Positions 1 through 64,000 of a stretch of 64,000 nucleotides of DNA are shown here, piece by piece. The notes under the pieces were generated by a model. The model saw only the letters and a program-made list of their open reading frames with translations, was not told the origin of the DNA and made no database searches. Source of the DNA: Hydrogenimonas sp. (GTDB taxonomy: Bacteria > Campylobacterota > Campylobacteria > Campylobacterales > Hydrogenimonadaceae); NCBI GenBank assembly GCA_003945285.1, contig AP019005.1, forward strand, positions 124,001 to 188,000, given 5' to 3'. The translations under genes were made by a program, and so were the position numbers. Positions within the stretch are counted from its first letter, which is position 1, and each line of letters starts with the position of its first letter.

Positions 1-1056
1 CCGTAAATATCATAGGAAACGGTGTCGTTGTCTGCCCTACCAACCTCATGAAAGAGATGGAGCAGTTCGACAACCTGGAGGGGCGGCTCTGGCTCAGCGA
101 CAAGGCCCATCTGATTCTTCCCTACCACCAGATGATCGACCGGGCCAAAGAGCGGCTGAGAGGCGCAAAGGCGATAGGTACGACCGGACGCGGCATAGGA
201 CCGGCATATGCCGACAAAATCTCCCGTTCCGGCCACCGTGTGAGAGCTCAAGGATATAGAGACGCTTTTTGAGAAGGTAGTGGAGTTTCTGCATCAGAAT
301 CGTCCGATACTCGATGCGATGGGTGTCGACTGTCCGAACGAAGATGCCCTGAAAGATGATCTGAAACGCTACAGGGACGGTTTGATGCCCTTTATCGCCG
401 ATACTACACAGATGATCTGGAGAGATCTGGCTGCGGGGAGAAAGATACTCCTTGAAGGGGCGCAGGGGACCATGCTGGATATAGATCACGGCACCTATCC
501 CTACGTTACGAGCTCCAACACGGTAGCCGGCGGCGCCTGTACCGGTATGGGGCTCTCGCCAAAAACCATCGGGAGGGTGACAGGAATCGCCAAGGCCTAC
601 TGCACCAGGGTCGGCAACGGTCCATTCCCGAGTGAAGATTTCGGCCCCGACGGCGAGAGGCTGAGGGTTCAGGGGCATGAGTTCGGAACAACTACCGGCC
701 GCCCCAGGAGGTGCGGATGGTTCGATGCGGTGGCGATACGCTACGCCTGCGCACTGAACGGCTGCGACCGGATAGCGTTGATGAAACTCGATGTGCTTGA
801 CGGCTTCGAGACGATAAAGGTCTGTACCGGGTATGAGTTCGAAGGTGAAGTTATAGATTACGTCCCCTACGATCTCGAGCATGTCAAACCGGTATATGAA
901 ACCTTCCCCGGATGGGAGAGGGTCGAAGGCATCAGTGAATATGATGATCTCCCCGATTCGGCGAAGGCCTATATAGAGACGATAGAGAGGGTCAGCGGCG
1001 TAAGAGTCGGGATAATATCCACCAGCCCGGACAGAAGCGATACGATAGTGAGGTAG
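1..1056 (+). pseudogene. purA: Adenylosuccinate synthase, 5' end outside window and frameshifted
   Basis: PurA joins IMP and aspartate with GTP to give adenylosuccinate, the first step from IMP to AMP. The window opens inside the gene: positions 3-242 read in one frame (IIGNGVVV, then [15 protein letters not shown], ending SGHRV) and 244-1056 continue in another ([55 protein letters not shown]). The break is at base 243, equal to one extra base or two missing ones; relatives read GHRVGEL across this point. Everything on both sides matches the family, so this is either a recent frameshift or a read/assembly error. The enzyme is normally essential for growth without adenine, which favours an error. 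It sits directly before the flagellar-type genes, as in Campylobacter. Confidence 0.9.
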
Positions 1057-1059
1057 GAG

Positions 1060-1497
1060 ATGCCGAAAAACTACCGCGCCCTGACGAAGCTTCGCAAAAG
1101 AGAGTTCGAGCGGGCGGAGCAGGCGCTGGCGGTAGTCAACTACAGGCTGGAGGAGCTGAAGCGCAAAAGGGAGATGTTGAGAGAGGATGAGCGCTCGACG
1201 GCTCTTCCGGCAGCCGGGAAAGGGGCCGATGTCGCCGGGGTGTTGGCTCAAAAGAGGAGCATACAGAGGTTGTTGAAGGCGGTAGAGGATCAGATTGAGA
1301 GCCTGAAGAGGCTGAAAGAGCAGCGGCAGGCCGAACTGAAGGCGGCAAACATCGCCTACGAGCAGGCGAAGAGTATCGAGTCGAAAGTGGTCGAAGAGAT
1401 TTTGAAGAGAGAGAGGAGGCGGACACAGAACGGTCTGGACGAGATAGCGTCGCAGCAGTTCTGGCGCCTCAATACACCGAAAAAGGATTACGGTTGA
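1060..1497 (+). CDS. FliJ-like coiled-coil protein
   Basis: A 145-residue, highly charged, almost wholly helical protein with no signal peptide or membrane segment. Heptad-like Lys/Arg/Glu patterns run from about residue 10 to 130, in size and style like FliJ, the soluble flagellar export chaperone/ATPase-stalk protein. It starts three bases after the purA stop and its end overlaps the next gene in a TTGA junction, so the two are translationally coupled. The same position between purA and a MotE-like gene holds an uncharacterised coiled-coil gene in Campylobacter. The FliJ link rests on shape and neighbourhood, not on a conserved motif; a dedicated partner of the MotE-like protein is the alternative. 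Confidence 0.55.
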   Translation: MPKNYRALTKLRKREFERAEQALAVVNYRLEELKRKREMLREDERSTALPAAGKGADVAGVLAQKRSIQRLLKAVEDQIESLKRLKEQRQAELKAANIAYEQAKSIESKVVEEILKRERRRTQNGLDEIASQQFWRLNTPKKDYG

Positions 1498-2027
1498 GAA
1501 AGTGGCTTCTTCTGGCGATCCCTTTTATGCTGCTTGCCCGGTCACAGGAACCGCTGGAGTGCAGCAAGATTTTCGAAGAGCGCAAGCAGGAGCTCGAGAT
1601 GAAACTGGAGCAGATCGACGAGCGGCAGCAGGCGTACGAGGCGCTCAAAGATGCGACCGAAGCGATGCTGAAGAGAAGAGAGGAGAAGATAAAAAAAGAG
1701 AGTGCCGAGCTGAATGCGACAAGAGAGAAGCTGAAAGCCGAAAGGGAGCGGATCGAAAAGCTCATAGCGAAAAACGAAGAGCTGCTCAAAGCGATAAAAG
1801 AGGCGAAAGCGGACAAGGTTTCACAGACATACGCGAAGATGAAAGCTTCGGCGGCCGCACAGATACTCTCCAACATGAAACCGGAAGAGGCGGCGAGAAT
1901 CGTATCGACTCTGAAGCCGAAGACCGTAGGTCAGATTTTGGCGAAGATGGATCCAGAAAAGGCATCGGAGATAACCCTTATTCTGGAAGATCATATATCG
2001 GTAAAAGGGGCTGATCAGGTCAGATAG
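1494..2027 (+). CDS. motE: MotE-like periplasmic flagellar motor chaperone
   Basis: A 177-residue protein. Residues 1-17 are a signal peptide or N-terminal anchor (LLLAIPFMLLA), residues 22-120 a long coiled coil, and residues 121-165 a MgtE-N-like helical repeat domain (MKPEEAARIVSTLKP followed by ILAKMDPEKASEI) of the kind shared by MgtE, FliG and MotE. In Campylobacterota such proteins help stabilise the flagellar stator, for example MotE acting on MotC. The start is a TTG overlapping the stop of the upstream coiled-coil gene. A palindromic repeat begins 8 bases after its stop codon, so the extreme C-terminus may differ from that of relatives. Confidence 0.7.
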   Translation: MRKWLLLAIPFMLLARSQEPLECSKIFEERKQELEMKLEQIDERQQAYEALKDATEAMLKRREEKIKKESAELNATREKLKAERERIEKLIAKNEELLKAIKEAKADKVSQTYAKMKASAAAQILSNMKPEEAARIVSTLKPKTVGQILAKMDPEKASEITLILEDHISVKGADQVR

Positions 2028-2034
2028 AAGCAGA

Positions 2035-2199
2035 GCCCGAATCTTGAAATAGAGATAGAAGAACTCGTCACGATGCTTGCAGCCATGCATGTCGTAGGAA
2101 ATTATCGACACGCCTGACTGGCGCTCCCCAAATTTTCCCGAAACCGCCAGGCCACAAGAATCGCAACGATTTCAAACTATTCTGTTTCGAGATTTGGGC
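2035..2199 (+). repeat. Family A palindromic repeat, copy A1 (diverged)
   Basis: About 165 bp, non-coding, bounded by imperfect inverted ends (GCCCGAATCTTGAAATAGA and its reverse-complement-like end at about 2181-2199). It matches 36018-36182 in the same orientation and 52929-53093 in reverse, but is more diverged than those two are from each other. The bases AGA flank both ends (2032-2034 and 2200-2202), a possible short target duplication. It starts 8 bp after the MotE stop codon. Confidence 0.8.
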
Positions 2200-2221
2200 A
2201 GAGTTTTCGCTCTACTGCAGG

Positions 2222-2227
2222 TATAAT
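2222..2227 (+). promoter_or_regulatory. Candidate -10 box for the DUF507-carA operon
   Basis: A perfect TATAAT lies 70 bp before the DUF507 start, just beyond the right end of repeat A1. No convincing -35 box is visible, which is usual for sigma-70 promoters in this phylum. The leader downstream holds a small hairpin (TTTCGA at 2244-2249 pairing with TCGAAA at 2257-2262). Confidence 0.45.
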
Positions 2228-2296
2228 CACAAATTTACCTAACTTTCGATAAACTGTCGAAAAAATTCGCCCGTTTCAAGGGCCCAAAGGCGCGTT

Positions 2297-2848
2297 ATGA
2301 AGTTAAGTTTGGCCCATGCACCATACATTGCCGGCAAAATCGGCATAGATCTGGCGAACGCACCTTTTGTGAAGTTGAAAAAAGGTCTCGAGCCGGTTAT
2401 CGGAAAGGCTCAGGAGGTTATAGAGAAGGATGTCAAGAACGAGCGTGCGCTCGAAGAGCGGGTAAACGAGCTCCTGGATGAGAAAGAGGATGAGATAGAG
2501 TTCATGCAGGCGGATATCCGCCAGCTCTTCTGGATGATAAAGAAGAAGCTCGCTCCGGAGTACGGTGTGATTCTGAACAGGGAGGATAGATACAGCGACC
2601 TATCCCATAAGATACTGAATGAGCTCTGGGAAGAGGACCTGATCGAGTATACGGTGAACGAAAACCAGGTGCGCGGCGTCATATTCAGGGCTATAGAAGA
2701 GTATATGAAATCTTTCGAAGAGATAGAAGACAAGGTACTCGAGAAGATTTCACACTATAAAAGGAAGCTTATACCGGGGACGGAAGAGTATGATCTTATC
2801 TTTGAACGTCTCTATGAAGAGGAGCTTAGAAAACGGGGGATGATGTGA
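2297..2848 (+). CDS. DUF507 family protein
   Basis: A 183-residue, acidic, mostly helical cytoplasmic protein of the DUF507 family. It begins MKLSLAHAPYIAGKI and has the conserved block around KKLAPEYGVILNREDRYSDLSH (residues about 80-101). No enzymatic motif is recognisable and the family's role is unknown. It ends in a 4-base GTGA overlap with carA, and in Campylobacter the gene before carA is also of this family. ATG at 2297 is the first start after a probable promoter at 2222-2227; the Shine-Dalgarno sequence is weak. Confidence 0.8.
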   Translation: MKLSLAHAPYIAGKIGIDLANAPFVKLKKGLEPVIGKAQEVIEKDVKNERALEERVNELLDEKEDEIEFMQADIRQLFWMIKKKLAPEYGVILNREDRYSDLSHKILNELWEEDLIEYTVNENQVRGVIFRAIEEYMKSFEEIEDKVLEKISHYKRKLIPGTEEYDLIFERLYEEELRKRGMM

Positions 2849-3984
2849 GAGAGAATCTGAAGCCTGTATGGCTCTATCTGGAGAACGGTCTCTTTCTTGA
2901 GGCCGCTAGTTTCGGTGCCGAGGGTACCGCTGTCGGTGAGATAGTATTCAACACCTCTATGACCGGATACCAGGAGATCGTCACCGATCCAAGCTATGCC
3001 GGGCAGTTCGTCACCTTTACGATGCCGGAGATCGGAAATGTCGGCTGTAATGCCGAAGATATGGAGTCTTCCGCCGCCTGGTGCAAAGGCATTATCGTCC
3101 GTCAGTACCAGGATGTGCCTTCGAACTTCAGGAGTGAAGAGCCTCTGCACGAACTTCTCGAGCGCTTCGGGGTGCTTGGAATCTGCGAAGTGGATACCCG
3201 CCTCCTGACGAAAACTCTGCGTGAAGAGGGGTCTATGATGATGATCGCCTCTACCAAGATCGACGACAAGGACGAGCTGGCGCGTATTCTCTCCGATGCG
3301 CCGCATATAAGCGAGATAAACTACATTGAAGAGGTGAGTACGAAAAAGAGCTATATCCACGATTCCGGTACCTACGATGCGGTGCGATACAGATACAACG
3401 AACCGCCCAGGCCGGAGGCGAGGATCGCGGCCATCGATTTCGGGGTGAAGCGTAACATACTCAACGAGTTGACCGAAGCGGGGATCGAGGTTGAGGTGGT
3501 TCCGAACAGTATCGATGAAGAGGTGCTCATTCAGAGGTACAGGGATGGAGAGATTGACGGCGTATTTCTCTCCAACGGACCCGGAGATCCGCTCATCCTT
3601 AAAGAGGAGCAGGGGAAGATCCGCCGGCTTATCGAGGCGAAAGTCCCGATGTTCGGTATCTGTCTGGGACACCAGCTTCTCTCCATAGCCCACGGATACG
3701 ATACATACAAATTGAAGTTCGGGCATCACGGAGGCAACCATCCGGTCAAAAACCTCTCTACCGGGGCAGTGGAGATCACTGCACAGAACCACAACTACAA
3801 CGTACCGGAAGAGATAAAGGAGATTGCGGAAGTGACCCATACCAACCTCTTCGATGGCACGATAGAGGGGCTTGTATACAGAGATAGTCCGGTTATGTCA
3901 GTACAGCACCACCCGGAAGCTTCGCCCGGACCGCACGAGAGTAGATATATCTTCAGAGAGTTCTTGCGCATGATCGCCCGCTGA
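2845..3984 (+). CDS. carA: Carbamoyl-phosphate synthase small (glutaminase) subunit
   Basis: CarA hydrolyses glutamine and channels ammonia to CarB for carbamoyl phosphate, feeding arginine and pyrimidine synthesis. The 379 residues show the usual N-terminal domain (FNTSMTGYQEIVTDPSY) and a C-terminal class I glutamine amidotransferase domain with nucleophile Cys273 in FGICLGHQL and the His356/Glu358 pair in VQHHPEASPGP. Length is normal. The GTG start at 2845 overlaps the DUF507 stop by four bases, so translation is coupled. carB is not in the window, as is common in this phylum. Confidence 0.97.
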   Translation: MRENLKPVWLYLENGLFLEAASFGAEGTAVGEIVFNTSMTGYQEIVTDPSYAGQFVTFTMPEIGNVGCNAEDMESSAAWCKGIIVRQYQDVPSNFRSEEPLHELLERFGVLGICEVDTRLLTKTLREEGSMMMIASTKIDDKDELARILSDAPHISEINYIEEVSTKKSYIHDSGTYDAVRYRYNEPPRPEARIAAIDFGVKRNILNELTEAGIEVEVVPNSIDEEVLIQRYRDGEIDGVFLSNGPGDPLILKEEQGKIRRLIEAKVPMFGICLGHQLLSIAHGYDTYKLKFGHHGGNHPVKNLSTGAVEITAQNHNYNVPEEIKEIAEVTHTNLFDGTIEGLVYRDSPVMSVQHHPEASPGPHESRYIFREFLRMIAR

Positions 3985-3997
3985 CGGCGGAATGCGC

Positions 3998-4029
3998 TTA
4001 ACACATACTTAACACTCATAACTTATAAT
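3998..4029 (+). promoter_or_regulatory. Promoter of the copper receptor with 11-bp-phased TTAAC boxes
   Basis: TTAAC occurs at 3998-4002 and 4009-4013 and a degenerate ATAAC at 4018-4022, each 9-11 bp from the last, directly before a perfect TATAAT -10 box at 4024-4029. The boxes cover the place of a -35 element, as expected for a regulator of the OmpR/PhoB type binding direct repeats on one face of the helix. A similar, longer array precedes ccoN. The regulator is not identified. Confidence 0.5.
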
Positions 4030-4039
4030 GTTTCTTCAG

Positions 4040-4094
4040 ATACCGCTTCGAACCTGCTAACCGACTGTTCTTCCTGCTCCTTTCGAAGCGGTAT
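4040..4094 (+). promoter_or_regulatory. Leader hairpin with perfect 13-bp arms before the copper receptor
   Basis: ATACCGCTTCGAA at 4040-4052 is exactly complementary to TTCGAAGCGGTAT at 4082-4094, with a 29-base loop. The 3' arm contains the upstream in-frame ATG (4093), which argues against that codon as the start. No U-run follows, so it is not a simple terminator. It could be an mRNA stability element, a protein or sRNA site, or a dyad operator. Confidence 0.55.
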
Positions 4095-4119
4095 GACTAC
4101 AAACATCAAGGCAAAAAAG

Positions 4120-6117
4120 ATGAAAAAAACAGCTTCTTTTATAGCACTCTCACTGGTTGCGGCCGTAACAGTTCAGGCAGAGGAGGTGCTGCTTGATACG
4201 GTAGAAGTAGAGGGGGGGATAAATACGACCATAGTCAAGAATGTAGCCGGCGAAGAGGTCCGCTCTGCCGACCTTGCCGATGCTTTGAGCAAGCTCGATC
4301 CGGATATTCAGCTGATAAGAAGAAGCGGCATAGCCAACGATATAATTTTAAGAGGCCTCAGGAAAGACAATATCAACGTATTGATCGACGGTGCGAAGAT
4401 ATACGGGGGGTGCCCCAACCGTATGGATCCGCCGATATCGCATATTCTTGCAAGCAACGTAGAGAGAATAGTGATCAAGGAGGGGCCATTTGATGTCGAG
4501 AACTTCGGAACGCTCGGCGGGCTGATAGAGGTGGATACTCTTGCCCCGGAAGAGAGGTTCCAGGGTGAAGTTACACTCAATGTCGGAAGCTGGGAGTACA
4601 GGAAGACCGGCTTCCGGCTGACGGGAGGCTCCGAAAAGGTCAAATTCATTGTCGGTGCCTCAACCGAGAGCAGCGGCCAGTACAGGGACGGCGAGGGTAG
4701 AACCCTGGCGGAGCAGGTGGATGCGTTCGCCGACAGATATCCGACCGCCGACGGACAGAGGTATGCGCCGATGTACCATGAGATGAAAGCGTACAAGAAA
4801 GATACCGCGATGGCCAAGGTATTTATAGATATTGCCGACAACCAGGAGCTAAAACTGAGTTACACGGCAAACAGGAGCAACGATATTCTCTACCCGAACT
4901 CAAAGATGGATGCAAAGCGTGACGCATCCGACCTCCTCAACATAAAATACAGCGCAACCGATCTCGGAGAGTTGTCGAAAAAACTGGATGTCGAGTTCTA
5001 CAATTCGTGGGTTGATCACCCTATGGGAACATACTTCAGGCAGGCTTCTATGATGATGGGGCTCTTTGAAAACATCATGTTCTCCAGGATATACGGCGGT
5101 AAGATAAAAAACAGCATGGATCTCGGCAAAGGGACGTTGTCATACGGGTTCGACGGAAGCAAAAGATTTTGGGAGGGGCACTATGCGAGTAACTCGGTAC
5201 CGACCGGCATCTCGAGTATAGATAGTGCCGTTACGGAAAATGCTGCGCTCTTTGCCGAGTACGAGAGGAGTTTCGGAGATATCGATATGGAAGCCGGAAT
5301 TCGGTACGACTCGACATCCGTAGGTAATGACGATCCGGCTGTTGCAGATAACGACTACAGCTACTTCAGCGGATATATTTTGGGTACATACAATGTAGAC
5401 GAAACATCAAGATTTTTCCTGGGGGCAGGCAAGTCATCGAGGGTGCCTGACGGAAAAGAGCTCTATTTCCAGATGAAAGATGGAACATATGTAGGAAATC
5501 CGAATCTAAACAAGACTACTAACTATGAGGCGGATATCGGTTTCGAAAAGGAGTTCGAAGATGTATCTTTGAAGAGCAAGATATTCTACAGCCGACTTAA
5601 AGATTTCATAGCATATAACTTGACGAATGCAAAATATGAAAACGTCGATGCTAAACTTTACGGTATTTCGGTAGAAACGGCATATTCGGTCAGTGATGAT
5701 ATCTATGTTGAGGCCGGAGCTGCATACCAGAGAGGCAGAAAAGATAACCCGCTCACAGGACAGACGGACAGGGATCTTCCCAATGTTCTGCCGCTCAAAG
5801 CCAATGCGGCGGTCAATTACGACTTCGACGAGACACTTACGGCGAAGCTGTCGGCAGTGGCCGCCAAAGGGTGGAGTGACTACGATTCCGACAACGGCGA
5901 GCAGAAGATTTCCGGCTACACGGTATTTAACCTTAAAATCAGGAAAGAGATGGGTCGAAGTGTGACGGCTACTTTCGGAGTGGACAATATTCTGGATAGA
6001 AATTACGCCGTTAGCAACACTTATGCCGATATGATTTTGGTATCAGGCGGGGGAGTGCCGATGCTCCTCAATGAGCCGGGCCGCTACTACTACTGCAACC
6101 TTACCTTGCATTTTTAA
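4120..6117 (+). CDS. TonB-dependent outer-membrane receptor, OprC/NosA-type copper importer
   Basis: About 665 residues: signal peptide (TASFIALSLVAAVTVQA), TonB-box-like segment (LDTVEVEG), plug domain with DIILRGLRKDNINVLIDG, a 22-strand-type barrel, and a C-terminus ending in aromatic F after LTLH. Its loops carry CPNRM (Cys98, Met102) and HPM (His300, Met302), matching the CxxxM-HxM copper site described for the OprC/NosA family, so copper uptake is the likely role rather than siderophore transport. ATG at 4120 is preferred over the in-frame ATG at 4093 because the latter lies inside a hairpin and AAGG precedes 4120. It stands alone just before the copper-containing cbb3 oxidase operon, which fits copper supply. 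Confidence is high for the receptor and moderate for the substrate. Confidence 0.85.
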   Translation: MKKTASFIALSLVAAVTVQAEEVLLDTVEVEGGINTTIVKNVAGEEVRSADLADALSKLDPDIQLIRRSGIANDIILRGLRKDNINVLIDGAKIYGGCPNRMDPPISHILASNVERIVIKEGPFDVENFGTLGGLIEVDTLAPEERFQGEVTLNVGSWEYRKTGFRLTGGSEKVKFIVGASTESSGQYRDGEGRTLAEQVDAFADRYPTADGQRYAPMYHEMKAYKKDTAMAKVFIDIADNQELKLSYTANRSNDILYPNSKMDAKRDASDLLNIKYSATDLGELSKKLDVEFYNSWVDHPMGTYFRQASMMMGLFENIMFSRIYGGKIKNSMDLGKGTLSYGFDGSKRFWEGHYASNSVPTGISSIDSAVTENAALFAEYERSFGDIDMEAGIRYDSTSVGNDDPAVADNDYSYFSGYILGTYNVDETSRFFLGAGKSSRVPDGKELYFQMKDGTYVGNPNLNKTTNYEADIGFEKEFEDVSLKSKIFYSRLKDFIAYNLTNAKYENVDAKLYGISVETAYSVSDDIYVEAGAAYQRGRKDNPLTGQTDRDLPNVLPLKANAAVNYDFDETLTAKLSAVAAKGWSDYDSDNGEQKISGYTVFNLKIRKEMGRSVTATFGVDNILDRNYAVSNTYADMILVSGGGVPMLLNEPGRYYYCNLTLHF

Positions 6118-6123
6118 AGCCTT

Positions 6124-6140
6124 CGCCGGATTTACCGGCG
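6124..6140 (+). terminator. Possible terminator hairpin after the receptor gene
   Basis: CGCCGG, loop ATTTA, CCGGCG starts 7 bp after the stop codon. It has six perfect GC-rich pairs but no following U-run, so termination would be weak or factor-dependent. Confidence 0.35.
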
Positions 6141-6156
6141 CCGGCATCCACATTCA

Positions 6157-6233
6157 TTAAGCATACCTTAACAAAATAGTTAATTGAAAGTTAACAGATT
6201 TTAAGCGTACCTTCATAAAAATGTCACTATGAT
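6157..6233 (+). promoter_or_regulatory. cco operon promoter with five phased TTAA boxes
   Basis: TTAA cores begin at 6157, 6168, 6180, 6191 and 6201, i.e. steps of 11, 12, 11 and 10 bp, about one DNA turn each. A TATGAT -10 candidate lies at 6228-6233 and no good -35 box is visible, so the promoter probably needs an activator. The same TTAAC core is at the copper-receptor promoter. What binds here is unknown. Confidence 0.5.
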
Positions 6234-6288
6234 GTCATTGTCTTACTCTCTGGCTCCGTCGGGGGGAAACATTACAAAGGAGGTTTGC

Positions 6289-7752
6289 ATGACAAATGCA
6301 GCAATGGAATACGATTATACCGTATCCAAGTGGTTCGCCTACCTAGCAATCATATTCGGGATTATAGGTATGCTTATTGGTGTGTTCATTGCCTTTCAAC
6401 TGGCATATCCTGAACTGAACTACCTGTTCGGCCAGTACGGAACGTTCAGTCGGCTTCGACCTATACATACTAATGTGGTCGCATTCGGATTTACACTGAG
6501 CGGTATCTGGGCAGCGTTTTACTATATTTCACAGAGGGTATTGAAAGTCTCTATAAAAGAGAACCCGGTTGTTCACGGAATAGCCAAGCTGCACTTCTTC
6601 CTGTATGTGATCCTGGCGGCAGGTCTTGTGATCTCTCTGCTTCTTGGTATAACTACTTCCAAAGAGTACGCCGAGATGGAGTGGCCGCTTGATATCCTTA
6701 CGGTTGTAGTGTGGATTCTATTCGGTCTTGCTATGTTCGGTCTCATCGGTATGCGTCGTGAAAAAACTCTCTATATATCCATGTGGTATTTCATTGCCTT
6801 CTTCCTCGGCGTCGCAATGCTCTACCTCTTCAACAATATGGAAGTTCCGACATATTTCGTTGCGGGTATGGGTAAATGGTACCACTCGGTCTCGATGTAT
6901 GCTGGAACCAATGATGCGCTTGTTCAGTGGTGGTACGGACACAATGCGGTCGCATTCGTCTTTACTGTGCCGATCGTTGCGATGATCTACTACTTCCTGC
7001 CCAAAGAGTCGGGACAGCCAGTTTTCTCCTACAAGCTCTCTCTTCTCTCGTTCTGGGGTCTTATGTTCGTATACCTCTGGGCAGGCGGACACCACCTGAT
7101 CTACTCTACGGTACCGGACTGGATGCAGACAATGGGCTCCATCTTCTCGGTTATACTGATTCTTCCTTCATGGGGTTCTGCGATCAACATGCTTCTTACG
7201 ATGAAGGGTGAGTGGAACCAGCTCAAAGAGTCTCCACTGATCAAATTTATGGTACTGGCTTCGACTTTCTACATGCTCTCCACTCTCGAAGGTCCTATCC
7301 AGGCGATAAAATCGGTAAACGCTCTCGCTCACTTTACAGACTGGATTCCCGGACACGTTCATGACGGTACGCTCGGCTGGGTCGCCTTTATGATCATCGC
7401 AGCCACTCTCCATATGGCCCCTCGCTACTATAAGCGTGAGATATACAGCAAAAAGCTTATGGAGATGCAGTTCTGGCTTCAGACTACGGGAATCGTCCTC
7501 TACTTCTCAAGTATGTGGATTGCAGGTATCACACAGGGAATGATGTGGAGAGCGGTAGACCAGTACGGAAACCTGGCCTACTCTTTCATCGATACCGTTA
7601 CGGTTCTTCATCCGTACTACACGATTCGTGCTATCGGCGGTCTGCTCTTCGTTATAGGTCTGTTCATGTGGGCCTACAACTTCGTTAAAACAATGCAAAG
7701 CGGCAAAGTTCTTGAAAAAGAGCCAGCATTCGCTTCGCCTATGGGCGCGTAA
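6289..7752 (+). CDS. ccoN: cbb3-type cytochrome c oxidase subunit I
   Basis: CcoN is the catalytic haem-copper subunit of the high-affinity cbb3 oxidase, carrying low-spin haem b and the haem b3-CuB centre. Its many membrane helices contain family landmarks: the N-terminal RPIHTNVVAFGF (haem ligand His), WWYGHNAVAF (CuB region), GGHHLIYS, and HVHDGTLGW. The start at 6289 is set by a strong AAAGGAGG nine bases earlier; an upstream in-frame ATG at 6229 has no ribosome site and lies in the promoter. The resulting 487 residues are normal length. It is the first gene of ccoNOQP. Confidence 0.97.
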   Translation: MTNAAMEYDYTVSKWFAYLAIIFGIIGMLIGVFIAFQLAYPELNYLFGQYGTFSRLRPIHTNVVAFGFTLSGIWAAFYYISQRVLKVSIKENPVVHGIAKLHFFLYVILAAGLVISLLLGITTSKEYAEMEWPLDILTVVVWILFGLAMFGLIGMRREKTLYISMWYFIAFFLGVAMLYLFNNMEVPTYFVAGMGKWYHSVSMYAGTNDALVQWWYGHNAVAFVFTVPIVAMIYYFLPKESGQPVFSYKLSLLSFWGLMFVYLWAGGHHLIYSTVPDWMQTMGSIFSVILILPSWGSAINMLLTMKGEWNQLKESPLIKFMVLASTFYMLSTLEGPIQAIKSVNALAHFTDWIPGHVHDGTLGWVAFMIIAATLHMAPRYYKREIYSKKLMEMQFWLQTTGIVLYFSSMWIAGITQGMMWRAVDQYGNLAYSFIDTVTVLHPYYTIRAIGGLLFVIGLFMWAYNFVKTMQSGKVLEKEPAFASPMGA

Positions 7753-7762
7753 GGAGGTTTAG

Positions 7763-8428
7763 ATGTTTCATTGGTTGGAAAAAAGACCGTTTTTCTTCTC
7801 GGTAGGAGTTTTTCTCGTTATCGCTTTTGCCGGATTGATAGAGATAGTGCCTGACTTCGCGCAGGCTTCAAGGCCTACAGTGGGTACAAAGCCTTATACG
7901 GTACTGCAGTTGGCAGGGCGTCATGTCTACATCAAAGACAGCTGTAACGCCTGCCACTCTCAGCTGATCCGTCCCTTCAAATCGGAGACCGACCGTTACG
8001 GCCCCTACAGCCTAAGCGGTGAGTACGCCTATGACCGGCCCTTCCTTTGGGGCTCAAAGCGTACAGGTCCCGACCTTCACCGTGTAGGCGAGTATCGAAC
8101 GACCGACTGGCATGAGAACCATATGTGGGATCCGACATCGGTTGTTCCAGGTTCCATAATGCCGGCTTATAAGCATATGTTCAAGCAGAATGCGGATCTG
8201 GAGACTGCTTATGCCGAAGCTCTTACGGTCAAGAAGGTCTTCAACGTACCTTACGACAAGCCCGGAATGCCTTCTCTCGGCAGCTGGGAAGAGGCTCGAA
8301 AACAGGCTATGGAAGATGCGAAAAAAATTGCCGAAGAGATGAAAAACCAGGATGTCAAAGATGCGGTTGCCCGCGGAGAGATTCCTGAGATAGTCGCTCT
8401 GATCGCATATCTGAACAGCCTTCGTTGA
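7763..8428 (+). CDS. ccoO: cbb3-type cytochrome c oxidase subunit II (monohaem cytochrome c)
   Basis: CcoO carries one c-type haem and relays electrons from CcoP to CcoN. The 221 residues show an N-terminal membrane anchor (FFFSVGVFLVIAFAGLIEI), the haem site CNACHSQ at about residue 60, and a distal Met region (GSIMPAYKHMF). The C-terminal third has a charged helical stretch (residues 170-205) usual in this phylum. A consensus AAGGAGG precedes the ATG, 10 bp after ccoN. Confidence 0.97.
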   Translation: MFHWLEKRPFFFSVGVFLVIAFAGLIEIVPDFAQASRPTVGTKPYTVLQLAGRHVYIKDSCNACHSQLIRPFKSETDRYGPYSLSGEYAYDRPFLWGSKRTGPDLHRVGEYRTTDWHENHMWDPTSVVPGSIMPAYKHMFKQNADLETAYAEALTVKKVFNVPYDKPGMPSLGSWEEARKQAMEDAKKIAEEMKNQDVKDAVARGEIPEIVALIAYLNSLR

Positions 8429-8434
8429 TATGGA

Positions 8435-8653
8435 ATGAGCATGGAGAATATTAGAGAACTGCAGGCGTACGCATACTTCTTCTTCACCCTCTTCCTGGTA
8501 GTGATTCTGTATGCGTATATACTGCATCTCTACCGTGCGGAGAAGAAGGGTACAAGAAATTATGAAAAGTACGGTAAGCTGGCTCTGGATGATGATCTGG
8601 ACTCCAAGCCGCTTGAGCCGCAGGAAACGAAAGATAAGAAGGAGCAAAAATGA
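8435..8653 (+). CDS. ccoQ: cbb3 oxidase small subunit CcoQ
   Basis: A 72-residue protein with one membrane helix (AYAYFFFTLFLVVILYAYI, about residues 10-28) followed by a charged, Lys-rich cytoplasmic tail, the usual architecture of CcoQ, which stabilises the oxidase. It sits between ccoO and ccoP as in related bacteria. ATG at 8435 or the in-frame ATG at 8441 may be used; the difference is two residues. Its stop overlaps the ccoP start (ATGA). Confidence 0.85.
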   Translation: MSMENIRELQAYAYFFFTLFLVVILYAYILHLYRAEKKGTRNYEKYGKLALDDDLDSKPLEPQETKDKKEQK

Positions 8654-9468
8654 ATTGGTTAAGCGATAATATCAACCTTCTCGCTCTGATCGCAGCAGTC
8701 GTAATCTTGGCTTTGACTGTTTTGGTCGCAGGTAAATATATCAAGCAGATGAAGACCGACAAATCGACCGGTGAGCTTGCAGAGGAGAACTGGGACGGAA
8801 TCGGGGAGTATAAGAATGAGTTGCCTTCCGGATGGGCCTACACATTTCTTGGGACAATGATCTGGGGGATGTGGTACTTTACAGCAGGGTACCCGGTCAA
8901 TGCCTACTCTCAGATAGGTGAGTACAACGAAGAGGTCGCAGCCCATACACAGATGTTCGAAAGTAAATGGGCGAACGCCGACAAGCAGACACTCCAGGAG
9001 ATGGGTGAGGGTATCTACCTTGTCCAATGCGCCCCATGTCACGGTATCGCGGGTGACGGTATGGACGGAAAGGCTGCCGACCTGACCGTATGGGGCTCCG
9101 CTGCCGGAGTTCTCGATACCATCAACAAAGGATCCAAAGGGCTTGGTTATCCTATGGGTGAAATGCCCGGCGGTCTTCTCAGTGGAGATGCCGCCAAGAA
9201 GGTAGCCGCATATGTCGCTAACGGTATGAAGGGGGCGCAGCCTTCCGAATTCTCCGCTTGTGCGGGATGCCACGGCGCAGACGGTAAAGGTATGGGCGGA
9301 ATGGCACCGGATCTTACAACATATGGAACTCCGGCTTTTGTAGCTGACGTACTTGAACGCGGCAAAAAAGGGTATATCGGCACGATGGTCAGCTTCAAGG
9401 GCAGACTTACTCCGGTACAGGAAAAAGCTGTCGGAACATATATCCTCAGTCTTTCACGCGGTGAATAA
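8650..9468 (+). CDS. ccoP: cbb3-type cytochrome c oxidase subunit III (dihaem cytochrome c)
   Basis: CcoP accepts electrons from the bc1 branch or soluble cytochromes. The 272 residues have two N-terminal helices (residues about 6-26 and 60-80) with the family's WDGIGEYKNELP segment between them, then two cytochrome c domains with haem sites CAPCH (Cys127) and CAGCH (Cys204), each with a later Met ligand. ATG at 8650 overlaps the ccoQ stop, so the two are coupled. Confidence 0.97.
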   Translation: MNWLSDNINLLALIAAVVILALTVLVAGKYIKQMKTDKSTGELAEENWDGIGEYKNELPSGWAYTFLGTMIWGMWYFTAGYPVNAYSQIGEYNEEVAAHTQMFESKWANADKQTLQEMGEGIYLVQCAPCHGIAGDGMDGKAADLTVWGSAAGVLDTINKGSKGLGYPMGEMPGGLLSGDAAKKVAAYVANGMKGAQPSEFSACAGCHGADGKGMGGMAPDLTTYGTPAFVADVLERGKKGYIGTMVSFKGRLTPVQEKAVGTYILSLSRGE

Positions 9469-9475
9469 GGAGTAA

Positions 9476-9739
9476 ATGATGGAAAAACAGGGAAGTGCAT
9501 TCGGAATCGACGGTATTGCCGGTATGCTTATAGCTACAGTATTGCTGCTAACTATACTGGCGGGGCTGGTTACAGCCGCAATCAAAACACAGCAGGCTAC
9601 TGCCCAGCAGTCATATGAGATTGTCAATCCTCTCTCCATACAGATGAGAGGAGCGGATCTTTCCAACGAGACACATGTGATTATTCACGGTGAACCAGTG
9701 GGCGGTGATACTCTGCACAAGTACAAGTTCGAGAAGTAA
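9476..9739 (+). CDS. DUF4006 small membrane protein of the cco operon
   Basis: 87 residues with one strongly hydrophobic helix (GMLIATVLLLTILAGLVTAA, about residues 16-35) and a soluble tail. This matches the DUF4006 family, found right after ccoP in Campylobacter and relatives. Its role is unknown; the position suggests cbb3 assembly or stability. AAGGAG precedes two adjacent ATG codons at 9476 and 9479, either of which may start translation. Confidence 0.8.
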   Translation: MMEKQGSAFGIDGIAGMLIATVLLLTILAGLVTAAIKTQQATAQQSYEIVNPLSIQMRGADLSNETHVIIHGEPVGGDTLHKYKFEK

Positions 9740-9751
9740 GATCCGAAACAG

Positions 9752-11206
9752 ATGAGGCAGGCGGCAAAAGGAAGAGGCTCAGGAGCCAAGGAGTACCTCA
9801 AAGGGTGGGTACCCTACCGGTACAAACGCTACTGGCTGTTTGCCATAGTGACGGTAGTGGCCCTGGTGCTGCCGTTCATAAAGATAAACGGCAACCACTT
9901 CTTCCTTCTCAACTTCGACCATAAGCAGCTGCACTTTCTCTTCGTGCGGTTCGATATGCAGGAGTTGTACCTGATGCCCTTTTTGCTGATGCTTCTGTTT
10001 CTTGGGATCTTCTTCATGACGACCCTGGGCGGAAGGGTCTGGTGCGGCTGGGCATGTCCCCAGACGATATTCCGCGTTATATACAGGGATCTTTTCGAGA
10101 CCAAACTGCTTGGCCTCAGAAAGCGAATAACGAACAAACAGCAAGAGCCCGACTGGAGTAAGCCGGAGAATAAGGCGAAAGAGGGTGTGGCTATAGTGCT
10201 GTGGTCCGTGCTCGCCCTTATAGCGGCGGCCGACTTCACATGGTACTTCGTTCCACCGGAGGACTTCTTCCGCTATATCCAGGACCCGGCATCCCACCCG
10301 GTGCTTATAGGCTTTTGGCTGGGAATAGCACTCTTTCTTATAGTGGATGTGGTGTGGCTCAAAGAGAACTTCTGCATCTACATCTGCCCATACAGCAGAG
10401 TGCAGTCGGTTATGTACGATGACGATACGATAATGGCTATCTACGATGTACACAGAGGGGGGCATATCTACGACCATGAGGGTCAAGACGGTAAAAAGCT
10501 GGTACACAACATAAAAGAGCTGCACGAAAGAGAGCCTGAAGCGGAGTGTACCGCATGTGAAAGCTGCGTGAAAGTGTGCCCGACCCATATAGATATACGC
10601 CAGGGTATGCAGCTTGAGTGTATAAACTGCCTCGAGTGTGTGGACGCATGTACAAAAGTGATGGGGGCTCTCGGTAAACCGAGCCTCGTACAGTGGAGCA
10701 GCCCCAGAGAGATAGAGAAACGTGAGGGCAGGACAAAGTATATAAGACCGAGAACGGTAGCATACGCAGTCGCCCTGACGATAGTGACGGTAGCCCTCTT
10801 CGTAATGGGCACCAAAAAAGAGCATATGCTGCTCAACATAAACAAGACGGCCCAGCTCTACAGATTCACCCACGACGGCAGAGTGGTAAACGACTATACC
10901 TTTCTGTTCCAGAATACGGATACGAAAGATCATACATACTACTTCGAGGTAGTGGACAACCCGAAGATAAAGATAGTCAAACCGACAAAACCGTTCAAAC
11001 TTCTGGCCCGTAAAAAGGCGAAGAAGATCGTACAGCTGGAAGCGGTAGAGCCGCTCGCCGAAAACAGCAGGAAAGATACACCGGTCCCGATAACCATAAG
11101 GGCCTTCGCGACGGATGACCCAGAAAAGATATCGGTGACCAGGCGTACGGTGTTTGTCTATCCCAGGTGGGATATAGTGCAGAAGAGAGTCAAAGAGGCT
11201 CGATAA
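9752..11206 (+). CDS. ccoG: Cytochrome c oxidase accessory protein CcoG (FixG/RdxA family)
   Basis: CcoG is a membrane iron-sulfur protein involved in copper handling for the CuB site of cbb3 oxidases. The 484 residues show several membrane helices, the RVWCGWACPQT motif (about residue 95), a dicluster ferredoxin region (CTACESCVKVCPTHIDIRQG then CINCLECVDAC), and a C-terminal Ig-like periplasmic domain after a last helix at about residues 335-355. Length and order of parts are those of the family. It follows the DUF4006 gene by 12 bp. Confidence 0.96.
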   Translation: MRQAAKGRGSGAKEYLKGWVPYRYKRYWLFAIVTVVALVLPFIKINGNHFFLLNFDHKQLHFLFVRFDMQELYLMPFLLMLLFLGIFFMTTLGGRVWCGWACPQTIFRVIYRDLFETKLLGLRKRITNKQQEPDWSKPENKAKEGVAIVLWSVLALIAAADFTWYFVPPEDFFRYIQDPASHPVLIGFWLGIALFLIVDVVWLKENFCIYICPYSRVQSVMYDDDTIMAIYDVHRGGHIYDHEGQDGKKLVHNIKELHEREPEAECTACESCVKVCPTHIDIRQGMQLECINCLECVDACTKVMGALGKPSLVQWSSPREIEKREGRTKYIRPRTVAYAVALTIVTVALFVMGTKKEHMLLNINKTAQLYRFTHDGRVVNDYTFLFQNTDTKDHTYYFEVVDNPKIKIVKPTKPFKLLARKKAKKIVQLEAVEPLAENSRKDTPVPITIRAFATDDPEKISVTRRTVFVYPRWDIVQKRVKEAR

Positions 11207-11236
11207 CATGTTACAATTACAGCAAAGGAGAGAAAT

Positions 11237-11338
11237 ATGATTCAGATAATGGACAAAGTTCTGGGTTGGGGAATGGTAGTCATGGCGGCATATACACTCT
11301 GGGCGGTTGTCACCGCAAACCACGCTTTTGTCGGCTGA
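11237..11338 (+). CDS. 33-residue single-helix membrane protein in the cco accessory operon
   Basis: ATG at 11237 is preceded by AAAGGAG at proper distance and encodes 33 residues: a short polar start (MIQIMDKV), then one hydrophobic helix (GWGMVVMAAYTLWAVVTA), ending in HAFVG. It lies 30 bp after ccoG and 21 bp before the TPM-domain gene, in the same direction. Size and topology resemble CcoS/CcoQ-type helpers, but no family can be named. Ribosome site, operon position and sensible membrane topology support it as real. Confidence 0.7.
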   Translation: MIQIMDKVLGWGMVVMAAYTLWAVVTANHAFVG

Positions 11339-11359
11339 TAGTTGAGAAGAACCGACACT

Positions 11360-11974
11360 ATGAAAAGAGGGGGGATGCTCCCCTCTCTGCTACTTCTCTT
11401 TTTTATCCCCTCTCTGCTTTTCTCCAAAACCGGTTTTATTCTCGTAAACGATGGTGTGATGCCTCCCAAACAGGTGGAAAAGATGGAGCAGATGGGTGAA
11501 GAGCTATACAGTAAAACCGGTGTTGCCGCATTTGTCGCCGCCGTCGCCGAACTCAACAAGACCAAACCTGTGGATCTCATAGAAGATTTTAAGGAGAAGT
11601 ACCCCGACTACATACTTCTCTATTTTTCGATGAAACCGAAAGCTGTCAACATCTTTGCATCGAAGAGTGCCGAAAAGTTGATAGATATAGAGCAGATATT
11701 GAGCCCTCTGCCGTGGCGTGGAACCATTAAACCTGTGATGAGTCCCGCCTTCAGCAAGAGTGAGAGCGTCAAGAATGAAGTTGCGCTCTTCAACGGTTAT
11801 GCCGATATTGTGGATCAGGCGGCTGAGAGCAGGGGTGTAAAGCTTGAATCGAGCATAGGAAGCGGAAGTAAAGATAGTTTCAAATTTATCAGATGGATCT
11901 TTTACGCTATTCTGACTCTCTTTTTCATTCAATATATCATATACAAGGTGAGGAGCCGTCGTGGAGAGTCCTGA
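11360..11974 (+). CDS. TPM-domain-like membrane-anchored protein
   Basis: About 204 residues: a signal peptide or anchor (LPSLLLLFFIPSLLFS), a globular periplasmic region, and a C-terminal membrane helix (WIFYAILTLFFIQYIIY) with a basic tail. The globular part resembles the TPM domain (FILVNDGVMPPKQVEKMEQ, then TGVAAFVAAVAEL and DYILLYFSM). The equivalent place in relatives also holds an unnamed membrane protein between ccoG and fixH, suggesting a part in oxidase assembly. Starts at 11342 (TTG), 11360 (ATG) and 11375 (ATG) are possible; 11360 is chosen as the first ATG. A short stem (AGAGGGG/CCCCTCT, about 11366-11386) covers the beginning of the gene. Confidence 0.65.
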   Translation: MKRGGMLPSLLLLFFIPSLLFSKTGFILVNDGVMPPKQVEKMEQMGEELYSKTGVAAFVAAVAELNKTKPVDLIEDFKEKYPDYILLYFSMKPKAVNIFASKSAEKLIDIEQILSPLPWRGTIKPVMSPAFSKSESVKNEVALFNGYADIVDQAAESRGVKLESSIGSGSKDSFKFIRWIFYAILTLFFIQYIIYKVRSRRGES

Positions 11975-12473
11975 GAAAAAGAAAAAAGAGATCAACTACT
12001 GGCCCTACACGATTGTCGGAATGATTCTTACGGTCGTCATGCTTTCGGCATGGACGATCAAGGTCGCCCTGAAAAACCCCGTGCAGTTGGAGAACAGTTA
12101 TATGATGAAGTATCAGGATGTTGATGAAAATATCAACGATATACTTCTCAAGCAGCGGGAGTTCGACGGCAAATATACTATAGGGCTCGAGAGCAACAGG
12201 TTGAAGATCGGTCCGAACCGGATCTACGTGAAGGTTTTGAGCCGAGATGGAGATCCTGTAAAAGGTGCATCGGTCCGGGTGCTTGTCACCAGACCGGATA
12301 CTACACAGTATGATACGGAGCTCGACAGATTCTCCTACAAAGAGGGACTGTACTCGAGTGAAGAGTTCAATCTGACAAGAAGCGGGCGCTGGAATATAGT
12401 GACGAGAGTAGAGGTAGGCGGTGATGTAGGATATAAAAAATATAAAACGTTTGTGAAAGAGGGAGCAAATTAG
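11961..12473 (+). CDS. FixH family protein
   Basis: 170 residues with an N-terminal membrane helix (YTIVGMILTVVMLSAWTI, about residues 13-30) and a periplasmic Ig-like beta domain, the organisation of FixH, which belongs to the copper-loading/assembly set of cbb3 oxidases. The conserved feature is the membrane-proximal YMMKYQDVDENIND segment followed by a region of paired strands ending in a Gly-rich turn. GTG at 11961 overlaps the preceding gene by 14 bases. It closes the cco operon, being followed by a hairpin. Confidence 0.8.
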   Translation: MESPEKKKKEINYWPYTIVGMILTVVMLSAWTIKVALKNPVQLENSYMMKYQDVDENINDILLKQREFDGKYTIGLESNRLKIGPNRIYVKVLSRDGDPVKGASVRVLVTRPDTTQYDTELDRFSYKEGLYSSEEFNLTRSGRWNIVTRVEVGGDVGYKKYKTFVKEGAN

Positions 12474-12474
12474 T

Positions 12475-12499
12475 CCGTCACCGCTATATACGGTGACGG
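12475..12499 (+). terminator. Hairpin terminator after the cco accessory operon
   Basis: CCGTCACCG, loop CTATATA, CGGTGACGG begins one base after the fixH-like stop. Nine perfect pairs, but only a weak following sequence (AGAAGCTC), so termination may be partial. Confidence 0.6.
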
Positions 12500-12614
12500 A
12501 GAAGCTCTCCGGGAAGATCTCCCAGCAAGCTTATAAAATACTGAAATTAAGCTAGAATTAATCAGACTTACCCTACAATCGCTTCGTTCAAATCTTTTTA
12601 AAGGTCAAGCTACC

Positions 12615-13046
12615 ATGAAAATGACAAAAATGGTAAACAGCGCTCAGGTTGAGCGTGACTGGATCGTACTCGATGCAGACGGAAAAACATTCGGACGACT
12701 GGTTACGGAGATCGCAACCTATCTTCGCGGAAAACATAAACCCTATTTTACTCCCCATGTGGACTGTGGCGATCATGTCATAGTTATCAATGCATCCAAG
12801 GTAAAATTTACCGGTGGGAACAAGCTTGAAGATAAGCAGTACCACAGACACAGCGGATATTTCGGAAGCGTCAAAAGCGAAAAGCTGGGAGAGCTTATAG
12901 AGAAGAACCCGGAAAAACTTTTCAAACTGGCGACACGCGGAATGCTGCCCAAGACCAAACTCGGACGTGCTATGCTGAAAAAACTGCGAGTATATGCCGG
13001 AAGCGAGCACCCGCATACAGCACAAGTGAAAGCAAAGGATAACTAA
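12615..13046 (+). CDS. rplM: 50S ribosomal protein L13
   Basis: 143 residues with the L13 signatures ([19 protein letters not shown] at the start and AVRGMLP-like [16 protein letters not shown] near residue 105-120). It is followed after one base by rpsI, the universal pair. The upstream 130 bp contains a promoter-like TACAAT at about 12574-12579. The start ATG at 12615 follows AAAGGTCAAGC. Confidence 0.98.
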
Positions 13047-13047
13047 G

Positions 13048-13437
13048 ATGGCTAATGTTTATGCAACTGGAAAACGTAAAAGCGCTGTAGCCAAAGTCTG
13101 GCTCAAGCCTGGCAGCGGAAAGATGACTATAAACGGAATGGGGCTCGATGAGTGGCTCGGGGGCCATGAATCTATAAAGCGAAAGGTTATGCAGCCGCTT
13201 CTTTTGACAAAGCAGGAGACAAGTGTCGATATAGTCGCACAGACCCTCGGCGGCGGCTACTCCGCCCAGGCTGATGCTCTGAAGCACGGAATTTCAAAAG
13301 CGCTTGTCGCCTTCGATGAAGAGTTTAGAAAGATTCTCAAGCCCAACGGGCTTCTTACACGTGACTCACGTGTTGTTGAGCGTAAAAAATACGGTAAGCA
13401 CAAAGCTCGACGAAGTCCTCAGTTCTCAAAACGTTAA
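13048..13437 (+). CDS. rpsI: 30S ribosomal protein S9
   Basis: 129 residues, starting [19 protein letters not shown] and ending in the conserved basic tail ([28 protein letters not shown] split over the last 28 residues), which reaches the P-site tRNA. Directly follows rplM. A CCCGGG-rich hairpin (about 13445-13463) lies just beyond the stop and may weakly terminate or merely form the leader of the next gene. Confidence 0.98.
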
Positions 13438-13474
13438 TCTTTTTCCCGGGCATCTTCCCCGGGGGAGTTATAGA

Positions 13475-13879
13475 ATGAAAAAAATCGCACTTTTTATACT
13501 TCTTTTCTCAATCTCACTATTCGCCGGTGTCAAGGATCTCGATATAGAGAGCTTCGAGAAGATAAAAAGAGAGGGTGTACCGGTCATAGATATCAGAACC
13601 CCTCAGGAGTGGCGCGAAACGGGTGTCATAGAGGGAAGCCACACGATAATGTTTTTCGACCGCTCCGGCAGGTATGATCTGAAGTCGTTTCTGGAGAGGC
13701 TATCCGCACTCGGCATAGACAAAAACCGCCCGTTCGTTCTTGTCTGCCGCTCCGCCAGCAGAACGAAAATGGTCGGTGACTTTCTGGCCGACAAGATGGG
13801 TTACAAAAAAGTTTTCGAACTCGAAGGCGGTATTCTCAACTGGAAAAGACACAACAAGCCTCTGGTTCCGCCGAAGTGA
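13475..13879 (+). CDS. Periplasmic rhodanese-like sulfurtransferase
   Basis: 134 residues: signal peptide (KIALFILLFSISLFAG) then one rhodanese domain with VPVIDIRTPQEWRETGVIEGS and the active loop VCRSASRTK, whose Cys91 would carry the persulfide. The six-residue loop CRSASR is typical of single-domain rhodaneses. ATG at 13475 is chosen because the signal peptide follows directly; an upstream in-frame start lies inside rpsI. The end overlaps the solute-binding-protein gene (13876), so the two are coupled. The sulfur substrate is unknown. Confidence 0.88.
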   Translation: MKKIALFILLFSISLFAGVKDLDIESFEKIKREGVPVIDIRTPQEWRETGVIEGSHTIMFFDRSGRYDLKSFLERLSALGIDKNRPFVLVCRSASRTKMVGDFLADKMGYKKVFELEGGILNWKRHNKPLVPPK

Positions 13880-15378
13880 TGATAAGGCTCCTCTCGGCGC
13901 TTCTTTTCCCGCTATTTCTCCACGCCTCCACTCTTCACCTCTCTCTTGGTGCGAATCCCAGCAGAATAAATCCTCTTCTTGCGACCGACAGCGCCAGCGG
14001 AGAGATAAGCGGCTGGATATTCAACGGAGTTGTAAAGTTTGACAAAAACGGCAGCATCGTCGGAGATCTCGCAGAGTCTTGGATCTTCAAAACGCCGAAA
14101 GTAGTCGTTTTCAAACTCAGAAGAGGTGTAAAGTGGCATGACGGCAAACCGTTTGACGCCGAAGATGTCGTATTTACGTACAATCTCCTGAAATCTCCTA
14201 AAATATTCACTCCCTATGCCAGCGATTTCAGATATGTAGAGTCCGTCAGGGCGCTCGATCCCTTTACTCTGGAAGTAAGGTACAAGGAGCCGTATTTCAA
14301 AGCTCTCTCCATATGGATGATGGGCATACTGCCCAAACACCTTTGGGAGGGTGTAGAGGACCCGATGACATCCGATCTCAACAGAAAGCCGGTCGGGACA
14401 GGCCCTTACCGCCTGAAGAGTATGCAAAACTCCGGTGATGTGATTCTCGAGGCGAACAGCGACTATTTCGAGCATAGGCCAAATATCGATTTCATACACT
14501 ACCACTTTATGCCCGATCCGACCACGAGGTTTCTGATGCTGAAAGCCAAGAAGCTCGATATGGGCTCCCTCACCCCTCTTCAAAGAGAGAGGCAGCTGGA
14601 GGACTCTTTCCTCGATTACTACAGAATAGTGCAGATGCCCGGCAGGGGATACACCTATCTCGGATTCAATCTGAAGCTTCCGAAATTCAGGGACAGACGG
14701 GTTAGAGAGGCCATCGATATGGCAATAGATAAAAACGAGCTGATTAAAATACTCTTCTTCTCCCACGGGAAGGTCTGCTATGGCCCCTTTATGCCGGGAA
14801 CATTCGCCTTCCCGAAAAAGAGTCCCAAACATACATATGACCCAGAAAGAGCGAAAGCGCTGCTCAAAGAAGCCGGCTATACCGACAAAAAACCTCTCGA
14901 ATTTACAATCTCTACAAATGCCAACAACTCTACAAGGCTCTATGCGGCACAGATAATACAGTACCAGCTGGCGCGCATAGGCGTCAGGGTAAAGATACGA
15001 GCTATGGAGTGGCAGGCCTTTTTGAATACCGTAGTTACCCCGAGAAGGTTCGAAGTGATACTTCTGGGGTGGAGCCTGGGGCTCATTCCGGACGCGTATG
15101 CGCTCTGGCACTCAGATTCCGACAAGCTGGGAGGTTTCAACCTGGTCGGCTACAGGAACGAAAGGGTCGACAGGATGATAGAGAGGGCGGAGAAGTTGAC
15201 CGATTTGGAGAGAGTGGGGGAGATATATAGAAAGATGTTCAATATAATAGCGGAAGAGAGGCCATACATTTTTTTGTATATCCCCGACTCGATAACCGCC
15301 GTAAACAGGAAGATAACCCCGATCGTACCATCCATAATAGGTATCATGCACAACCAGATAGATTGGATCAAGCCTTGA
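13876..15378 (+). CDS. Family 5 extracellular solute-binding protein (peptide/nickel type)
   Basis: 500 residues with a signal peptide (MIRLLSALLFPLFLHAS) and the SBP family 5 fold: early INPLLATDSASGEI, the family block LRRGVKWHDGKPFDAEDVVFTY (about residues 78-99), and PVGTGPYRLKS near residue 170. It would bind an oligopeptide, nickel chelate or similar ligand in the periplasm. No permease or ATPase gene is nearby, so it either uses a transporter elsewhere or has another role. It overlaps the rhodanese by 4 bases and is followed by an overlapping phosphatase gene. Confidence 0.9.
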   Translation: MMIRLLSALLFPLFLHASTLHLSLGANPSRINPLLATDSASGEISGWIFNGVVKFDKNGSIVGDLAESWIFKTPKVVVFKLRRGVKWHDGKPFDAEDVVFTYNLLKSPKIFTPYASDFRYVESVRALDPFTLEVRYKEPYFKALSIWMMGILPKHLWEGVEDPMTSDLNRKPVGTGPYRLKSMQNSGDVILEANSDYFEHRPNIDFIHYHFMPDPTTRFLMLKAKKLDMGSLTPLQRERQLEDSFLDYYRIVQMPGRGYTYLGFNLKLPKFRDRRVREAIDMAIDKNELIKILFFSHGKVCYGPFMPGTFAFPKKSPKHTYDPERAKALLKEAGYTDKKPLEFTISTNANNSTRLYAAQIIQYQLARIGVRVKIRAMEWQAFLNTVVTPRRFEVILLGWSLGLIPDAYALWHSDSDKLGGFNLVGYRNERVDRMIERAEKLTDLERVGEIYRKMFNIIAEERPYIFLYIPDSITAVNRKITPIVPSIIGIMHNQIDWIKP

Positions 15379-16058
15379 CGTGTTCAAAAGGGAGGGGGCG
15401 CAAGCCTGTTACGATACTCTTTGACCTGGATGGGACCCTTATAGACTCGACGGAAGCTATTTTGGAGAGCTTTTACACCGCCTTTGGGGAGTTCGGCGGC
15501 GAAAATCCTGAGCGGGACCGGATCGAGAGGCTTATAGGCCACCCCCTGGATCGGATGTTTGCTTCTCTCGGTGTGGAGAGTGAATATATCGATGCGCATG
15601 TGGAAGCCTACAAGAGACACTACAGGAAGGTAAGCAGGGAAAAGACGACACTCCTCCCGGGAGCGGCAGAAGCGGTACGAAGAGCATACGACTTTGCGCT
15701 GCTGGGAGTCGTCACGACAAAGACGGGCCGATACTCCGTGGAGCTTCTTGAGCACATGGGGCTGATGAGCAGCTTCGACGTGCTGATAGGTCGGGAGGAT
15801 GTAGTCAACCCGAAACCCCATCCCGAGCCGATTTTGAAAGCTTTGGACGCCTTGGGGCGGTCTACTGAAAACTGCTGGATGGTCGGTGATACGTTGATGG
15901 ATGTGGATGCCGCCAGGGCAGCCGGTGTCAAACCGTTCGCCCTTACATGCGGTTATGCGGACGCGTCGGATCTTGAGTCTGCTTGCGAGCATCTGGCCCC
16001 CGATGCACTGAGCGCCGTTTCGGCGATATACCGGGTTGCAGAAAAAAGCGGGGTTTGA
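15375..16058 (+). CDS. HAD-superfamily phosphatase, phosphoglycolate phosphatase-like
   Basis: A subclass IA HAD hydrolase with motif I DLDGTLIDS (nucleophile and acid Asp), motif II in VVTTKTGR, motif III Lys in NPKPHPEP, and motif IV VGDTLMDVDAARAAG. This is the layout of Gph/PGP phosphatases that clear 2-phosphoglycolate, though other small phosphate esters are possible. The start is uncertain: a TTG at 15375 overlaps the previous stop (TTGA) and an earlier TTG is at 15363; a good GGGAGGG (15391-15397) points to a start near 15408, where no standard start codon exists. Confidence 0.82.
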   Translation: MTCSKGRGRKPVTILFDLDGTLIDSTEAILESFYTAFGEFGGENPERDRIERLIGHPLDRMFASLGVESEYIDAHVEAYKRHYRKVSREKTTLLPGAAEAVRRAYDFALLGVVTTKTGRYSVELLEHMGLMSSFDVLIGREDVVNPKPHPEPILKALDALGRSTENCWMVGDTLMDVDAARAAGVKPFALTCGYADASDLESACEHLAPDALSAVSAIYRVAEKSGV

Positions 16059-16244
16059 GATCGCGCGGGACGCAGAATGGGGGTATGCGATACATATTTA
16101 TCTCTTTCTTTCCTCTTTAGCCGTAAAAAGCTTGCTTTAAGAGCCGCTTGATTACAATTAGCATACCTTAGTATATAAATAAAAAGCGCCATTAAAATCT
16201 TGCGAGTGAGAATAGGTTTTTTTGGTCTTTTGAAGGGAGAATCG

Positions 16245-16802
16245 ATGTTGGAAATTCGCTGGCACTCTCGTGCAGGACAAGGTGCGGTTACAGGCGCCAA
16301 AGGTTTGGCGGATGTCGTATCACGAACCGGAAAATTTGTACAGGCGTTCGCCTTTTACGGATCGGCCAAGCGCGGTGCCGCAATGACAGCCTACAACCGT
16401 GTGGATGATGAAGAGATTCTCAATCATGAGAAGTTCATGCATCCGGACTATGTTCTCGTTATCGACCCGGGCCTTACTTATACCGCGGATATTACCGCGC
16501 ATGAGAAAGATAGTACGAAATATATCATCACTACACACCTCGACAAAGATGAGCTGATTGAGCAGCAGCCCAAGCTGAAAGGCAAAGACATATATGTGGT
16601 AGACTGCATGCAGATCTCTCTCGATACTATCGGAAGGGCTATCCCGAATACTCCGATGCTGGGGGCTTTGATGAAGGTATCCGGGATGTTTGAACTGGAC
16701 TACTTTCAAAATGCGATGAAGAGTGTACTTTCCAAATTTCCGCAGAAGATCATCGATGCAAATATGGCGGCGATCGAACGTGCGTACAATTCAGTGAAGT
16801 AA
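16245..16802 (+). CDS. porC: Pyruvate:ferredoxin oxidoreductase gamma subunit
   Basis: 185 residues beginning IRWHSRAGQGAVTGAKGLADVV, the glycine-rich signature of the POR gamma subunit, with PDYVLVIDPGL and YVVDCMQISLDTIGR later. Together with PorD, A and B it makes the four-subunit enzyme that converts pyruvate and CoA to acetyl-CoA, CO2 and reduced ferredoxin, or the reverse. ATG at 16245 follows AAGGGAGAATCG. An in-frame start at 16200 lacks a ribosome site. First gene of the operon; a TACAAT about 90 bp upstream (near 16153) is a weak promoter candidate. Confidence 0.95.
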   Translation: MLEIRWHSRAGQGAVTGAKGLADVVSRTGKFVQAFAFYGSAKRGAAMTAYNRVDDEEILNHEKFMHPDYVLVIDPGLTYTADITAHEKDSTKYIITTHLDKDELIEQQPKLKGKDIYVVDCMQISLDTIGRAIPNTPMLGALMKVSGMFELDYFQNAMKSVLSKFPQKIIDANMAAIERAYNSVK

Positions 16803-16813
16803 AGGAAGATAAG

Positions 16814-17200
16814 ATGAGATATCTTGGATGGGATGAACTGCTCCCGGGAGCGATTCTCTTCTCGTTTGACGAGGAGATGGAGAAAGATGCGTGTGAAGTT
16901 CTGCCGGAAAACAGGCCCTATGCCGAAACGAACTCCCATGAGGCATATGTAGGTGACTGGCGGGTTCTGAAACCGGTATATAACAGAGATCTCTGTATCG
17001 ACTGCCAGTTCTGCTGGATCTACTGTCCCGATGTTTCGATCATCTCCCGCGACAAAAAGATGATCGGTGTCGATTACGACCACTGCAAAGGGTGCGGCAT
17101 ATGTGTAGAAGTCTGCCCGACCAACCCGAAATCGCTGCTTATGTTCGAAGAGCGTATAGAAAATGAAAATGCTCTGGCCCAGTGGCCGGAGAAAGAGTAA
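16814..17200 (+). CDS. porD: Pyruvate:ferredoxin oxidoreductase delta subunit (2[4Fe-4S] ferredoxin)
   Basis: 128 residues. The C-terminal half has two cluster motifs, CIDCQFCWIYCPDV and CKGCGICVEVCPTNP, for two [4Fe-4S] centres that relay electrons from the catalytic subunit. The longer N-terminal part (residues 1-55, with GWDELLPGAILF) is typical of the Campylobacterota delta subunit. It is 11 bp after porC with AAGGAAG ahead of the ATG. Confidence 0.95.
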   Translation: MRYLGWDELLPGAILFSFDEEMEKDACEVLPENRPYAETNSHEAYVGDWRVLKPVYNRDLCIDCQFCWIYCPDVSIISRDKKMIGVDYDHCKGCGICVEVCPTNPKSLLMFEERIENENALAQWPEKE

Positions 17201-17212
17201 CAGGAGAGTTAG

Positions 17213-18433
17213 ATGGCTGAAAAAATGGAATTGAATGAAGTGGAGGTCTGGGACGGCAATATGGCGGCGAGCCAGGCGCTTCGCCAGGCACAGGTTGATG
17301 TTGTCGCAGCTTATCCGATCACCCCTTCTACACCGATAGTTCAAAATTACAGTTCTTTTCTCGCCAACGGCTATATCGACGGCGAATTCGTAATGGTCGA
17401 GTCTGAACATGCCGCTATGAGCGGTTGTGTAGGTGCCGCGGCTGCAGGCGGACGTGTCGCTACGGCTACAAGTTCACAGGGGTTTGCACTTATGGCGGAG
17501 GTGCTCTACCAGGCGAGCGGTATGCGGCTTCCCATCGTGCTTACGGTTGTAAACCGCGCACTTGCGGCACCGCTGAACGTTAACGGTGACCACTCCGATA
17601 TGTATCTCGGCCGTGACAGCGGTTGGATTCAGATCGATGCGTTCAACTCGCAGCAGGCGTACGATCTTACCCTGATGGCTTTCAGGATCGGAGAAGATCA
17701 CAATGTAAGGCTTCCGGTTATGGTTCACCAGGACGGCTTCATAACATCACACACCGCCGAGAACGTCAGACCTCTCAGCGATGACGAAGCTTATGCTTTT
17801 GTCGGAGAGTTCAAGCCGATGAACCCGATGCTCGATCTTGCGAAACCGGTCACTTACGGCGTGCAGACGGAAGAGGATTGGCACTTCGAGCACAAAGCGC
17901 GTCAGCATGCGGACCTGATGACGAAGGTATTCGGAAAAGTCGAAGAGGTTTTCGAAGCCTTTGAAGAGAAGACCGGACGAAAATACAATATTGTCGAAGA
18001 GTATATGATGGATGATGCCGAAGTTGCGATAGTAGCGCTGGGCACCACCGTAGAGACTGCAGAGATGGTCGCCAAAATGATGCGTGAAGAGGGTATAAAA
18101 GCGGGTGTCGTGGCTCCGCGCCTCTTCCGCCCATGGCCCTATGAGCAGATCAAAAAAGCCCTCTCGAAGGTAAAAGCGGTAGCCTGCCTTGACAGAAGCA
18201 GCCCCAACGGGGCCCTGGGAACACTCTACAACGAAGTTACCGCATCGCTTTACCAGGGTGACAACAGGCCGGTAGTGACAAACTACATATACGGTCTTGG
18301 CGGCCGTGACTTCACGATAGACCACGCAAAAAACATTTTCAAAGAGCTGGATGCCAACGCGAAAGAGGGCAGACCTACTACACCACTTCAGCAGTTTATA
18401 GGACTTCGCGGTCCCAAACTGTCGTTTTATTGA
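17213..18433 (+). CDS. porA: Pyruvate:ferredoxin oxidoreductase alpha subunit
   Basis: 406 residues with VVAAYPITPSTPIVQNYS near the N-terminus (pyrimidine-binding domain), VESEHAAMSGCVGAAAAG, and the transketolase C-like domain (VAIVALGTTVETAEMV, GVVAPRLFRPWP). It builds the thiamine diphosphate site together with PorB. Spacing to porD is 12 bp with AGGAG before the ATG. Confidence 0.96.
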   Translation: MAEKMELNEVEVWDGNMAASQALRQAQVDVVAAYPITPSTPIVQNYSSFLANGYIDGEFVMVESEHAAMSGCVGAAAAGGRVATATSSQGFALMAEVLYQASGMRLPIVLTVVNRALAAPLNVNGDHSDMYLGRDSGWIQIDAFNSQQAYDLTLMAFRIGEDHNVRLPVMVHQDGFITSHTAENVRPLSDDEAYAFVGEFKPMNPMLDLAKPVTYGVQTEEDWHFEHKARQHADLMTKVFGKVEEVFEAFEEKTGRKYNIVEEYMMDDAEVAIVALGTTVETAEMVAKMMREEGIKAGVVAPRLFRPWPYEQIKKALSKVKAVACLDRSSPNGALGTLYNEVTASLYQGDNRPVVTNYIYGLGGRDFTIDHAKNIFKELDANAKEGRPTTPLQQFIGLRGPKLSFY

Positions 18434-18445
18434 TAGGAGCGCACG

Positions 18446-19408
18446 ATGAGTGAAATGAAAAAGATCAAAAACCTTAAAGAGTTTTCTACCTCTGCAGACC
18501 GTTTTGAAGGGGCGAACCTTCTTTGCCCGGGATGTGCGCACTCGATCATCGTCCGTGAGATTCTGAATGCCACGAACGACCCGCTTATCCTTTCAGCCTC
18601 TACAGGTTGTCTGGAGGTATGTACGGCCGTATATCCCTATACATCATGGGATGCCTCATGGATACATATAGGATTCGAGAACAGCTCTACAGCTATAGCG
18701 GGTGCGGAGGCTATGTACAAAACGCTCAAGAGAAAAGATAGGCTGCCGGAGTCGTGCAAGGGCAAATCTCCCAAATTCATCGCATTCGGAGGGGACGGCT
18801 CTACTTATGACATCGGTTTCCAGTGGATCTCCGGATGTTTCGAGCGCGGTCACGATATGATGTATGTATGTCTCGATAACGAGGTCTACGCAAATACCGG
18901 CGGACAGCGAAGCTCCGCCACCCCGATCGGGGCCAGTACCACAACATCCCCGGCGGGACGTGTCAGCTACGGAGAGAAGAAGAACAAGAAAGATATGGTG
19001 CAGATCATGGCGGCTCACGGTTCACCCTATGTGGCACAGGTCGCTCCGAACAAGTGGAAAGATATGGTCAAAAAGATCCAGAAAGGCTTCGCTACGGAAG
19101 GCCCTGTATATATAAATGCCATGAGTGCATGTACCACCGAGTGGAAATTTGCCCCGGACGACACGATAGCCATCTCCGACCTGGCTACAGACTCTCTGGT
19201 CTTCCCGCTCTACGAGATAGAGAACGGTACGAAGCTCACTATAACGTACAGACCAAAAAACAAGATTCCTGTAAGAGACTACCTGGGTGCGCAGGGACGC
19301 TTCAAGCACCTTTTCAAGCCCGAGTACGAGTATCTCATCGACGAGTGGCAGAAGAGGGTCGACGACTACTGGGAGTATCTCCAGAGGCGCGAAGAGGCCG
19401 GAGTATAA
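18446..19408 (+). CDS. porB: Pyruvate:ferredoxin oxidoreductase beta subunit
   Basis: 320 residues with the thiamine diphosphate-binding motif FGGDGSTYDIGFQW ... DNEVYANTGGQRSSATP, and cluster cysteines in LCPGCAHS and later, including CTTEW. It is the TPP-binding subunit of the four-subunit enzyme, as in Helicobacter pylori; Campylobacter jejuni instead has a fused single chain. A classic terminator follows three bases after the stop. Confidence 0.96.
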   Translation: MSEMKKIKNLKEFSTSADRFEGANLLCPGCAHSIIVREILNATNDPLILSASTGCLEVCTAVYPYTSWDASWIHIGFENSSTAIAGAEAMYKTLKRKDRLPESCKGKSPKFIAFGGDGSTYDIGFQWISGCFERGHDMMYVCLDNEVYANTGGQRSSATPIGASTTTSPAGRVSYGEKKNKKDMVQIMAAHGSPYVAQVAPNKWKDMVKKIQKGFATEGPVYINAMSACTTEWKFAPDDTIAISDLATDSLVFPLYEIENGTKLTITYRPKNKIPVRDYLGAQGRFKHLFKPEYEYLIDEWQKRVDDYWEYLQRREEAGV

Positions 19409-19411
19409 GAG

Positions 19412-19433
19412 AAGCCCCCTTACGGGGCTTTTC
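19412..19433 (+). terminator. Rho-independent terminator of porCDAB
   Basis: AAGCCCC, short loop, GGGGCTT followed by TT, starting three bases after the porB stop. This is the clearest intrinsic terminator in the window. Confidence 0.85.
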
Positions 19434-19571
19434 GGGCCATACTGCGTAAAAGGCGCAGCAGTTCCTTGGAACTTTATTTTGCCTATCCATATTCGGCATG
19501 GAGTAAAAGTTAAAAATTCTTCTTCACTATTTCCTCAAACGGACTTTAATCACAGATGTAGTACTCTAACA

Positions 19572-19697
19572 ACTGACCTTACGCAAAATATGCACACCGA
19601 ACGGGACCTGCCATGCACGAGCTGACGGAAAGTGCGCTTTTTTAGCTGTCTTTCCCGCTCAAATCCCGGGAAGCTACAAATTTTGCGTAACTTCAGT
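19572..19697 (+). repeat. Family B palindromic repeat, copy B1, in the luxS leader
   Basis: 126 bp bounded by ACTGACCTTACGCAAAAT and TTTTGCGTAACTTCAGT. Its right half repeats the CCCGCTCAAATCCCGGG core of copies B2 and B3 in the inverse sense. It ends 14 bp before luxS and fills much of the 303-bp gap after porB; the rest of that gap (19434-19571) shows nothing recognisable. Any luxS promoter must lie inside it or upstream. Confidence 0.75.
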
Positions 19698-19711
19698 AAA
19701 AAAGGAAAAAT

Positions 19712-20227
19712 ATGCCTCTTCTTGAAAGCTTTACCGTAGATCATACGATTATGCCGGCACCCGCCGTCCGAAAAGCCAAAACGATGAAGACCCCGTGCGG
19801 TGATATCATCACCGTCTTCGACCTGCGCTTCTGCCGCCCCAACAGGGAGATGATGAGTGAAAAGGGTGTCCATACACTTGAGCATCTCTTTGCGGGTTTC
19901 ATGCGTGACCATCTCAACGGCAATGATGTCGAGATTATCGATATCTCTCCTATGGGGTGCAGAACCGGTTTCTATATGAGTCTTATCGGAGAGCCCGATG
20001 AACGAACCGTTGCCGAAGCGTGGGAAGCCGCTATGGAGGATGTCATGAACGTTCGCAGTATGGCCGATATTCCGGAGCTGAACAGGTACCAGTGCGGAAG
20101 CTGCAGGATGCACTCACTCGATGAAGCAAAAGCGATAGCCAAAGGTGTGCTCGACCGCGGAATAGGTATCATGCACAACGAAGAGCTGAAGCTTGATCCG
20201 GAAAAACTGGAGGGTGCGACATGCTGA
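19712..20227 (+). CDS. luxS: S-ribosylhomocysteine lyase
   Basis: LuxS cleaves S-ribosylhomocysteine into homocysteine and DPD, the precursor of AI-2, in the activated methyl cycle. The 171 residues contain the metal site HTLEH (His54, His58) with Cys128 in YQCGSC, and the catalytic Cys83 in MGCRTGFYM. Length is normal. AAGGAAAAAT precedes the ATG. It overlaps the next gene by 7 bases, so the two are probably coupled. Metabolic recycling is certain; signalling cannot be judged from sequence. Confidence 0.98.
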
Positions 20228-20523
20228 TAGAACTTCCGCTCGACTCGAAAGATAGGGAAAAGGCAAAAATAGTTACGATGGAGAGCGCCGCCTGCTGGGG
20301 ACTCATAACATTTGAAGAGGGTGCGGTAAAGGGTATCGAATTTTTCGACAGGCGGGAGGATATAAGCGATTTCGTAGATTATGCCGTCGTTGCCAGGCAG
20401 GGCGAGCCGATATGGCCCCTGATGGAGGAGAGCATATTCGTTCTGGTTGCCGAAGAGGGGATGGGTATAGATGAGATAATGGAGCGTTTCAAGTTCAAAG
20501 AGCTTCACGAGGCGAGCTACTGA
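20221..20523 (+). CDS. Small NifX-like (dinitrogenase cofactor-binding domain) protein
   Basis: 100 residues with a weak likeness to the NifX/NifB-C cofactor-binding fold: an opening strand with LPLDS, a middle strand [19 protein letters not shown], then a region ending [18 protein letters not shown]. The histidine found in many family members is absent. It overlaps luxS by 7 bases and mnmD follows 18 bp on, forming a three-gene unit. The function is unknown; the fold guess is an inference from pattern only. Confidence 0.5.
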
Positions 20524-20541
20524 TAGGAGGAGCTGCGGCAA

Positions 20542-21318
20542 GTGGATGGTGAAAAGTTGTGGAAACCGGCTATAAAGGCATCTCTCGTAAAGAGTGATGA
20601 CGGCACTTTTACCGCCCGCTCGAAAGAGTTCGACGAGTGCTACCACTCTACCAGGGACGGAGCCTTGAGAGAGTCCCTGAAAAAGCATGTGGAGCCGGCT
20701 TTCTCTCTTGTAGATCCCGAAAAAGAGAGTTTGACCATATTGGACATCTGCTTCGGACTGGGCTATAACACTCTCACTACACTCTTTCATATCAAAAGTA
20801 AAGGCCTCCCCGTAAAAGTGCATATAGTTTCACCCGAGATGGATGAGGCGCTGGTTCGTTCACTCGTCGACTTTCCATACCCCAAAGAGCTGCAGCCTTT
20901 CAGGACAGTCGTAGAGTCTATCGCCGAAAAGGGTGAATATGAAGATGAACGGACGTTCATAGAGGTGAAGTTCGGCGATGCGAGAGAGTTTTTGCGAAGC
21001 TGCAGCTTGAGATTCGATATTGTCTACCAGGATGCCTTCAGCCCCAAAAAGAATCGGCTTCTTTGGACACTGGAGTATTTCAGGGAGCTTGCCGCACGTC
21101 TTGAAAGAGAGGCGGTGATCACTACATACTCTTCAGCCACACCTGTAAGACTCGCAATGCAGGAGAACTCACTCTATCTCTATAAACCGCCTGAAAGCGG
21201 AGTGCGCAGCGGCACCATCGCCTCACCATCGCCTAACCTTCCGCTCGACCCTATAGATATGGCACTTAAAAAAGAGCGAAACCCTTCCGCATCACCTCTT
21301 AGAGACAACGGATTGTAG
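20542..21318 (+). CDS. mnmD: MnmD-type tRNA (mnm5s2U34) methyltransferase
   Basis: 258 residues, SAM-dependent, equivalent to the MnmC N-terminal methyltransferase domain: SKEFDECYHSTRDGALRES, SAM loop LDICFGLGYNTLTTL, KFGDAREFL, and DIVYQDAFSPKKN before LWTLEYF. It would methylate the aminomethyl group at the wobble uridine formed by the MnmEG pathway; mnmG lies 6 kb away. The oxidase half of MnmC is absent, as in stand-alone MnmD. GTG at 20542 follows GGAGG. Confidence 0.85.
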   Translation: MDGEKLWKPAIKASLVKSDDGTFTARSKEFDECYHSTRDGALRESLKKHVEPAFSLVDPEKESLTILDICFGLGYNTLTTLFHIKSKGLPVKVHIVSPEMDEALVRSLVDFPYPKELQPFRTVVESIAEKGEYEDERTFIEVKFGDAREFLRSCSLRFDIVYQDAFSPKKNRLLWTLEYFRELAARLEREAVITTYSSATPVRLAMQENSLYLYKPPESGVRSGTIASPSPNLPLDPIDMALKKERNPSASPLRDNGL

Positions 21319-21357
21319 CGATACACCTCCGTCAAACCATCGAGACCCGTCGGTACT

Positions 21358-21425
21358 ACACAAATCTCCCGACTCTGCCGGACCGAAAGCTCCGCACCGG
21401 TTTCAAACTACTCTATTTCAGAAAA
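21358..21425 (+). repeat. Remnant of a family A repeat
   Basis: TTTCAAACTACTCTATTTCA at about 21401-21420 matches the right end of full family A copies (TTTCAAACTATTCTATTTCA) with one mismatch, and ACAAATCTC near 21359 resembles the left end. The middle is lost. It lies 50-100 bp after mnmD in an otherwise featureless 200-bp gap. Confidence 0.5.
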
Positions 21426-21518
21426 TCAGCTTCACTTATTTGTAAAATGTGTTATCATGGAGCCAAGCGATAACTATATTTTATAGACTGGATGGGAATC
21501 GCATGAAAGGAGGTCGCT

Positions 21519-21962
21519 TTGAAACTCGTAACAAAAGCGGTTTTGGCAGCGGTTGGGCTCTTCGCCCTTATACAGGCGGTGCCTTACGGCAGAGACCATG
21601 AAAACCCGGAAGTTTTGTCGGAGCCGAAGTGGGACTCTCCAAAAACGAGAGAGCTCTTTATGCGCGCATGCGGCGACTGCCACTCGAATGAGACAGAGTG
21701 GCCGTGGTACAGCAATATAGCCCCCGCATCCTGGCTTGTTACATACGGTGTAAAAGAGGGGCGTGAGCATCTAAATGTCTCAATGTGGGGTGTACAGAAG
21801 AATAATGAAGCGGATGAGGCGGCAGAAGAGGTGCGTGAAGGAGAGATGCCGCCTTTCGGGTATCTGCTGGCGCATCCCGAGGCGCGGTTAAATGATGCGG
21901 AAAAGAGGCTCCTTATAGATGGGCTGGTAAGAACCTTCGGTGATAGGAAAGATGATGACTGA
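21519..21962 (+). CDS. Haem-binding domain protein with one c-type haem site
   Basis: 147 residues: an N-terminal anchor or signal ([16 protein letters not shown]), the motif [19 protein letters not shown] characteristic of the Haem_bd family, and a C-terminal block [21 protein letters not shown] typical of the same family. It is exported and probably binds a single haem c. TTG at 21519 is chosen because AAAGGAGG stands seven bases upstream. It appears to be transcribed alone; an electron-transfer or sensory role is possible but not shown. Confidence 0.85.
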
Positions 21963-22040
21963 AGCGGTTTCGGCGGCTAACTTTAAAAACTCCTTAGCTT
22001 ATGCTATACTGCTAAATATAGTTTATATAAGGAGACTCAA

Positions 22041-22610
22041 ATGGGAGAGCTTTTACTGAAGATAGCAAGGGAGGCGATAGCAGAAAAGTTCGGACTTGCG
22101 CCGCAGCTCGACAGGGAGAAGCTTATAAAAGAGCACCCTGAACTGCTTGAAAAACAGGCCACGTTCGTAACGCTTTCGATAAACGGACAGCTAAGAGGCT
22201 GCATAGGTTCCATAATTCCCCACAGACCGCTCATAGAGGATTTGATAGCAAATGCAAGGGCGGCGGCTTTCGAAGACCCTAGATTCCCCTCTCTTAGTGC
22301 GGAAGAGTTTCAAAATGTAGATATAGAGGTTTCGCTTCTGACTGTTCCTGAACAGCTCGAATACAGCGATATAGAGGATCTTCGCAGAAAGATAGTTCCG
22401 GGTAAAGACGGCGTAATTCTCCAGCTGGACGGCCGACAGGCGACATTTCTGCCGCAGGTATGGGAGGAGTTGAACGATTTCGACCTCTTTTTCGCACACC
22501 TTTGCCTGAAAGCCGGACTTCCGCAGAACTGCCTGGAGTACCATCCGGTAATATATACCTACCGTGTCGAGAAGTTCAAGGAGTGCGACAGCGCCGGATG
22601 CGGCCTGTAA
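22041..22610 (+). CDS. AMMECR1 family protein (AmmeMemoRadiSam protein A type)
   Basis: 189 residues with the family core TFVTLSINGQLRGCIGSI (the LRGCIG signature), ARAAAFEDPRFPSLSAEEF, and GVILQLDGRQATFLPQVWEEL. AMMECR1 proteins are widespread and functionally unsolved; in many bacteria they occur with a Memo protein and a radical SAM enzyme, but neither is nearby here. Promoter-like TATACT and an AAGGAGA ribosome site precede the ATG. The Cys-rich tail (CDSAGCGL) is a local feature. Confidence 0.9.
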   Translation: MGELLLKIAREAIAEKFGLAPQLDREKLIKEHPELLEKQATFVTLSINGQLRGCIGSIIPHRPLIEDLIANARAAAFEDPRFPSLSAEEFQNVDIEVSLLTVPEQLEYSDIEDLRRKIVPGKDGVILQLDGRQATFLPQVWEELNDFDLFFAHLCLKAGLPQNCLEYHPVIYTYRVEKFKECDSAGCGL

Positions 22611-22635
22611 TGTACAAAACAGCGGCTCTCTCCGG

Positions 22636-22941
22636 TTAAAACCCGGTAACCAGAAAGTCTATTGCTGCTACAATCGCACTTCGTTCATCTTCCAGGGAAA
22701 CCACTTTTGTTTTGCAATACTCTTTCGGTACGGTTGCCATCTCCTGCGTGACCATAACCACTTCCGAGTTCTCTATCGAGAAGATCGGGTTTAGATGTGA
22801 GATAGGTTCTACTCCTGTCATCAGCGGCACTACGGTACGTGTTGCGAGACCATCGAGAAGATCGTTTTGTATATCAAGAAGATACGGGACCCTTTCTGCC
22901 GTTTTCCTATTCGGATTTTTATAGACATCAAATTGTGCCAC
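22636..22941 (-). CDS. ccdB: CcdB family toxin
   Basis: 101 residues matching CcdB: MAQFDVYKNPN at the start, VPYLLDIQNDLLDGLATRTVVPL, and a C-terminal block ending IDFLVTGF, where CcdB keeps its gyrase-poisoning Trp-Gly-Ile; here the end reads differently (LVTGF), so gyrase may not be the target or the toxin may be weakened. The GTG start overlaps the antitoxin stop by one base (TAGTG). A classic two-gene toxin-antitoxin operon with the antitoxin first. Confidence 0.88.
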   Translation of the reverse strand: MAQFDVYKNPNRKTAERVPYLLDIQNDLLDGLATRTVVPLMTGVEPISHLNPIFSIENSEVVMVTQEMATVPKEYCKTKVVSLEDERSAIVAAIDFLVTGF

Positions 22942-23180
22942 TAAAATCTCCTGAACTCTTCGGCAAAGATCCCTTCATCTTCTATCCGGCGATTGTACGC
23001 CTCCATGGAGAGGCGATTCTTTTCCAGCCACTCCCTTTTCGCACTCTCTTTTTGGAGAATGGCAAGGTGTTTTTTGAGTGCATCCCGAATAATCCGGCTC
23101 TTTTTTAGCCCGGTCTGCAGAGCGGTTTTGGAAAGCGCATCTATAAGACTCTCTTCAAGTGTTACCGTTATTTTCCTCAT
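22941..23180 (-). CDS. ccdA: CcdA-like ribbon-helix-helix antitoxin
   Basis: 79 residues: an N-terminal ribbon-helix-helix (RKITVTLEESLIDALSKTA then KKSRIIRDALKKHL) for dimeric DNA binding and autoregulation, followed by a charged C-terminal segment (EWLEKNRLSMEAYNRRIEDEG) of the type that neutralises CcdB. The start at 23180 is supported by AGGAGA just upstream; an extended frame to 23213 would read into repeat B2. The pair lies between ordinary genes next to that repeat. Confidence 0.85.
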   Translation of the reverse strand: MRKITVTLEESLIDALSKTALQTGLKKSRIIRDALKKHLAILQKESAKREWLEKNRLSMEAYNRRIEDEGIFAEEFRRF

Positions 23181-23198
23181 ATGCGTTTCTCCTGAGTA

Positions 23199-23378
23199 AC
23201 TGACCATAAGCAAAATTTGTCAGCCCCGGGATTTGAGCGGAAAAATATCGATCAAAAAACCGCGCTTGCCCGTCAGGGCGCCGAAGGCGTCAGCTGTTTT
23301 TAGAGGTGCCCTATAGATATTTTGCAGCGTCCCGCAGGGCAAATCCCGCTCGGCGTGCGGATTTTGCGTAAGGTCAGT
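23199..23378 (+). repeat. Family B palindromic repeat, copy B2
   Basis: 180 bp with ends ACTGACCATAAGCAAAAT and ATTTTGCGTAAGGTCAGT. Internally near-identical to copy B3 (44128-44294), but with a 13-bp insertion holding AGAGGTGCCCTAT at about 23301-23313. It ends 19 bp from the ccdA start, so the toxin-antitoxin promoter must lie in or next to it. The gap 23181-23447 holds nothing else recognisable. Confidence 0.85.
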
Positions 23379-23447
23379 GAGCAAATACCATATTTTACCA
23401 TACTATTGGAAAGCATTAAGATATACGGAGATATAGATCCCGAAACT

Positions 23448-23735
23448 CTATCCCGAGAGCTCTCTGCTCTCCTCCGCTTTGAGAAGCCATACGAAGACTT
23501 CAGCGACCGCCTGGAAGAGCTTCGGGTCTATGTGTGCGCCTACATCCTCTCTCAGCAGCGATTCGGCGAGTGCTTCGTTTTGAAAGAGGGGAATATCGAA
23601 CTCTTTTGCCTTCTCTATGATTTTGACAGCTATCTCTCCCCTGCCCGAAGCGACGACCTTCGGTGCACCCTCGTGCGCTTCGTACTTCAGTGCGGCGGCC
23701 TTTTTGTCTACTTTCTTATGTGGATCGCCAGCCAT
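23448..23735 (-). CDS. FlhB C-terminal-domain homologue (FlhB2/FhlB type)
   Basis: 95 residues corresponding only to the cytoplasmic end of FlhB/EscU: KAAALKYEAHEGAPKVVASGRGEIAVKI and IPLFQNEALAESLLREDVGAHI. The autocleaving NPTH of full-length FlhB is replaced by the GAPKVVA segment, as in other stand-alone homologues, so it would not self-cleave. It probably modulates flagellar type III export. ATG at 23735 follows AAAGGG; it overlaps the end of the cupin gene by 28 bases, so the two are coupled. Confidence 0.8.
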   Translation of the reverse strand: MAGDPHKKVDKKAAALKYEAHEGAPKVVASGRGEIAVKIIEKAKEFDIPLFQNEALAESLLREDVGAHIDPKLFQAVAEVFVWLLKAEESRELSG

Positions 23736-24010
23736 CTGCACCCTTTCGTCGTTTTCACCACCCTGTGCGGAGTGTCTGCCGGTATCAGGGTGAAATCCCC
23801 GCTCTTCAGTTCTATCAGGGTGCCGCCCATCTCCAGAGAGGCCCTCCCTTCGATCAGCAGTACAGCTTCGTCATGCGGCTGGTTGTAGAGCCGCTCATCC
23901 GGCGTGTCGCTGCTTACAATAAGCTCTATATGCACGTTTCCGTTTTCAAGAAGTGTTTCGAAGAGCTCCCCGGTTTCGGGTATGGGTACGTCGAAGAGAT
24001 TTCGAATCAT
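23708..24010 (-). CDS. Small cupin-domain protein
   Basis: 100 residues forming a single cupin barrel: metal-type motif 1 in NQPHDEAVLLIEGRASLEMG and motif 2 in GDFTLIPADTPHRV. The His and Glu/His positions expected for a metal are partly present (His in NQPHDE, His in TPHRV). It lies directly after thpR (one-base gap) and overlaps the FlhB-like gene. A stress or sugar-related enzyme role is possible but not determinable. Confidence 0.82.
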   Translation of the reverse strand: MIRNLFDVPIPETGELFETLLENGNVHIELIVSSDTPDERLYNQPHDEAVLLIEGRASLEMGGTLIELKSGDFTLIPADTPHRVVKTTKGCRWLAIHIRK

Positions 24011-24011
24011 C

Positions 24012-24512
24012 TCAAAACTCCTCCAGCGGTATATATATGGGACCGTTTTGTGTGAGGCGGCTCTCTATCAGGTAGATGGGAGCCTCGATGGTGCCGAGAG
24101 GCTCGCTCATCCATGGGCGCTCCAGTGTTCTGTAGCCGTTCGAGCGCGTATGTTTTATGCGTGCGAGCGTAACATGGGGTTTGAAAGGCTCATCGGGCTC
24201 CATACCCAGCATCTGTGCGATTTTTCGGTGCATCACGGTGGAGACTACCGTCGAGGTTTTAAGAAAAAGAACTTTCGGGTGCGGATTGCCGAACGTGCCG
24301 TAGCCTTGAAGGGCCATAGGGAGGCGCGGCGCCATTTTGAGCTCTCTGAGCCTCTCGATAATAGGAGCGGCGCTCGGCTGCTCACCGAAAAAATACCATG
24401 TAAGGTGGAGGTTCTTCGGCTCCACCCACTTTGCGTCGAAAAAGGGTTCCATATCTCTTTTTATATCGTCATAGAAATCGACATTGGCGAAGCTGGCAAG
24501 AAAAAGGCGCAT
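24012..24512 (-). CDS. thpR: RNA 2',3'-cyclic phosphodiesterase (2H family)
   Basis: 166 residues with the two catalytic HxTx motifs, HLTWYFFG (about residue 36) and HVTLARIK (about residue 125), and the N-terminal MRLFLASF strand of the ThpR family, which opens 2',3'-cyclic phosphate RNA ends. Length is slightly short for the family. First gene of a leftward run of three; the short region 24513-24586 before ribE has no recognisable feature. Confidence 0.88.
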   Translation of the reverse strand: MRLFLASFANVDFYDDIKRDMEPFFDAKWVEPKNLHLTWYFFGEQPSAAPIIERLRELKMAPRLPMALQGYGTFGNPHPKVLFLKTSTVVSTVMHRKIAQMLGMEPDEPFKPHVTLARIKHTRSNGYRTLERPWMSEPLGTIEAPIYLIESRLTQNGPIYIPLEEF

Positions 24513-24586
24513 CTCTCTCCTTTCGGGCTAATAACCGCAAACTACCCACTGCACACTGCACACTGCCCGCTGCTAACAGCTGACTC

Positions 24587-25204
24587 TCAATAAAGTGCCT
24601 GTATCCTCTCTATCGTCTCCCACCCGGTCTTTTCGGACTCCTCCCGTTTTTGGAGTATGTTTGCCACGTAGCGGGCGAAGAGATCGGTCTCTATGTTTAC
24701 CCTGGTTCCCCTCTTGTAGCTTCCGAAGAGTGTCTCTTTCATTGTGTGGGGGATTATGGTGAGCCTGAAGCCGTTTTGTGACGTTTCATTTACCGTAAGG
24801 CTCACTCCGTCGACAGTTATGGAGCCTTTCGGAATGACATACTGCATGAACTCCTCCGGTATGGTTATAAAAAAGTCGGTCCCGTTGCTTCTTCTCTCTA
24901 TCTTCTCTATTTTGCCTACGGTATCGACATGCCCCTGGACTATGTGGCCCTCGAAACGGTCTCCCATCTTCATCGCCGGCTCTATGTGGACCTTTCCGCG
25001 CAGATTTTCGATGGCGATCACTTCGCGCGTCTCGTCTGCCAGCTCTACCGAAAAACCGTTTTCATACACTCCGACCACCGTGAGACAGGCTCCGTTTACC
25101 GCCACGGAGTCTCCTATCTTCGGGCGGTAAGATGCTTTCAGCGTCAGAATGTTGTTGCTGTATGAGACCACTTCGGCCGTTTCGCGAATAAGTCCTGTAA
25201 ACAT
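24587..25204 (-). CDS. ribE: Riboflavin synthase (alpha chain)
   Basis: 205 residues built from two lumazine-binding repeats: MFTGLIRETAEVV ... GDSVAVNGACLTVVG, and FEGHIVQGHVDTVGKI ... GSITVDGVSLTVN. It joins two 6,7-dimethyl-8-ribityllumazine molecules to make riboflavin. Length is normal. It follows the receiver-domain gene by 9 bp on the same strand. Confidence 0.97.
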   Translation of the reverse strand: MFTGLIRETAEVVSYSNNILTLKASYRPKIGDSVAVNGACLTVVGVYENGFSVELADETREVIAIENLRGKVHIEPAMKMGDRFEGHIVQGHVDTVGKIEKIERRSNGTDFFITIPEEFMQYVIPKGSITVDGVSLTVNETSQNGFRLTIIPHTMKETLFGSYKRGTRVNIETDLFARYVANILQKREESEKTGWETIERIQALY

Positions 25205-25213
25205 ATTACCCCT

Positions 25214-26725
25214 CTACTCTATATACTCTCTAAGCTGCTCTCCGAGCTCTTTTTTGTGCAGAGTCTTCGGAATGATGGCGGCTACATTGCACTGTTTGGC
25301 GGAAAGCAGAAGCTCCCTGCTTATCCGTTTTGCAAAAAAGGCTATCTCTATGTCGGAAACGATCTTTCTTGCGTACTCTATGATCGATTCGCTCTCGACC
25401 CCGCGCATCATGGGGTTGATTATCAGAATGTTGGGCTGTATGTTTTTCAGATCCGGCAAAACGGCCTCCGGGCGGGTTGAGAGCACCACCTTTATATCCC
25501 TGTCGATCTCGCCGAGAGAGCTTTTGACCATACCGAGAAACTCCGTATCGTCGTCTATGCAAACAATACGCTTCTTCGTCTGAGCCTCAAGGTACTGCAT
25601 AAGCTCCATCAGCTCCTGGTTCTGCCGGTTCAGCTTCGAGCTGTCGAGAGTCTTTAGGTAGTACTTCATATATGTCACGGCGCTGAACTCGTCGTGTATG
25701 CCCGCTTTTGCGAAGAAGCTCTGGATAGGTTTGGATCGGTTCGCCTTCTTCCACATCAAAGAGTCGAACCGGTATGCCAGAACGTCCTGTATCTTTCTCA
25801 TCAGAGAGTCGTACGTTTCGGCAAACTCCGAAAAGCTCTTTTTGAACCTATCGTAGTACATCTTGTAGAAGTTGTCCAGCAGATCTATGTAGAGCCTGTT
25901 CTCTTCGGTCAGTTTGGCTACTTCATGAATTGTATCTACCAGTGAGCGCTTCAGTATCTTTATCTCGTTGAAAAGGTATATATACTCTTCGCTCTGGGCT
26001 GGCACTCTCTTGAGCCTTTCGCTCTTCTCTTTGATCTCCTTTTCGAGATTCGCGGCGCTCTCGCTGTGTTTGGCTATCCGGCTCTTGTTGAGCTCCAGTT
26101 TCGCACGGAGCTCCTTGTATCGGCTCTGTTTGTTGAGAAAAACCTTTTCATAGGCGTTCTGGATATAGTCGGTTCTCGATTTGAAGCTTCTGTAGGCGTC
26201 GTGGGCGTCGAGAAGCTCCTGCCTCGTCTCCGCCAGTTCATAGTTTTCGAAACTGTGGTCTATCTCGATGAGGTTGTTGTATGCGGTAGTCAAAAAGCGC
26301 TGCATCCTGATGTAGTCGAGCCTGCGGTTCTCCCTGAGCAGATCTTCGCAGTCGGATACACGTTTTCTGATATCGGAAAAGTGCAACTCTATGCAGGCCT
26401 CTACATCCATATCGGCCTCTATCAGCCAGGCCGGCTCCTTGTCGCCGACTTCGCTTTGCGGAGAATTTTGTCCGCTGTTTTCCCTCTTCCCTTCTCTCTC
26501 CTTCTCGGAAGCGGGCGAAAGACCGGTATCCGCTTCCGCGCCCTTTTCGACGGTGATATTCACGGCGTTTATCCCTTCGGCTGTGAAGTCGACTATCTCG
26601 CCCACGGCAGGAGTGGTTTCGTAGTCGTCCCACCCGTCGACATTGAAGTTGTATTTTCTGCTGTCGGGAGTGATGATCTTGCCTATGCCGGTCTGTTCGG
26701 AGTAGACGATAATTTTACCCTGCAA
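25214..26725 (-). CDS. Coiled-coil protein with N-terminal cold-shock-like and C-terminal degenerate receiver domains
   Basis: About 503 residues in three parts: an N-terminal beta domain resembling cold-shock/S1 folds (GKIIVYSEQTGIGKI ... VGEIVDFTAEG), a long helical, coiled-coil middle (about residues 100-365), and a C-terminal receiver fold (RIVCIDDDTEFLGMV, then IIPKTL with the conserved Lys). The phospho-acceptor Asp is replaced by Asn (NILIINPMMRG), so it is probably a pseudo-receiver. TTG at 26725 follows AAAAGGG; an in-frame TTG at 26743 lacks a good site. Its partners are unknown; it may link nucleotide or RNA binding to a signalling output. Confidence 0.7.
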   Translation of the reverse strand: MQGKIIVYSEQTGIGKIITPDSRKYNFNVDGWDDYETTPAVGEIVDFTAEGINAVNITVEKGAEADTGLSPASEKEREGKRENSGQNSPQSEVGDKEPAWLIEADMDVEACIELHFSDIRKRVSDCEDLLRENRRLDYIRMQRFLTTAYNNLIEIDHSFENYELAETRQELLDAHDAYRSFKSRTDYIQNAYEKVFLNKQSRYKELRAKLELNKSRIAKHSESAANLEKEIKEKSERLKRVPAQSEEYIYLFNEIKILKRSLVDTIHEVAKLTEENRLYIDLLDNFYKMYYDRFKKSFSEFAETYDSLMRKIQDVLAYRFDSLMWKKANRSKPIQSFFAKAGIHDEFSAVTYMKYYLKTLDSSKLNRQNQELMELMQYLEAQTKKRIVCIDDDTEFLGMVKSSLGEIDRDIKVVLSTRPEAVLPDLKNIQPNILIINPMMRGVESESIIEYARKIVSDIEIAFFAKRISRELLLSAKQCNVAAIIPKTLHKKELGEQLREYIE

Positions 26726-26749
26726 TGAAGCCCTTTTTTTCAAATATCT

Positions 26750-26845
26750 TTAGAGCCCCGGTCCGTAGAGCGGTCCGGGCGGCATCTGAAGTCCGCCGTT
26801 GTTGTACCGTTTGCGTAATATCACCATATAAATCGTTAATATCAT
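26750..26845 (-). CDS. Candidate 31-residue protein upstream of the pseudo-receiver gene
   Basis: ATG at 26845 (reading leftward) encodes 31 residues: a short hydrophobic start (MILTIYMVILRKR) then a Gly/Pro-rich tail (GGLQMPPGPLYGPGL). It ends 6-24 bp before the pseudo-receiver gene on the same strand. The tail's codons match the usage of neighbouring genes, which argues against chance; the ribosome site is weak (AAAAAAGAT). It could also be the end of a longer decayed gene. Confidence 0.4.
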   Translation of the reverse strand: MILTIYMVILRKRYNNGGLQMPPGPLYGPGL

Positions 26846-26881
26846 ATCTTTTTTAAGCTCAAAAAGCCATATACGGTTGTG

Positions 26882-26929
26882 ACCCAAATCCCGAAACAGA
26901 GAGCAACAGGTTCGGAATTTGGGTATAAT
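26882..26929 (+). promoter_or_regulatory. mnmG promoter made of a short palindrome with family A ends
   Basis: ACCCAAATCCCGAA at 26882-26895 pairs with TTCGGAATTTGGGT at 26911-26924 (one mismatch); these are the terminal inverted repeats of family A with almost all of the interior missing. The last base of the palindrome starts a perfect TATAAT (26924-26929), which lies 38 bp before the mnmG ATG. Confidence 0.55.
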
Positions 26930-26966
26930 CCGCCAAAACAGCATTCGAAAAAAGTGAGTATTGCTT

Positions 26967-28865
26967 ATGAGATACGACGTGATTGTAGTGGGCGGGGGGC
27001 ATGCCGGCATAGAGGCCTCCCTTGCCCCGGCCCGAATGGGGCTTAAAACTCTTATGGTTACTATTCTGGCCGAGCAGATAGGGGCCGCAAGCTGCAACCC
27101 GGCAATCGGCGGTCTCGCAAAAGGGCACCTGGTCAAAGAGCTTGACGCCCTGGGCGGAGAGATGGGCCTTCTGACAGACAAAACCGGGCTGCAGTTCAGG
27201 ACTTTGAACGAAACGAAGGGGCCCGCCGTGCGCGGCAGCCGCGCCCAGATAGATATGGACCGCTACCGCATGGAGGCTCGTACCGTCTGCATGGGGACCG
27301 AAAATCTGGATATTCTGCAGGGGATGGTGGTCCGTCTGCTGATAGAGAACGGCAGGGCGGTCGGTATCAAGACGGAGCTTGGAGAGAGCTTTTACGCCAA
27401 AAAGGTGATCTTGACTACAGGGACCTTCCTGAACGGGGTTATCCATATTGGGGAGACGAAAAAAGAGGCCGGACGTGCGGGCGAATTCGCATCTACGGAG
27501 CTGGCCGGGCACCTGAGGGAGCTGGGTTTCAACGTCGGCAGGCTGAAGACCGGTACCTGCCCCCGTATAGACGGCTCTACGATAGACTTTTTGAAGATGG
27601 AGCCGCAGCCGGGAGACGAGCCGCCGAAGCCCTTCAGCTTCCGTACCCACAAAGAGAGTTTCCGCCCCAGGCAGCTCCCCTGTTTCATCGCCTACACGAA
27701 CGAGAGGACCCATTCGCTGATTGAGGGAAACTTCCACAGGGCGCCGCTCTTTTCCGGACAGATCGAAGGTGTGGGCCCGCGTTACTGCCCCAGTATCGAG
27801 GACAAGATCAACAGATTCAGGGACAAGGAGCGCCACCACCTCTTCGTCGAGCCGCAGACTCTGGAGGCTACCGAATACTATATAAACGGCATGAGCACAT
27901 CTCTTCCCGTAGATGTGCAGCTGGAGATGATCCGCTCCGTCAAAGGTATGGAGAGCGCCAAAATCGTACGCTACGGTTACGCCATAGAGTACGACTATGT
28001 GGACCCGACCGAACTCAGGCACACACTCGAGACCAAAAAGATAGAGGGGCTCTACCTGGCTGGACAGATAAACGGAACGACCGGTTACGAGGAGGCGGCG
28101 GCGCAGGGGCTTATGGCCGGAATAAACGCAGCGCTGGCGATACGCGGCAAAGAGCCTTTCATCCTGAGAAGAGACGAGGCTTATATCGGGGTTCTGATAG
28201 ATGACCTGGTGACGAAAGGGACAAACGAGCCCTACAGGATGTTTACCAGTCGTGCCGAATTCAGACTGCTGCTCAGGGAAGACAATGCCGACCTGAGGCT
28301 GATGGGCTACGGCCACTCGTTCGGCCTGATAGATGAAGCGACTTTCGCCTCAATGCTTCGAAAGAGGGAGCAGATAGCCAAAGGTATGGAGCTGATGGAG
28401 GAGAGGTTCCTGACCCCGAGCAGGGAGTCGCTGGCCCTTCTGGAGTCGCTCGGAGTTCAGAAGATTTCGGACAAGACACCTCTTAAGCTTGTGGTCGGGC
28501 GCGGCGACTTCAGTGTCGAACAGCTGGAGAAGCTGATTCCGGAGACGGAGGAGTTCAGCGACGAGGCGAAAGAGCAGCTGCTTATAAATGCCAAGTACGA
28601 CAAATATATAGAGCGCCAGAGAGAGACTATGGAGAAGATGCACGAGATGCTCAAGGTGAAGATACCGGAAGATATGAGTTTCGAGAACATATCGGGTCTG
28701 AGCAACGAGATAAAGGAGAAGCTTGCGAAATTCAACCCGCCTACGCTTCAGGCGGCCAGCCGGATAAGCGGTATGACTCCGGCAGCCCTGGAGGTGCTTC
28801 ATGTATATATAAAGATGGCCGAAAAGGGAAAGCTCAAACCCAAATCCGGAAAGGATGGAAATTGA
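26967..28865 (+). CDS. mnmG: tRNA uridine 5-carboxymethylaminomethyl modification enzyme MnmG (GidA)
   Basis: 632 residues: FAD-binding [18 protein letters not shown], the conserved block [28 protein letters not shown], and C-terminal helices ending near [13 protein letters not shown]. With MnmE it places the carboxymethylaminomethyl group on wobble uridine of tRNAs, using FAD, NADH and methylene-THF. ATG at 26967 gives the family's usual start; the TTG two codons earlier is not needed. The stop overlaps the next start (TTGA). Confidence 0.97.
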
Positions 28866-29713
28866 AACTCTATTACTACATAGATACGGGACACCGCATA
28901 GGTCTGGATCGTCTGAGAAGAAGCGCGCCCGTAATTGGCGAACTGGTAAAAGAGGGGGTCGATGTGACGATGCTTACAAACGATTTCCGTGCCGGTGAGT
29001 ATGCCAAGGAGCAGTTCGGAATAAAAAAGTATGTCAGTGTCGACGTTGTAAGAAACATAGCCAATATAGCGACTCCCTCGGACTCTGTCGTCCTCGATAC
29101 GGACTCCGTCTCCGCTTCGATGCTGAGCGATATGTGCGACTATTTCGGAAAGATCGTACGTATAAGCGACAACCCGGATGCCGTGCAGCTCGATGGTGAG
29201 CTTCTTATATCTTCTGCAGATATTGTTGCTGCACGATACTTCGGAGAATGGAGCCATACTATGGGCAATATATACTTTTGGGGGGACGACGACTATGAGC
29301 AGAAGCTTCTCGAAGTTTCGGATATCTTCAGAAATCTGCATATAGCTCTGCTTGAGGGCTACTACTTCTTCATGCAGTATGCAACCGGCCTCGAGGATAG
29401 ATTTTCGAAGATTTTCGACTCGGAGTCGTACGATGAGGTGCTTACCGGTGCGGAACACTTTGTCACATCATCGCCCCAGAGTGCATTGGAGGCTCTGGCC
29501 GCCGGATCACAGCCGATCTATATAAAAAGAGAGTCTACGCCCGATTTCTGGAGTGATAGATTGCAAAAGTATGGAATACCACTGCTGGAGAGTTTCAGCG
29601 AAAGCGGGTTGAAGGAGCTGCTTGAAAAAAGAATTTCTTATAATGCTGAGCTTCTCGACTCGAAAAGAGCGTCAGATGTTGCGCGCTCCGTCTCCGAATT
29701 TATGGAGTTTTGA
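28862..29713 (+). CDS. PseG-like (GT-B fold) protein of unknown substrate
   Basis: 283 residues. The N-terminus ([31 protein letters not shown]) follows the pattern of PseG/GT-B N-domains, where a Gly-His-x-Ile-Gly loop binds the nucleotide sugar; the C-terminal part ([23 protein letters not shown]) resembles the GT-B donor-binding helix. PseG removes UDP during pseudaminic acid synthesis for flagellin glycosylation, but no pse genes are nearby and the match is at fold level only. TTG start overlaps the mnmG stop. The alternative is an uncharacterised nucleotide-sugar hydrolase. Confidence 0.5.
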
Positions 29714-29807
29714 GTTTTTTGCAGTTGACGGTGGGTAAAAGTGGGAAAAAAAGATACACCTTACGATTGTGACACCTTATTTTATGAAAAATTAACCTTC
29801 GCAAGCC

Positions 29808-29813
29808 TATAAT
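29808..29813 (+). promoter_or_regulatory. Promoter of petABC (perfect -10 box)
   Basis: TATAAT with a weak -35-like TGAAAA 17 bp upstream and one TTAAC at 29792-29796. The start codon of petA is 32 bp downstream, with AAAGGAT as ribosome site. Confidence 0.6.
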
Positions 29814-29845
29814 ATTCAGATTTCAATTTCATTAAAGGATCAGCT

Positions 29846-30352
29846 ATGGCAGAAAATAGCCGACGTGACTTTATGGGTAAAGTCTTCGGTGGTTGGGCCG
29901 CTCTCGGCGGTCTTGGTGTGCTCTATGCAGCCAAAAAAACCTGGGATCCGCTTCCAAGCGTCAAAGCGGCCGGATTCACTACGGTGGATCTTTCGGCGGC
30001 AGAGCCAAACGTGCTCAACATTGAAAAGTGGCGCGGGAAGCCGATTTTCATTCTTAAAAAGACTCCGGATATGGAGAAGAGTGACCGGGATGTCATTGTT
30101 GGAAAAGATCGCTTTATGGTAGCGATAGGTCTCTGTACCCACCTTGGGTGTATCCCGGCGTACCGTCCCGACAAGAAAGATTTCCTGTGCGCCTGCCACG
30201 GGGGTATGTTCGATACCAGCGGCGACAACATCAAGCCGCCGCCGCCGAGTCCGTTGGTGATTCCTCCGTTCAAGGTGGATGGAACCAAGCTGGTGTTGGG
30301 AGAAGAGGGACCTCAATATAAGAAAATGAAAGAAGCCGGTATAACGGCCTAA
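29846..30352 (+). CDS. petA: Ubiquinol-cytochrome c reductase Rieske iron-sulfur subunit
   Basis: 168 residues with a twin-arginine-type N-terminus (SRRDFMGKVF), one membrane helix, and the Rieske pair of boxes CTHLGC and CACHGG, whose two Cys and two His bind the [2Fe-2S] cluster. In the bc1 complex it takes electrons from quinol to cytochrome c1. The Gly/Pro-rich PPPPSPLVIPPF segment after box two is typical. First gene of petABC. Confidence 0.97.
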   Translation: MAENSRRDFMGKVFGGWAALGGLGVLYAAKKTWDPLPSVKAAGFTTVDLSAAEPNVLNIEKWRGKPIFILKKTPDMEKSDRDVIVGKDRFMVAIGLCTHLGCIPAYRPDKKDFLCACHGGMFDTSGDNIKPPPPSPLVIPPFKVDGTKLVLGEEGPQYKKMKEAGITA

Positions 30353-30362
30353 AGGAGCGGGT

Positions 30363-31577
30363 ATGGCACATTTTGAAAAGGCGAACAGTCTGCATGAGTG
30401 GCTCGATCAGCGTCTCGCTATCGACACGCTGGAGCGGGTGCTTGCTAAAGAGTATTGGATTCCCAAGAATATAAACTTTCTTTGGGCTATGGGTATGGTG
30501 CTGGCGTTTACCTTCGGTATTCTGCTGGTATCGGGAATTTTCCTGTTGATGTACTATCAGCCGAACGTGGAACTGGCGTTTGACAGTGTAAACTATACGA
30601 TTATGCGCGAGGTTGAATTCGGATGGCTTTGGAGGCATGTACATGCCGTTGCCGCATCGGTTGTATTCCTTATAATCTACATTCATATGTTTACCGGAAT
30701 ATACTACGGATCGTACAAAAAGGGCCGTGAGATGATCTGGATCTCCGGTATGCTCCTTTTCGTTACATTCTCTGCCGAGGCGTTCAGCGGCTATATGCTT
30801 CCCTGGGGACAGATGAGCTACTGGGCAGGTATGGTTATCACAAACCTCTTCAGCCTGGGTTCTCTCGAGCTAAACGGTCTTGTCGAGTGGATCCGCGGTG
30901 ACTACGTTCCGGGTCAGGCGTTCCTCGACAGGTTCTTCATGCTGCACGTCCTTCTTCTTCCTCTTGCGATTCTGGGGCTGATCGGACTGCACTTCGGTAC
31001 GCTCAGAATTCCTCACGTAAACAACCAGGACGGTGAAGAGATCGATTTCGAAGCGGAAGCGGCCAAGTACAAAGCAGGCAACAAAAGAGAGGCGAAGGTC
31101 ATATCCTTCAAGCCTGACTTCCTTAGTAAAGATATGTTCGTGCTGAGTGTTTTCCTCATCTTCTTCTTCTATCTGGTCTTCTGGCACTACAGTTTCGCTA
31201 TGGACCCGATCAACTTCGATCCTGCTGACCCGATGAAGACTCCTCCGCACATCTACCCTGAGTGGTACTTCCTCTGGAGTTACGAGATTCTGCGTCCCTT
31301 CCCGAAAGATCCTGGTCTGGTGGCATTCGGTATAGCGCAGGTCATCTTCTTCCTTCTTCCTTTCCTGGATAGAAGTCCGAATGTTGCGCCGGCCGCAAGA
31401 CGCGGAAAGTTCAACATCTGGTTCTGGACTATGTTGGTAGATGTCATAGTGCTTACGATTATGGGTAAACTTCCTCCGGAAGGTATCTACAGTACGATCG
31501 GCCTTGTCGCGACCATAGTATTCTTTGCACTATGGATATCGCTGCCGTTCATAACCAAAAACGAAAAAGCAGTGTAG
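30363..31577 (+). CDS. petB: Cytochrome b subunit of the bc1 complex
   Basis: 404 residues, about eight membrane helices, with the haem b histidines in WLWRHVHAVAAS and the second pair in helix IV (MLHVLLLPL region), the Qo-site PEWY in HIYPEWYFLWSYEILR, and GYMLPWGQMSYW. It is the membrane core that bifurcates electrons from quinol. It starts 10 bp after petA with AAAGGAG upstream. Confidence 0.97.
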   Translation: MAHFEKANSLHEWLDQRLAIDTLERVLAKEYWIPKNINFLWAMGMVLAFTFGILLVSGIFLLMYYQPNVELAFDSVNYTIMREVEFGWLWRHVHAVAASVVFLIIYIHMFTGIYYGSYKKGREMIWISGMLLFVTFSAEAFSGYMLPWGQMSYWAGMVITNLFSLGSLELNGLVEWIRGDYVPGQAFLDRFFMLHVLLLPLAILGLIGLHFGTLRIPHVNNQDGEEIDFEAEAAKYKAGNKREAKVISFKPDFLSKDMFVLSVFLIFFFYLVFWHYSFAMDPINFDPADPMKTPPHIYPEWYFLWSYEILRPFPKDPGLVAFGIAQVIFFLLPFLDRSPNVAPAARRGKFNIWFWTMLVDVIVLTIMGKLPPEGIYSTIGLVATIVFFALWISLPFITKNEKAV

Positions 31578-31587
31578 GGAGGCTGAA

Positions 31588-32520
31588 ATGAAAGAACTGA
31601 AAATTTTAGCGGTAGTGGTTTTCTTTACACTGCTCACATATTGGGGAGTGGAGCCTTATGCCCACTCCGTTATGCATAAACATGTAGAGAGCAAAGACTT
31701 CAAATATGAAGATCTCAAGCCCCTGAAAAAGAGAGGGGATGCGAAAAGAGGTGCCGAGACATTCATGAGTGCCGGATGTACGGGTTGTCACGGTGTCGAG
31801 TCTGCAGGAATGCCGGCTCCGATGGACCCTGTTTCGGCGGCCGCGAGCTTCGGCGTCAACCCACCAGATCTGAGCAATGCCGGTGCCCTGTATGATGAAA
31901 AGTTCCTTGCGGCTCTTATCAAAAACCCTGCCCATGCCACAATGGTCGAGCACAAGTTTACGGAAGGCAGGCAGCACCCTATGCCGGGCTTCTACGGTGT
32001 CGGAGGCGATATAGATCAGGAGATAGCGGATATCGTAGCATATCTCAAATCGATAGCGAAAAAACCTGAGGAGATAACTCCGAAGATGGCGTTTGAAGAT
32101 GCCTGTGGGCGTTGCCATGCGGTTCATTACGAAAATTGGACCCAGATCGGGGAGAAGCCGAAGTTCAAGTATAAAAAAGATGAGCTTCTTTTCGATGCGA
32201 AAGTTCTCGACTATCAGGACTATCTCTACAAGTATATGGGTAAACTTCCCCCGGATCTCTCTATGTATATCCGGTCAAGAGGTGAGCACTATATCTCCAC
32301 CTTCATGGAAGACCCCCAGGCGCTTCTTCCCGGAACATCTATGCCTCGTGTAGGTGTAACTGCCGAAACGGCAGAGAAGGTCATCGAGTATCTGCAGGAT
32401 TCCGGAGATCTGAAGCGTGAAGAGCGTGACAGTGTAGGCGTTATCGTTATGTTCTACCTCTTCGTATTCGCTTTCCTTGCATACCTCTGGAAACAGAGTA
32501 TCTGGAAAGAACTGCACTAA
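31588..32520 (+). CDS. petC: Dihaem cytochrome c subunit of the bc1 complex
   Basis: 310 residues with an N-terminal helix (LKILAVVVFFTLLTYWGV), haem site CTGCH (Cys64) with later Met ligand in HPMPGFYG, haem site CGRCH (Cys173) with GTSMPRVG, and a C-terminal membrane anchor (VGVIVMFYLFVFAFLAYLW). This is the dihaem c-type subunit that replaces monohaem c1 in Campylobacterota. It precedes a strong terminator. Confidence 0.96.
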   Translation: MKELKILAVVVFFTLLTYWGVEPYAHSVMHKHVESKDFKYEDLKPLKKRGDAKRGAETFMSAGCTGCHGVESAGMPAPMDPVSAAASFGVNPPDLSNAGALYDEKFLAALIKNPAHATMVEHKFTEGRQHPMPGFYGVGGDIDQEIADIVAYLKSIAKKPEEITPKMAFEDACGRCHAVHYENWTQIGEKPKFKYKKDELLFDAKVLDYQDYLYKYMGKLPPDLSMYIRSRGEHYISTFMEDPQALLPGTSMPRVGVTAETAEKVIEYLQDSGDLKREERDSVGVIVMFYLFVFAFLAYLWKQSIWKELH

Positions 32521-32529
32521 ATTTCTCTA

Positions 32530-32565
32530 TCGGCCCGCATGCTCGATCCTGCGGGCCGACTTCTA
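32530..32565 (+). terminator. Terminator of petABC
   Basis: TCGGCCCGCA and TGCGGGCCGA form a perfect 10-bp stem (32530-32539 / 32550-32559) with a 10-base loop, 9 bp after the stop, followed by a pyrimidine-rich CTTCTATTTT. Confidence 0.8.
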
Positions 32566-32657
32566 TTTTCCAAATTCCAGATAACGAAACTATACTCCCC
32601 TGAAACTGTCAATACACCTTTCTGGTGTACACAAAATTTATTCCGGAGCAGTGTGGC

Positions 32658-32700
32658 TGCAAGCTTCACGATTTCAGACCATTCTATTTCCGGATTTGGG
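32658..32700 (+). repeat. Remnant of a family A repeat before moaA
   Basis: GCAAGCTTCACGATTTCAGA ... CTATTTCCGGATTTGGG resembles the right end of the full family A repeats (GCAAGCATCGCAACAATTTC ... ATTTCGAGATTTGGG) with several changes. The left half is decayed. It lies in the 373-bp gap between petC and moaA, which also holds a small hairpin (TACACC/GGTGTA near 32611-32627). Confidence 0.5.
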
Positions 32701-32766
32701 ATTTTTCTCCATATTCAAGCTTTTTAGAGTAGAATTACGGCAGGCAATACCGGCAATAAAATTTTT

Positions 32767-32876
32767 GATATTACGAAAATCTATTCACCGTACGGAACCG
32801 CTTCGGCGGTATTGCGGATGGGAGCTGTTTTTAAATATCTTCCGCTGAAAACCTGACGGCAGCTTTTCGTAATATC
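32767..32876 (+). promoter_or_regulatory. Structured leader candidate upstream of moaA
   Basis: GATATTACGAAAA (32767-32779) is exactly complementary to TTTTCGTAATATC (32864-32876). Between them lies ACCGC-TTCG-GCGGT (about 32797-32810), a stem capped by a UUCG tetraloop. The closed structure ends 17 bp before the moaA ATG. It could be a cis-acting RNA or a small inverted-repeat element; it does not clearly match the known molybdenum-cofactor riboswitch. Confidence 0.45.
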
Positions 32877-32893
32877 GGTTAAAGAGTCTATTT

Positions 32894-33859
32894 ATGCTAA
32901 TCGACGGACATGGACGCAGAGTCAACTATCTTAGAATTTCCGTAACGGAGCGGTGCAATTTCAGATGTCAATACTGCATGCCCGAAAAGCCCTTCTCCTG
33001 GGTTCCCAGAGAGAATCTTCTGACTTTTGAAGAGCTTTTCGAGTTTGTAAAGGTCGCTATAGACGAGGGTATCGACAAGATAAGGATTACCGGCGGAGAG
33101 CCGCTGCTTAGAGAGGACCTGGACCGTTTCATAAAGATGATCAACGACCATAAGAGCGGTCTTGATCTTGCGCTTACCACAAACGGCTATCTTCTTGCCG
33201 AAGTCGCCTTCAGGCTTAAAGAGGCCGGTTTGAAAAGGATAAATATCTCCATAGACTCACTGAAGCGCGACGTCGCCGCCAAGATCGCACAGAAAGATGT
33301 CCTGCCGAAGGTGCTTGAAGGTGTCGAGAGGGCACTTGAAGCGGGGCTTGGCGTAAAGGTGAACATGGTCCCCCTGAAAGGGATCAACGAAGATGAGATC
33401 GTAGATGTAATGGATTATGCGAAAGAGAGAGGCATGAGGATCAGGTACATCGAGTATATGGAGAACGTTCATGCCAAATCGGGACTCAAAGGGCTTAGCG
33501 GCAAGGAGATACTCTCGAAGGTGAAAGAGAGGTACACCATAAGAAAGATCGGACGCGAAGGGAGCAGCCCCGCATTCAACTACATCACTGAAGATGGATA
33601 CAAATTCGGGGTGATCGATCCCCACAAACATGACTTCTGCGAAAGCTGCAACCGCATACGCCTCACCGCCGAAGGGCACCTGATACCGTGTCTCTACTTC
33701 GATGAAGCGATGAGTATCAGAGATGCCGTAAAAAAGGGAGATATAGCGAGTGCTACCGAAATTTTGAGAGAAGTTCTTCGCAACAAGCCCGAAAAGAACC
33801 GCTGGAGTGAAGGTGATACGGAGGAGTCTTCAAGAGCATTTTACGAAACGGGCGGCTGA
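32894..33859 (+). CDS. moaA: GTP 3',8-cyclase MoaA
   Basis: 321 residues: radical SAM cluster motif CNFRCQYC (about residue 25), TGGEPLLR, and the C-terminal second cluster [19 protein letters not shown]. It converts GTP to the cyclic intermediate, the first step in molybdopterin synthesis. Length is normal apart from a slightly variable C-terminus (its last ~20 bp precede queE). moeA lies 3 kb downstream on the other strand. Confidence 0.96.
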
Positions 33860-33863
33860 TGCT

Positions 33864-34637
33864 GTGAAGAGGGAGAGTGAAACACTATATCTGGTAGAGC
33901 ACTTCTTCTCCATCCAGGGGGAGGGTCGTTACAGCGGGACACCTTCCATATTTCTGCGATTCGGCGGGTGCAACCTGCGCTGTCCCGGCTTCGGCTGCCA
34001 TGAGGCGGACGGGAAGAGGATTTACGGGTGCGATACCGTACGGGCGGTCTACAGCTCACTATACGGCAGGAGCTGGCACAGGGTGGCGGATTTGAGTGAG
34101 CTTGAAGAGGTGATCTTGGGGTATGAAGATCGGCTCACATACCGCCCTGATATAGTCATTACGGGCGGGGAGCCCATGATATATACCGATCACCCCGTTT
34201 TCAGGGGGCTTTTGGAGCGGCTGGCGGCCGGAGGCTACAGGGTCACGGTGGAGACAAACGCCACGATAGCCCCCTCTTTGGAGAGAGACCCCTTCTACAG
34301 CGAGATAACCTTCGCAATGGCTGTCAAACTCTCGGGCAGCGGCGAACCGGAATGCAAAAGAGTCGTACCGGAAGCCATAGAGATACTGGCGACTAAAACG
34401 AAAGAGTCGTTTTTCAAATTCACGCTCGATCGCGGACTCGCGAGAGAGGGTGCGGCGGATCAGATAGCGAGGATATGTTCCGGATACGACAACGAAGTCT
34501 ACTGTATGCCTCTGGGAAGCTGCGAGAGTGAGCTTCGGCTCAATGCGACGGCGGTTGCGGAGTTTTGCCTGAAGCACGGATACCGCTATAGCGACAGACT
34601 TCATGTAAGGCTCTGGAACAGGGAGGAGAGGCGTTGA
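33864..34637 (+). CDS. queE: 7-carboxy-7-deazaguanine synthase QueE
   Basis: 257 residues, radical SAM enzyme of queuosine synthesis. SIQGEGRYSGTPSIFLRFGGCNLRCPGFGC carries the unusual cluster spacing (CxxxCxxxxC) found in Campylobacterota QueE; TGGEPMIYTDHP follows. The substrate is 6-carboxytetrahydropterin from QueD, encoded next. GTG at 33864, just after the moaA stop, is preferred; an earlier ATG at 33807 lies inside moaA. Confidence 0.9.
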   Translation: MKRESETLYLVEHFFSIQGEGRYSGTPSIFLRFGGCNLRCPGFGCHEADGKRIYGCDTVRAVYSSLYGRSWHRVADLSELEEVILGYEDRLTYRPDIVITGGEPMIYTDHPVFRGLLERLAAGGYRVTVETNATIAPSLERDPFYSEITFAMAVKLSGSGEPECKRVVPEAIEILATKTKESFFKFTLDRGLAREGAADQIARICSGYDNEVYCMPLGSCESELRLNATAVAEFCLKHGYRYSDRLHVRLWNREERR

Positions 34638-35215
34638 AGATACGTAAAATGTTCAGGTTTGAAAATGCCCATATAGTCAGAGGGTGTACGACCAGACGGT
34701 GCAGCAGAAGCATTCACGGACACTCGTACAGGGTAGAACTGATCTTCTCGTCCGAGGCGCTTGACCGCGGCCAGATGGTGTACGATTTCGGCCTTACCAA
34801 GGGTATGATCAAGGAGCTCATAGATTCGTTCGACCATGCCATAACGCTGTGGGAAGGGGATGACCCGGAGTATCTTTCAGATATGAAGCGGTGGAGTGAA
34901 AGGTGGGTACAGATACCGGTAAACCCGTCGGCGGAGCAGTATGCCAGGCTCTTTTTCGTGATGATAGACAGAGTGCTCAGGCAGACAGAGATGGTCAACC
35001 GTGAAAGCGGGGTGGAGCTGGATAGTGTCGTAGTACACGAGACGGAGAGCGGGTATGCGGAGGCTTCGAGGGAGGATGCCTACAGTCCGAGACTCGGGGA
35101 GATAGAGTTGAGACGGTTTATCTTTTCGAAACGGGTGAGGGAGGAGTGGAGCGACCCATATATGTTCGAACGGCTGCTCGAGGGGCATATATTTGAAAAT
35201 CCGAAAGTTGTATAG
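34634..35215 (+). CDS. queD: 6-carboxytetrahydropterin synthase QueD
   Basis: 193 residues, longer than the usual ~120 through extra helical segments. The zinc-type histidines are in FENAHIVRG and IHGHSYRVE, and the family's DFG and FDHAITL motifs are present (VYDFGLTKGMIKEL, SFDHAITLWEGD). It converts dihydroneopterin triphosphate to carboxytetrahydropterin. TTG start overlaps the queE stop (TTGA), so the two steps are coupled. The extended form is common in this phylum. Confidence 0.88.
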   Translation: MKIRKMFRFENAHIVRGCTTRRCSRSIHGHSYRVELIFSSEALDRGQMVYDFGLTKGMIKELIDSFDHAITLWEGDDPEYLSDMKRWSERWVQIPVNPSAEQYARLFFVMIDRVLRQTEMVNRESGVELDSVVVHETESGYAEASREDAYSPRLGEIELRRFIFSKRVREEWSDPYMFERLLEGHIFENPKVV

Positions 35216-35301
35216 AAAATTTCTTATCTAGTTAATAGCGGTTAAAACCAGGAGGGCTGCACCGAAGTCCTTTTTAAGTCTACAGGCTATAGGATAGTGT
35301 C

Positions 35302-35351
35302 AGGGAACCTCTAAAAACCCATGTCCGGGCATTGGCCTTTAGAGGTGCCCT
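35302..35351 (+). repeat. Hairpin element with AGAGGTGCCCT arm
   Basis: AGGGAACCTCTAAA (35302-35315) pairs with TTTAGAGGTGCCCT (35338-35351), one mismatch. The same AGAGGTGCCCT string is present once inside repeat B2 (about 23302-23312), so it may be a small repeat of its own. It sits 23 bp before the cytochrome lipoprotein gene. Confidence 0.5.
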
Positions 35352-35373
35352 TTAGAAAATTGAGGAGGATCAG

Positions 35374-35973
35374 ATGAGAAAGAGAGTTTTGATTTCAGCC
35401 GCGGCAGCGGTTTTGATACTTTTCGCCGGATGCGAAAAGAGAGAGAGTGAAACGGCCGGCAGCGGGGTTGAAACCGCCGCGAAGAGTCAGAGTGCTCCGC
35501 AAGCCGCCGAGACGGTTGAGAAGAGTGCTGTGCAGGAGAGTGCTGCAGTCTCCGAGGAGGTGCCGCCCAAGGCTGAGAGTGCGGAGCAGGAGAGCCCGGT
35601 AGTTGAAAAGGTAACCGAAGCGGCCGAAGAGGTTAAACACAAAGCTTCCGAAATTACCGAAACGGTAAAGGAGGAGGCTAAGGCCGCCGCAGCCGCCGTA
35701 ACCGGTGCAGTCGGCAAAAAGGAGGGAGTCGATGCGGCCGCTCTTTACAAGTCCAAGTGTGCCGGATGCCACGGTGCGAAGGGCGAAAAACATGCCCTGG
35801 GCAAAAGCAATGTTATAGCTGGCCAGACCGAAGCCCAGCTGATTCAGAAACTTGACGGCTACAAAAATGGAAGCTACGGCGGTGCTATGAAGAGTATTAT
35901 GAAGAGTCAGGTAGGCTCGCTGGACGAAGAGCAGATAGAGGCACTCAGCGGCTATATCTCTACGCTGAAGTAA
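35374..35973 (+). CDS. Lipoprotein c-type cytochrome with Ala/Glu-rich linker
   Basis: 199 residues: lipobox LFAG-Cys20 (signal peptidase II site), a low-complexity Ala/Glu/Lys spacer (about residues 25-115), and a C-terminal cytochrome c domain (CAGCHGAKGEKHALGKS, with a later Met in GAMKSIMKSQ). The spacer probably lets the haem domain reach partners such as the bc1 complex or cbb3 oxidase from the membrane. AGGAGG precedes the ATG. It appears to be transcribed alone. Confidence 0.9.
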   Translation: MRKRVLISAAAAVLILFAGCEKRESETAGSGVETAAKSQSAPQAAETVEKSAVQESAAVSEEVPPKAESAEQESPVVEKVTEAAEEVKHKASEITETVKEEAKAAAAAVTGAVGKKEGVDAAALYKSKCAGCHGAKGEKHALGKSNVIAGQTEAQLIQKLDGYKNGSYGGAMKSIMKSQVGSLDEEQIEALSGYISTLK

Positions 35974-36017
35974 CCGATGTTACGCGAAGCTATCTGCGTA
36001 ACGTCTGAGAAGTAAAG

Positions 36018-36182
36018 ACCCAAATCTGGAAATAGAGATAGAAGAGCTCGTCACGATCATTGCAGCCATGCACTTTTGGGAAAACCGTCGACGCACCTGA
36101 CGGGTGCGCCTCAAATTTTCCCGAAACCGCCTGAGCGCAAGCATCGCAACAATTTCAAACTATTCTATTTCAAGATTTAGGT
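36018..36182 (+). repeat. Family A palindromic repeat, copy A2
   Basis: 165 bp with ends ACCCAAATCT and AGATTTAGGT, a central GCACC-TGACG-GGTGC hairpin inside GGGAAAA/TTTTCCC. About 95% identical to copy A3 (52929-53093, opposite orientation). Its right end contains the stop codon of moeA. It fills most of the 203-bp gap between the cytochrome and moeA. Confidence 0.9.
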
Positions 36183-37388
36183 AAAGAGCTCTTCCGCTTC
36201 GGCCGAACCGCGCGGGGAGTAGATAGGAAACGCTCTCACCAGGCTCCCCGCCGGAATCGACTCCGTTTGGGGGGTGGTTATGAGGAAACCTTCCGCTCTT
36301 TTGAGCGGGCTCACCATACCGGGCCCCTGTTTTGGCAGAACTTCGAATCCGTTAGTGCCGAAAGTTCCCAAAAGCACCGTATATTTTCCGGGCTTCACCC
36401 TTATATCGCTTCCGCTTGGAGTTAAAAGAGGCGCAATGTAGGGCCTGTTCATCCCCCTTAGACGGCGTATGACCGATTGTGCGAATATCTCGAAGTTCAC
36501 CGCGGCTGCGGATGGGTTTCCCGGCAGGTTGACGACCCAGGTCTCCCCTATGCGCCCGACCGTAGTCGGTTTTCCGGGCTTGATGTCGACCTTTTCGAAG
36601 AGAATCTCCATGCCGAGCTCCAAAAAGGCCTCTTTCGTGAAGTCGGCGTCACCGACGCTCACCCCGCCGCTCGTAATGATAAGGTCGCTGTCCAAAGATG
36701 CGGCTATTCGCCTCTTTATCGACTCCAGGGTATCGGCTGTAGCTCCGGTAAAGTGTGTTTCACAACCCAGTTCCACGGCTCTTGCGATAAAGGTGGGTGC
36801 GTTCGAGTTGTATATCCGGTGCGCCTCTATCTTCTCGAAGTGCATCCGGAGTTCGTGCCCGGTGGCGAATATGCTTACGGTCGGCTTCCTGTAGACTCCG
36901 ATGTGAGTTACTCCCTGGGCGGCCAGCTGCGCGACGGCATAGGCGTTGACAGTATCCCCGGCTGCGAGGATCTTCTCCCCTTTCGCAATATCCTCCCCTT
37001 TTTTGCGTATGTTTGCCCCCCTCTTTATCGTATCGGGCAGAAGTACGCCGCCCTCGCACTCTTCGGTATTCTCTACCGGTATTACAGCATCAGCCCCCGG
37101 CGGTATCACGGCCCCGGTCATTATCTTGACGCCGTGACCTTTCGTCACCTTGACCGGGCTTTCGTCCCCAGCAAAGATCGTCGGTTGCGGCTCTATGGTA
37201 CCTCCGGCATCCGCCATCGTCACGGCGTAGCCGTCCATCGCGGAGTTGTCGAAACGGGGCAGGTCGAACCGGGCGTAGATATCTTCGGCACATATATATC
37301 CCGCTGCCGACTCTATGGGCACAATCTCTGTGCCTACCGCTTTTACGTTGCCGTGGATAAGCTCCAGCGCTTCGGATATGGATACCAT
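36177..37388 (-). CDS. moeA: Molybdopterin molybdotransferase MoeA
   Basis: 403 residues: MVSISEALELI start, DNSAMDGYAV, GDESPVKVTKGHGVKIMTGAVIPPGADAV, GGVSVGDADF, and PGKPTTVG near the metal-insertion site. It inserts molybdate into adenylated molybdopterin. ATG at 37388 is supported by AAAGGGG; the longer frame to 37475 has no ribosome site. The stop codon lies inside the terminal repeat of A2. Confidence 0.94.
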   Translation of the reverse strand: MVSISEALELIHGNVKAVGTEIVPIESAAGYICAEDIYARFDLPRFDNSAMDGYAVTMADAGGTIEPQPTIFAGDESPVKVTKGHGVKIMTGAVIPPGADAVIPVENTEECEGGVLLPDTIKRGANIRKKGEDIAKGEKILAAGDTVNAYAVAQLAAQGVTHIGVYRKPTVSIFATGHELRMHFEKIEAHRIYNSNAPTFIARAVELGCETHFTGATADTLESIKRRIAASLDSDLIITSGGVSVGDADFTKEAFLELGMEILFEKVDIKPGKPTTVGRIGETWVVNLPGNPSAAAVNFEIFAQSVIRRLRGMNRPYIAPLLTPSGSDIRVKPGKYTVLLGTFGTNGFEVLPKQGPGMVSPLKRAEGFLITTPQTESIPAGSLVRAFPIYSPRGSAEAEELFT

Positions 37389-37448
37389 CTGTCGATCCCC
37401 TTTGGGCGGAATACCGCTTTTTATCGTGATTATAGTACAATCCCTCTT

Positions 37449-37850
37449 ATGGAAAAGATGGCACTCGAAATTCATATAGCTTCAGTTATCGTTCTGGCTC
37501 TTATCATTGCGGCCGATATCGCAGCGATCTTCATTCAGAAAGATGACTGGAAGCTGAAAAAGTATCTCAGGATTCAGGCGACCGCATGGTCAACGGTGTT
37601 GAGCATGGTCATCTTCACCGGCATGATTATGATGACGGTGATGAAGACCGGTTTTACGGTCAAGGTCATAGTGATGATCGCGGCATCACTGGCTCTTATA
37701 ACCCTTGAAGTGAGGCGGCATCTCGATCTGAAGCGTGCAAAGATCGATAGTGAGTGCTTCGAGAAGTTCAGAAAAAGGGCACTCCGCTACTATATATTCG
37801 AACTGGTTTGGCTTCTGATGGTCGGGGGATTGTCGCCGCGACTCTCCTGA
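37449..37850 (+). CDS. Small multi-helix membrane protein of unknown function
   Basis: 133 residues with about four hydrophobic stretches (IASVIVLALIIAADIAAIFI, STVLSMVIFTGMIMMTV, VIVMIAASLALITL, YYIFELVWLLMVGG) separated by basic loops. It is divergent from moeA and overlaps none of its coding sequence. A TACAAT box (37436-37441) with TTGGGC 18 bp upstream ends seven bases before the ATG, so the transcript may start at or next to the start codon. rsmE follows 10 bp after. Its family is not recognised. Confidence 0.75.
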   Translation: MEKMALEIHIASVIVLALIIAADIAAIFIQKDDWKLKKYLRIQATAWSTVLSMVIFTGMIMMTVMKTGFTVKVIVMIAASLALITLEVRRHLDLKRAKIDSECFEKFRKRALRYYIFELVWLLMVGGLSPRLS

Positions 37851-37860
37851 AGGAGTATAG

Positions 37861-38529
37861 GTGCAGTTTCTATACCATCCCGATGCGGGGCTGCCGACCG
37901 TTACCGTCGAGGGTGAGGCTTACCGGTACATTTTCAGGGTGCGCCGCCGTAAAAGCGGAGACCTGATCGCACTCCGCAACCTCAGGGACGACTATATCTC
38001 TTTCTACCGTATAGAGAGTGTAACGAAGAGGGAGGCTGTGCTTATTCTCGAGAGGAGGGAGGAGCGTACCGTCATGCCGCCGAAGCGGCTTCATATAGGC
38101 TGGTGCGTCACCGATCCGAAAACTGTAGAGAAGAGCCTTCCCATGCTCAACGAGCTCGGGGTAGCAAAGATATCGTTCATCTACTGCGACAGAAGCCAGA
38201 AAAACTTCAGACCCGATTTCGACCGTCTCAGACGGATACTGATCAACTCTTCCCAGCAGTGCGGGCGCAGCGGAGTGATGGAGCTTGAAACCGCCGACTC
38301 CGTCGCCGGCTACCTTGAAAAGTACCCCTCAAGCGCCGTACTAGATTTCGGCGGCACACCGCTCCCCTGCGATACGGATATCGGCTCCCTTCTCATCGGT
38401 TGTGAAGGCGGATTCAGCGACAGCGAGAGAAAACTTTTTGAAAATTTGACGATTTATGGGTTGGACACACCGTTGATACTGCGTAGCGAGAGTGCCGTCA
38501 TGACAGTTTGCGCAAGGCTGATTCTGTAG
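37861..38529 (+). CDS. rsmE: 16S rRNA (uracil1498-N3)-methyltransferase
   Basis: 222 residues. N-terminal PUA-like domain (YRYIFRVRRRKSGDLIAL), then a SPOUT methyltransferase domain with EKSLPMLNELGVAKI, NSSQQCGRS, the SAM knot LLIGCEGGFSDSE, and LRSESAVMTVCA. It methylates U1498 of 16S rRNA. GTG at 37861 follows AAGGAGTATAG. Confidence 0.93.
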   Translation: MQFLYHPDAGLPTVTVEGEAYRYIFRVRRRKSGDLIALRNLRDDYISFYRIESVTKREAVLILERREERTVMPPKRLHIGWCVTDPKTVEKSLPMLNELGVAKISFIYCDRSQKNFRPDFDRLRRILINSSQQCGRSGVMELETADSVAGYLEKYPSSAVLDFGGTPLPCDTDIGSLLIGCEGGFSDSERKLFENLTIYGLDTPLILRSESAVMTVCARLIL

Positions 38530-38591
38530 AGCCGCTCGACGATATCGGCATACCGGGGCCGTACCGGGTAAAATATTCAAAGAGAGTCATA

Positions 38592-41591
38592 ATGTTCTTC
38601 AAAAGATATTTCATCTTTCCTCTTCTGATATTTTTCTCTCTGTTTTGCCCGGAACCGGCATCGGCCGCCGACAACTGTACTCCTGTATCGGACTATACGG
38701 TTTCTCTCGATTCAACCAACAGCGTATACTCCAACAGCGGTTTTTTGCGCAGAAGGGATACCGATACATATTATGTGACGACAGCTTCGGCGGGAACTGT
38801 GACAATCAACATAGTCTCTTCGGCCGACAGAGTGCGTTTCTCATATAGTCAGACCTCATGTCCATCCGCCGGAGACGCTCCGGCCGCAGTTTCGGCCACA
38901 TATACCTTCCAGTCGGCTGCGGATTTCAACATAAAGCTCTACAAAGCAGGCAGGGGCGGCGGAGGAAGAAGCGGAAACTATACGATAGAGATAACTTTTA
39001 TACCCCTGAAGCCCATTGCCGAATATCGTATGGATGAGTGCAGTTGGAACGGCACCGCCGGCGAGGTTGTCGACAGCAGCGGAAACGGCCTGGACGGTAC
39101 GGCACAAAACGGAGCGTCGACTCTTCCGGGAAGAGTCTGCATGGGCGGCTCTTTCGACGGCATAGACGACTCGGTGCTGGTTCCAGACTCGAGCCTGCTT
39201 GATGCTACGGAGGCTATTACGATTATGGGCTGGATCAAGCCGGAGCAGCTTTACCAGTATAACGGGGCGAACGCCAGAGGGGTTCTTTCAAAAAGGGTAA
39301 GTGACGACAGCGGCGAAGCCTACGGAATCTTTTTCTGGAACGGTCAGCAGATGGTGGATGACGACGGAGACGGCGACCCGGACAGGGCGAAGCTCTATAT
39401 CGATATAGACGGATCAAACGACAGGTTTTCCACCGACTCATATATAAGCAAAGGGGTCTGGACACACTTCGCTGTCGTTTATGACGGCAATAGAACTCCG
39501 GCTTCCAGGGTGGAGGTATATATAAACGGTCAGCTCGACAAGGTAGGTGCCGAAAGCAGCAGCGCTCTGCCCGACTACGCCTCGGATCTCTACATAGGGG
39601 ATCTGCACGCTCCCAACCAGTCCAAAGTATTCAAAGGTATGATCGATGAAGTTAAGATTTTCAACAAAGCACTCTCCGCAGAGAGAGTTCTGGAGATATA
39701 CAGCAACGAGTCTGCAGGCAGAAACTTCGACGGAACTTCCAGAACCTGCAGCGACTGCCCTCAGCCCCCTCTATACAGAAACGGTACATTCAACGCGGTA
39801 GACTACACCCCCGTCTGCAACGCCGTACAGAACTGGGATGACAATATAACCACGAAGATAGCCGGATCGGCCTACTCGCTCTCCATTCTCGCGAAAGAGA
39901 GCGCTACCGGGCTGCCGATGGAGGCCAACATAACGAGGATAGATATCTACAGCTTCGCATCGGGAGATACCTCGCAGTGCAGCGGCGCCCCATACTCCGT
40001 GGCTACACTCTGCAGCGGCGGCTGCGGGTTCACCGATGCGGCCGGATGCCTTAGGGCGGATATACCCGCCTCTTTGAACGGAAACGCCGTGAAGTGTGCA
40101 GAGATACATATAGAGGGGAGAGATATAAACTCCTCCGCATCGTCCAATTCAAACGAGAGCAACAGCAGCGACAACTTTGCGGTGCGTCCCATGGAGATAC
40201 TCTTCATACAGCCGGCGGCCGACTCCAATCTGACGGCGGAGCGGAGCTACTTTTTCGCATCCGGTCTGACGGCCGTGGCTGCCGACGGAGCGACCCCGGT
40301 CACAGACTACAATACGACGTTGACGCTTCAGGGCGTAAAGTATATGCGCAGCGGAGAAGCGAACTCCTCGCTTGCCGGAACGCTCAACTCGGCGGCTCCT
40401 CTCTTTGCCGACGGGAGAGCCGATCTGAATATGAGCTTCAGCGATGTCGCGATACTCTCGATGAGGCTGAACGACACCTCATGGGCAGCCGTAGACGGCG
40501 ACGACACACCGTTGTCCGCAAGAAGGGTATACGGTGAGAGAAATGTAACCTTTATCCCCCGCAGGTTCGATCTGCAGTTTCTCTCTACGCCGGTTATGGA
40601 GAATAACGATACATCGAACCGCTTCACCTATCTCAGCTCCGATCTCAATATGAGCGCCTGGCTCAGGAGCCTTACGGTCGTGGTTACGGCGGTCGGGGAG
40701 AGGGGCGGAACTATGCGGAACTTCTCATCCCCGATGGATCGGCTTTTCGCCGACAGGGTGGAGATAACTCCGGTTTTGAGGCTCCCCGCAAGGCACTCGC
40801 AGGCAAGATACCTCTACGCTCCGCAGCCTGTAAGCGGTGCCGACCTCGGGTTCGATTCGGGAGAGGCGTTTATAAACTACGCCGATATCCCCTTCAATTA
40901 CGACCGCTCATTCGACACTCCGGTCGATCCGTTTTCGGTATCGGGTTCGGAGGGTAATATTTCAGTCGGTGTCGCGGATGCTCTCTACCCCTCCGTCACC
41001 GGGAGCCTCTTCTCCGTTTTCGACGGCAACGCCACATTCTACTACGGGCGTCTGCGTGCAGAAGATATAGCCACTACAGACTCTTCCGTGACGAACAGGA
41101 TAGGGCTTGAGGTGTATGACGGTTCGGCATCCTCTTTCGTCTCCGGTTTCAGGCAGAGCTCTTTAAGGTGGTTCGAAAACGCGAAGCATATAGGTGCCGC
41201 TTCCGGCAGAATACGCAGGGCCGACGCAACTCTCGGCTCCCTGCTGAGCTCCCCGGTCGACAGCTCCATCGTTATGGACTACTCTCTCTTCGGAAACGGC
41301 TTCATAGTCATGGAGATAAACAGCAGTTCGGCTCTCGGCAGAAGCCGTACCATCCACCTGGATATCGATCCATGGCTCTGGTACGTCCCCAAAGGGTTCG
41401 GTGCCGCCTACAGTTACTCGGCCGACAGCGACTGCTCCATGCACCCCTGCTTTATCTACAGATACGAAGTGAAGGGGGAGGGCGGCGGCGGAGTGCAGTC
41501 CGGTGATTTCAACGGCTCCGACTTCGGTGTGGAGACGATAGATCTCAACGCCACATTCGAGCGCAAACAGGGAGTGAAACTCTTCAGATGA
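38592..41591 (+). CDS. MshQ-like large exported protein with LamG and DUF6701 domains
   Basis: 999 residues: signal peptide (FIFPLLIFFSLFCPEPASA), an N-terminal beta region, a LamG/jelly-roll domain at about residues 140-375 (PIAEYRMDECSWNG ... GMIDEVKIFNKALSAERV), then a long DUF6701 region (about 500-990, FIPRRFDLQFLST and others) as in MshQ of MSHA pilus clusters. Such proteins are thought to be pilus-associated adhesins or assembly factors. It overlaps the first prepilin gene by four bases (ATGA), so the pilus genes form one unit. ATG at 38592 is chosen since the signal peptide follows. Confidence 0.85.
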   Translation: MFFKRYFIFPLLIFFSLFCPEPASAADNCTPVSDYTVSLDSTNSVYSNSGFLRRRDTDTYYVTTASAGTVTINIVSSADRVRFSYSQTSCPSAGDAPAAVSATYTFQSAADFNIKLYKAGRGGGGRSGNYTIEITFIPLKPIAEYRMDECSWNGTAGEVVDSSGNGLDGTAQNGASTLPGRVCMGGSFDGIDDSVLVPDSSLLDATEAITIMGWIKPEQLYQYNGANARGVLSKRVSDDSGEAYGIFFWNGQQMVDDDGDGDPDRAKLYIDIDGSNDRFSTDSYISKGVWTHFAVVYDGNRTPASRVEVYINGQLDKVGAESSSALPDYASDLYIGDLHAPNQSKVFKGMIDEVKIFNKALSAERVLEIYSNESAGRNFDGTSRTCSDCPQPPLYRNGTFNAVDYTPVCNAVQNWDDNITTKIAGSAYSLSILAKESATGLPMEANITRIDIYSFASGDTSQCSGAPYSVATLCSGGCGFTDAAGCLRADIPASLNGNAVKCAEIHIEGRDINSSASSNSNESNSSDNFAVRPMEILFIQPAADSNLTAERSYFFASGLTAVAADGATPVTDYNTTLTLQGVKYMRSGEANSSLAGTLNSAAPLFADGRADLNMSFSDVAILSMRLNDTSWAAVDGDDTPLSARRVYGERNVTFIPRRFDLQFLSTPVMENNDTSNRFTYLSSDLNMSAWLRSLTVVVTAVGERGGTMRNFSSPMDRLFADRVEITPVLRLPARHSQARYLYAPQPVSGADLGFDSGEAFINYADIPFNYDRSFDTPVDPFSVSGSEGNISVGVADALYPSVTGSLFSVFDGNATFYYGRLRAEDIATTDSSVTNRIGLEVYDGSASSFVSGFRQSSLRWFENAKHIGAASGRIRRADATLGSLLSSPVDSSIVMDYSLFGNGFIVMEINSSSALGRSRTIHLDIDPWLWYVPKGFGAAYSYSADSDCSMHPCFIYRYEVKGEGGGGVQSGDFNGSDFGVETIDLNATFERKQGVKLFR

Positions 41592-42217
41592 GAAAGGCTC
41601 TGACACTAATAGAGATGATATTGACAATGGTCATAGTGGGGCTGGTCTTCACTGTGGTACCGAAAATCATCTTTGTTACAAACAGGAGTTTCGAGACGGT
41701 AGCGAAGGAGGATGCCCTCTACAACGCCCTTTCGCTGGCGGGAATCGTGGCCGAGCTTCCCTGGGACGAGAACAATACGAAGTACGATGCGATTCTCCTT
41801 ACGCAGAGTACGCAGGCGGAGTATCTCTGCGACGCATCCACCGGTTTCTACAGGGTCGGCGGATTCAAAGGGGGGCGCAACTGCATCGGCTCCGGTTCGG
41901 CGGCCGCATCTGCTGTTGGACGTGAAGATGCCCTCTTCAACGACATGGACGACTACGACGGCTACAGCGTGACGACAACTACGCCGAAGGGTGCGAAGTA
42001 CGAGCTCAATGTAACTGTGCGCTACCTGGGGGAGCCGGCCGCGACCTCTCCCCTCGTCGATCTCTCCGCTCTCGCCCCTGCGGCCGGAACTACCAATATA
42101 AAAGAGATCAGCGTCACCGTGACCTACGCGGATTCGAAGAGGCCGTTCGTCTCCTCCGTATACTACCACTCAGCCAATATAGGACAGGTGCGGATAAAGA
42201 GGAGGGCGTGGAGATGA
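41588..42217 (+). CDS. Type IV prepilin-like minor pilin (MSHA type)
   Basis: 209 residues beginning MRKALTLIEMILTMVIVGLV, a prepilin signal cleaved before LTLIE (Ala instead of Gly at -1, Glu5 present) and the usual hydrophobic helix. The rest is a pilin-like globular domain with two internal Cys pairs likely (Cys in EYLCDAS and RNCIGSG). Exact equivalence to MshC, D or O cannot be assigned. Overlaps the MshQ-like gene and the next prepilin. Confidence 0.85.
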   Translation: MRKALTLIEMILTMVIVGLVFTVVPKIIFVTNRSFETVAKEDALYNALSLAGIVAELPWDENNTKYDAILLTQSTQAEYLCDASTGFYRVGGFKGGRNCIGSGSAAASAVGREDALFNDMDDYDGYSVTTTTPKGAKYELNVTVRYLGEPAATSPLVDLSALAPAAGTTNIKEISVTVTYADSKRPFVSSVYYHSANIGQVRIKRRAWR

Positions 42218-43149
42218 GAAAGGCGTTCACGCTTATAGAGATCATCATGGTCATCTCCATAACGGCCATTCTGGCACTCGGAACATTCAAGGCGCTGGAT
42301 GCGCTCTACATAAGAAGTGCCAAGGCTGGTGCGGTTACAGAGCTCTCACTCAATTCGCAGTCGACGCTGGACCAGTTGAGCAGTCTGCTCTACAACAGGG
42401 TGCCCGGAAGTGTGATCGGGTACGATCCCTCCGACGGCAGTTACGGGCCGCTGGAGAGTCTTGCTGTTGCGAGGCCCGTGCTCGAGTGGATAGGGAGTGC
42501 GAGCGAGAGTCTGGAGAGGAGGGACTACAGCGGTTTCGTGGATATGAATGCGAGCGATCCGGCAGCCAATATAGTGGTTTCGCCAGACAGCGACGGAGCT
42601 AGAGTCAATGCGACTCTTCAGCTGAAGTTTGGCACAACGGCGGACCTCTTCGCGAACGATCTTGTGAGACTCGTTTTTGCCGGAAGCTACGACAGCGGTG
42701 CCGGCGAGGGAAGCGGCTTTTCGGCGCGTTTCGGATGGCACGGCGGTAGTGCCGGCTCCATCTACGACATCGTGATGGACTCCAACGGGAATATAACGCT
42801 CAACGCCGACCCCCCCTACATCTACGAGAAGTACTACCTCGCCGATACGGCATATGCGGTCGCCAGGGGGGCCGATATAGATCTCTCCGCCTCCTGTATC
42901 GCTTCGCTGGGGTTTACGCCGAAAGATGACGCTCTCTTCCTCTTTTACGACTTCAGGCCCTGGAAGGGGGAGACCTTCTGCGCCGACGGCAGTGCGACCC
43001 CGTCCGGCAGCGTGACCCTGCTGGCGGAGAGTGTCTCCGGCTTCAGGGCGCAGAAGGTAAACGGCATAATCAGGCTCGCCATAGATATGCAAAAGCCGAT
43101 TCGCGGCTCTACCCCCGTGCATATCTCGAAGCAGAAGGCGGTATTCTGA
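42214..43149 (+). CDS. Type IV prepilin-like minor pilin, MshO type
   Basis: 311 residues with prepilin start MRKAFTLIEIIMVISITAIL (cleavage before FTLIE, Ala at -1). The length and late Cys pair (ASCIASL, ETFCADG) fit the larger minor pilins that cap or prime fibres (MshO/PilW class). ATG at 42214 overlaps the previous stop and follows GGAGG; a GTG at 42208 is less likely. Confidence 0.82.
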   Translation: MRKAFTLIEIIMVISITAILALGTFKALDALYIRSAKAGAVTELSLNSQSTLDQLSSLLYNRVPGSVIGYDPSDGSYGPLESLAVARPVLEWIGSASESLERRDYSGFVDMNASDPAANIVVSPDSDGARVNATLQLKFGTTADLFANDLVRLVFAGSYDSGAGEGSGFSARFGWHGGSAGSIYDIVMDSNGNITLNADPPYIYEKYYLADTAYAVARGADIDLSASCIASLGFTPKDDALFLFYDFRPWKGETFCADGSATPSGSVTLLAESVSGFRAQKVNGIIRLAIDMQKPIRGSTPVHISKQKAVF

Positions 43150-43598
43150 TGAAGGCAAGAGGCGCATTCGGGCTCTGGCAGGCGATCGCCGTGATACTGG
43201 TTCTGGGAGTCATCATGACCGTTACGATGCGCTATGCGAAGATCGGTGCCCTCCATACCGCAGACAGCTACACGAAGGAGCAGGCGGAGCTCTTTCTAAG
43301 AAGCGCGGTGGAGATGGCGCTGCTCCAGATAAGCGCACACGACAGAAGCGGCGGATGCCTGGGAAGCGTGAAGGTTGTCTCGAGAGACGGCAGGTTCATA
43401 GCCGACATAAACATAACGAGATACTATCTGCTCGAAAATAGTGCCGATCTTGCACTCTGCGGCACTCTGGGCTACCCTATACAGAGCGAGGAGTCGCACG
43501 GAATGGTGATGATCGAAGCGGTTGTGAGAAGCGATCCGTCCAATGCGAAGATCGTGCACCCTGTAAGGATTTTGAGAAGGAGTCTGCAGAGGCCATGA
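43149..43598 (+). CDS. PilX/MshP-like minor pilin component without canonical Glu5
   Basis: 149 residues starting MKARGAFGLWQAIAVILVLGVIM: a pilin-like N-terminal helix but without the FTLIE box (position 5 is Gln), as in MshP/PilX-class proteins. The globular part has one Cys pair (GGCLGS, LALCGTL). It overlaps the preceding stop by one base and the next gene by four. Confidence 0.72.
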   Translation: MKARGAFGLWQAIAVILVLGVIMTVTMRYAKIGALHTADSYTKEQAELFLRSAVEMALLQISAHDRSGGCLGSVKVVSRDGRFIADINITRYYLLENSADLALCGTLGYPIQSEESHGMVMIEAVVRSDPSNAKIVHPVRILRRSLQRP

Positions 43599-44062
43599 GA
43601 AGAGGATTCACACTGATAGAGCTGATCTTCGTCGTGCTGCTGATAGGGCTGCTCGGTGCCGTTGGAAGCTCCCTCTACAGGCCCGAAAAGGTGCTCTCCG
43701 ACACACGTTTCATTGCGGCGAAAATAATGAAGAGCAGATATGAGGCCATAGGTTACAGCCGCTCCGATTTCGACGGCGGTACGCTCGGGGGAGATGCCGG
43801 GTGTATCACCCTCTCTGTCGATTCTCTGAACGATCCGCCGTCTAAAGCCGGAGGCTACAGACTTGGGAAAGATACGAGCCTGACCGTGAGCGGTCTGTCG
43901 GGGAACAGAATTTGCTTCGATGAGAAAGGGTATCCGCATGACGGGGACTTTTCCATAGGTTCACTCCTTCATAAAAAGGTCGATATTAATGTCAGCACGC
44001 CGCAAAAGAGTCTTCTTATAAGTGTGATGCCTTTCAGCGGATACGCGAAGATAGAGTATTAG
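43595..44062 (+). CDS. Type IV prepilin-like minor pilin
   Basis: 155 residues with a textbook prepilin leader MRRG-FTLIELIFVVLLIGLL (Gly at -1, Glu5) and a pilin globular domain with paired Cys (AGCITL, NRICFDE). Last gene of the first pilus unit; a family B repeat and then the assembly genes follow. Confidence 0.85.
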   Translation: MRRGFTLIELIFVVLLIGLLGAVGSSLYRPEKVLSDTRFIAAKIMKSRYEAIGYSRSDFDGGTLGGDAGCITLSVDSLNDPPSKAGGYRLGKDTSLTVSGLSGNRICFDEKGYPHDGDFSIGSLLHKKVDINVSTPQKSLLISVMPFSGYAKIEY

Positions 44063-44127
44063 TATTTTCTATACGTGAGACTCTTTGGCGGATAGAACTT
44101 TTTTGGGAAGTATGGAGTCGGTTGATA

Positions 44128-44294
44128 ACTGACCTTACGCAAAATTTGTCAGCCCCGGGATTTGAGCGGAAAAATATCGTTTAAAAAACCGCGCTTGCCC
44201 GTAAGGGCGCCGAAGGCGTCAGCGGTTTTTAGATATTTTGCGGCGTCCCGCAGGGAAAATCCCGCTCGGCGTGCGGATTTTGCGTAAGGTCAGT
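44128..44294 (+). repeat. Family B palindromic repeat, copy B3, inside the pilus locus
   Basis: 167 bp with perfect inverted ends ACTGACCTTACGCAAAAT / ATTTTGCGTAAGGTCAGT (TAA and TTA continue the palindrome outside). Nearly identical to B2 except for its missing 13-bp insertion. It separates the prepilin unit from the assembly genes; the 258-bp gap holds nothing else. Confidence 0.88.
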
Positions 44295-44320
44295 TAATAA
44301 AAAATAGGATCGGGAAAGAG

Positions 44321-45802
44321 ATGTCGGGACGCAAACTCTACTACTGCATAGACGAGAGCGAGGCTTTGGAGTTCGATGGAGCCTCTTTCGTCCGGGTCGA
44401 TACAAAAAGAGCGAAAAGAGGCTTCTGCGGTGCAGTGGTCGCCCCGGAGCATATCCGTTCGCATACATTCAAGATCCCTCCGGAGACCGAGGGTGAGAGG
44501 CTCGATACGCTGGTGGAGATAACGATGTTCGAATCGGGCGGATTGGATCTGGAGAAAGAGTATGCGATAGCGTATGTAAAGCACCCTCTGGAGTACGACT
44601 CCTCCATGCTTATAGAGGCGTTTGCGGTTGAGCGCTCCAGATTGACGCAGACCTACGGGGGGGTAGCCCGGAAAACCGGACATATAGACCTTCTTGCGGT
44701 GCCGTATACCGTCTATGAAGGGCTCTATGCGTACGACAGGGCTGATAGGGGCAGGGTGGAGCTCTTCCTCTATCTGGGTGACGGCTCATCTTACGCCGTG
44801 CTCTGCAAGGATGGAAGATATATCGCCCACAGAGATCTGCTCTCCATCTCTTCGATAGCGGCGGAGGCGAATATCAGTGTGGAGGCACTCAAGGATACAC
44901 TGCGCAAACGCGGTCTGGAGAGCCGTCTCTACGGCCCGGACGAACTCCTTTTGATAGAGACCGTCCAGAGAGCCTTCTCTTCCATAGTCGAGCGTGTGGC
45001 TCAGACTGTCAACCACAAGCGGGGAGTATTCTCCATAAAGAGTGTCGACAGGCTCTATCTCGATTTCGAGCAGAGCCTTATACCCGGCCTTTGGGAGCTC
45101 TTCGACAGTTACGGTTTCGAAGAGAGTGAAAAGAGTGAGCTGGTCTGCTGCGAATCTCTCGAGCCGCAGATGCAGCATACCGGGGTCGAGGCTCTCTATA
45201 TGCTGGCCGTGCGTGACCGGAAGGTGGAGCCGGTAAATCTCACCATTTTCGAAAAAAGAGAGAGCTTTTTCAGGACACATACCGGCCGCTTCGTCGCCGC
45301 CGTGGCAGCCGCTGCGCTTTTGAGCGGCGGATACGCACTGATCAAAGAGAGGGAGCTGGCGGAGCTTCAGAGTGAGGGTGTGCAGTTGAAAGCGAAGCTG
45401 AACGACGCGAAAAAGAGGGTCGCCGTTATGAGAAAGGCACTTGCGAAAGAGCGCTCGGAACTGGAGAGGGTGCTCAAAAAGGTCGAGCGCGGCAGGCGTG
45501 AGATCATGGCGTTCGACGAGACGGCCGATGCCGCGCTTCTTATCGAGGAGTCGAAGCGCTACAGGAGGAAGATGGTTGAAGATGTGGACAGGGCGCTTGC
45601 CAAATACCGGTTGAGTGCGGCATCTCTGGAGCAGAACGGCTCGAAGGTCATCGAAGTGGAGATAGTGAGTGAATACTCCAGGCGGGACAGAATAGCGAAG
45701 TTCATGAAGAGCCTGATAGACGAGGGCTACAGAAGTGTAGGAACGGGGGAGATAAAACTGGATGAGAACCTCTACAGCAGCCGTGTGGAGATTGTCAGAT
45801 GA
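44321..45802 (+). CDS. MshI-like protein (PilM/PilN-type assembly platform)
   Basis: 493 residues: a cytoplasmic actin-like N-terminal part (about 1-320) in the position of PilM, one membrane helix (FVAAVAAAALLSGGYALI, about 325-342), a coiled coil (about 350-415), and a PilN-like periplasmic end. That fused organisation matches MshI/GspL rather than separate PilM and PilN. It is the first gene of the order mshI-J-K-L-M-N-E-G. Confidence 0.75.
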   Translation: MSGRKLYYCIDESEALEFDGASFVRVDTKRAKRGFCGAVVAPEHIRSHTFKIPPETEGERLDTLVEITMFESGGLDLEKEYAIAYVKHPLEYDSSMLIEAFAVERSRLTQTYGGVARKTGHIDLLAVPYTVYEGLYAYDRADRGRVELFLYLGDGSSYAVLCKDGRYIAHRDLLSISSIAAEANISVEALKDTLRKRGLESRLYGPDELLLIETVQRAFSSIVERVAQTVNHKRGVFSIKSVDRLYLDFEQSLIPGLWELFDSYGFEESEKSELVCCESLEPQMQHTGVEALYMLAVRDRKVEPVNLTIFEKRESFFRTHTGRFVAAVAAAALLSGGYALIKERELAELQSEGVQLKAKLNDAKKRVAVMRKALAKERSELERVLKKVERGRREIMAFDETADAALLIEESKRYRRKMVEDVDRALAKYRLSAASLEQNGSKVIEVEIVSEYSRRDRIAKFMKSLIDEGYRSVGTGEIKLDENLYSSRVEIVR

Positions 45803-46419
45803 GACTTCTGGAGGATACGCAGCAACAGCTTGATGCGATGGGGCCGCTCAAGCGGGCTCTATTGACTATCTCTGCCTCCGGTATGATAGCGGCCGGAGTC
45901 TGGTTCGGCTTTATAGAGGATCTGGAAGCAGATATAGAGCGGAGGGCTTCACAGAATATACAACTGCAGCGCCAGATAGAGATTTCCGACCCGGCCAGAG
46001 TCTCCGTAAAGATTGCAAAGCTGCGTAGAGAGAGGCTCGCTGCCGCAGAAGAGCTCGAAAAGAGTCTCGCTGCCCGCCGCTATCTGAAGACACGCATGGA
46101 GCGTCTGCAAAAGCTGAAGTTCGACCATGAGAGAATGGCCGATCTGCTGGACGGAGTTTTGAAAAGGTCGGTAGAGCTTGGGCTTAGATTGGATATGATA
46201 GAGAGTGTCGACTCCCGTATGGATGTAACACCGCTTCTGGAGAGAAAGAAGCGCATAGAGGTGGAGGGTGCAGGAGCCTTCGGAAACATAGTGAAGCTCA
46301 CGCACTACATAGAGAGCCTGCCCATACTCGCCAGGATCGACTCTCTGGCCGTTTTTCTGGACGACAGAGGCAAGACGGCGTTCAAGATAGCAATCTCGAC
46401 ATACGGAGTTAAGGAGTGA
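45799..46419 (+). CDS. PilO/MshJ-like assembly protein
   Basis: 206 residues, one N-terminal membrane helix (LLTISASGMIAAGVWFGFI), a coiled coil (about residues 40-110) and a small ferredoxin-like C-terminal domain (ITHY-like VKLTHYIESLPILARIDSL). It would pair with the upstream protein in the inner-membrane alignment complex. Overlaps the upstream stop by four bases. Confidence 0.75.
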   Translation: MRLLEDTQQQLDAMGPLKRALLTISASGMIAAGVWFGFIEDLEADIERRASQNIQLQRQIEISDPARVSVKIAKLRRERLAAAEELEKSLAARRYLKTRMERLQKLKFDHERMADLLDGVLKRSVELGLRLDMIESVDSRMDVTPLLERKKRIEVEGAGAFGNIVKLTHYIESLPILARIDSLAVFLDDRGKTAFKIAISTYGVKE

Positions 46420-46823
46420 AAAAGATAACAGCCGCCCTGTCTATTCTCTTCACGCTTCATCTCTTCGCGTCGCAGGAGAGCGTTTCGGAAGTTCTGAAGA
46501 AGTTTGAAGCTCTCGATTCGGCTTCAGTACCGGAAGCCGTGGAGTACAGGATATACGACCCATTCGTGCGGGCGCTACCTCTTGTTAAAAAGAGCCGTAA
46601 AAGGAGTCCGGTACCGCATCACCGGAGTCTCAGTATAACCGCGGTAATGAACGATAAGGTTTTTGCAAGTGGGCGTTGGCTCCATATAGGCGAGAGGATA
46701 GGCCGATACAGAATAGCCGGGATAAAGCGCGGAGGGGTACTGCTCGAAAGGGGAGGTGTCACCCGATTCGTCCCTATCGGCGGGAAAAAGAGAATATTGG
46801 ATATCAAGGAAGATCTGAAATGA
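46416..46823 (+). CDS. PilP/MshK-like exported protein
   Basis: 135 residues with a signal peptide (ITAALSILFTLHLFAS) and a C-terminal beta domain (SLSITAVMNDKVFASGRWLHIGE ... RIAGIKRGGVLLERGG) typical of the HR/PilP domain that contacts the secretin. Equivalent by position to ctsR in Campylobacter and mshK in Vibrio. GTG start, four-base overlap. Confidence 0.7.
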   Translation: MKKITAALSILFTLHLFASQESVSEVLKKFEALDSASVPEAVEYRIYDPFVRALPLVKKSRKRSPVPHHRSLSITAVMNDKVFASGRWLHIGERIGRYRIAGIKRGGVLLERGGVTRFVPIGGKKRILDIKEDLK

Positions 46824-48337
46824 GACGTACGGTTGTCGCTTTTTTTGTTTTTGCTACGCTTCTGTTCGGTTCGCAGGATTGCAGGACGAAGCTCTTCTCG
46901 TTCAAGACCTCCGGCGGCAACGGTGTCGTAACCCTCTATGATGTTCTTGAAAACCTTGCCGCTACGTGTGAATTCAGCGTAATGTTTTCCGACAAGGAGG
47001 CGGCAAAAGTGCTCAAAACACCTCTTAAGATGGTCTATATCAAAGATTATACCCTCGAGGATATGTTCCGCTTCATTTTCGACGACCACAATATGTTCTA
47101 CAGCTTCGACCGGGCCAGAAATGTGCTAAGGGTCTCGTATATAGAGACCAGGTCATTCCATATAGACTATGTAAATCTGAGCGAGTTGAAGACCGAATCT
47201 GTAAAATCGATTACGGTCGGTGCATCAGGAGGAGATTCCAGTGTCTACGGAAGCAGCTACAGCGGTTCGCAGAGCTCCTACGGCAGCGGAACCGGGAGTT
47301 CCGGAAGCGGCACCAACTCCGACTATACCACAATCAAGACGGTTACCGAATTCAACTTCTGGAACGACTTCAAGGAGCAGATAGACGCCATCTTGCAGCG
47401 TGACGAAGATAGCCATACGGTCAACAGCAAGGCACTAGTCAACAACGAGGCCGGCATAGTGACCGTTACAGGGACCAAGCGGCAGATAGAGCGCGTCGAG
47501 AGATATATAGAGCATGTAACTGGGCGGCTCCACAAGCAGATCATGCTTGAAGCGAGACTCGTGGAGCTACGCTACAACGATAAAAATACTACCGGTGTTG
47601 ACTGGAGCCGTTTTGATCTCTCTTTGAAGGGTGAAGTCTCAGATACCTATCAAAGAGGAGAGGCGGCACTTACAAAGAGGCCGTTCTACTCCTTCAGCTA
47701 CAACTTCACTATGGACGGCCTTCTCGACTTTCTGCAGCTCTACGGGACGGTAAATACTATTTCAAACCCGAAGATAATGACGCTCAACAACCAGCCGGCG
47801 GTGATAAATGTAGGCGATCAGATAAACTACAAGTACCAGACCGGGGCGATAACCACTACGACCACCGGAAATCCGGTAGGGACGACTACCTACCGGCTAG
47901 GCTCCGTATTTATCGGCCTGACGCTTAACATAGTCCCTGAAGTTACCGACGACGGGTTCATCATACTGCGTGTCAACCCGGTAGTCAGCGAGATGCTTGG
48001 AAGCAATGCTACAACCGACTTGACATATTCACAGCCGGACAACGGTACGGATGTTGAGCGTACGATGCCCCCGGACGTGAAGATAAAGCAGCTTACATCG
48101 ATCGTAAAGGTGAAAAACGGCAACAAGGTGATCATCGGGGGTCTTATAAGCAACCGCAGCTACTCGACAAACTCGAAAGTTCCGGTACTTGGAGATATTC
48201 CGCTTCTTGGCAGGGCCTTCCACCATACAGGTGTGGAGAGCCAGAAGGTGGAGCTCATAATAATACTTACACCGAAGATCGTCGACGGGACATCCTTCCC
48301 CTCTATCGACGACGCACTTCAGATGGGGATGAAGTAG
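46820..48337 (+). CDS. Secretin of the pilus / DNA-uptake system (PilQ/MshL type)
   Basis: 505 residues: signal peptide (VVAFFVFATLLFGS), a short N-domain with STN-like segment (VTLYDVLENLAATCEF), a Ser/Gly-rich linker (about residues 140-165, GSSYSGSQSSYGSGTGSSG), and the secretin C-domain (VLGDIPLLGRAFHHTG, VELIIILTPKIVDG). It forms the outer-membrane pore for the fibre. Same place as ctsD in Campylobacter and mshL in Vibrio. ATG at 46820 overlaps the previous gene. Confidence 0.9.
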   Translation: MRRTVVAFFVFATLLFGSQDCRTKLFSFKTSGGNGVVTLYDVLENLAATCEFSVMFSDKEAAKVLKTPLKMVYIKDYTLEDMFRFIFDDHNMFYSFDRARNVLRVSYIETRSFHIDYVNLSELKTESVKSITVGASGGDSSVYGSSYSGSQSSYGSGTGSSGSGTNSDYTTIKTVTEFNFWNDFKEQIDAILQRDEDSHTVNSKALVNNEAGIVTVTGTKRQIERVERYIEHVTGRLHKQIMLEARLVELRYNDKNTTGVDWSRFDLSLKGEVSDTYQRGEAALTKRPFYSFSYNFTMDGLLDFLQLYGTVNTISNPKIMTLNNQPAVINVGDQINYKYQTGAITTTTTGNPVGTTTYRLGSVFIGLTLNIVPEVTDDGFIILRVNPVVSEMLGSNATTDLTYSQPDNGTDVERTMPPDVKIKQLTSIVKVKNGNKVIIGGLISNRSYSTNSKVPVLGDIPLLGRAFHHTGVESQKVELIIILTPKIVDGTSFPSIDDALQMGMK

Positions 48338-49129
48338 ATGCTGGACTATAAAAAGGCGGCCTTGCTGTTTGAAGACAGGGCCGAGAGCGGTGACTACTTC
48401 GACTCCGCAAGTGCCGAGCTCTCCAGGACGACTCTGAGGTCCCTGATATGCGAAGATGAGAGAAAGCTCCTGTTTCTTCTGGGCGATCCGGGAGTCGGAA
48501 AGAGCCATATGCTCGAAACGGTAGCCGAAGAGATGAAGGGTGAGCGGCTCATCGTCCATCTGAAGGAGCCCTTTTTCGAGCCGAAAGAGTTTCTGGAGCG
48601 GCTGCTGCGCGAGGCTGGAGAGCCGACAGGCGGAGAGATAGACGGTATGAAAAGAGCAGCCGTCGACATATACGGACAGAGGGAACACCTGGTCATGATA
48701 GACGAAGCGCAGTTGCTGGATGAAAAGTCTCTGGAGCTCCTGAGGATTCTTGCCGACACGAAGGCCTTCAGGCTCCTTCTTTCGATGCACAAAAGAGAGG
48801 GCGAGGAGATTTTGGCGAGACCGCACTTCAGGACCAGGAGCCACCGTGTCGTAGAGATTGGCGAACTCTCCGAAGATGAGGTGCGCAGATATATAGAGAG
48901 CAGATTAGGGAAGAGCGGCCTGGGTGATATCTCAGGGATGTTCGGCCCAAGGCACTATAAGCGTATATACCGCTATAGCGGCGGAAACTTCAGAACCGTG
49001 AAGCGGATGATGCAGACTCTTTTCGAGCTTATGCGGCACGCAAAAGAGAACGGACTGTCGAAATATTCGGTACCGTCTGACTGTACGCTTGATATGGCGG
49101 CACTGGATCTGGAGCTGATAGATGCATAA
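48338..49129 (+). CDS. ExeA/MshM-type AAA ATPase
   Basis: 263 residues with Walker A GDPGVGKS (about residue 49), Walker B LVMIDEAQ, and a C-terminal winged-helix-like part. Such ATPases help the secretin assemble (ExeA, MshM; CtsP in Campylobacter). Begins right after the secretin stop and overlaps the next gene by eight bases. Confidence 0.85.
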   Translation: MLDYKKAALLFEDRAESGDYFDSASAELSRTTLRSLICEDERKLLFLLGDPGVGKSHMLETVAEEMKGERLIVHLKEPFFEPKEFLERLLREAGEPTGGEIDGMKRAAVDIYGQREHLVMIDEAQLLDEKSLELLRILADTKAFRLLLSMHKREGEEILARPHFRTRSHRVVEIGELSEDEVRRYIESRLGKSGLGDISGMFGPRHYKRIYRYSGGNFRTVKRMMQTLFELMRHAKENGLSKYSVPSDCTLDMAALDLELIDA

Positions 49130-49901
49130 CAGGTTCGAATCGCTGCTGCGCCGCTGCAGGGCGAGAAAGAGAAAGATCCTGATGAAGCGTATGGCGCTGG
49201 CGACGCTGTTTGCCGCTGCCGCTGCCGCCGCACTCTACCTTACCGGACGCGAAGGTACGCTTTTCGGGCTCGAAAGAGGTGAAGAGGTTTCGGCCGTGCC
49301 CGCCGAGAGAGCCGAGGCGACGGTAAGGCCCGCCGTAAATAGGGCGGATTCGACAGCTGAGAGTGCAAAGAGTACGGCGGTTTCGGAAGATCTGCAAGGG
49401 CGGCCCGGTCACAATGAGCCGAAACCGAGCCGAAAAATGGAAGATAGCGGGGAAAAAACCGCCGCCCCGGCAAAACCGGTTAAAGTCGTTAGAGCGGAAG
49501 AAACCTCTTCCGAAGTTACCGAGAAGAGGGCGACGAAGCGCCCTCCGGAGAAAGAGGTGATACTTCTCAACCCGCCCGAGAAGCGGAAAGTTGTGCTGGA
49601 GGTCAAAGAGGTTGCGGATATCGAGGCGCTAAAAGAGAGGTATGCCAACTCTCCCGGTTACGAGGTTGCACTGAAAATCGCGGAAAGTTACTATGACGAG
49701 GGCGATTTCGAAAATGCCTCCGTATGGGCCAGAAAGGCCAATCTTCTAGATCGCGACGACGAGAGGGCGTGGCTGATCTATGCGAAATCGGAGTACGCAT
49801 TGGGGCGTGAGGAGCGGGCGAAGAGGATACTCAGGCTCTACCTTGACTACAAAGAGTCTCCCGCGGCGCGTTCTTTGCTGATAACGTGGAGCGGAGAATG
49901 A
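49122..49901 (+). CDS. MshN-like TPR protein
   Basis: 259 residues: a basic N-terminus, one membrane helix (MALATLFAAAAAAALYL), a long low-complexity Pro/Lys/Glu spacer (about residues 45-165), and a C-terminal TPR-like segment (SPGYEVALKIAESYYDEGDFENASVWARKANLLDR). Position and shape match MshN; in Campylobacter the same place holds ctsX. Its end overlaps the ATPase gene (ATGA). Confidence 0.72.
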   Translation: MHNRFESLLRRCRARKRKILMKRMALATLFAAAAAAALYLTGREGTLFGLERGEEVSAVPAERAEATVRPAVNRADSTAESAKSTAVSEDLQGRPGHNEPKPSRKMEDSGEKTAAPAKPVKVVRAEETSSEVTEKRATKRPPEKEVILLNPPEKRKVVLEVKEVADIEALKERYANSPGYEVALKIAESYYDEGDFENASVWARKANLLDRDDERAWLIYAKSEYALGREERAKRILRLYLDYKESPAARSLLITWSGE

Positions 49902-51568
49902 TAAGAAAGAGTGTCAGGCTTGGAGATATTCTGGTCGAAAAGGGGCTCATCACAGAAGAGGAGCTCTCTTTGGCCCTCGGAAAGCAGAGAGAGAGCGACT
50001 ACTCCAAAAAGCTCGGTGAGATTCTGGTCGATGAGGGGTTTGTAACCGAAAGGGAGATTGCTGAGCAGCTGGCTGAGCAGCTGAGGCTGGAGTTCGTAGA
50101 CCTTTACGGGGTGGAGCTGGATTTGAAGCTGATTGAACAGTTTCCTCTGCAGGTACTCAAAAACGCATGGGCGGTCCCCTTCGGAGAGGATGAGGAGAGT
50201 ATATTCGTGGCCACCTCCGATCCTCTGAATTACGATGCTCTCGAAGTTCTGGAGAGAAGTGTGGTCGCGAAGCCCATAAAGCTCTTTCTGGCGATGAAGG
50301 GCGAGATTCAGCACATATTCCAGCGTATCGAGATCATACACTCCACCAAATCGATAGTGGCCGAGGTAAAGCGTGAGATAAAGCGGCACGGAATAAAGAA
50401 CGAGAGCGAAGAGAGTGCCGTTTTGAAGCTGATAAAGCTCATTATCAGAGATGCCGTCATAAGAAATGCCAGCGACCTTCATATAGAGCCCGATGCCTAC
50501 GAAATGTCCGTCCGCGCCAGGGTAGACGGCGTGCTTCACGAGACATTCGTTTTCGACCTGGAGGTCTATACGGCGCTTGCATCGCGCATAAAGATACTCG
50601 GAAACCTCGATATATCGGAGCGTCGCAAGTCTCAGGACGGGCGGTTTATGCTCGTAGTCGACGGCAGGGAGTATGACTTCCGCCTTTCCGCCACTCCCAC
50701 TCTTCACGGCGAGTCGATAGTGATGCGTATTCTCGATCAGCAGAAGGTTCTGATGAAGATGTCGGAGCTGGGTTTCGAAGAGGAGAATCTGAAAACCTTC
50801 CACGAAGTGATACATCAGCCCTACGGCATAGTTCTGCTGACGGGTCCGACGGGAAGCGGAAAGACTACGACTCTGTATGCCGCCTTGAACGAGATAAAGA
50901 GTATAGAGAACAAGGTTCTCACCATAGAAGATCCGGTCGAGTATCAGCTTCCGCTTATACAGCAGGTGCAGGTCAACGAAAAGATTGGCTTCACTTTCGC
51001 AAAGGCCCTGAAGTCGTTTCTCAGGCAGGACCCGGATGTGATCATGGTGGGTGAGATTCGGGACTTCGAGACCCTTTCGGCGGCGGCACAGGCGTCGTTG
51101 ACGGGGCACCTGGTCTTCTCCACGCTCCACACCAACGACGCCCCGAGTGCCGTCAGCAGAATGGTGCAGATGGGGCTGGAGCCCTATCTGATCGCCGATG
51201 CGCTGATAGCGATAGTGGCCCAGCGCCTAGTCCGAAAAATCTGCCCATACTGCAAAACGGAGAGCAGGCCCCACCACGACCTTGTAAAACGTGTAGAGAA
51301 GTATCTGCCGGAAAATCCGGTATTCTACCGCGGGAAAGGGTGTCCGGAGTGTGAAATGACCGGCTATATGGGGAGGACTCTGATAGTGGAGATACTGGGC
51401 GTAGACGAGGCTGTGGCCCAGAAGATCTCCGAAGGGGCTTCGAGGCTGGAGATAGCCAAAACCGCAACGGAGCGGGGGCGATACCGTCCGATGGTGGAAG
51501 ACGGAATAAGAAAGGTGCTCGCCGGAGTAACCACTCTTGAAGAGGTGTTGAGAGTGACCAGGAGCTGA
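49898..51568 (+). CDS. Type II/IV secretion ATPase (MshE/CtsE/PilB type)
   Basis: 556 residues with the MshEN-type N-terminal domain (SVRLGDILVEKGLITEEEL), Walker A GPTGSGKTTT, the Asp box and Walker B DPDVIMVGEIRD, His box (THLHTNDAPSA-like STLHTNDAPS) and the zinc tetracysteine (CPYCK ... CPECEM). It powers pilus extension. ATG at 49898 overlaps the TPR gene stop and has GGAG upstream; a GTG at 49886 is less likely. Confidence 0.94.
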   Translation: MIRKSVRLGDILVEKGLITEEELSLALGKQRESDYSKKLGEILVDEGFVTEREIAEQLAEQLRLEFVDLYGVELDLKLIEQFPLQVLKNAWAVPFGEDEESIFVATSDPLNYDALEVLERSVVAKPIKLFLAMKGEIQHIFQRIEIIHSTKSIVAEVKREIKRHGIKNESEESAVLKLIKLIIRDAVIRNASDLHIEPDAYEMSVRARVDGVLHETFVFDLEVYTALASRIKILGNLDISERRKSQDGRFMLVVDGREYDFRLSATPTLHGESIVMRILDQQKVLMKMSELGFEEENLKTFHEVIHQPYGIVLLTGPTGSGKTTTLYAALNEIKSIENKVLTIEDPVEYQLPLIQQVQVNEKIGFTFAKALKSFLRQDPDVIMVGEIRDFETLSAAAQASLTGHLVFSTLHTNDAPSAVSRMVQMGLEPYLIADALIAIVAQRLVRKICPYCKTESRPHHDLVKRVEKYLPENPVFYRGKGCPECEMTGYMGRTLIVEILGVDEAVAQKISEGASRLEIAKTATERGRYRPMVEDGIRKVLAGVTTLEEVLRVTRS

Positions 51569-51570
51569 CC

Positions 51571-52812
51571 GTGAAGTACTACAGGATCGACTACCGTCGG
51601 GGAGAGAAGCGCGAATCGATAGTTCTTGAGGCGCAGTCGAAAATGGATGCGGTCACGGAGTTCAGAGAGAGAACTCTTGGTGTCATGCTCTCTGTAAAGG
51701 AGGTCTCAAAGCCTCTGTCGCTTATCTTCGGGAAGTGGCTAGAGGCCTACCGCTCCCCGCTGCGAAAAAAGAGGGTGGCCCAGGAGCCCTACATAGCTAC
51801 GCTTAGACAGATCTCCGTGATGCTCGATGCCGGGCTTCCCATAAACCGGTGCATCGAAGAGGCGATACGCTCGACCGACGACGAGATGCTGAAGGAGATT
51901 TTGAAGTCGGTACTTGCCGACATCGAAAGCGGAATGAGCCTCAGTGAAGCTGTCGAACCCTTCCGCGTTCAATTGGGCAGTATCTCGTTATCGATGCTCC
52001 ATCTCGGGGAGCAGACCGGAACCCTTTCGGACTCCATAAAGAAACTGGCCGATATTCTGGAGCAGATCCAGCACAACAGGAGAGAGCTGGTCCGCGCTAC
52101 ACGCTACCCTCTTTTTACCATAATCGCCATGATGCTGGCATTTGTGGTCGTCATCGTGATGGTCGTGCCGCAGTTTCAGGAGATATTTGCCGAAAGCGGG
52201 GCGGAACTTCCGTTTCCGACGCTTCTTCTTGTATGGACAGAACATGCACTTACCGAGTACGGCCCTCTCATAATCGCGGCGGCGGCAGCATTGAGCATTC
52301 TCTTTTCATACCTCTACGGAAAATACACGAAAATCAGGCTCGAAGCCGACCGTCTGCTTCTGAAGGTCTATATTGTCGGCAAAGTGACGCACTATGCGAT
52401 GATCGGGCGCTTCGTCTACATATTCAACGTACTGCTGAATGCGGGCATACCCATAACCGATGCGCTGGATGCGGCAACCGGAGTGGTCGAAAACAGCTAT
52501 ATGCGAAGCAGGCTTGAGACGATAAGAGGTGCTATAGAGGAGGGGCGATCTCTCAACAGCGGCTTCGAGGAGAGCGGACTCTTTGCCAATATGATTGTGC
52601 AGATGGTGAAGGCGGGAGAGCAGGGCGGAGCCCTGGGAACCATGCTTCAGAAGGTGACAGACTACTACCAGGAGCGTTACCAGCACATAGTGGACAATGT
52701 CGCGGCGATGTTAGAGCCCATATTGATCGCCGCTATCGCCGGTTTTGTACTGGTGCTTGCACTGGGGATTTTCCTTCCCATGTGGAGTATGGCCGAAGTG
52801 ATGGGGATGTGA
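51571..52812 (+). CDS. Inner-membrane platform protein (GspF/MshG/CtsF type)
   Basis: 413 residues with two GspF domains: RQISVMLDAGLPINRCIEEA and FVYIFNVLLNAGIPITDALDAAT, and membrane helices such as LFTIIAMMLAFVVVIVMVV and the C-terminal EPILIAAIAGFVLVLALGIF. It is the platform for fibre polymerisation. GTG start at 51571; its stop overlaps a 31-residue ORF (TGATG). Confidence 0.92.
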   Translation: MKYYRIDYRRGEKRESIVLEAQSKMDAVTEFRERTLGVMLSVKEVSKPLSLIFGKWLEAYRSPLRKKRVAQEPYIATLRQISVMLDAGLPINRCIEEAIRSTDDEMLKEILKSVLADIESGMSLSEAVEPFRVQLGSISLSMLHLGEQTGTLSDSIKKLADILEQIQHNRRELVRATRYPLFTIIAMMLAFVVVIVMVVPQFQEIFAESGAELPFPTLLLVWTEHALTEYGPLIIAAAAALSILFSYLYGKYTKIRLEADRLLLKVYIVGKVTHYAMIGRFVYIFNVLLNAGIPITDALDAATGVVENSYMRSRLETIRGAIEEGRSLNSGFEESGLFANMIVQMVKAGEQGGALGTMLQKVTDYYQERYQHIVDNVAAMLEPILIAAIAGFVLVLALGIFLPMWSMAEVMGM

Positions 52813-52907
52813 TGGAGAGCGGAATAGGAACCTTGACCATAGTAGTCATAAGCACCCTCATTCTGGCGTTCGGACTCTGGATCATCAGAAGATTGACGCA
52901 GATGTAA
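52812..52907 (+). CDS. 31-residue single-helix membrane protein coupled to the platform gene
   Basis: ATG at 52812 overlaps the platform-gene stop (TGATG) and encodes 31 residues with one helix (TLTIVVISTLILAFGLWII) and a basic end (RRLTQM), giving positive-inside topology. No family is recognised; it is probably a small subunit or stabiliser of the pilus platform. Repeat A3 starts 22 bp after the stop. Confidence 0.6.
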   Translation: MESGIGTLTIVVISTLILAFGLWIIRRLTQM

Positions 52908-52928
52908 CCTCTTTTGCGGAGGGGTTCT

Positions 52929-53093
52929 ACCCAAATCTCGAAATAGAATAGTTTGAAATTGTTGCGATGCTTGTGGTCAGGCGGTTTCGGGAAAACTTGA
53001 GGCGCACCCGTCAGGTGCGTCGACGGTTTTCCCAAAAGTGCATGGCTGCAATGATCGTGACGAGTTCTTCTATCTCTATTTAGAGATTTGGGT
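52929..53093 (-). repeat. Family A palindromic repeat, copy A3
   Basis: 165 bp, about 95% like A2 in the opposite orientation, bounded by ACCCAAATCTCGAAATAG and its inverse (AGAGATTTGGGT). The triplet TCT flanks both ends, a possible target duplication. It fills the gap between two convergent genes, ending one base from the stop codon of the pilin gene. Confidence 0.92.
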
Positions 53094-53094
53094 T

Positions 53095-53574
53095 CTAATT
53101 GTCGACAAGCCTGAAGATACCTGTGGTACTGTTGTACTCCCAGTAGTCGTTTCCGTCAGGTTTCCCGGCGATATCCGGTGACGCGGCTTTCACACCGTTG
53201 TTGGAAGCGGGCCCCCTGTAGTATCCGTCCGCACCCTTTACCCACTTCACACTTTTTCCGTTTTTGAGTATCTTGTCCAGAGGAGAGGTGTCGCTGCTGC
53301 CGAGTGTAAGAGGGTAGCCGCTGGCAGAGTCAAACTGTGAGGCGTCAGAAGGATCTATGTTGAAGCCGCAGGTAAATGAGCCCTCGTTTATTATCCACTC
53401 GCCGTGGCAGGCATCTATGGCGGTCTGTACCGATGCGGCGGTGGAGAGTTCGGAAGTTATTTTCGCATTGTCACGCATTCCCAGAAACTTGGGAACCGCG
53501 ACGCCGCCGAGCACTCCTATGAGCAGAATGACGAATATAAGCTCGATAAGCGTGAAGGCGGCTCTATTTTTCAT
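53095..53574 (-). CDS. Type IV major-pilin-like protein (MshA type)
   Basis: 159 residues with prepilin signal (cleavage before FTLIELIFVILLIGVLGGVA; Ala at -1, Glu5) and a globular domain with one likely disulfide (DACHGEW, SFTCGFN). Its length and Gly/Ser-rich composition are those of major pilins. It is read leftward, convergent with the assembly genes, 4 bp after a second pilin gene. Confidence 0.87.
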   Translation of the reverse strand: MKNRAAFTLIELIFVILLIGVLGGVAVPKFLGMRDNAKITSELSTAASVQTAIDACHGEWIINEGSFTCGFNIDPSDASQFDSASGYPLTLGSSDTSPLDKILKNGKSVKWVKGADGYYRGPASNNGVKAASPDIAGKPDGNDYWEYNSTTGIFRLVDN

Positions 53575-53578
53575 ATCT

Positions 53579-54049
53579 CTACTGAAGATCGATATTTACG
53601 GTATAGACACCGTTGAATGTGGAGTTTGGCGAAACCAGTCTCTTCAGCTTCTGGTACTTGGCGTTTGCAGAATCGTTCACTACGTTTATCGTGGCGGTAA
53701 GCGTAGGAGGATTTTTTGTGTGGTCTATCAGGATGGTAGCGTTCAGTTCACCGTTTTTACCCTTGTACTCCCATGCCGAAGAGGATGCGTTGTACGTGGC
53801 GTTGATGCTCCAGTAGGGAGAGCCTTTCACTTCGAAAATATCCGTGATGTTCGCATCCGTTCCGTTGAGATCGAGTAGATTCAGATATGCCGGCGGAACG
53901 GAAGATACGGCATCCTGTACAACCTTGAATACATTTGTGACTTCGGCGTTCTGTTTCATTCCTTTGTATTTCGGAATCGCGACCCCGGCAAGTATTCCTA
54001 TAACTATGATGACGAAGATAAGTTCGATAAGGGTAAAACCTTTTCTCAT
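53579..54049 (-). CDS. Type IV major-pilin-like protein
   Basis: 156 residues with a perfect prepilin signal (MRKG-FTLIELIFVIIVIGIL) and a globular domain without Cys, rich in Asn/Thr/Ala. With the next gene it forms a two-pilin unit on the opposite strand from the assembly genes. AGGAG six bases before the ATG; the promoter upstream (54050-54110) is not clearly recognisable. Confidence 0.87.
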   Translation of the reverse strand: MRKGFTLIELIFVIIVIGILAGVAIPKYKGMKQNAEVTNVFKVVQDAVSSVPPAYLNLLDLNGTDANITDIFEVKGSPYWSINATYNASSSAWEYKGKNGELNATILIDHTKNPPTLTATINVVNDSANAKYQKLKRLVSPNSTFNGVYTVNIDLQ

Positions 54050-54200
54050 TGGAGACTCCTGTAGTGTGTTTGATGTGAATGTTGTAATACCAATATCGTC
54101 TAAGCGGATTAAAAATTAAGCCCGGATTTTGCAACAGAGCCGCATAAAAATGCCGGACGTTTTGCTTTGGGCACTTGCAAAATCGGTATCAAGAATTGAT

Positions 54201-54225
54201 ACCTGACCTTACGCAAAATTTGTCA
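54201..54225 (+). repeat. Solo left end of a family B repeat
   Basis: ACCTGACCTTACGCAAAATT plus TGTCA matches the left end of family B copies (one mismatch); no right end is found. It lies in the 487-bp gap 54050-54536, whose other content is not recognisable apart from the rpmE promoter. Confidence 0.6.
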
Positions 54226-54443
54226 CTTCCTAAACAGTGAAGAGCAGCTTTAGGGAGGACGTTACGCTTTTTCATAACGCCAGTCAGCAGATTTTCTCTT
54301 TGAAGTGTACAAAGGGAATGCAACCTCTTTCTCAACAACCAGAAAGCGGTCATTTCGGAGATTTCGATACCTTGTCGAGTAGTCAGGCTCTTAAATTTTT
54401 GTTGTGGTGAATGCAGAAATTTGCAAAATTTTTTTATTTAAAG

Positions 54444-54449
54444 TATAAT
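54444..54449 (+). promoter_or_regulatory. Promoter of rpmE (perfect -10 box)
   Basis: TATAAT within an AT-rich stretch (54420-54450), about 90 bp before the rpmE start. No -35 box is evident. Confidence 0.5.
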
Positions 54450-54536
54450 TACGACCCTCCCCCTAACAGCAGCGGTTTGTTATATTTGCAAACCGCTGTC
54501 GTATATGACGCCAAATCAATACATAAGGAAACAGCA

Positions 54537-54740
54537 ATGAAAAAAGGGATCCATCCGGAGTTTGTCGAGTGCAGCGTGACATGCGCGTGCGGAAACCACT
54601 TTACGATACTTTCAAACAAGCCTGAGATGCGCATAGATATCTGCAACGAATGCCATCCGTTCTTCACGGGATCAGAAAAAATCGTCGATGCCACCGGTCG
54701 CGTCGAGAAATTCAAAAGCAAATACAAGCTGGACAAATAA
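54537..54740 (+). CDS. rpmE: 50S ribosomal protein L31 (zinc type)
   Basis: 67 residues starting [22 protein letters not shown], with the zinc-binding Cys in CSVTCACG and CNECHPF. AAGGAAACAGCA precedes the ATG; the longer frame starting at 54411 is not supported. First gene of the conserved block rpmE-rsmI-rlmB. Confidence 0.97.
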
Positions 54741-54748
54741 CCAGATAA

Positions 54749-55573
54749 TTGCTTACGCTTCTTCCCACCCCGATAGGAAATATCGAAGATATATCGATAC
54801 GGGCACTGCGGGTGCTGGAGGAGGCCCAGATAGTTCTTTGCGAAGATACAAGGGTCGCAAAGAGGCTCCTCAGACTGCTTGAAGAGCGGCACGGGCTCAC
54901 CGTAAAAGCGGAAAAATTCATCTCTCTCCACAGCCATAACGAAGATAGGGTTCTCTCCTCCCTCGGAGCCGGTTTTTTTGAAAAGAGCGTCGTATATATG
55001 AGCGATGCTGGAATGCCGTGTATAAGTGACCCCGGTGCTCTTCTGGTGGAATACTGCCAAAAAAACGGCATTGAGTATACGGTACTTCCGGGACCTACCG
55101 CCTTTGCGACAGCCTATGCCGCCAGCGGTTTTGCATACGGCCGTTTTATCTTCTACGGCTTTCTTCCCCATAAAGGGGCCGAGCGCTCCAGAGAACTTCA
55201 AAAACTGCTCTCTTATGACTACCCTGTCATTTTATACGAGGCACCGCACCGTTTTGAAAAGCTGCTTGCGGAGCTCGAACTGAAAGCGCCCGAAAGAGTG
55301 ATTTTTGCGGCAAAAGAGCTCACCAAGATGCATGAGCGTTTTTTCAAAGGGAGTGCAAGAGAACTCAAAGAGCGCATTACCGGGCCCCTTCTTAAAGGCG
55401 AGTGGGTTGTCATCATCTCGCCCGGAGCGGAAACGGTCCGTGGCACAGCGCTGGATATCTCCGACATAGAGGCCCTGGATCTGCCGCCGAAACAGAAGGC
55501 GAAGCTTCTCTCAAAAATGACGGGACTCAGCGTCAAAGAGTGTTACGAAAAGGTTTTGCCTCCAAAAAAGTGA
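54749..55573 (+). CDS. rsmI: 16S rRNA (cytidine1402-2'-O)-methyltransferase
   Basis: 274 residues with LTLLPTPIGNIEDISIRALRVLEEA, CEDTRVAKRLL, MSDAGMPCISDPGALLV, and FYGFLPHKG, the tetrapyrrole-methylase-type fold of RsmI. It methylates C1402 in the decoding centre. TTG at 54749 is the family's usual start point. Confidence 0.94.
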   Translation: MLTLLPTPIGNIEDISIRALRVLEEAQIVLCEDTRVAKRLLRLLEERHGLTVKAEKFISLHSHNEDRVLSSLGAGFFEKSVVYMSDAGMPCISDPGALLVEYCQKNGIEYTVLPGPTAFATAYAASGFAYGRFIFYGFLPHKGAERSRELQKLLSYDYPVILYEAPHRFEKLLAELELKAPERVIFAAKELTKMHERFFKGSARELKERITGPLLKGEWVVIISPGAETVRGTALDISDIEALDLPPKQKAKLLSKMTGLSVKECYEKVLPPKK

Positions 55574-55636
55574 CCTGAAAGTGACTTCACGTACGGTTTT
55601 TGTAATTTTTCAAACATTTTTGGATAAAATAGGCTT

Positions 55637-56320
55637 ATGATAATTTACGGCAAACAGATTTGCGCAACCCTTATGCGGCGTCATCCTGAATTGATCGAGC
55701 GCTTCATTCTAGCTAAAGAGTTGGATAAAAGAGAGTTCTCCAGGATAAACAGAATGGGCAAACCGATAGAGAGGGTTGACCCGAAGAAGGCGCAGGCGCT
55801 GGCACGAGGTGGAAACCATCAGGGTTGGCTCTGCGAAGTGAAGCCCTATAGATATGCCGATTTTTCAGAGCTTAAAAACGCCGATTTTCTGGTGGTTCTT
55901 GCAGGTCTTACGGATGTCGGGAATATCGGAGCTATCATTCGCACAGCCTACGCCCTTGGTGCCGACGGAGTAATTGCATCGGGGGTGAAGCAGCTGCAGA
56001 GTGAGGCGCTGATACGCACCAGTGCGGGGGCGATGTACGATATGCCTGTCGCTATCGTTCCCAATCTTCTGGATCTGCTCAACGAGCTGAAGCAGAGCGG
56101 CTTTACACTATACGGGGCCACCATGGAGGGTGAACCGGTAGAGGATGTGGAAGTGGAGAGGAAGAGGGTACTGGTGCTCGGAAGCGAAGGGGAGGGAATC
56201 GCCAAACGTGCGCTTCAGAAGATGGACCGGACCGTCTCGGTAAAGATGGCCCGTCCTTTCGATTCGCTGAATGTGAGTGCCGCGGCGGCGATATTAATCT
56301 ACAGGATGGGGCATGCTTGA
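55637..56320 (+). CDS. rlmB: 23S rRNA (guanosine2251-2'-O)-methyltransferase (TrmH/SpoU family)
   Basis: 227 residues with SPOUT motifs: LTDVGNIGAIIRTAYALGADGVI, LVLGSEGEGI, and MARPFDSLNVSAAAAI (SAM-binding knot). An N-terminal substrate-binding segment precedes it (residues 1-75). TAAAAT ends six bases before the ATG and no ribosome site is seen, so the transcript may lack a leader. It overlaps the next gene by eight bases. Confidence 0.93.
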   Translation: MIIYGKQICATLMRRHPELIERFILAKELDKREFSRINRMGKPIERVDPKKAQALARGGNHQGWLCEVKPYRYADFSELKNADFLVVLAGLTDVGNIGAIIRTAYALGADGVIASGVKQLQSEALIRTSAGAMYDMPVAIVPNLLDLLNELKQSGFTLYGATMEGEPVEDVEVERKRVLVLGSEGEGIAKRALQKMDRTVSVKMARPFDSLNVSAAAAILIYRMGHA

Positions 56321-57155
56321 GAAGATATTGAAACAGTACGGGGTAGACAAGGTAAGCGCAAAGACCAAAATAGCGAAAAAGAACCTCGTCAAACTGCGCG
56401 ACAGGGATTTTGAAGGCTTTTCCAAGCCGCAGGCGTTCGGATTTCTATCGATACTTCAGAGAGAGTACGGCGATGAGTGCACAGAGTTGAAGACGGCGCT
56501 CGAGGTATGGTTTACGGAGCAAAAAGGCGGAGAGAAAAAGGAGGAGATCTTTATTTCGGCCGATGAGCGCAAAAGCGAGCCGAAATATAGAGGCGCCATC
56601 GCCGTAATCATCCTGCTGCTGCTCGCCGCAGCCGCCCTCTACTTTTTCCGGGCTGGGGAGAAGCCGGAGAGCGGAGTCAAAAAGGCGGCAGAAACGCACA
56701 CTCCGCTGCCTGCTGCCCAAAATGAGGCTAACGAAAGCGTATCCGCCGCCGCATCGGCTCACGAAGAGAGCCTTGAAGCGGCGAAACCGAAAGTAGAAGA
56801 GGCCGCTGCGCCGGAGAAAGTGGAGGCTGTCCCCGAAAAAGAGCAGAGCGAGCCCAAGCCTTATGTGCCGATGGAGAATCCCGTAATAACACCTGTTGTA
56901 AAGCTATGGTTCGGCATCATCGACCTGGAGAGCAAAAAGAGGGTTGCGAAAACCACAGCAGACCCTTACGAGATAGAGTCGAAAGGAAAGAGGCTGCTCA
57001 TTACGGGGCACGGACGCTTCGAGATAAGCGACTCTTTCGGAAATCTGTTCAAATACAACGATGCGAAAAAGCACTACTTCCTTATTGACGACGGAATGGT
57101 CAAAGAGATTCCCCTCTCCGAGTTCAGACGCCTCAACGGAGGAAAGGTTTGGTAA
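56313..57155 (+). CDS. Membrane-anchored protein with RodZ-like layout
   Basis: 280 residues: a helical N-terminal domain (about 1-72, with KAKIAKKNLVKLRDRDFEGFSK-like residues), a membrane helix (AIAVIILLLLAAAALYFF), a Glu/Ala/Pro-rich linker, and a C-terminal beta domain (VKLWFGIIDLESKKRVAK). This is the layout of RodZ-like proteins that link cell shape to the membrane, though the helix-turn-helix is not obvious. Kept between rlmB and the next gene in this phylum. It overlaps both neighbours. Confidence 0.55.
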   Translation: MLEKILKQYGVDKVSAKTKIAKKNLVKLRDRDFEGFSKPQAFGFLSILQREYGDECTELKTALEVWFTEQKGGEKKEEIFISADERKSEPKYRGAIAVIILLLLAAAALYFFRAGEKPESGVKKAAETHTPLPAAQNEANESVSAAASAHEESLEAAKPKVEEAAAPEKVEAVPEKEQSEPKPYVPMENPVITPVVKLWFGIIDLESKKRVAKTTADPYEIESKGKRLLITGHGRFEISDSFGNLFKYNDAKKHYFLIDDGMVKEIPLSEFRRLNGGKVW

Positions 57156-57970
57156 AAAAGCTCTTTCTATCCCTGCTGTTGTGCTCTTTCCTCTCGGCAA
57201 ATACCGTTCTTCAGAAGGTCCGCTCTCTGCTTGATGAAGAGACCTACAGTTCACACAGCAAACTTATAAGCCTTCTTTTCGAAGATGAGCAGGCCTATAT
57301 GAAGAGTTCGAGTGTAGATATGATAAAGGTGGCCTCCACACTTGAGGAGAACGGCCTTTTGAAGCTTTCACTCCCGGAAGCGGCCCAGGTTGAGCTCACG
57401 TTCGAATATGGAGGCGAAAACCCGCTTCTTTTTATGAAGCTGATTGCCGATACACTCAGGAACATGGGGCTCTCGTTCGTTTTGACGAAAGAGGCCAGGC
57501 TGGATAGGGAGGGGTTCTCCTGGACGGTGATGTTCGAGGCGAAGACGGTGCCCGATCCGGTTCTGCTGGCCAAAAGGGTAGAGAAAAACAGGGCGGAAGT
57601 CACAGACCTGGAGAGGCTGGATGCCGCAAAGTGGCGCTACAGAATCGATACGGCCAACGCGGTTGTGTCCGCAAAACCGATAGCGGCCGGCGAGAGCCTG
57701 AAGGTGGTTCGCCCCATACGCCCCGTATGGATGGAGGTCGGCCGCATAAAGAGGCTGATAATCAGGGAGCTTCCCGGAAGCCACTGGTATCCCGATGTCG
57801 TAGTTTATGATAAAATGCTGCGTATTTTATCCATGAAGCAGCGCGAAACGCGTACGCGCTATCTCAGTCTGAGGCTGCCTTCGGACGCGGCATATGTAAA
57901 AATCAGCGACCGTTTTACGCTGGAAAATCTTCGCAGCGGATTGAAGCTGACCGCAAAAGGTGAAAAGTAG
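57149..57970 (+). CDS. Conserved exported protein of unknown function
   Basis: 273 residues with a signal peptide (LFLSLLLCSFLSANT). The mature part has two alpha-beta halves; the C-terminal one (RTRYLSLRLPSDAAYVKISDRFTLENLRSGLKLTAK) is the best kept. No catalytic motif. It is coupled to the upstream gene (TTG over its stop) and kept in order in relatives, suggesting envelope assembly. Confidence 0.6.
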   Translation: MVKKLFLSLLLCSFLSANTVLQKVRSLLDEETYSSHSKLISLLFEDEQAYMKSSSVDMIKVASTLEENGLLKLSLPEAAQVELTFEYGGENPLLFMKLIADTLRNMGLSFVLTKEARLDREGFSWTVMFEAKTVPDPVLLAKRVEKNRAEVTDLERLDAAKWRYRIDTANAVVSAKPIAAGESLKVVRPIRPVWMEVGRIKRLIIRELPGSHWYPDVVVYDKMLRILSMKQRETRTRYLSLRLPSDAAYVKISDRFTLENLRSGLKLTAKGEK

Positions 57971-57974
57971 AAAT

Positions 57975-59192
57975 ATGTTCGATGAAATAGAGTTTGAAAA
58001 ACTTAAACGGCTTCCGAAATATGTTTTTGCCGAAGTCAACGACCTCAAAATGGCGGCAAGACGCGCCGGAGAGGATGTCATAGACTTCAGTATGGGCAAT
58101 CCTGACGGCCCGCCGTCGAAAAAGATCATAGAGAAGTTGGTGGAGTCCGCCAAAAAGCCCAAAACTCACGGATACTCCGCAAGCAAGGGGATATACAAGC
58201 TGAGGCTTGCGATATGCAACTGGTATGAGCGCAGATACGGTGTCGCCCTCGATCCTGAGACGGAAGCTGTCGCCACGATGGGGAGCAAGGAGGGGTACGT
58301 ACACCTGGTACAGGCTATTACGAACCCGGGCGATACGGCCGTTGTTCCCGACCCTACCTACCCGATACACTCCTACGCTTTCATGCTGGCCGGAGGGGCG
58401 GTCAAAAAGATGGAGCTCGTTTTCAACGAGAGATACGAAGTGGATGAAGATATATTCTTTATCAATCTGAAAAAGGCGCTTGTCGAGTCGGTTCCAAGGC
58501 CGAAATATGTTGTCGTGAACTTCCCGCACAACCCGAGTACAGCCACAGTTACGCCGGCATTCTATGAGAGGCTGGTCGATATGGCAAAAAAGGAGCGCTT
58601 CTACATAATAAGCGACATAGCCTATGCGGACATTACGTTCGACGGTTACAAAACACCCTCCATTCTGGCTGTGGACGGCGCCAAAGATGTTGCTGTGGAG
58701 AGCTATACGCTCTCAAAAAGCTACAACATGGCCGGATGGAGGGTAGGCTTCATAGTCGGAAACCCGAAACTGGTAGGCGCACTTCAGAAGATCAAGAGCT
58801 GGCTCGACTACGGAATGTTCACCCCGATACAGGTCGCCGCCACTATCGCCCTGGACGAACTAGAAGGTGAGGTGGAGAACACTATCGAGAAGTACAGAAA
58901 ACGCAGAGATGTGCTCATAGACGCTTTCGCGAAGGCGGGCTGGCCGATAGAGAAGCCCAATGCAAGCATGTTTGTCTGGGCCAAGCTGCCCAAAGAGGCC
59001 CTGCACCTGGGAAGCCTAGAGTTCTCCAAAAAGCTGCTGACCGAAGCCAAAGTGGCCGTAAGCCCCGGCATAGGTTTCGGAGAATACGGCGACCAATACG
59101 TCCGCATCGCGCTTATCGAGAATGAAAAGCGCATAAGGCAGGCGGCACGGAATATCAAGAAGTACCTAAAGAGTTTAAAGGAGGAGGGCTGA
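57975..59192 (+). CDS. PLP-dependent class I aminotransferase (aspartate/LL-DAP type)
   Basis: 405 residues: MFDEIEFEKLKRLPKYVFAEV, DFSMGNPDGP, FPHNPS, ISDIAYADITFDG, and the PLP-lysine motif SYTLSKSYNMAGWRVGF. It would transfer amino groups between Ala/Asp-type substrates and 2-oxoglutarate; hom follows closely, which fits threonine/methionine/lysine metabolism. ATG at 57975 is used; the in-frame GTG at 57960 lies in the previous gene's tail. Confidence 0.88.
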   Translation: MFDEIEFEKLKRLPKYVFAEVNDLKMAARRAGEDVIDFSMGNPDGPPSKKIIEKLVESAKKPKTHGYSASKGIYKLRLAICNWYERRYGVALDPETEAVATMGSKEGYVHLVQAITNPGDTAVVPDPTYPIHSYAFMLAGGAVKKMELVFNERYEVDEDIFFINLKKALVESVPRPKYVVVNFPHNPSTATVTPAFYERLVDMAKKERFYIISDIAYADITFDGYKTPSILAVDGAKDVAVESYTLSKSYNMAGWRVGFIVGNPKLVGALQKIKSWLDYGMFTPIQVAATIALDELEGEVENTIEKYRKRRDVLIDAFAKAGWPIEKPNASMFVWAKLPKEALHLGSLEFSKKLLTEAKVAVSPGIGFGEYGDQYVRIALIENEKRIRQAARNIKKYLKSLKEEG

Positions 59193-59352
59193 TGCGGAAA
59201 GCTTTTCATAAAGGTGCCGAAGGCGCCGCGGGCCCGCTGCCGAAGCGGACACAGCGTCAGCGCAGCCGGGGCGGCTTGGCCGGTTCGGCGTATCGAAACG
59301 GATAAAAGTGCCGTAGCTGACAAAAAAACAATAATCAAGGCAAAGAGGAAAT

Positions 59353-60615
59353 ATGATCCAGGTAGGAATTATCGGTGTAGGAACCGTCGGCGAGAGTGTG
59401 GCACGGATTCTGCGGGATAACAGAGATATAATCAGTGCCAGGGCGGGAAAAGAGATCGTCGTCAAAAAGGGGGTGGTACGCAATCTCTCCAGATCGAGAG
59501 ATGTGGATATACCCCTGACCGACAATATAGACGAGGTTCTGGAGGACCCTGACATAGATATCGTCGTGGAGCTTATGGGCGGAGTCGAAGAGCCCTATAA
59601 GGTAGTAAGCAGGGCATTAAGAAGCGGTAAGGCCGTTGTAACCGCCAACAAGGCGCTTCTTGCATACCACAGGTACGAACTTCAGGATGTGGCCGGAGAG
59701 ATCCCCTTCGAGTTCGAAGCGAGTGTCGCCGGGGGTATACCGATAATCAAGGCTCTGCGGGAGGGGCTCAGCGCCAACCATATAGAGTCCATCACAGGAA
59801 TAATAAACGGTACGGCAAACTACATTCTGACCAAAATGATGAACGAGAAGGTGGATTTCGAACCGGTTTTGAAAGAGGCGCAGGAGCTCGGCTATGCTGA
59901 GGCAGACCCCACCTTCGATATCGGCGGTTTCGATGCCGCGCACAAGCTGCTTATCCTGGCCTCCATAGCCTACGGTATAGATGCGAAGCCGGAAGATATA
60001 CTTATTGAGGGTATAGAGCAGGTTACCCAGGCGGATATCTGTTTCGCGAAAGAGTTCGGATATACGATAAAACTTCTGGGAATAGCCAAGAAGGTGGGAG
60101 AGTTCGTAGAGCTTCGGGTGCACCCGGCTCTCGTTCCAAAGAGCCGTATGATCGCGAAGGTCGACGGAGTCATGAACGGTGTCAGCGTCATAGGCGACAA
60201 GGTGGGCGAGACGATGTACTACGGTCCCGGTGCCGGAGGGGACGCTACGGCGAGTGCCGTCATAAGCGATATAATAGCTATAGCCAGAGGGGGTAAGAGT
60301 TCACCTATGCTCGGTTTCAAGAGACCGCTCGAGAGCGGGTTGAGACTGCTTGGCAGGGAGTCGGTGGTCAGCAAATACTATATTCGCCTGGAGGTGGAGG
60401 ACAGACCCGGTGTACTCGCCAAGGTAAGTCGAGTTATGGGTGAAGAGAATATCTCTATAGAGACGATGCTGCAAAAACCGGGAAGCGGTGAGTCGGCTTC
60501 GCTGCTTCTTGCGACGCATCTGTGCAAAGAGAGCTCTATGCAGGAGGCTCTGAAGCGTCTTTTCGAACTGGAGAGCGTAAGAGAGCGGCCGGTTATGATT
60601 AGAATGGAAGAGTGA
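59353..60615 (+). CDS. hom: Homoserine dehydrogenase with ACT domain
   Basis: 420 residues: NAD(P)-binding IGVGTVGESVARIL, GIINGTANYILTKM, EAQELGYAEADPTFDI and DAAHKLLILAS in the catalytic domain, and a C-terminal ACT domain (YYIRLEVEDRPGVLAKVSRVMG) for threonine feedback control. It reduces aspartate semialdehyde to homoserine. The 160-bp gap before it is GC-rich with no gene. Confidence 0.96.
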   Translation: MIQVGIIGVGTVGESVARILRDNRDIISARAGKEIVVKKGVVRNLSRSRDVDIPLTDNIDEVLEDPDIDIVVELMGGVEEPYKVVSRALRSGKAVVTANKALLAYHRYELQDVAGEIPFEFEASVAGGIPIIKALREGLSANHIESITGIINGTANYILTKMMNEKVDFEPVLKEAQELGYAEADPTFDIGGFDAAHKLLILASIAYGIDAKPEDILIEGIEQVTQADICFAKEFGYTIKLLGIAKKVGEFVELRVHPALVPKSRMIAKVDGVMNGVSVIGDKVGETMYYGPGAGGDATASAVISDIIAIARGGKSSPMLGFKRPLESGLRLLGRESVVSKYYIRLEVEDRPGVLAKVSRVMGEENISIETMLQKPGSGESASLLLATHLCKESSMQEALKRLFELESVRERPVMIRMEE

Positions 60616-60637
60616 GAGTTTCAGGGGGAGGTGCGGT

Positions 60638-62704
60638 TTGAAATATGAGGAGATAGAGAGTGTATGTACCTACTGCGGAGTAGGGTGTGATATCGTAGCC
60701 GAAGTTGACGGTAACGAGATACACAAAATCAGGGCCGACAAAGACGGCTATGTCAGCCAGGGAAAACTCTGCGTCAAGGGGAAGTACGGCTTTGGCTTCG
60801 TCAACTCCCCCGAACGGGTCAGGGAGCCGCGTATAGCGCGACGTTTTCTTGAAAAGAACCCGGATATAGCCGAAAAGATCGGTGGGTCGCTAAGGCCGCT
60901 CGACGACGACTGGTTTACGACCGATCTGGATAACGCCGTAAAGGCGGCGGCTATGAAGCTTACAGCCGTAAGAGAGACTTACGGTGACGAGAGCTTCTGC
61001 GCCATAGGCGGTGCCAGGAGCAGCTGCGAGAGCGCCTACATGTTCCAGAAGTTCACGAGAGACGCCATGAACTCCCCGCATGTGGACAACTGTGCGCGTG
61101 TCTGCCACTCCCCGAGTCTCAAAGGTATGCGCGCCACGATAGGGGAGGGGGCCGCGACCAACCCCTACAACGACATCTACGAAGCGGAGTTCATTCTCAT
61201 AATAGGCTCCAATACGACAGAGGCCCACCCCATCGTCGCGAACAGAATCATCGATGCCGCACGCCTCCACGACAATGTCGCCGTCATGGATGTGCGTGAG
61301 ATAAAGATGATGAAGTACGCCAAGCACAAGGCGGTCATACCGTACGAATCCAACCTGCTTGTACTCAACATGATGGCGCATGTCATCCTTAAAGAGGAGC
61401 TCTATAACAGGAAGTTCGTAGAGAGTAGGACCAGCGGGTTCGAAGAGTTCAAAGAGAGTATTCTAGCCGACCCATATACCGATCCGGAGTTTTTCAGAAC
61501 CGTACCCGGGTATGAGCATCTGGCTACACTTATCCCGGTCATAGCAAGGGAGTATGCCCTCAAAAAGTCCATGATATTCTGGGGGCTCGGAGTTACAGAG
61601 CATCTGGACGGAAGCTACGCCGTCATGGCCATTACCCACCTGGCACTGCTGACCGGCAATGTGGGAAAGAGCGGGGCCGGACTGATGCCGCTTAGGGGGC
61701 AGAACAATGTACAGGGAGCCTGCGATATGGGGTGCCTCCCATACTTCGCACCGGACTATCAGAAGCCGGAAAAAGAGGGGCTGATGACCCCGCAGCTGAT
61801 AGATGCTATGCTCGAGGGTGAGATAAAGGCGCTGCTGAATATGGGAGAGGATGTTGCCCATATACACCCCAACCAGAATAAGATAGAAAGGGCGCTGGAG
61901 AGGCTCGAGTTCATCATGGTGCAGGAGCTCTTCATGACCGAGATAGCCAAACGCGCCGATATAGTGATAGGTGTAAAATCGGCATACGAAAAGGAGGGGG
62001 TCTACATCAATGCGATGAGGCGCCTGCACCTTTCGCAGCCGATCGTACAGAGCGATCTGCCTGATGACTGGGAGGTTCTGGTTAAGCTCGAAAACGAGAT
62101 GAGGGGAAGCTACAGATACTCCAGCGGCGAAGATATCTGGAACGAGGTGCGTGAAGTGGCTCACAGGCGCTTCAGCCAGGCTACCTACCTACGTCTGAAG
62201 CGCCATCGAAAGCGTGGGCTTCAATGGCCCGTATATACCGAAGATACACCCGTTCTTCACCTGCTCGACTTCAGAACCGACGACGGGCTCGGAAAGTTTA
62301 TCTACCACGGCTACAGGGAGCGGGGAATGGTAAAGGAGTTGAGGTCCACAGGTATGGGGTCCGGGTTCTACCTCACGACAGGCAGGACGCTCGCCCAGTA
62401 CAACAATGCCGCCCAGACACACAGGTGTGAAAAACTGGAGAGCCGCTACGGTGAAGATATTCTGCTTGCGAGCGAAGATGATGCAAAGCGCCTCCCCGGC
62501 AGCGAATATGTGGTTTTGAAGAGCGAATATGGCGAGAGTGCGCCTTTGCGCCTGAAGCTTACAGGCAAGATAAAGCCCGGTACACTCTTTGTGACATTCC
62601 ACCATGCGAAATCGAAGATCAACTATCTCTTCGGCGACGAAAGCGATGAGCTCATACTTACTGCGGCTTTCAAATCCGTGAAAGTGGAAGTTCTGCCGGC
62701 ATGA
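60638..62704 (+). CDS. fdhF: Formate dehydrogenase-type molybdoenzyme, cysteine form
   Basis: 688 residues. N-terminal [4Fe-4S] motif CTYCGVGCDIVAE with a fourth Cys in KLCVKGKYG, RARGGARSSCESAYM-like GGARSSCESAYMFQK, and the active-site NCARVCHSPS, where Cys156 replaces selenocysteine. Later MGEDVAHIHPN-like regions and a C-terminal dinucleotide domain complete the bis-MGD enzyme. It lacks the NADH-linked and 2Fe-2S N-terminal domains, so an electron partner elsewhere is needed. Formate is the most likely substrate; other small-molecule oxidations are possible. TTG at 60638 follows GGGGGAGG. It sits between hom and yraN, which are adjacent in relatives. Confidence 0.82.
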   Translation: MKYEEIESVCTYCGVGCDIVAEVDGNEIHKIRADKDGYVSQGKLCVKGKYGFGFVNSPERVREPRIARRFLEKNPDIAEKIGGSLRPLDDDWFTTDLDNAVKAAAMKLTAVRETYGDESFCAIGGARSSCESAYMFQKFTRDAMNSPHVDNCARVCHSPSLKGMRATIGEGAATNPYNDIYEAEFILIIGSNTTEAHPIVANRIIDAARLHDNVAVMDVREIKMMKYAKHKAVIPYESNLLVLNMMAHVILKEELYNRKFVESRTSGFEEFKESILADPYTDPEFFRTVPGYEHLATLIPVIAREYALKKSMIFWGLGVTEHLDGSYAVMAITHLALLTGNVGKSGAGLMPLRGQNNVQGACDMGCLPYFAPDYQKPEKEGLMTPQLIDAMLEGEIKALLNMGEDVAHIHPNQNKIERALERLEFIMVQELFMTEIAKRADIVIGVKSAYEKEGVYINAMRRLHLSQPIVQSDLPDDWEVLVKLENEMRGSYRYSSGEDIWNEVREVAHRRFSQATYLRLKRHRKRGLQWPVYTEDTPVLHLLDFRTDDGLGKFIYHGYRERGMVKELRSTGMGSGFYLTTGRTLAQYNNAAQTHRCEKLESRYGEDILLASEDDAKRLPGSEYVVLKSEYGESAPLRLKLTGKIKPGTLFVTFHHAKSKINYLFGDESDELILTAAFKSVKVEVLPA

Positions 62705-63027
62705 GCCGCGCAACCGGGGATATAGCCGAGTCCGCAGCGGTAGAGTTCCTGAAAAAAGAGGGGTGCAGGATCGTCGGGCGCAACGTCTCCTGTCGCTTCG
62801 GAGAGATCGATATAGTGGCCGAAAAGAGCGGTGTCCTGCACTTCGTTGAGGTTAAAAGCGGCAGAGGTTTCGAACCGATCTACAATATTACGCCGGCCAA
62901 ACTCTCGAAACTTCTTCGCACGATCGAGTGGTATATACAGAAGAAGAGGATAGATATGCCCTATCAGCTGGATGCTCTTGTCGTGAAGGGTTCTAAGTGT
63001 GAATGGATTGAGAATATCACTATCTGA
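62701..63027 (+). CDS. yraN: YraN/UPF0102 nuclease-fold protein
   Basis: 108 residues with the family core GEIDIVAEKSGVLHFVEVKS, a restriction-endonuclease-like fold with Asp-Glu-x-Lys residues. It may process DNA or recombination intermediates; the role is unproven. It overlaps the previous stop by four bases. Kept before trxA in Campylobacter. Confidence 0.92.
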   Translation: MSRATGDIAESAAVEFLKKEGCRIVGRNVSCRFGEIDIVAEKSGVLHFVEVKSGRGFEPIYNITPAKLSKLLRTIEWYIQKKRIDMPYQLDALVVKGSKCEWIENITI

Positions 63028-63218
63028 AAGCGAAACAGAAGCAGTACCCGACTCTGATGTGTGAAAAAACGTAACGTCACCGTAAAATCTACGATTTAAC
63101 CGCTTTTCGAGGTTTCAGAAGAGTTATGGGAGTGTGTCGCCTTCCGCCAAATCCGGTGTTTGACCCAAGCTTTGTATGACATTGGCGGATGAGTAAAAAC
63201 TTTTAAAGATTTAAAGGG

Positions 63219-63224
63219 TATAAT
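63219..63224 (+). promoter_or_regulatory. Promoter of trxA (perfect -10 box)
   Basis: TATAAT in GGGTATAATCG, 32 bp before the trxA start, with AAGGAGAT as ribosome site. The 229-bp gap upstream is AT-rich and shows nothing else. Confidence 0.6.
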
Positions 63225-63256
63225 CGAAGCATCTATTTTTTTCAAGGAGATCCGAA

Positions 63257-63577
63257 ATGGGCAAATATATCGAGCTTACAAGCAGCAACTTCGACGAGAC
63301 GGTGAAAGAGGGTGTTACACTGGTAGACTTCTGGGCACCGTGGTGCGGACCGTGCCGCATGATAGCGCCGGTTATAGAGGAGCTGGCCGACGAGTATGAA
63401 GGCAAAGCCAAAATCGCGAAAGTGAATACGGATGAAGAGCAGGATCTTGCTATCAAATTCGGTATCCGCTCCATCCCAAGCATCCTCTTTTTCAAAGACG
63501 GCCAGGTGGTCGACCAGATGGTAGGTGCCGCTTCAAAGCAGGCGTTTGCCGAAAAACTAGACGCACTCATCGGCTAA
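63257..63577 (+). CDS. trxA: Thioredoxin
   Basis: 106 residues with the active site WAPWCGPCRM and the cis-proline in SIPSILFF. It reduces cytoplasmic disulfides, usually with thioredoxin reductase. Length and motif order are normal. Confidence 0.97.
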   Translation: MGKYIELTSSNFDETVKEGVTLVDFWAPWCGPCRMIAPVIEELADEYEGKAKIAKVNTDEEQDLAIKFGIRSIPSILFFKDGQVVDQMVGAASKQAFAEKLDALIG

Positions 63578-63586
63578 ACAGCTCCC

Positions 63587-64000
63587 ATGGCTGACGGAAG
63601 AAGGAGGTCTCCGTTCTCCTTCTCCTATGTCTTTGCGTCGTTCTTCGGCGCGGCTATGATAGCCGCCGCTTTCGCATACTTCAACTATAAATACTCCCAG
63701 TACAGATTTATCAATTTCAAAGAGATGATACTCTATACTAAGTCCCAAATATTCGTGCCTGACAAAGAGCGGTACATAGTCGTGATCTACAGTTCGCACA
63801 TGGGAGATATAGAGGAGTCTCTGAAGCGTCTCGGGAAGAAGAACAGCGTGCTAGCGATCGATCTCTACCAGCAGCGCAGGGAGAGCGGAGCGGGAGTGAT
63901 ATATGCGACGGCAGGTACAAATACGCTGCTGAAGATTATCCACAGATTCCATATTCGTGAGGTTCCCAGCTACTTTATGATCAAAAGGGAGAACGACAAA
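63587..64000 (+). CDS. Membrane-anchored thioredoxin-fold protein without CxxC (3' end outside window)
   Basis: At least 138 residues with no stop before the window end. An N-terminal membrane helix (VFASFFGAAMIAAAFAYF) is followed by a thioredoxin-like domain: YIVVIYSSHMGDI in the position of the active strand and EVPSYFMIK with the cis-proline near the end. The usual CxxC is replaced by SHMG, so it is probably not a redox catalyst by itself. It begins 9 bp after trxA, so the two may be coexpressed. Confidence 0.65.
   Translation, partial: MADGRRRSPFSFSYVFASFFGAAMIAAAFAYFNYKYSQYRFINFKEMILYTKSQIFVPDKERYIVVIYSSHMGDIEESLKRLGKKNSVLAIDLYQQRRESGAGVIYATAGTNTLLKIIHRFHIREVPSYFMIKRENDK

Follow-up and report, generated by a model that had tools for sequence, protein, structure and literature searches.

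HsrA/HP1043/CosR is the essential orphan regulator of the Campylobacterota. The HP1043 consensus is TTTAAG-N5-TTTAAG, a repeat that lies just upstream of the -10 box and has a weaker second half, and ribosomal protein genes are among the targets of HP1043 (PMC5253667). The PmrA/BasR box of Salmonella and Klebsiella consists of CTTAAG and XTTAAT half-sites, which are arranged head-to-tail and 5 bp apart (PMC3973317). The boxes described below have the geometry of these PmrA and HsrA boxes, so the kind of site is already known.

To our knowledge, it is poorly understood how copper import is switched on in Gram-negative bacteria. The copper ligands of the receptor OprC are a CxxxM and an HxM motif, and copper represses the related NosA, which is linked to N2O reductase (PMC8610252). 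CrtA/BfrG is a copper receptor linked to a respiratory oxidase, sometimes together with ExbBD/TonB and PCuAC genes (PMC12914433). The open-access literature that we searched, with subscription journals outside its scope, yielded no description of a TTAAC copper regulon and no regulator of copper import in Campylobacterota.

Here, we analysed bases 124001-188000 of the 2.19 Mb genome of Hydrogenimonas sp. (genome G000); this stretch of 64,000 nucleotides is referred to as the window. Near its start, an adenylosuccinate-synthetase-like frame (48-1056) appears to be interrupted by a frameshift near 240-280, which leaves the ORFs 48-272 and 280-1056.

We propose, with a probability of roughly 0.7, that the sequence TTAACA-N5-TTAACA in front of the copper receptor gene of this window is bound by an OmpR/PhoB-family response regulator in charge of a copper-acquisition regulon of the Campylobacterota (Table 1).

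Table 1. Features of the window (positions counted from its first base) and of the further genomes and loci compared.
Feature	Position	Strand	Remarks
Putative copper-regulator site TTAACA-N5-TTAACA	3998..4014	+	exact in 11/12 receptor-bearing genus genomes
-10 box TATAAT of the receptor	4024..4029	+	15 nt from the start of half-site 2; same spacing in 49/60 aligned promoters
TonB-dependent copper receptor, OprC/NosA type	4093..6117	+	CxxxM and HxM ligands; best PDB match OprC 6fok
ccoN upstream pair 1, TTAAGCATACCTTAAC	6157..6172	+	in the genus, position kept and sequence variable
ccoN upstream pair 2, TTAATTGAAAGTTAACA, possible copper-regulator site	6180..6196	+	intact in 9/12 genus genomes
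ccoN proximal pair 3, TTTAAGCGTACCTTCATA, HsrA/HP1043/CosR-type	6200..6217	+	TTAAGC in 12/12 genus genomes
-10 box TATGAT of ccoN	6228..6233	+	27 nt after TTAAGC, as in relatives
ccoN, cbb3 oxidase subunit I	6289..7752	+	TIGR00780 over cut-off
rplM promoter element ATTAAGCTAGAATTAAT, HsrA-type	12546..12562	+	TTAA at 12547/12558; kept in 16/16 genus genomes read
-10 box TACAAT of rplM	12574..12579	+	27 nt downstream of the rplM element, conserved
RR217/HK280, candidate reader	G000:1679064-1680537		pyrC-RR-HK-exbB arrangement
Genes downstream of the box across the order, counted (of 68 read)			copper receptors 11; other TonB receptors 9; ExbB 6; NosL family 11-13
Genes downstream of the box across the order, uncounted			PCuAC, MbnP, multicopper oxidase, DsbD_2/SafE, RR
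Further gene downstream of the box across the order			thioredoxin-like gene immediately upstream of ccoN
Box-less gammaproteobacterial receptor homologs	L273, L274, L289, L290, L299, L303, L306-L308, L310, L312, L324, L343		

The copper receptor and its promoter

The receptor matches OprC with E=9.9e-22 and carries both ligand motifs of the OprC/NosA type; C107, M111, H309 and M311 are invariant across 15 receptor orthologs. Its best NCBIfam model is TIGR01778, yet it remains under the cut-off of this model (161 vs 472 bits). Judged by ligands and fold, the receptor would work like OprC and represent a distant branch at most. The true start codon may be an internal one, close to the MKKTAS seen in the alignment. 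A plasmid search with the receptor returned distant relatives only, about a quarter identical at most among those listed.

The initial annotation had placed TTAAC boxes at 3998 and 4009, a step of 11, ahead of TATAAT at 4024, and these coordinates are exact. A third step had been claimed at 4018-4022. Only ATAAC is found there, and no such half-site was seen in the orthologous promoters read, so it was dropped. The promoter has no -35 box. The two half-sites occupy its place, at about -38 and -27, which bears out the earlier idea that phased direct repeats stand in for the missing element. The alignment of receptor promoters yields the consensus TTAACAC-NNAN-TTAACAC, followed by a TATAAT-like hexamer. 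Two half-sites 11 bp apart near the -35 region, at a fixed distance from the -10 box, are the direct-repeat arrangement of OmpR/PhoB-type regulators, and the OmpR-family activator suggested earlier fits this geometry.

Conservation of the paired box

Within this genome alone, the evidence for the pair is modest. TTAAC-N6-TTAAC in the receptor upstream region has p=0.0006 in 5000 dinucleotide shuffles. The chain of five TTAA cores in 10-12 bp steps before ccoN was reached in 0/5000 such shuffles, and the TTAA pair at rplM has p=0.012-0.03 (again 5000 shuffles). The genome holds six exact pairs, as against four for the reversed control, and they precede the copper receptor, ccoN, an OmpR-type regulator, a second TonB receptor (two overlapping pairs) and nosZ. 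Three-box TTAA arrays across the genome are little over control. A search for TTAA at 11-bp spacing, which had been suggested as a check, gave no excess of this loose pattern in bulk DNA (4 in 190 kb, the same as for gaps of 8 and 14), and the loose TTAA spacing spectrum is uninformative.

The lack of enrichment of loose pairs and the ratio of six to four exact pairs would both suit the view that the phasing arose by chance in AT-rich promoter DNA. Conservation beyond the controls in the genus, the order and the named GTDB loci argues against it. In the 11 genus genomes with an exact pair before the receptor, the pair is accompanied by the -10 box. With up to one mismatch and a -10 box, the genus contains 89 matches vs 19 in the control, and 120 genomes of the order contain 167 matches of the pattern vs 17 (all totals summed by hand). 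Comparison with orthologous promoters, another check proposed at the outset, found the receptor box kept: among the receptor orthologs of named Campylobacterota loci, TTAAC-N6-TTAAC is exact in 44/65 and within one mismatch in 60/65, as against 0/13 gammaproteobacterial orthologs within one mismatch. Shuffled receptor upstream regions contain 0.04 exact pairs per 78 sequences. Exact pairs in the named Campylobacterota loci lie upstream of the receptor (48), in other non-coding DNA (21) or in coding DNA (2 in 595 kb), and pairs with spacings of 4, 5, 7 and 8 reach just 0-2 per category.

The ortholog counts, the shuffles and the spacing and coding-DNA controls rule out chance phasing at the receptor site, and we give this explanation practically no weight. 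The single-genome evidence being modest, it is the comparison across genomes that settles that the receptor box is more than chance. On this comparative evidence, the paired TTAAC box before the copper-import gene is a real control site.

Gammaproteobacterial records, including Sedimenticola and Candidatus Thiodiazotropha, contain close homologs of the copper receptor (45-49% identity) without the box, which perhaps reflects transfer of the gene without its control site.

Genes downstream of the box

Across the order, the box is also found upstream of other TonB receptors, tonB, exbB, NosL, PCuAC, MbnP and OmpR-type regulator genes. About 45 of the 68 matches whose downstream gene was read precede copper or TonB genes. 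The category counts in Table 1 are by-eye readings of the sequences, and Pfam confirmed at least one member in the classes PCuAC, MbnP, oxidase, DsbD_2 and NosL. Matches in the genus precede tonB (8 genomes), NosL-like genes, a second and a third TonB receptor and a regulator. The identities of tonB and the TonB receptors were checked with Pfam; Pfam did not match the CKMP-type NosL-like proteins that the genus encodes, which are labelled by motif resemblance. Near the named receptors, the other assignable boxes lie ahead of tonB-like, NosL-like or response regulator genes. The initial annotation had tied the TTAAC boxes to copper uptake, and their positions before copper receptors, tonB, exbB and NosL-like genes uphold this.

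Some boxes precede genes without a known copper role, namely dnaA, LolA-like and DUF4405 genes. The dnaA promoters of the genus (L023) contain a conserved TAAC..TTAAC..ATAAAAT stretch, and a similar conserved match occurs in two genomes of the family f8 (L196, L198, L350, L351). We rejected these dnaA matches as regulon members; they are conserved and probably unrelated.

At three loci (L439, L460, L490), the box precedes a protein with a weak match to cytochrome-bd subunit I and a C-terminal cytochrome c domain. This protein could be a copper-free oxidase for times of copper shortage. The TTAAC box may serve as bait for more copper genes, with the NosL-like, MbnP, DUF4405 and cytochrome-bd-like proteins as candidates.

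A two-component system as candidate reader

The probable reader of the TTAAC boxes is a single conserved two-component switch. The candidate comprises a response regulator (RR) of about 217-223 aa and a kinase (HK) of about 280 aa (Pfam). The genes are ordered pyrC-RR-HK in several families, to which this genus adds exbB (pyrC-RR-HK-exbB). In many named loci, RR/HK orthologs lie at most 6 kb from the copper receptor, often with ExbB and ExbD. In G043 and G058, the RR gene forms part of the cluster of receptor and exbBD genes; the RR-HK pair adjoins the receptor in G042 and nosZ in G040 and G056. A box lies directly upstream of RR genes in G000, G001, G005, G043, G058, G066, L277 and L302. Outside the genus, the kinase co-occurs with the receptor (p=0.0016) and with the box (p=0.001), in a calculation that ignores shared ancestry and uses hand-made presence calls. 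In G027, receptor and box are present and no short kinase was found. The pyrC-operon promoter of the genus carries TTAACATCCTnnTAAC, one mismatch off the box; that of the present genome has no box within one mismatch.

The genome encodes 12 OmpR-type regulators, and the identity of the reader rests on association. Both points would leave room for another regulator that reads TTAAC, be it an OmpR-type RR with a 400-aa kinase or a copper sensor outside the OmpR family. We consider this improbable, since the 11-bp direct repeats indicate the OmpR family and no group other than the short-kinase one shows recurrent linkage to the receptor, exbBD or nosZ together with boxes upstream of its own genes.

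The recognition helix RVY(I/V)xx(L/I)K is common to the copper-linked RRs and differs from that of the other OmpR regulators here. Since the copper-linked RR groups share this helix, it would explain how paralogs read one box. One such paralog, apparently autoregulated, is the RR at G000:303443, which the tree places among receptor-linked RRs from other families (95/95) and away from the RR217 of the genus. It looks horizontally acquired, because it groups with these RRs and has close orthologs in only 3/18 genus genomes. The latter distribution, together with the presence of the box where this RR is missing, led us to discard it as the sole regulator. This RR (L064:7443-14091) has no kinase gene next to it; downstream of it come genes for an outer-membrane factor, a fusion protein and an RND pump of the AcrB type.

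Of the solved structures, PmrA/BasR is one of those most closely related to the short-kinase RR. The RR itself scores far under the cut-off of the PmrA model (106 vs 330 bits). Its kinase apparently has just a very short loop between the transmembrane segments. With such a loop, and being often encoded with ExbBD, the kinase may sense the state of the transporter or the membrane, not copper itself.

Pairs of the form TTTAC-N6-TTTAC were also noted before -10-like boxes at G000:C1:1359681, 1366822, 1375888 and 809120 (L067, L068, L071), three of which lie about 12 kb or less from an OmpR-type RR at 1364045. They have the same 11-bp geometry and are perhaps a second regulon.

HsrA-type sites at rplM and ccoN

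An HsrA/HP1043/CosR ortholog is present in this genome: the RR at G000:1784451 matches 2hqr over its length (E=9.5e-87). Sites resembling TTTAAG-N5-TTTAAG, with a strong first half and close to the -10 box, are found at rplM and in ccoN pair 3, the rplM element carrying ATTAAG and not TTTAAG. The initial annotation had taken the rplM pair as a sign that part of the TTAA phasing could be due to chance. This does not hold, as the same element recurs with the same spacing to TACAAT throughout the genus genomes read; going by this recurrence, the rplM pair is a conserved HsrA-type site.

The same ortholog might read TTAAC and TTAAGC alike, as one general activator and with no dedicated copper regulon. 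Its sites would share the identical 11-bp direct-repeat geometry and a near-equal distance to the -10 box (26 vs 27 nt). The TTAAC pairs, however, lack TTTAAG half-sites: TTAAC is found in both halves, with C in 96% at the deciding sixth base, where the HP1043 consensus has G. Moreover, TTAAC sites precede copper and TonB genes and become frequent only in the presence of the short-kinase system, and the recognition helices differ. A common HsrA-type reader thus appears improbable, and we retain a dedicated regulator as the likely reader of the TTAAC box.

The ccoN cores described earlier, TTAA at 6157, 6168, 6180, 6191 and 6201 in steps of 11, 12, 11 and 10 before TATGAT, are placed correctly. 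The array is better read as three 11-bp pairs, at 6157/6168, 6180/6191 and 6201/6212. Pair 3, TTTAAGCGTACCTTCAT, matches the HsrA/HP1043 pattern at its distance from TATGAT, and TTAAGC 26-27 nt ahead of a TATAAT-like box recurs in the ccoN promoters of several other families. Its TTTAAGC is located at about -39 and is a different element from the TTAACA-N5-TTAACA of the receptor. Pair 2 reads TTAATT-N5-TTAACA. G004 and G012 lack it or have it in broken form, and the ccoN promoters of other families did not show it. Pairs 1 and 2, which are confined to the genus, could be copper-regulator sites.

These results bear on the earlier proposal that the receptor and the cbb3 operon share one activator site. 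The two sets of genes adjoin, and pair 2 resembles the copper site; as it is intact in most genomes of the genus, it is plausible that copper controls receptor and oxidase jointly at this level. The proximal ccoN element, in contrast, is of the HsrA type and more widely conserved, and pair 2 has the gaps just described. We therefore rejected the simple form of the proposal, one element common to both promoters, and a shared activator site overall seems doubtful.

A model for the response to copper limitation

In the genus, the nosZ box lies between an FNR-like TTGAYN4RTCAA site and a probable -10 box, within one mismatch in 9/10 genomes; the FNR-like site is clear in G004, G007, G012 and G016. 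In G034, G038 and G051, the nosZ box is found just downstream of a TATAAT. Locations between the -35 region and the -10 box, or downstream of the latter, are those of a repressor and suggest copper sparing.

We computed the site, its geometry, its position in the -35 region, its conservation and its gene set, and infer the RR/HK as reader, the activation of uptake and the repression of nosZ. In our model, copper shortage is the predicted signal of the kinase, which would give rise to RR-P. RR-P would bind as a head-to-tail dimer at -38/-27, replace the -35 box and recruit RNA polymerase to the uptake genes. Since RR-P would activate uptake genes, its active state would mean that uptake is on, and hence copper shortage. 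At nosZ, RR-P should act as a repressor under copper limitation and so spare copper. Basal activation of ccoN most likely comes from HsrA/CosR at TTTAAGC; in this genus only, pairs 1 and 2 may place the gene under additional control by copper. Whether one box in two positions makes up a widespread copper-limitation system of the Campylobacterota, activating uptake from -38/-27 and repressing from the nosZ position, is a tentative extension to which we give somewhat less than even odds.

If the proposal is right, one regulator and one box would govern the copper supply to both the cbb3 oxidase and N2O reductase. If nosZ is indeed repressed, copper shortage would raise the release of N2O. Campylobacterota matter at vents, in sulfidic sediments and in denitrification.

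Comparison with known systems

The receptor described here shares its fold family and its CxxxM-HxM ligands with the OprC/NosA receptors. It differs from them in falling under the TIGR01778 cut-off, and no TTAAC box is reported for OprC/NosA. As in CrtA/BfrG operons, a copper receptor is associated with a respiratory oxidase; CrtA/BfrG, in contrast, belongs to another receptor family, and control in Bordetella is post-transcriptional via CruR (PMC12914433). The PmrA/BasR box likewise consists of two TTAA-containing half-sites with head-to-tail orientation and a 5-bp separation, whereas the half-sites here are TTAACA and the targets copper genes. The HsrA/HP1043/CosR sites of Helicobacter and Campylobacter are similar in that they form 11-bp direct repeats just upstream of the -10 box with a weaker second half. 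Unlike the TTAAC boxes, they are built from TTTAAG and not TTAACA, and HsrA targets are general and not copper genes.
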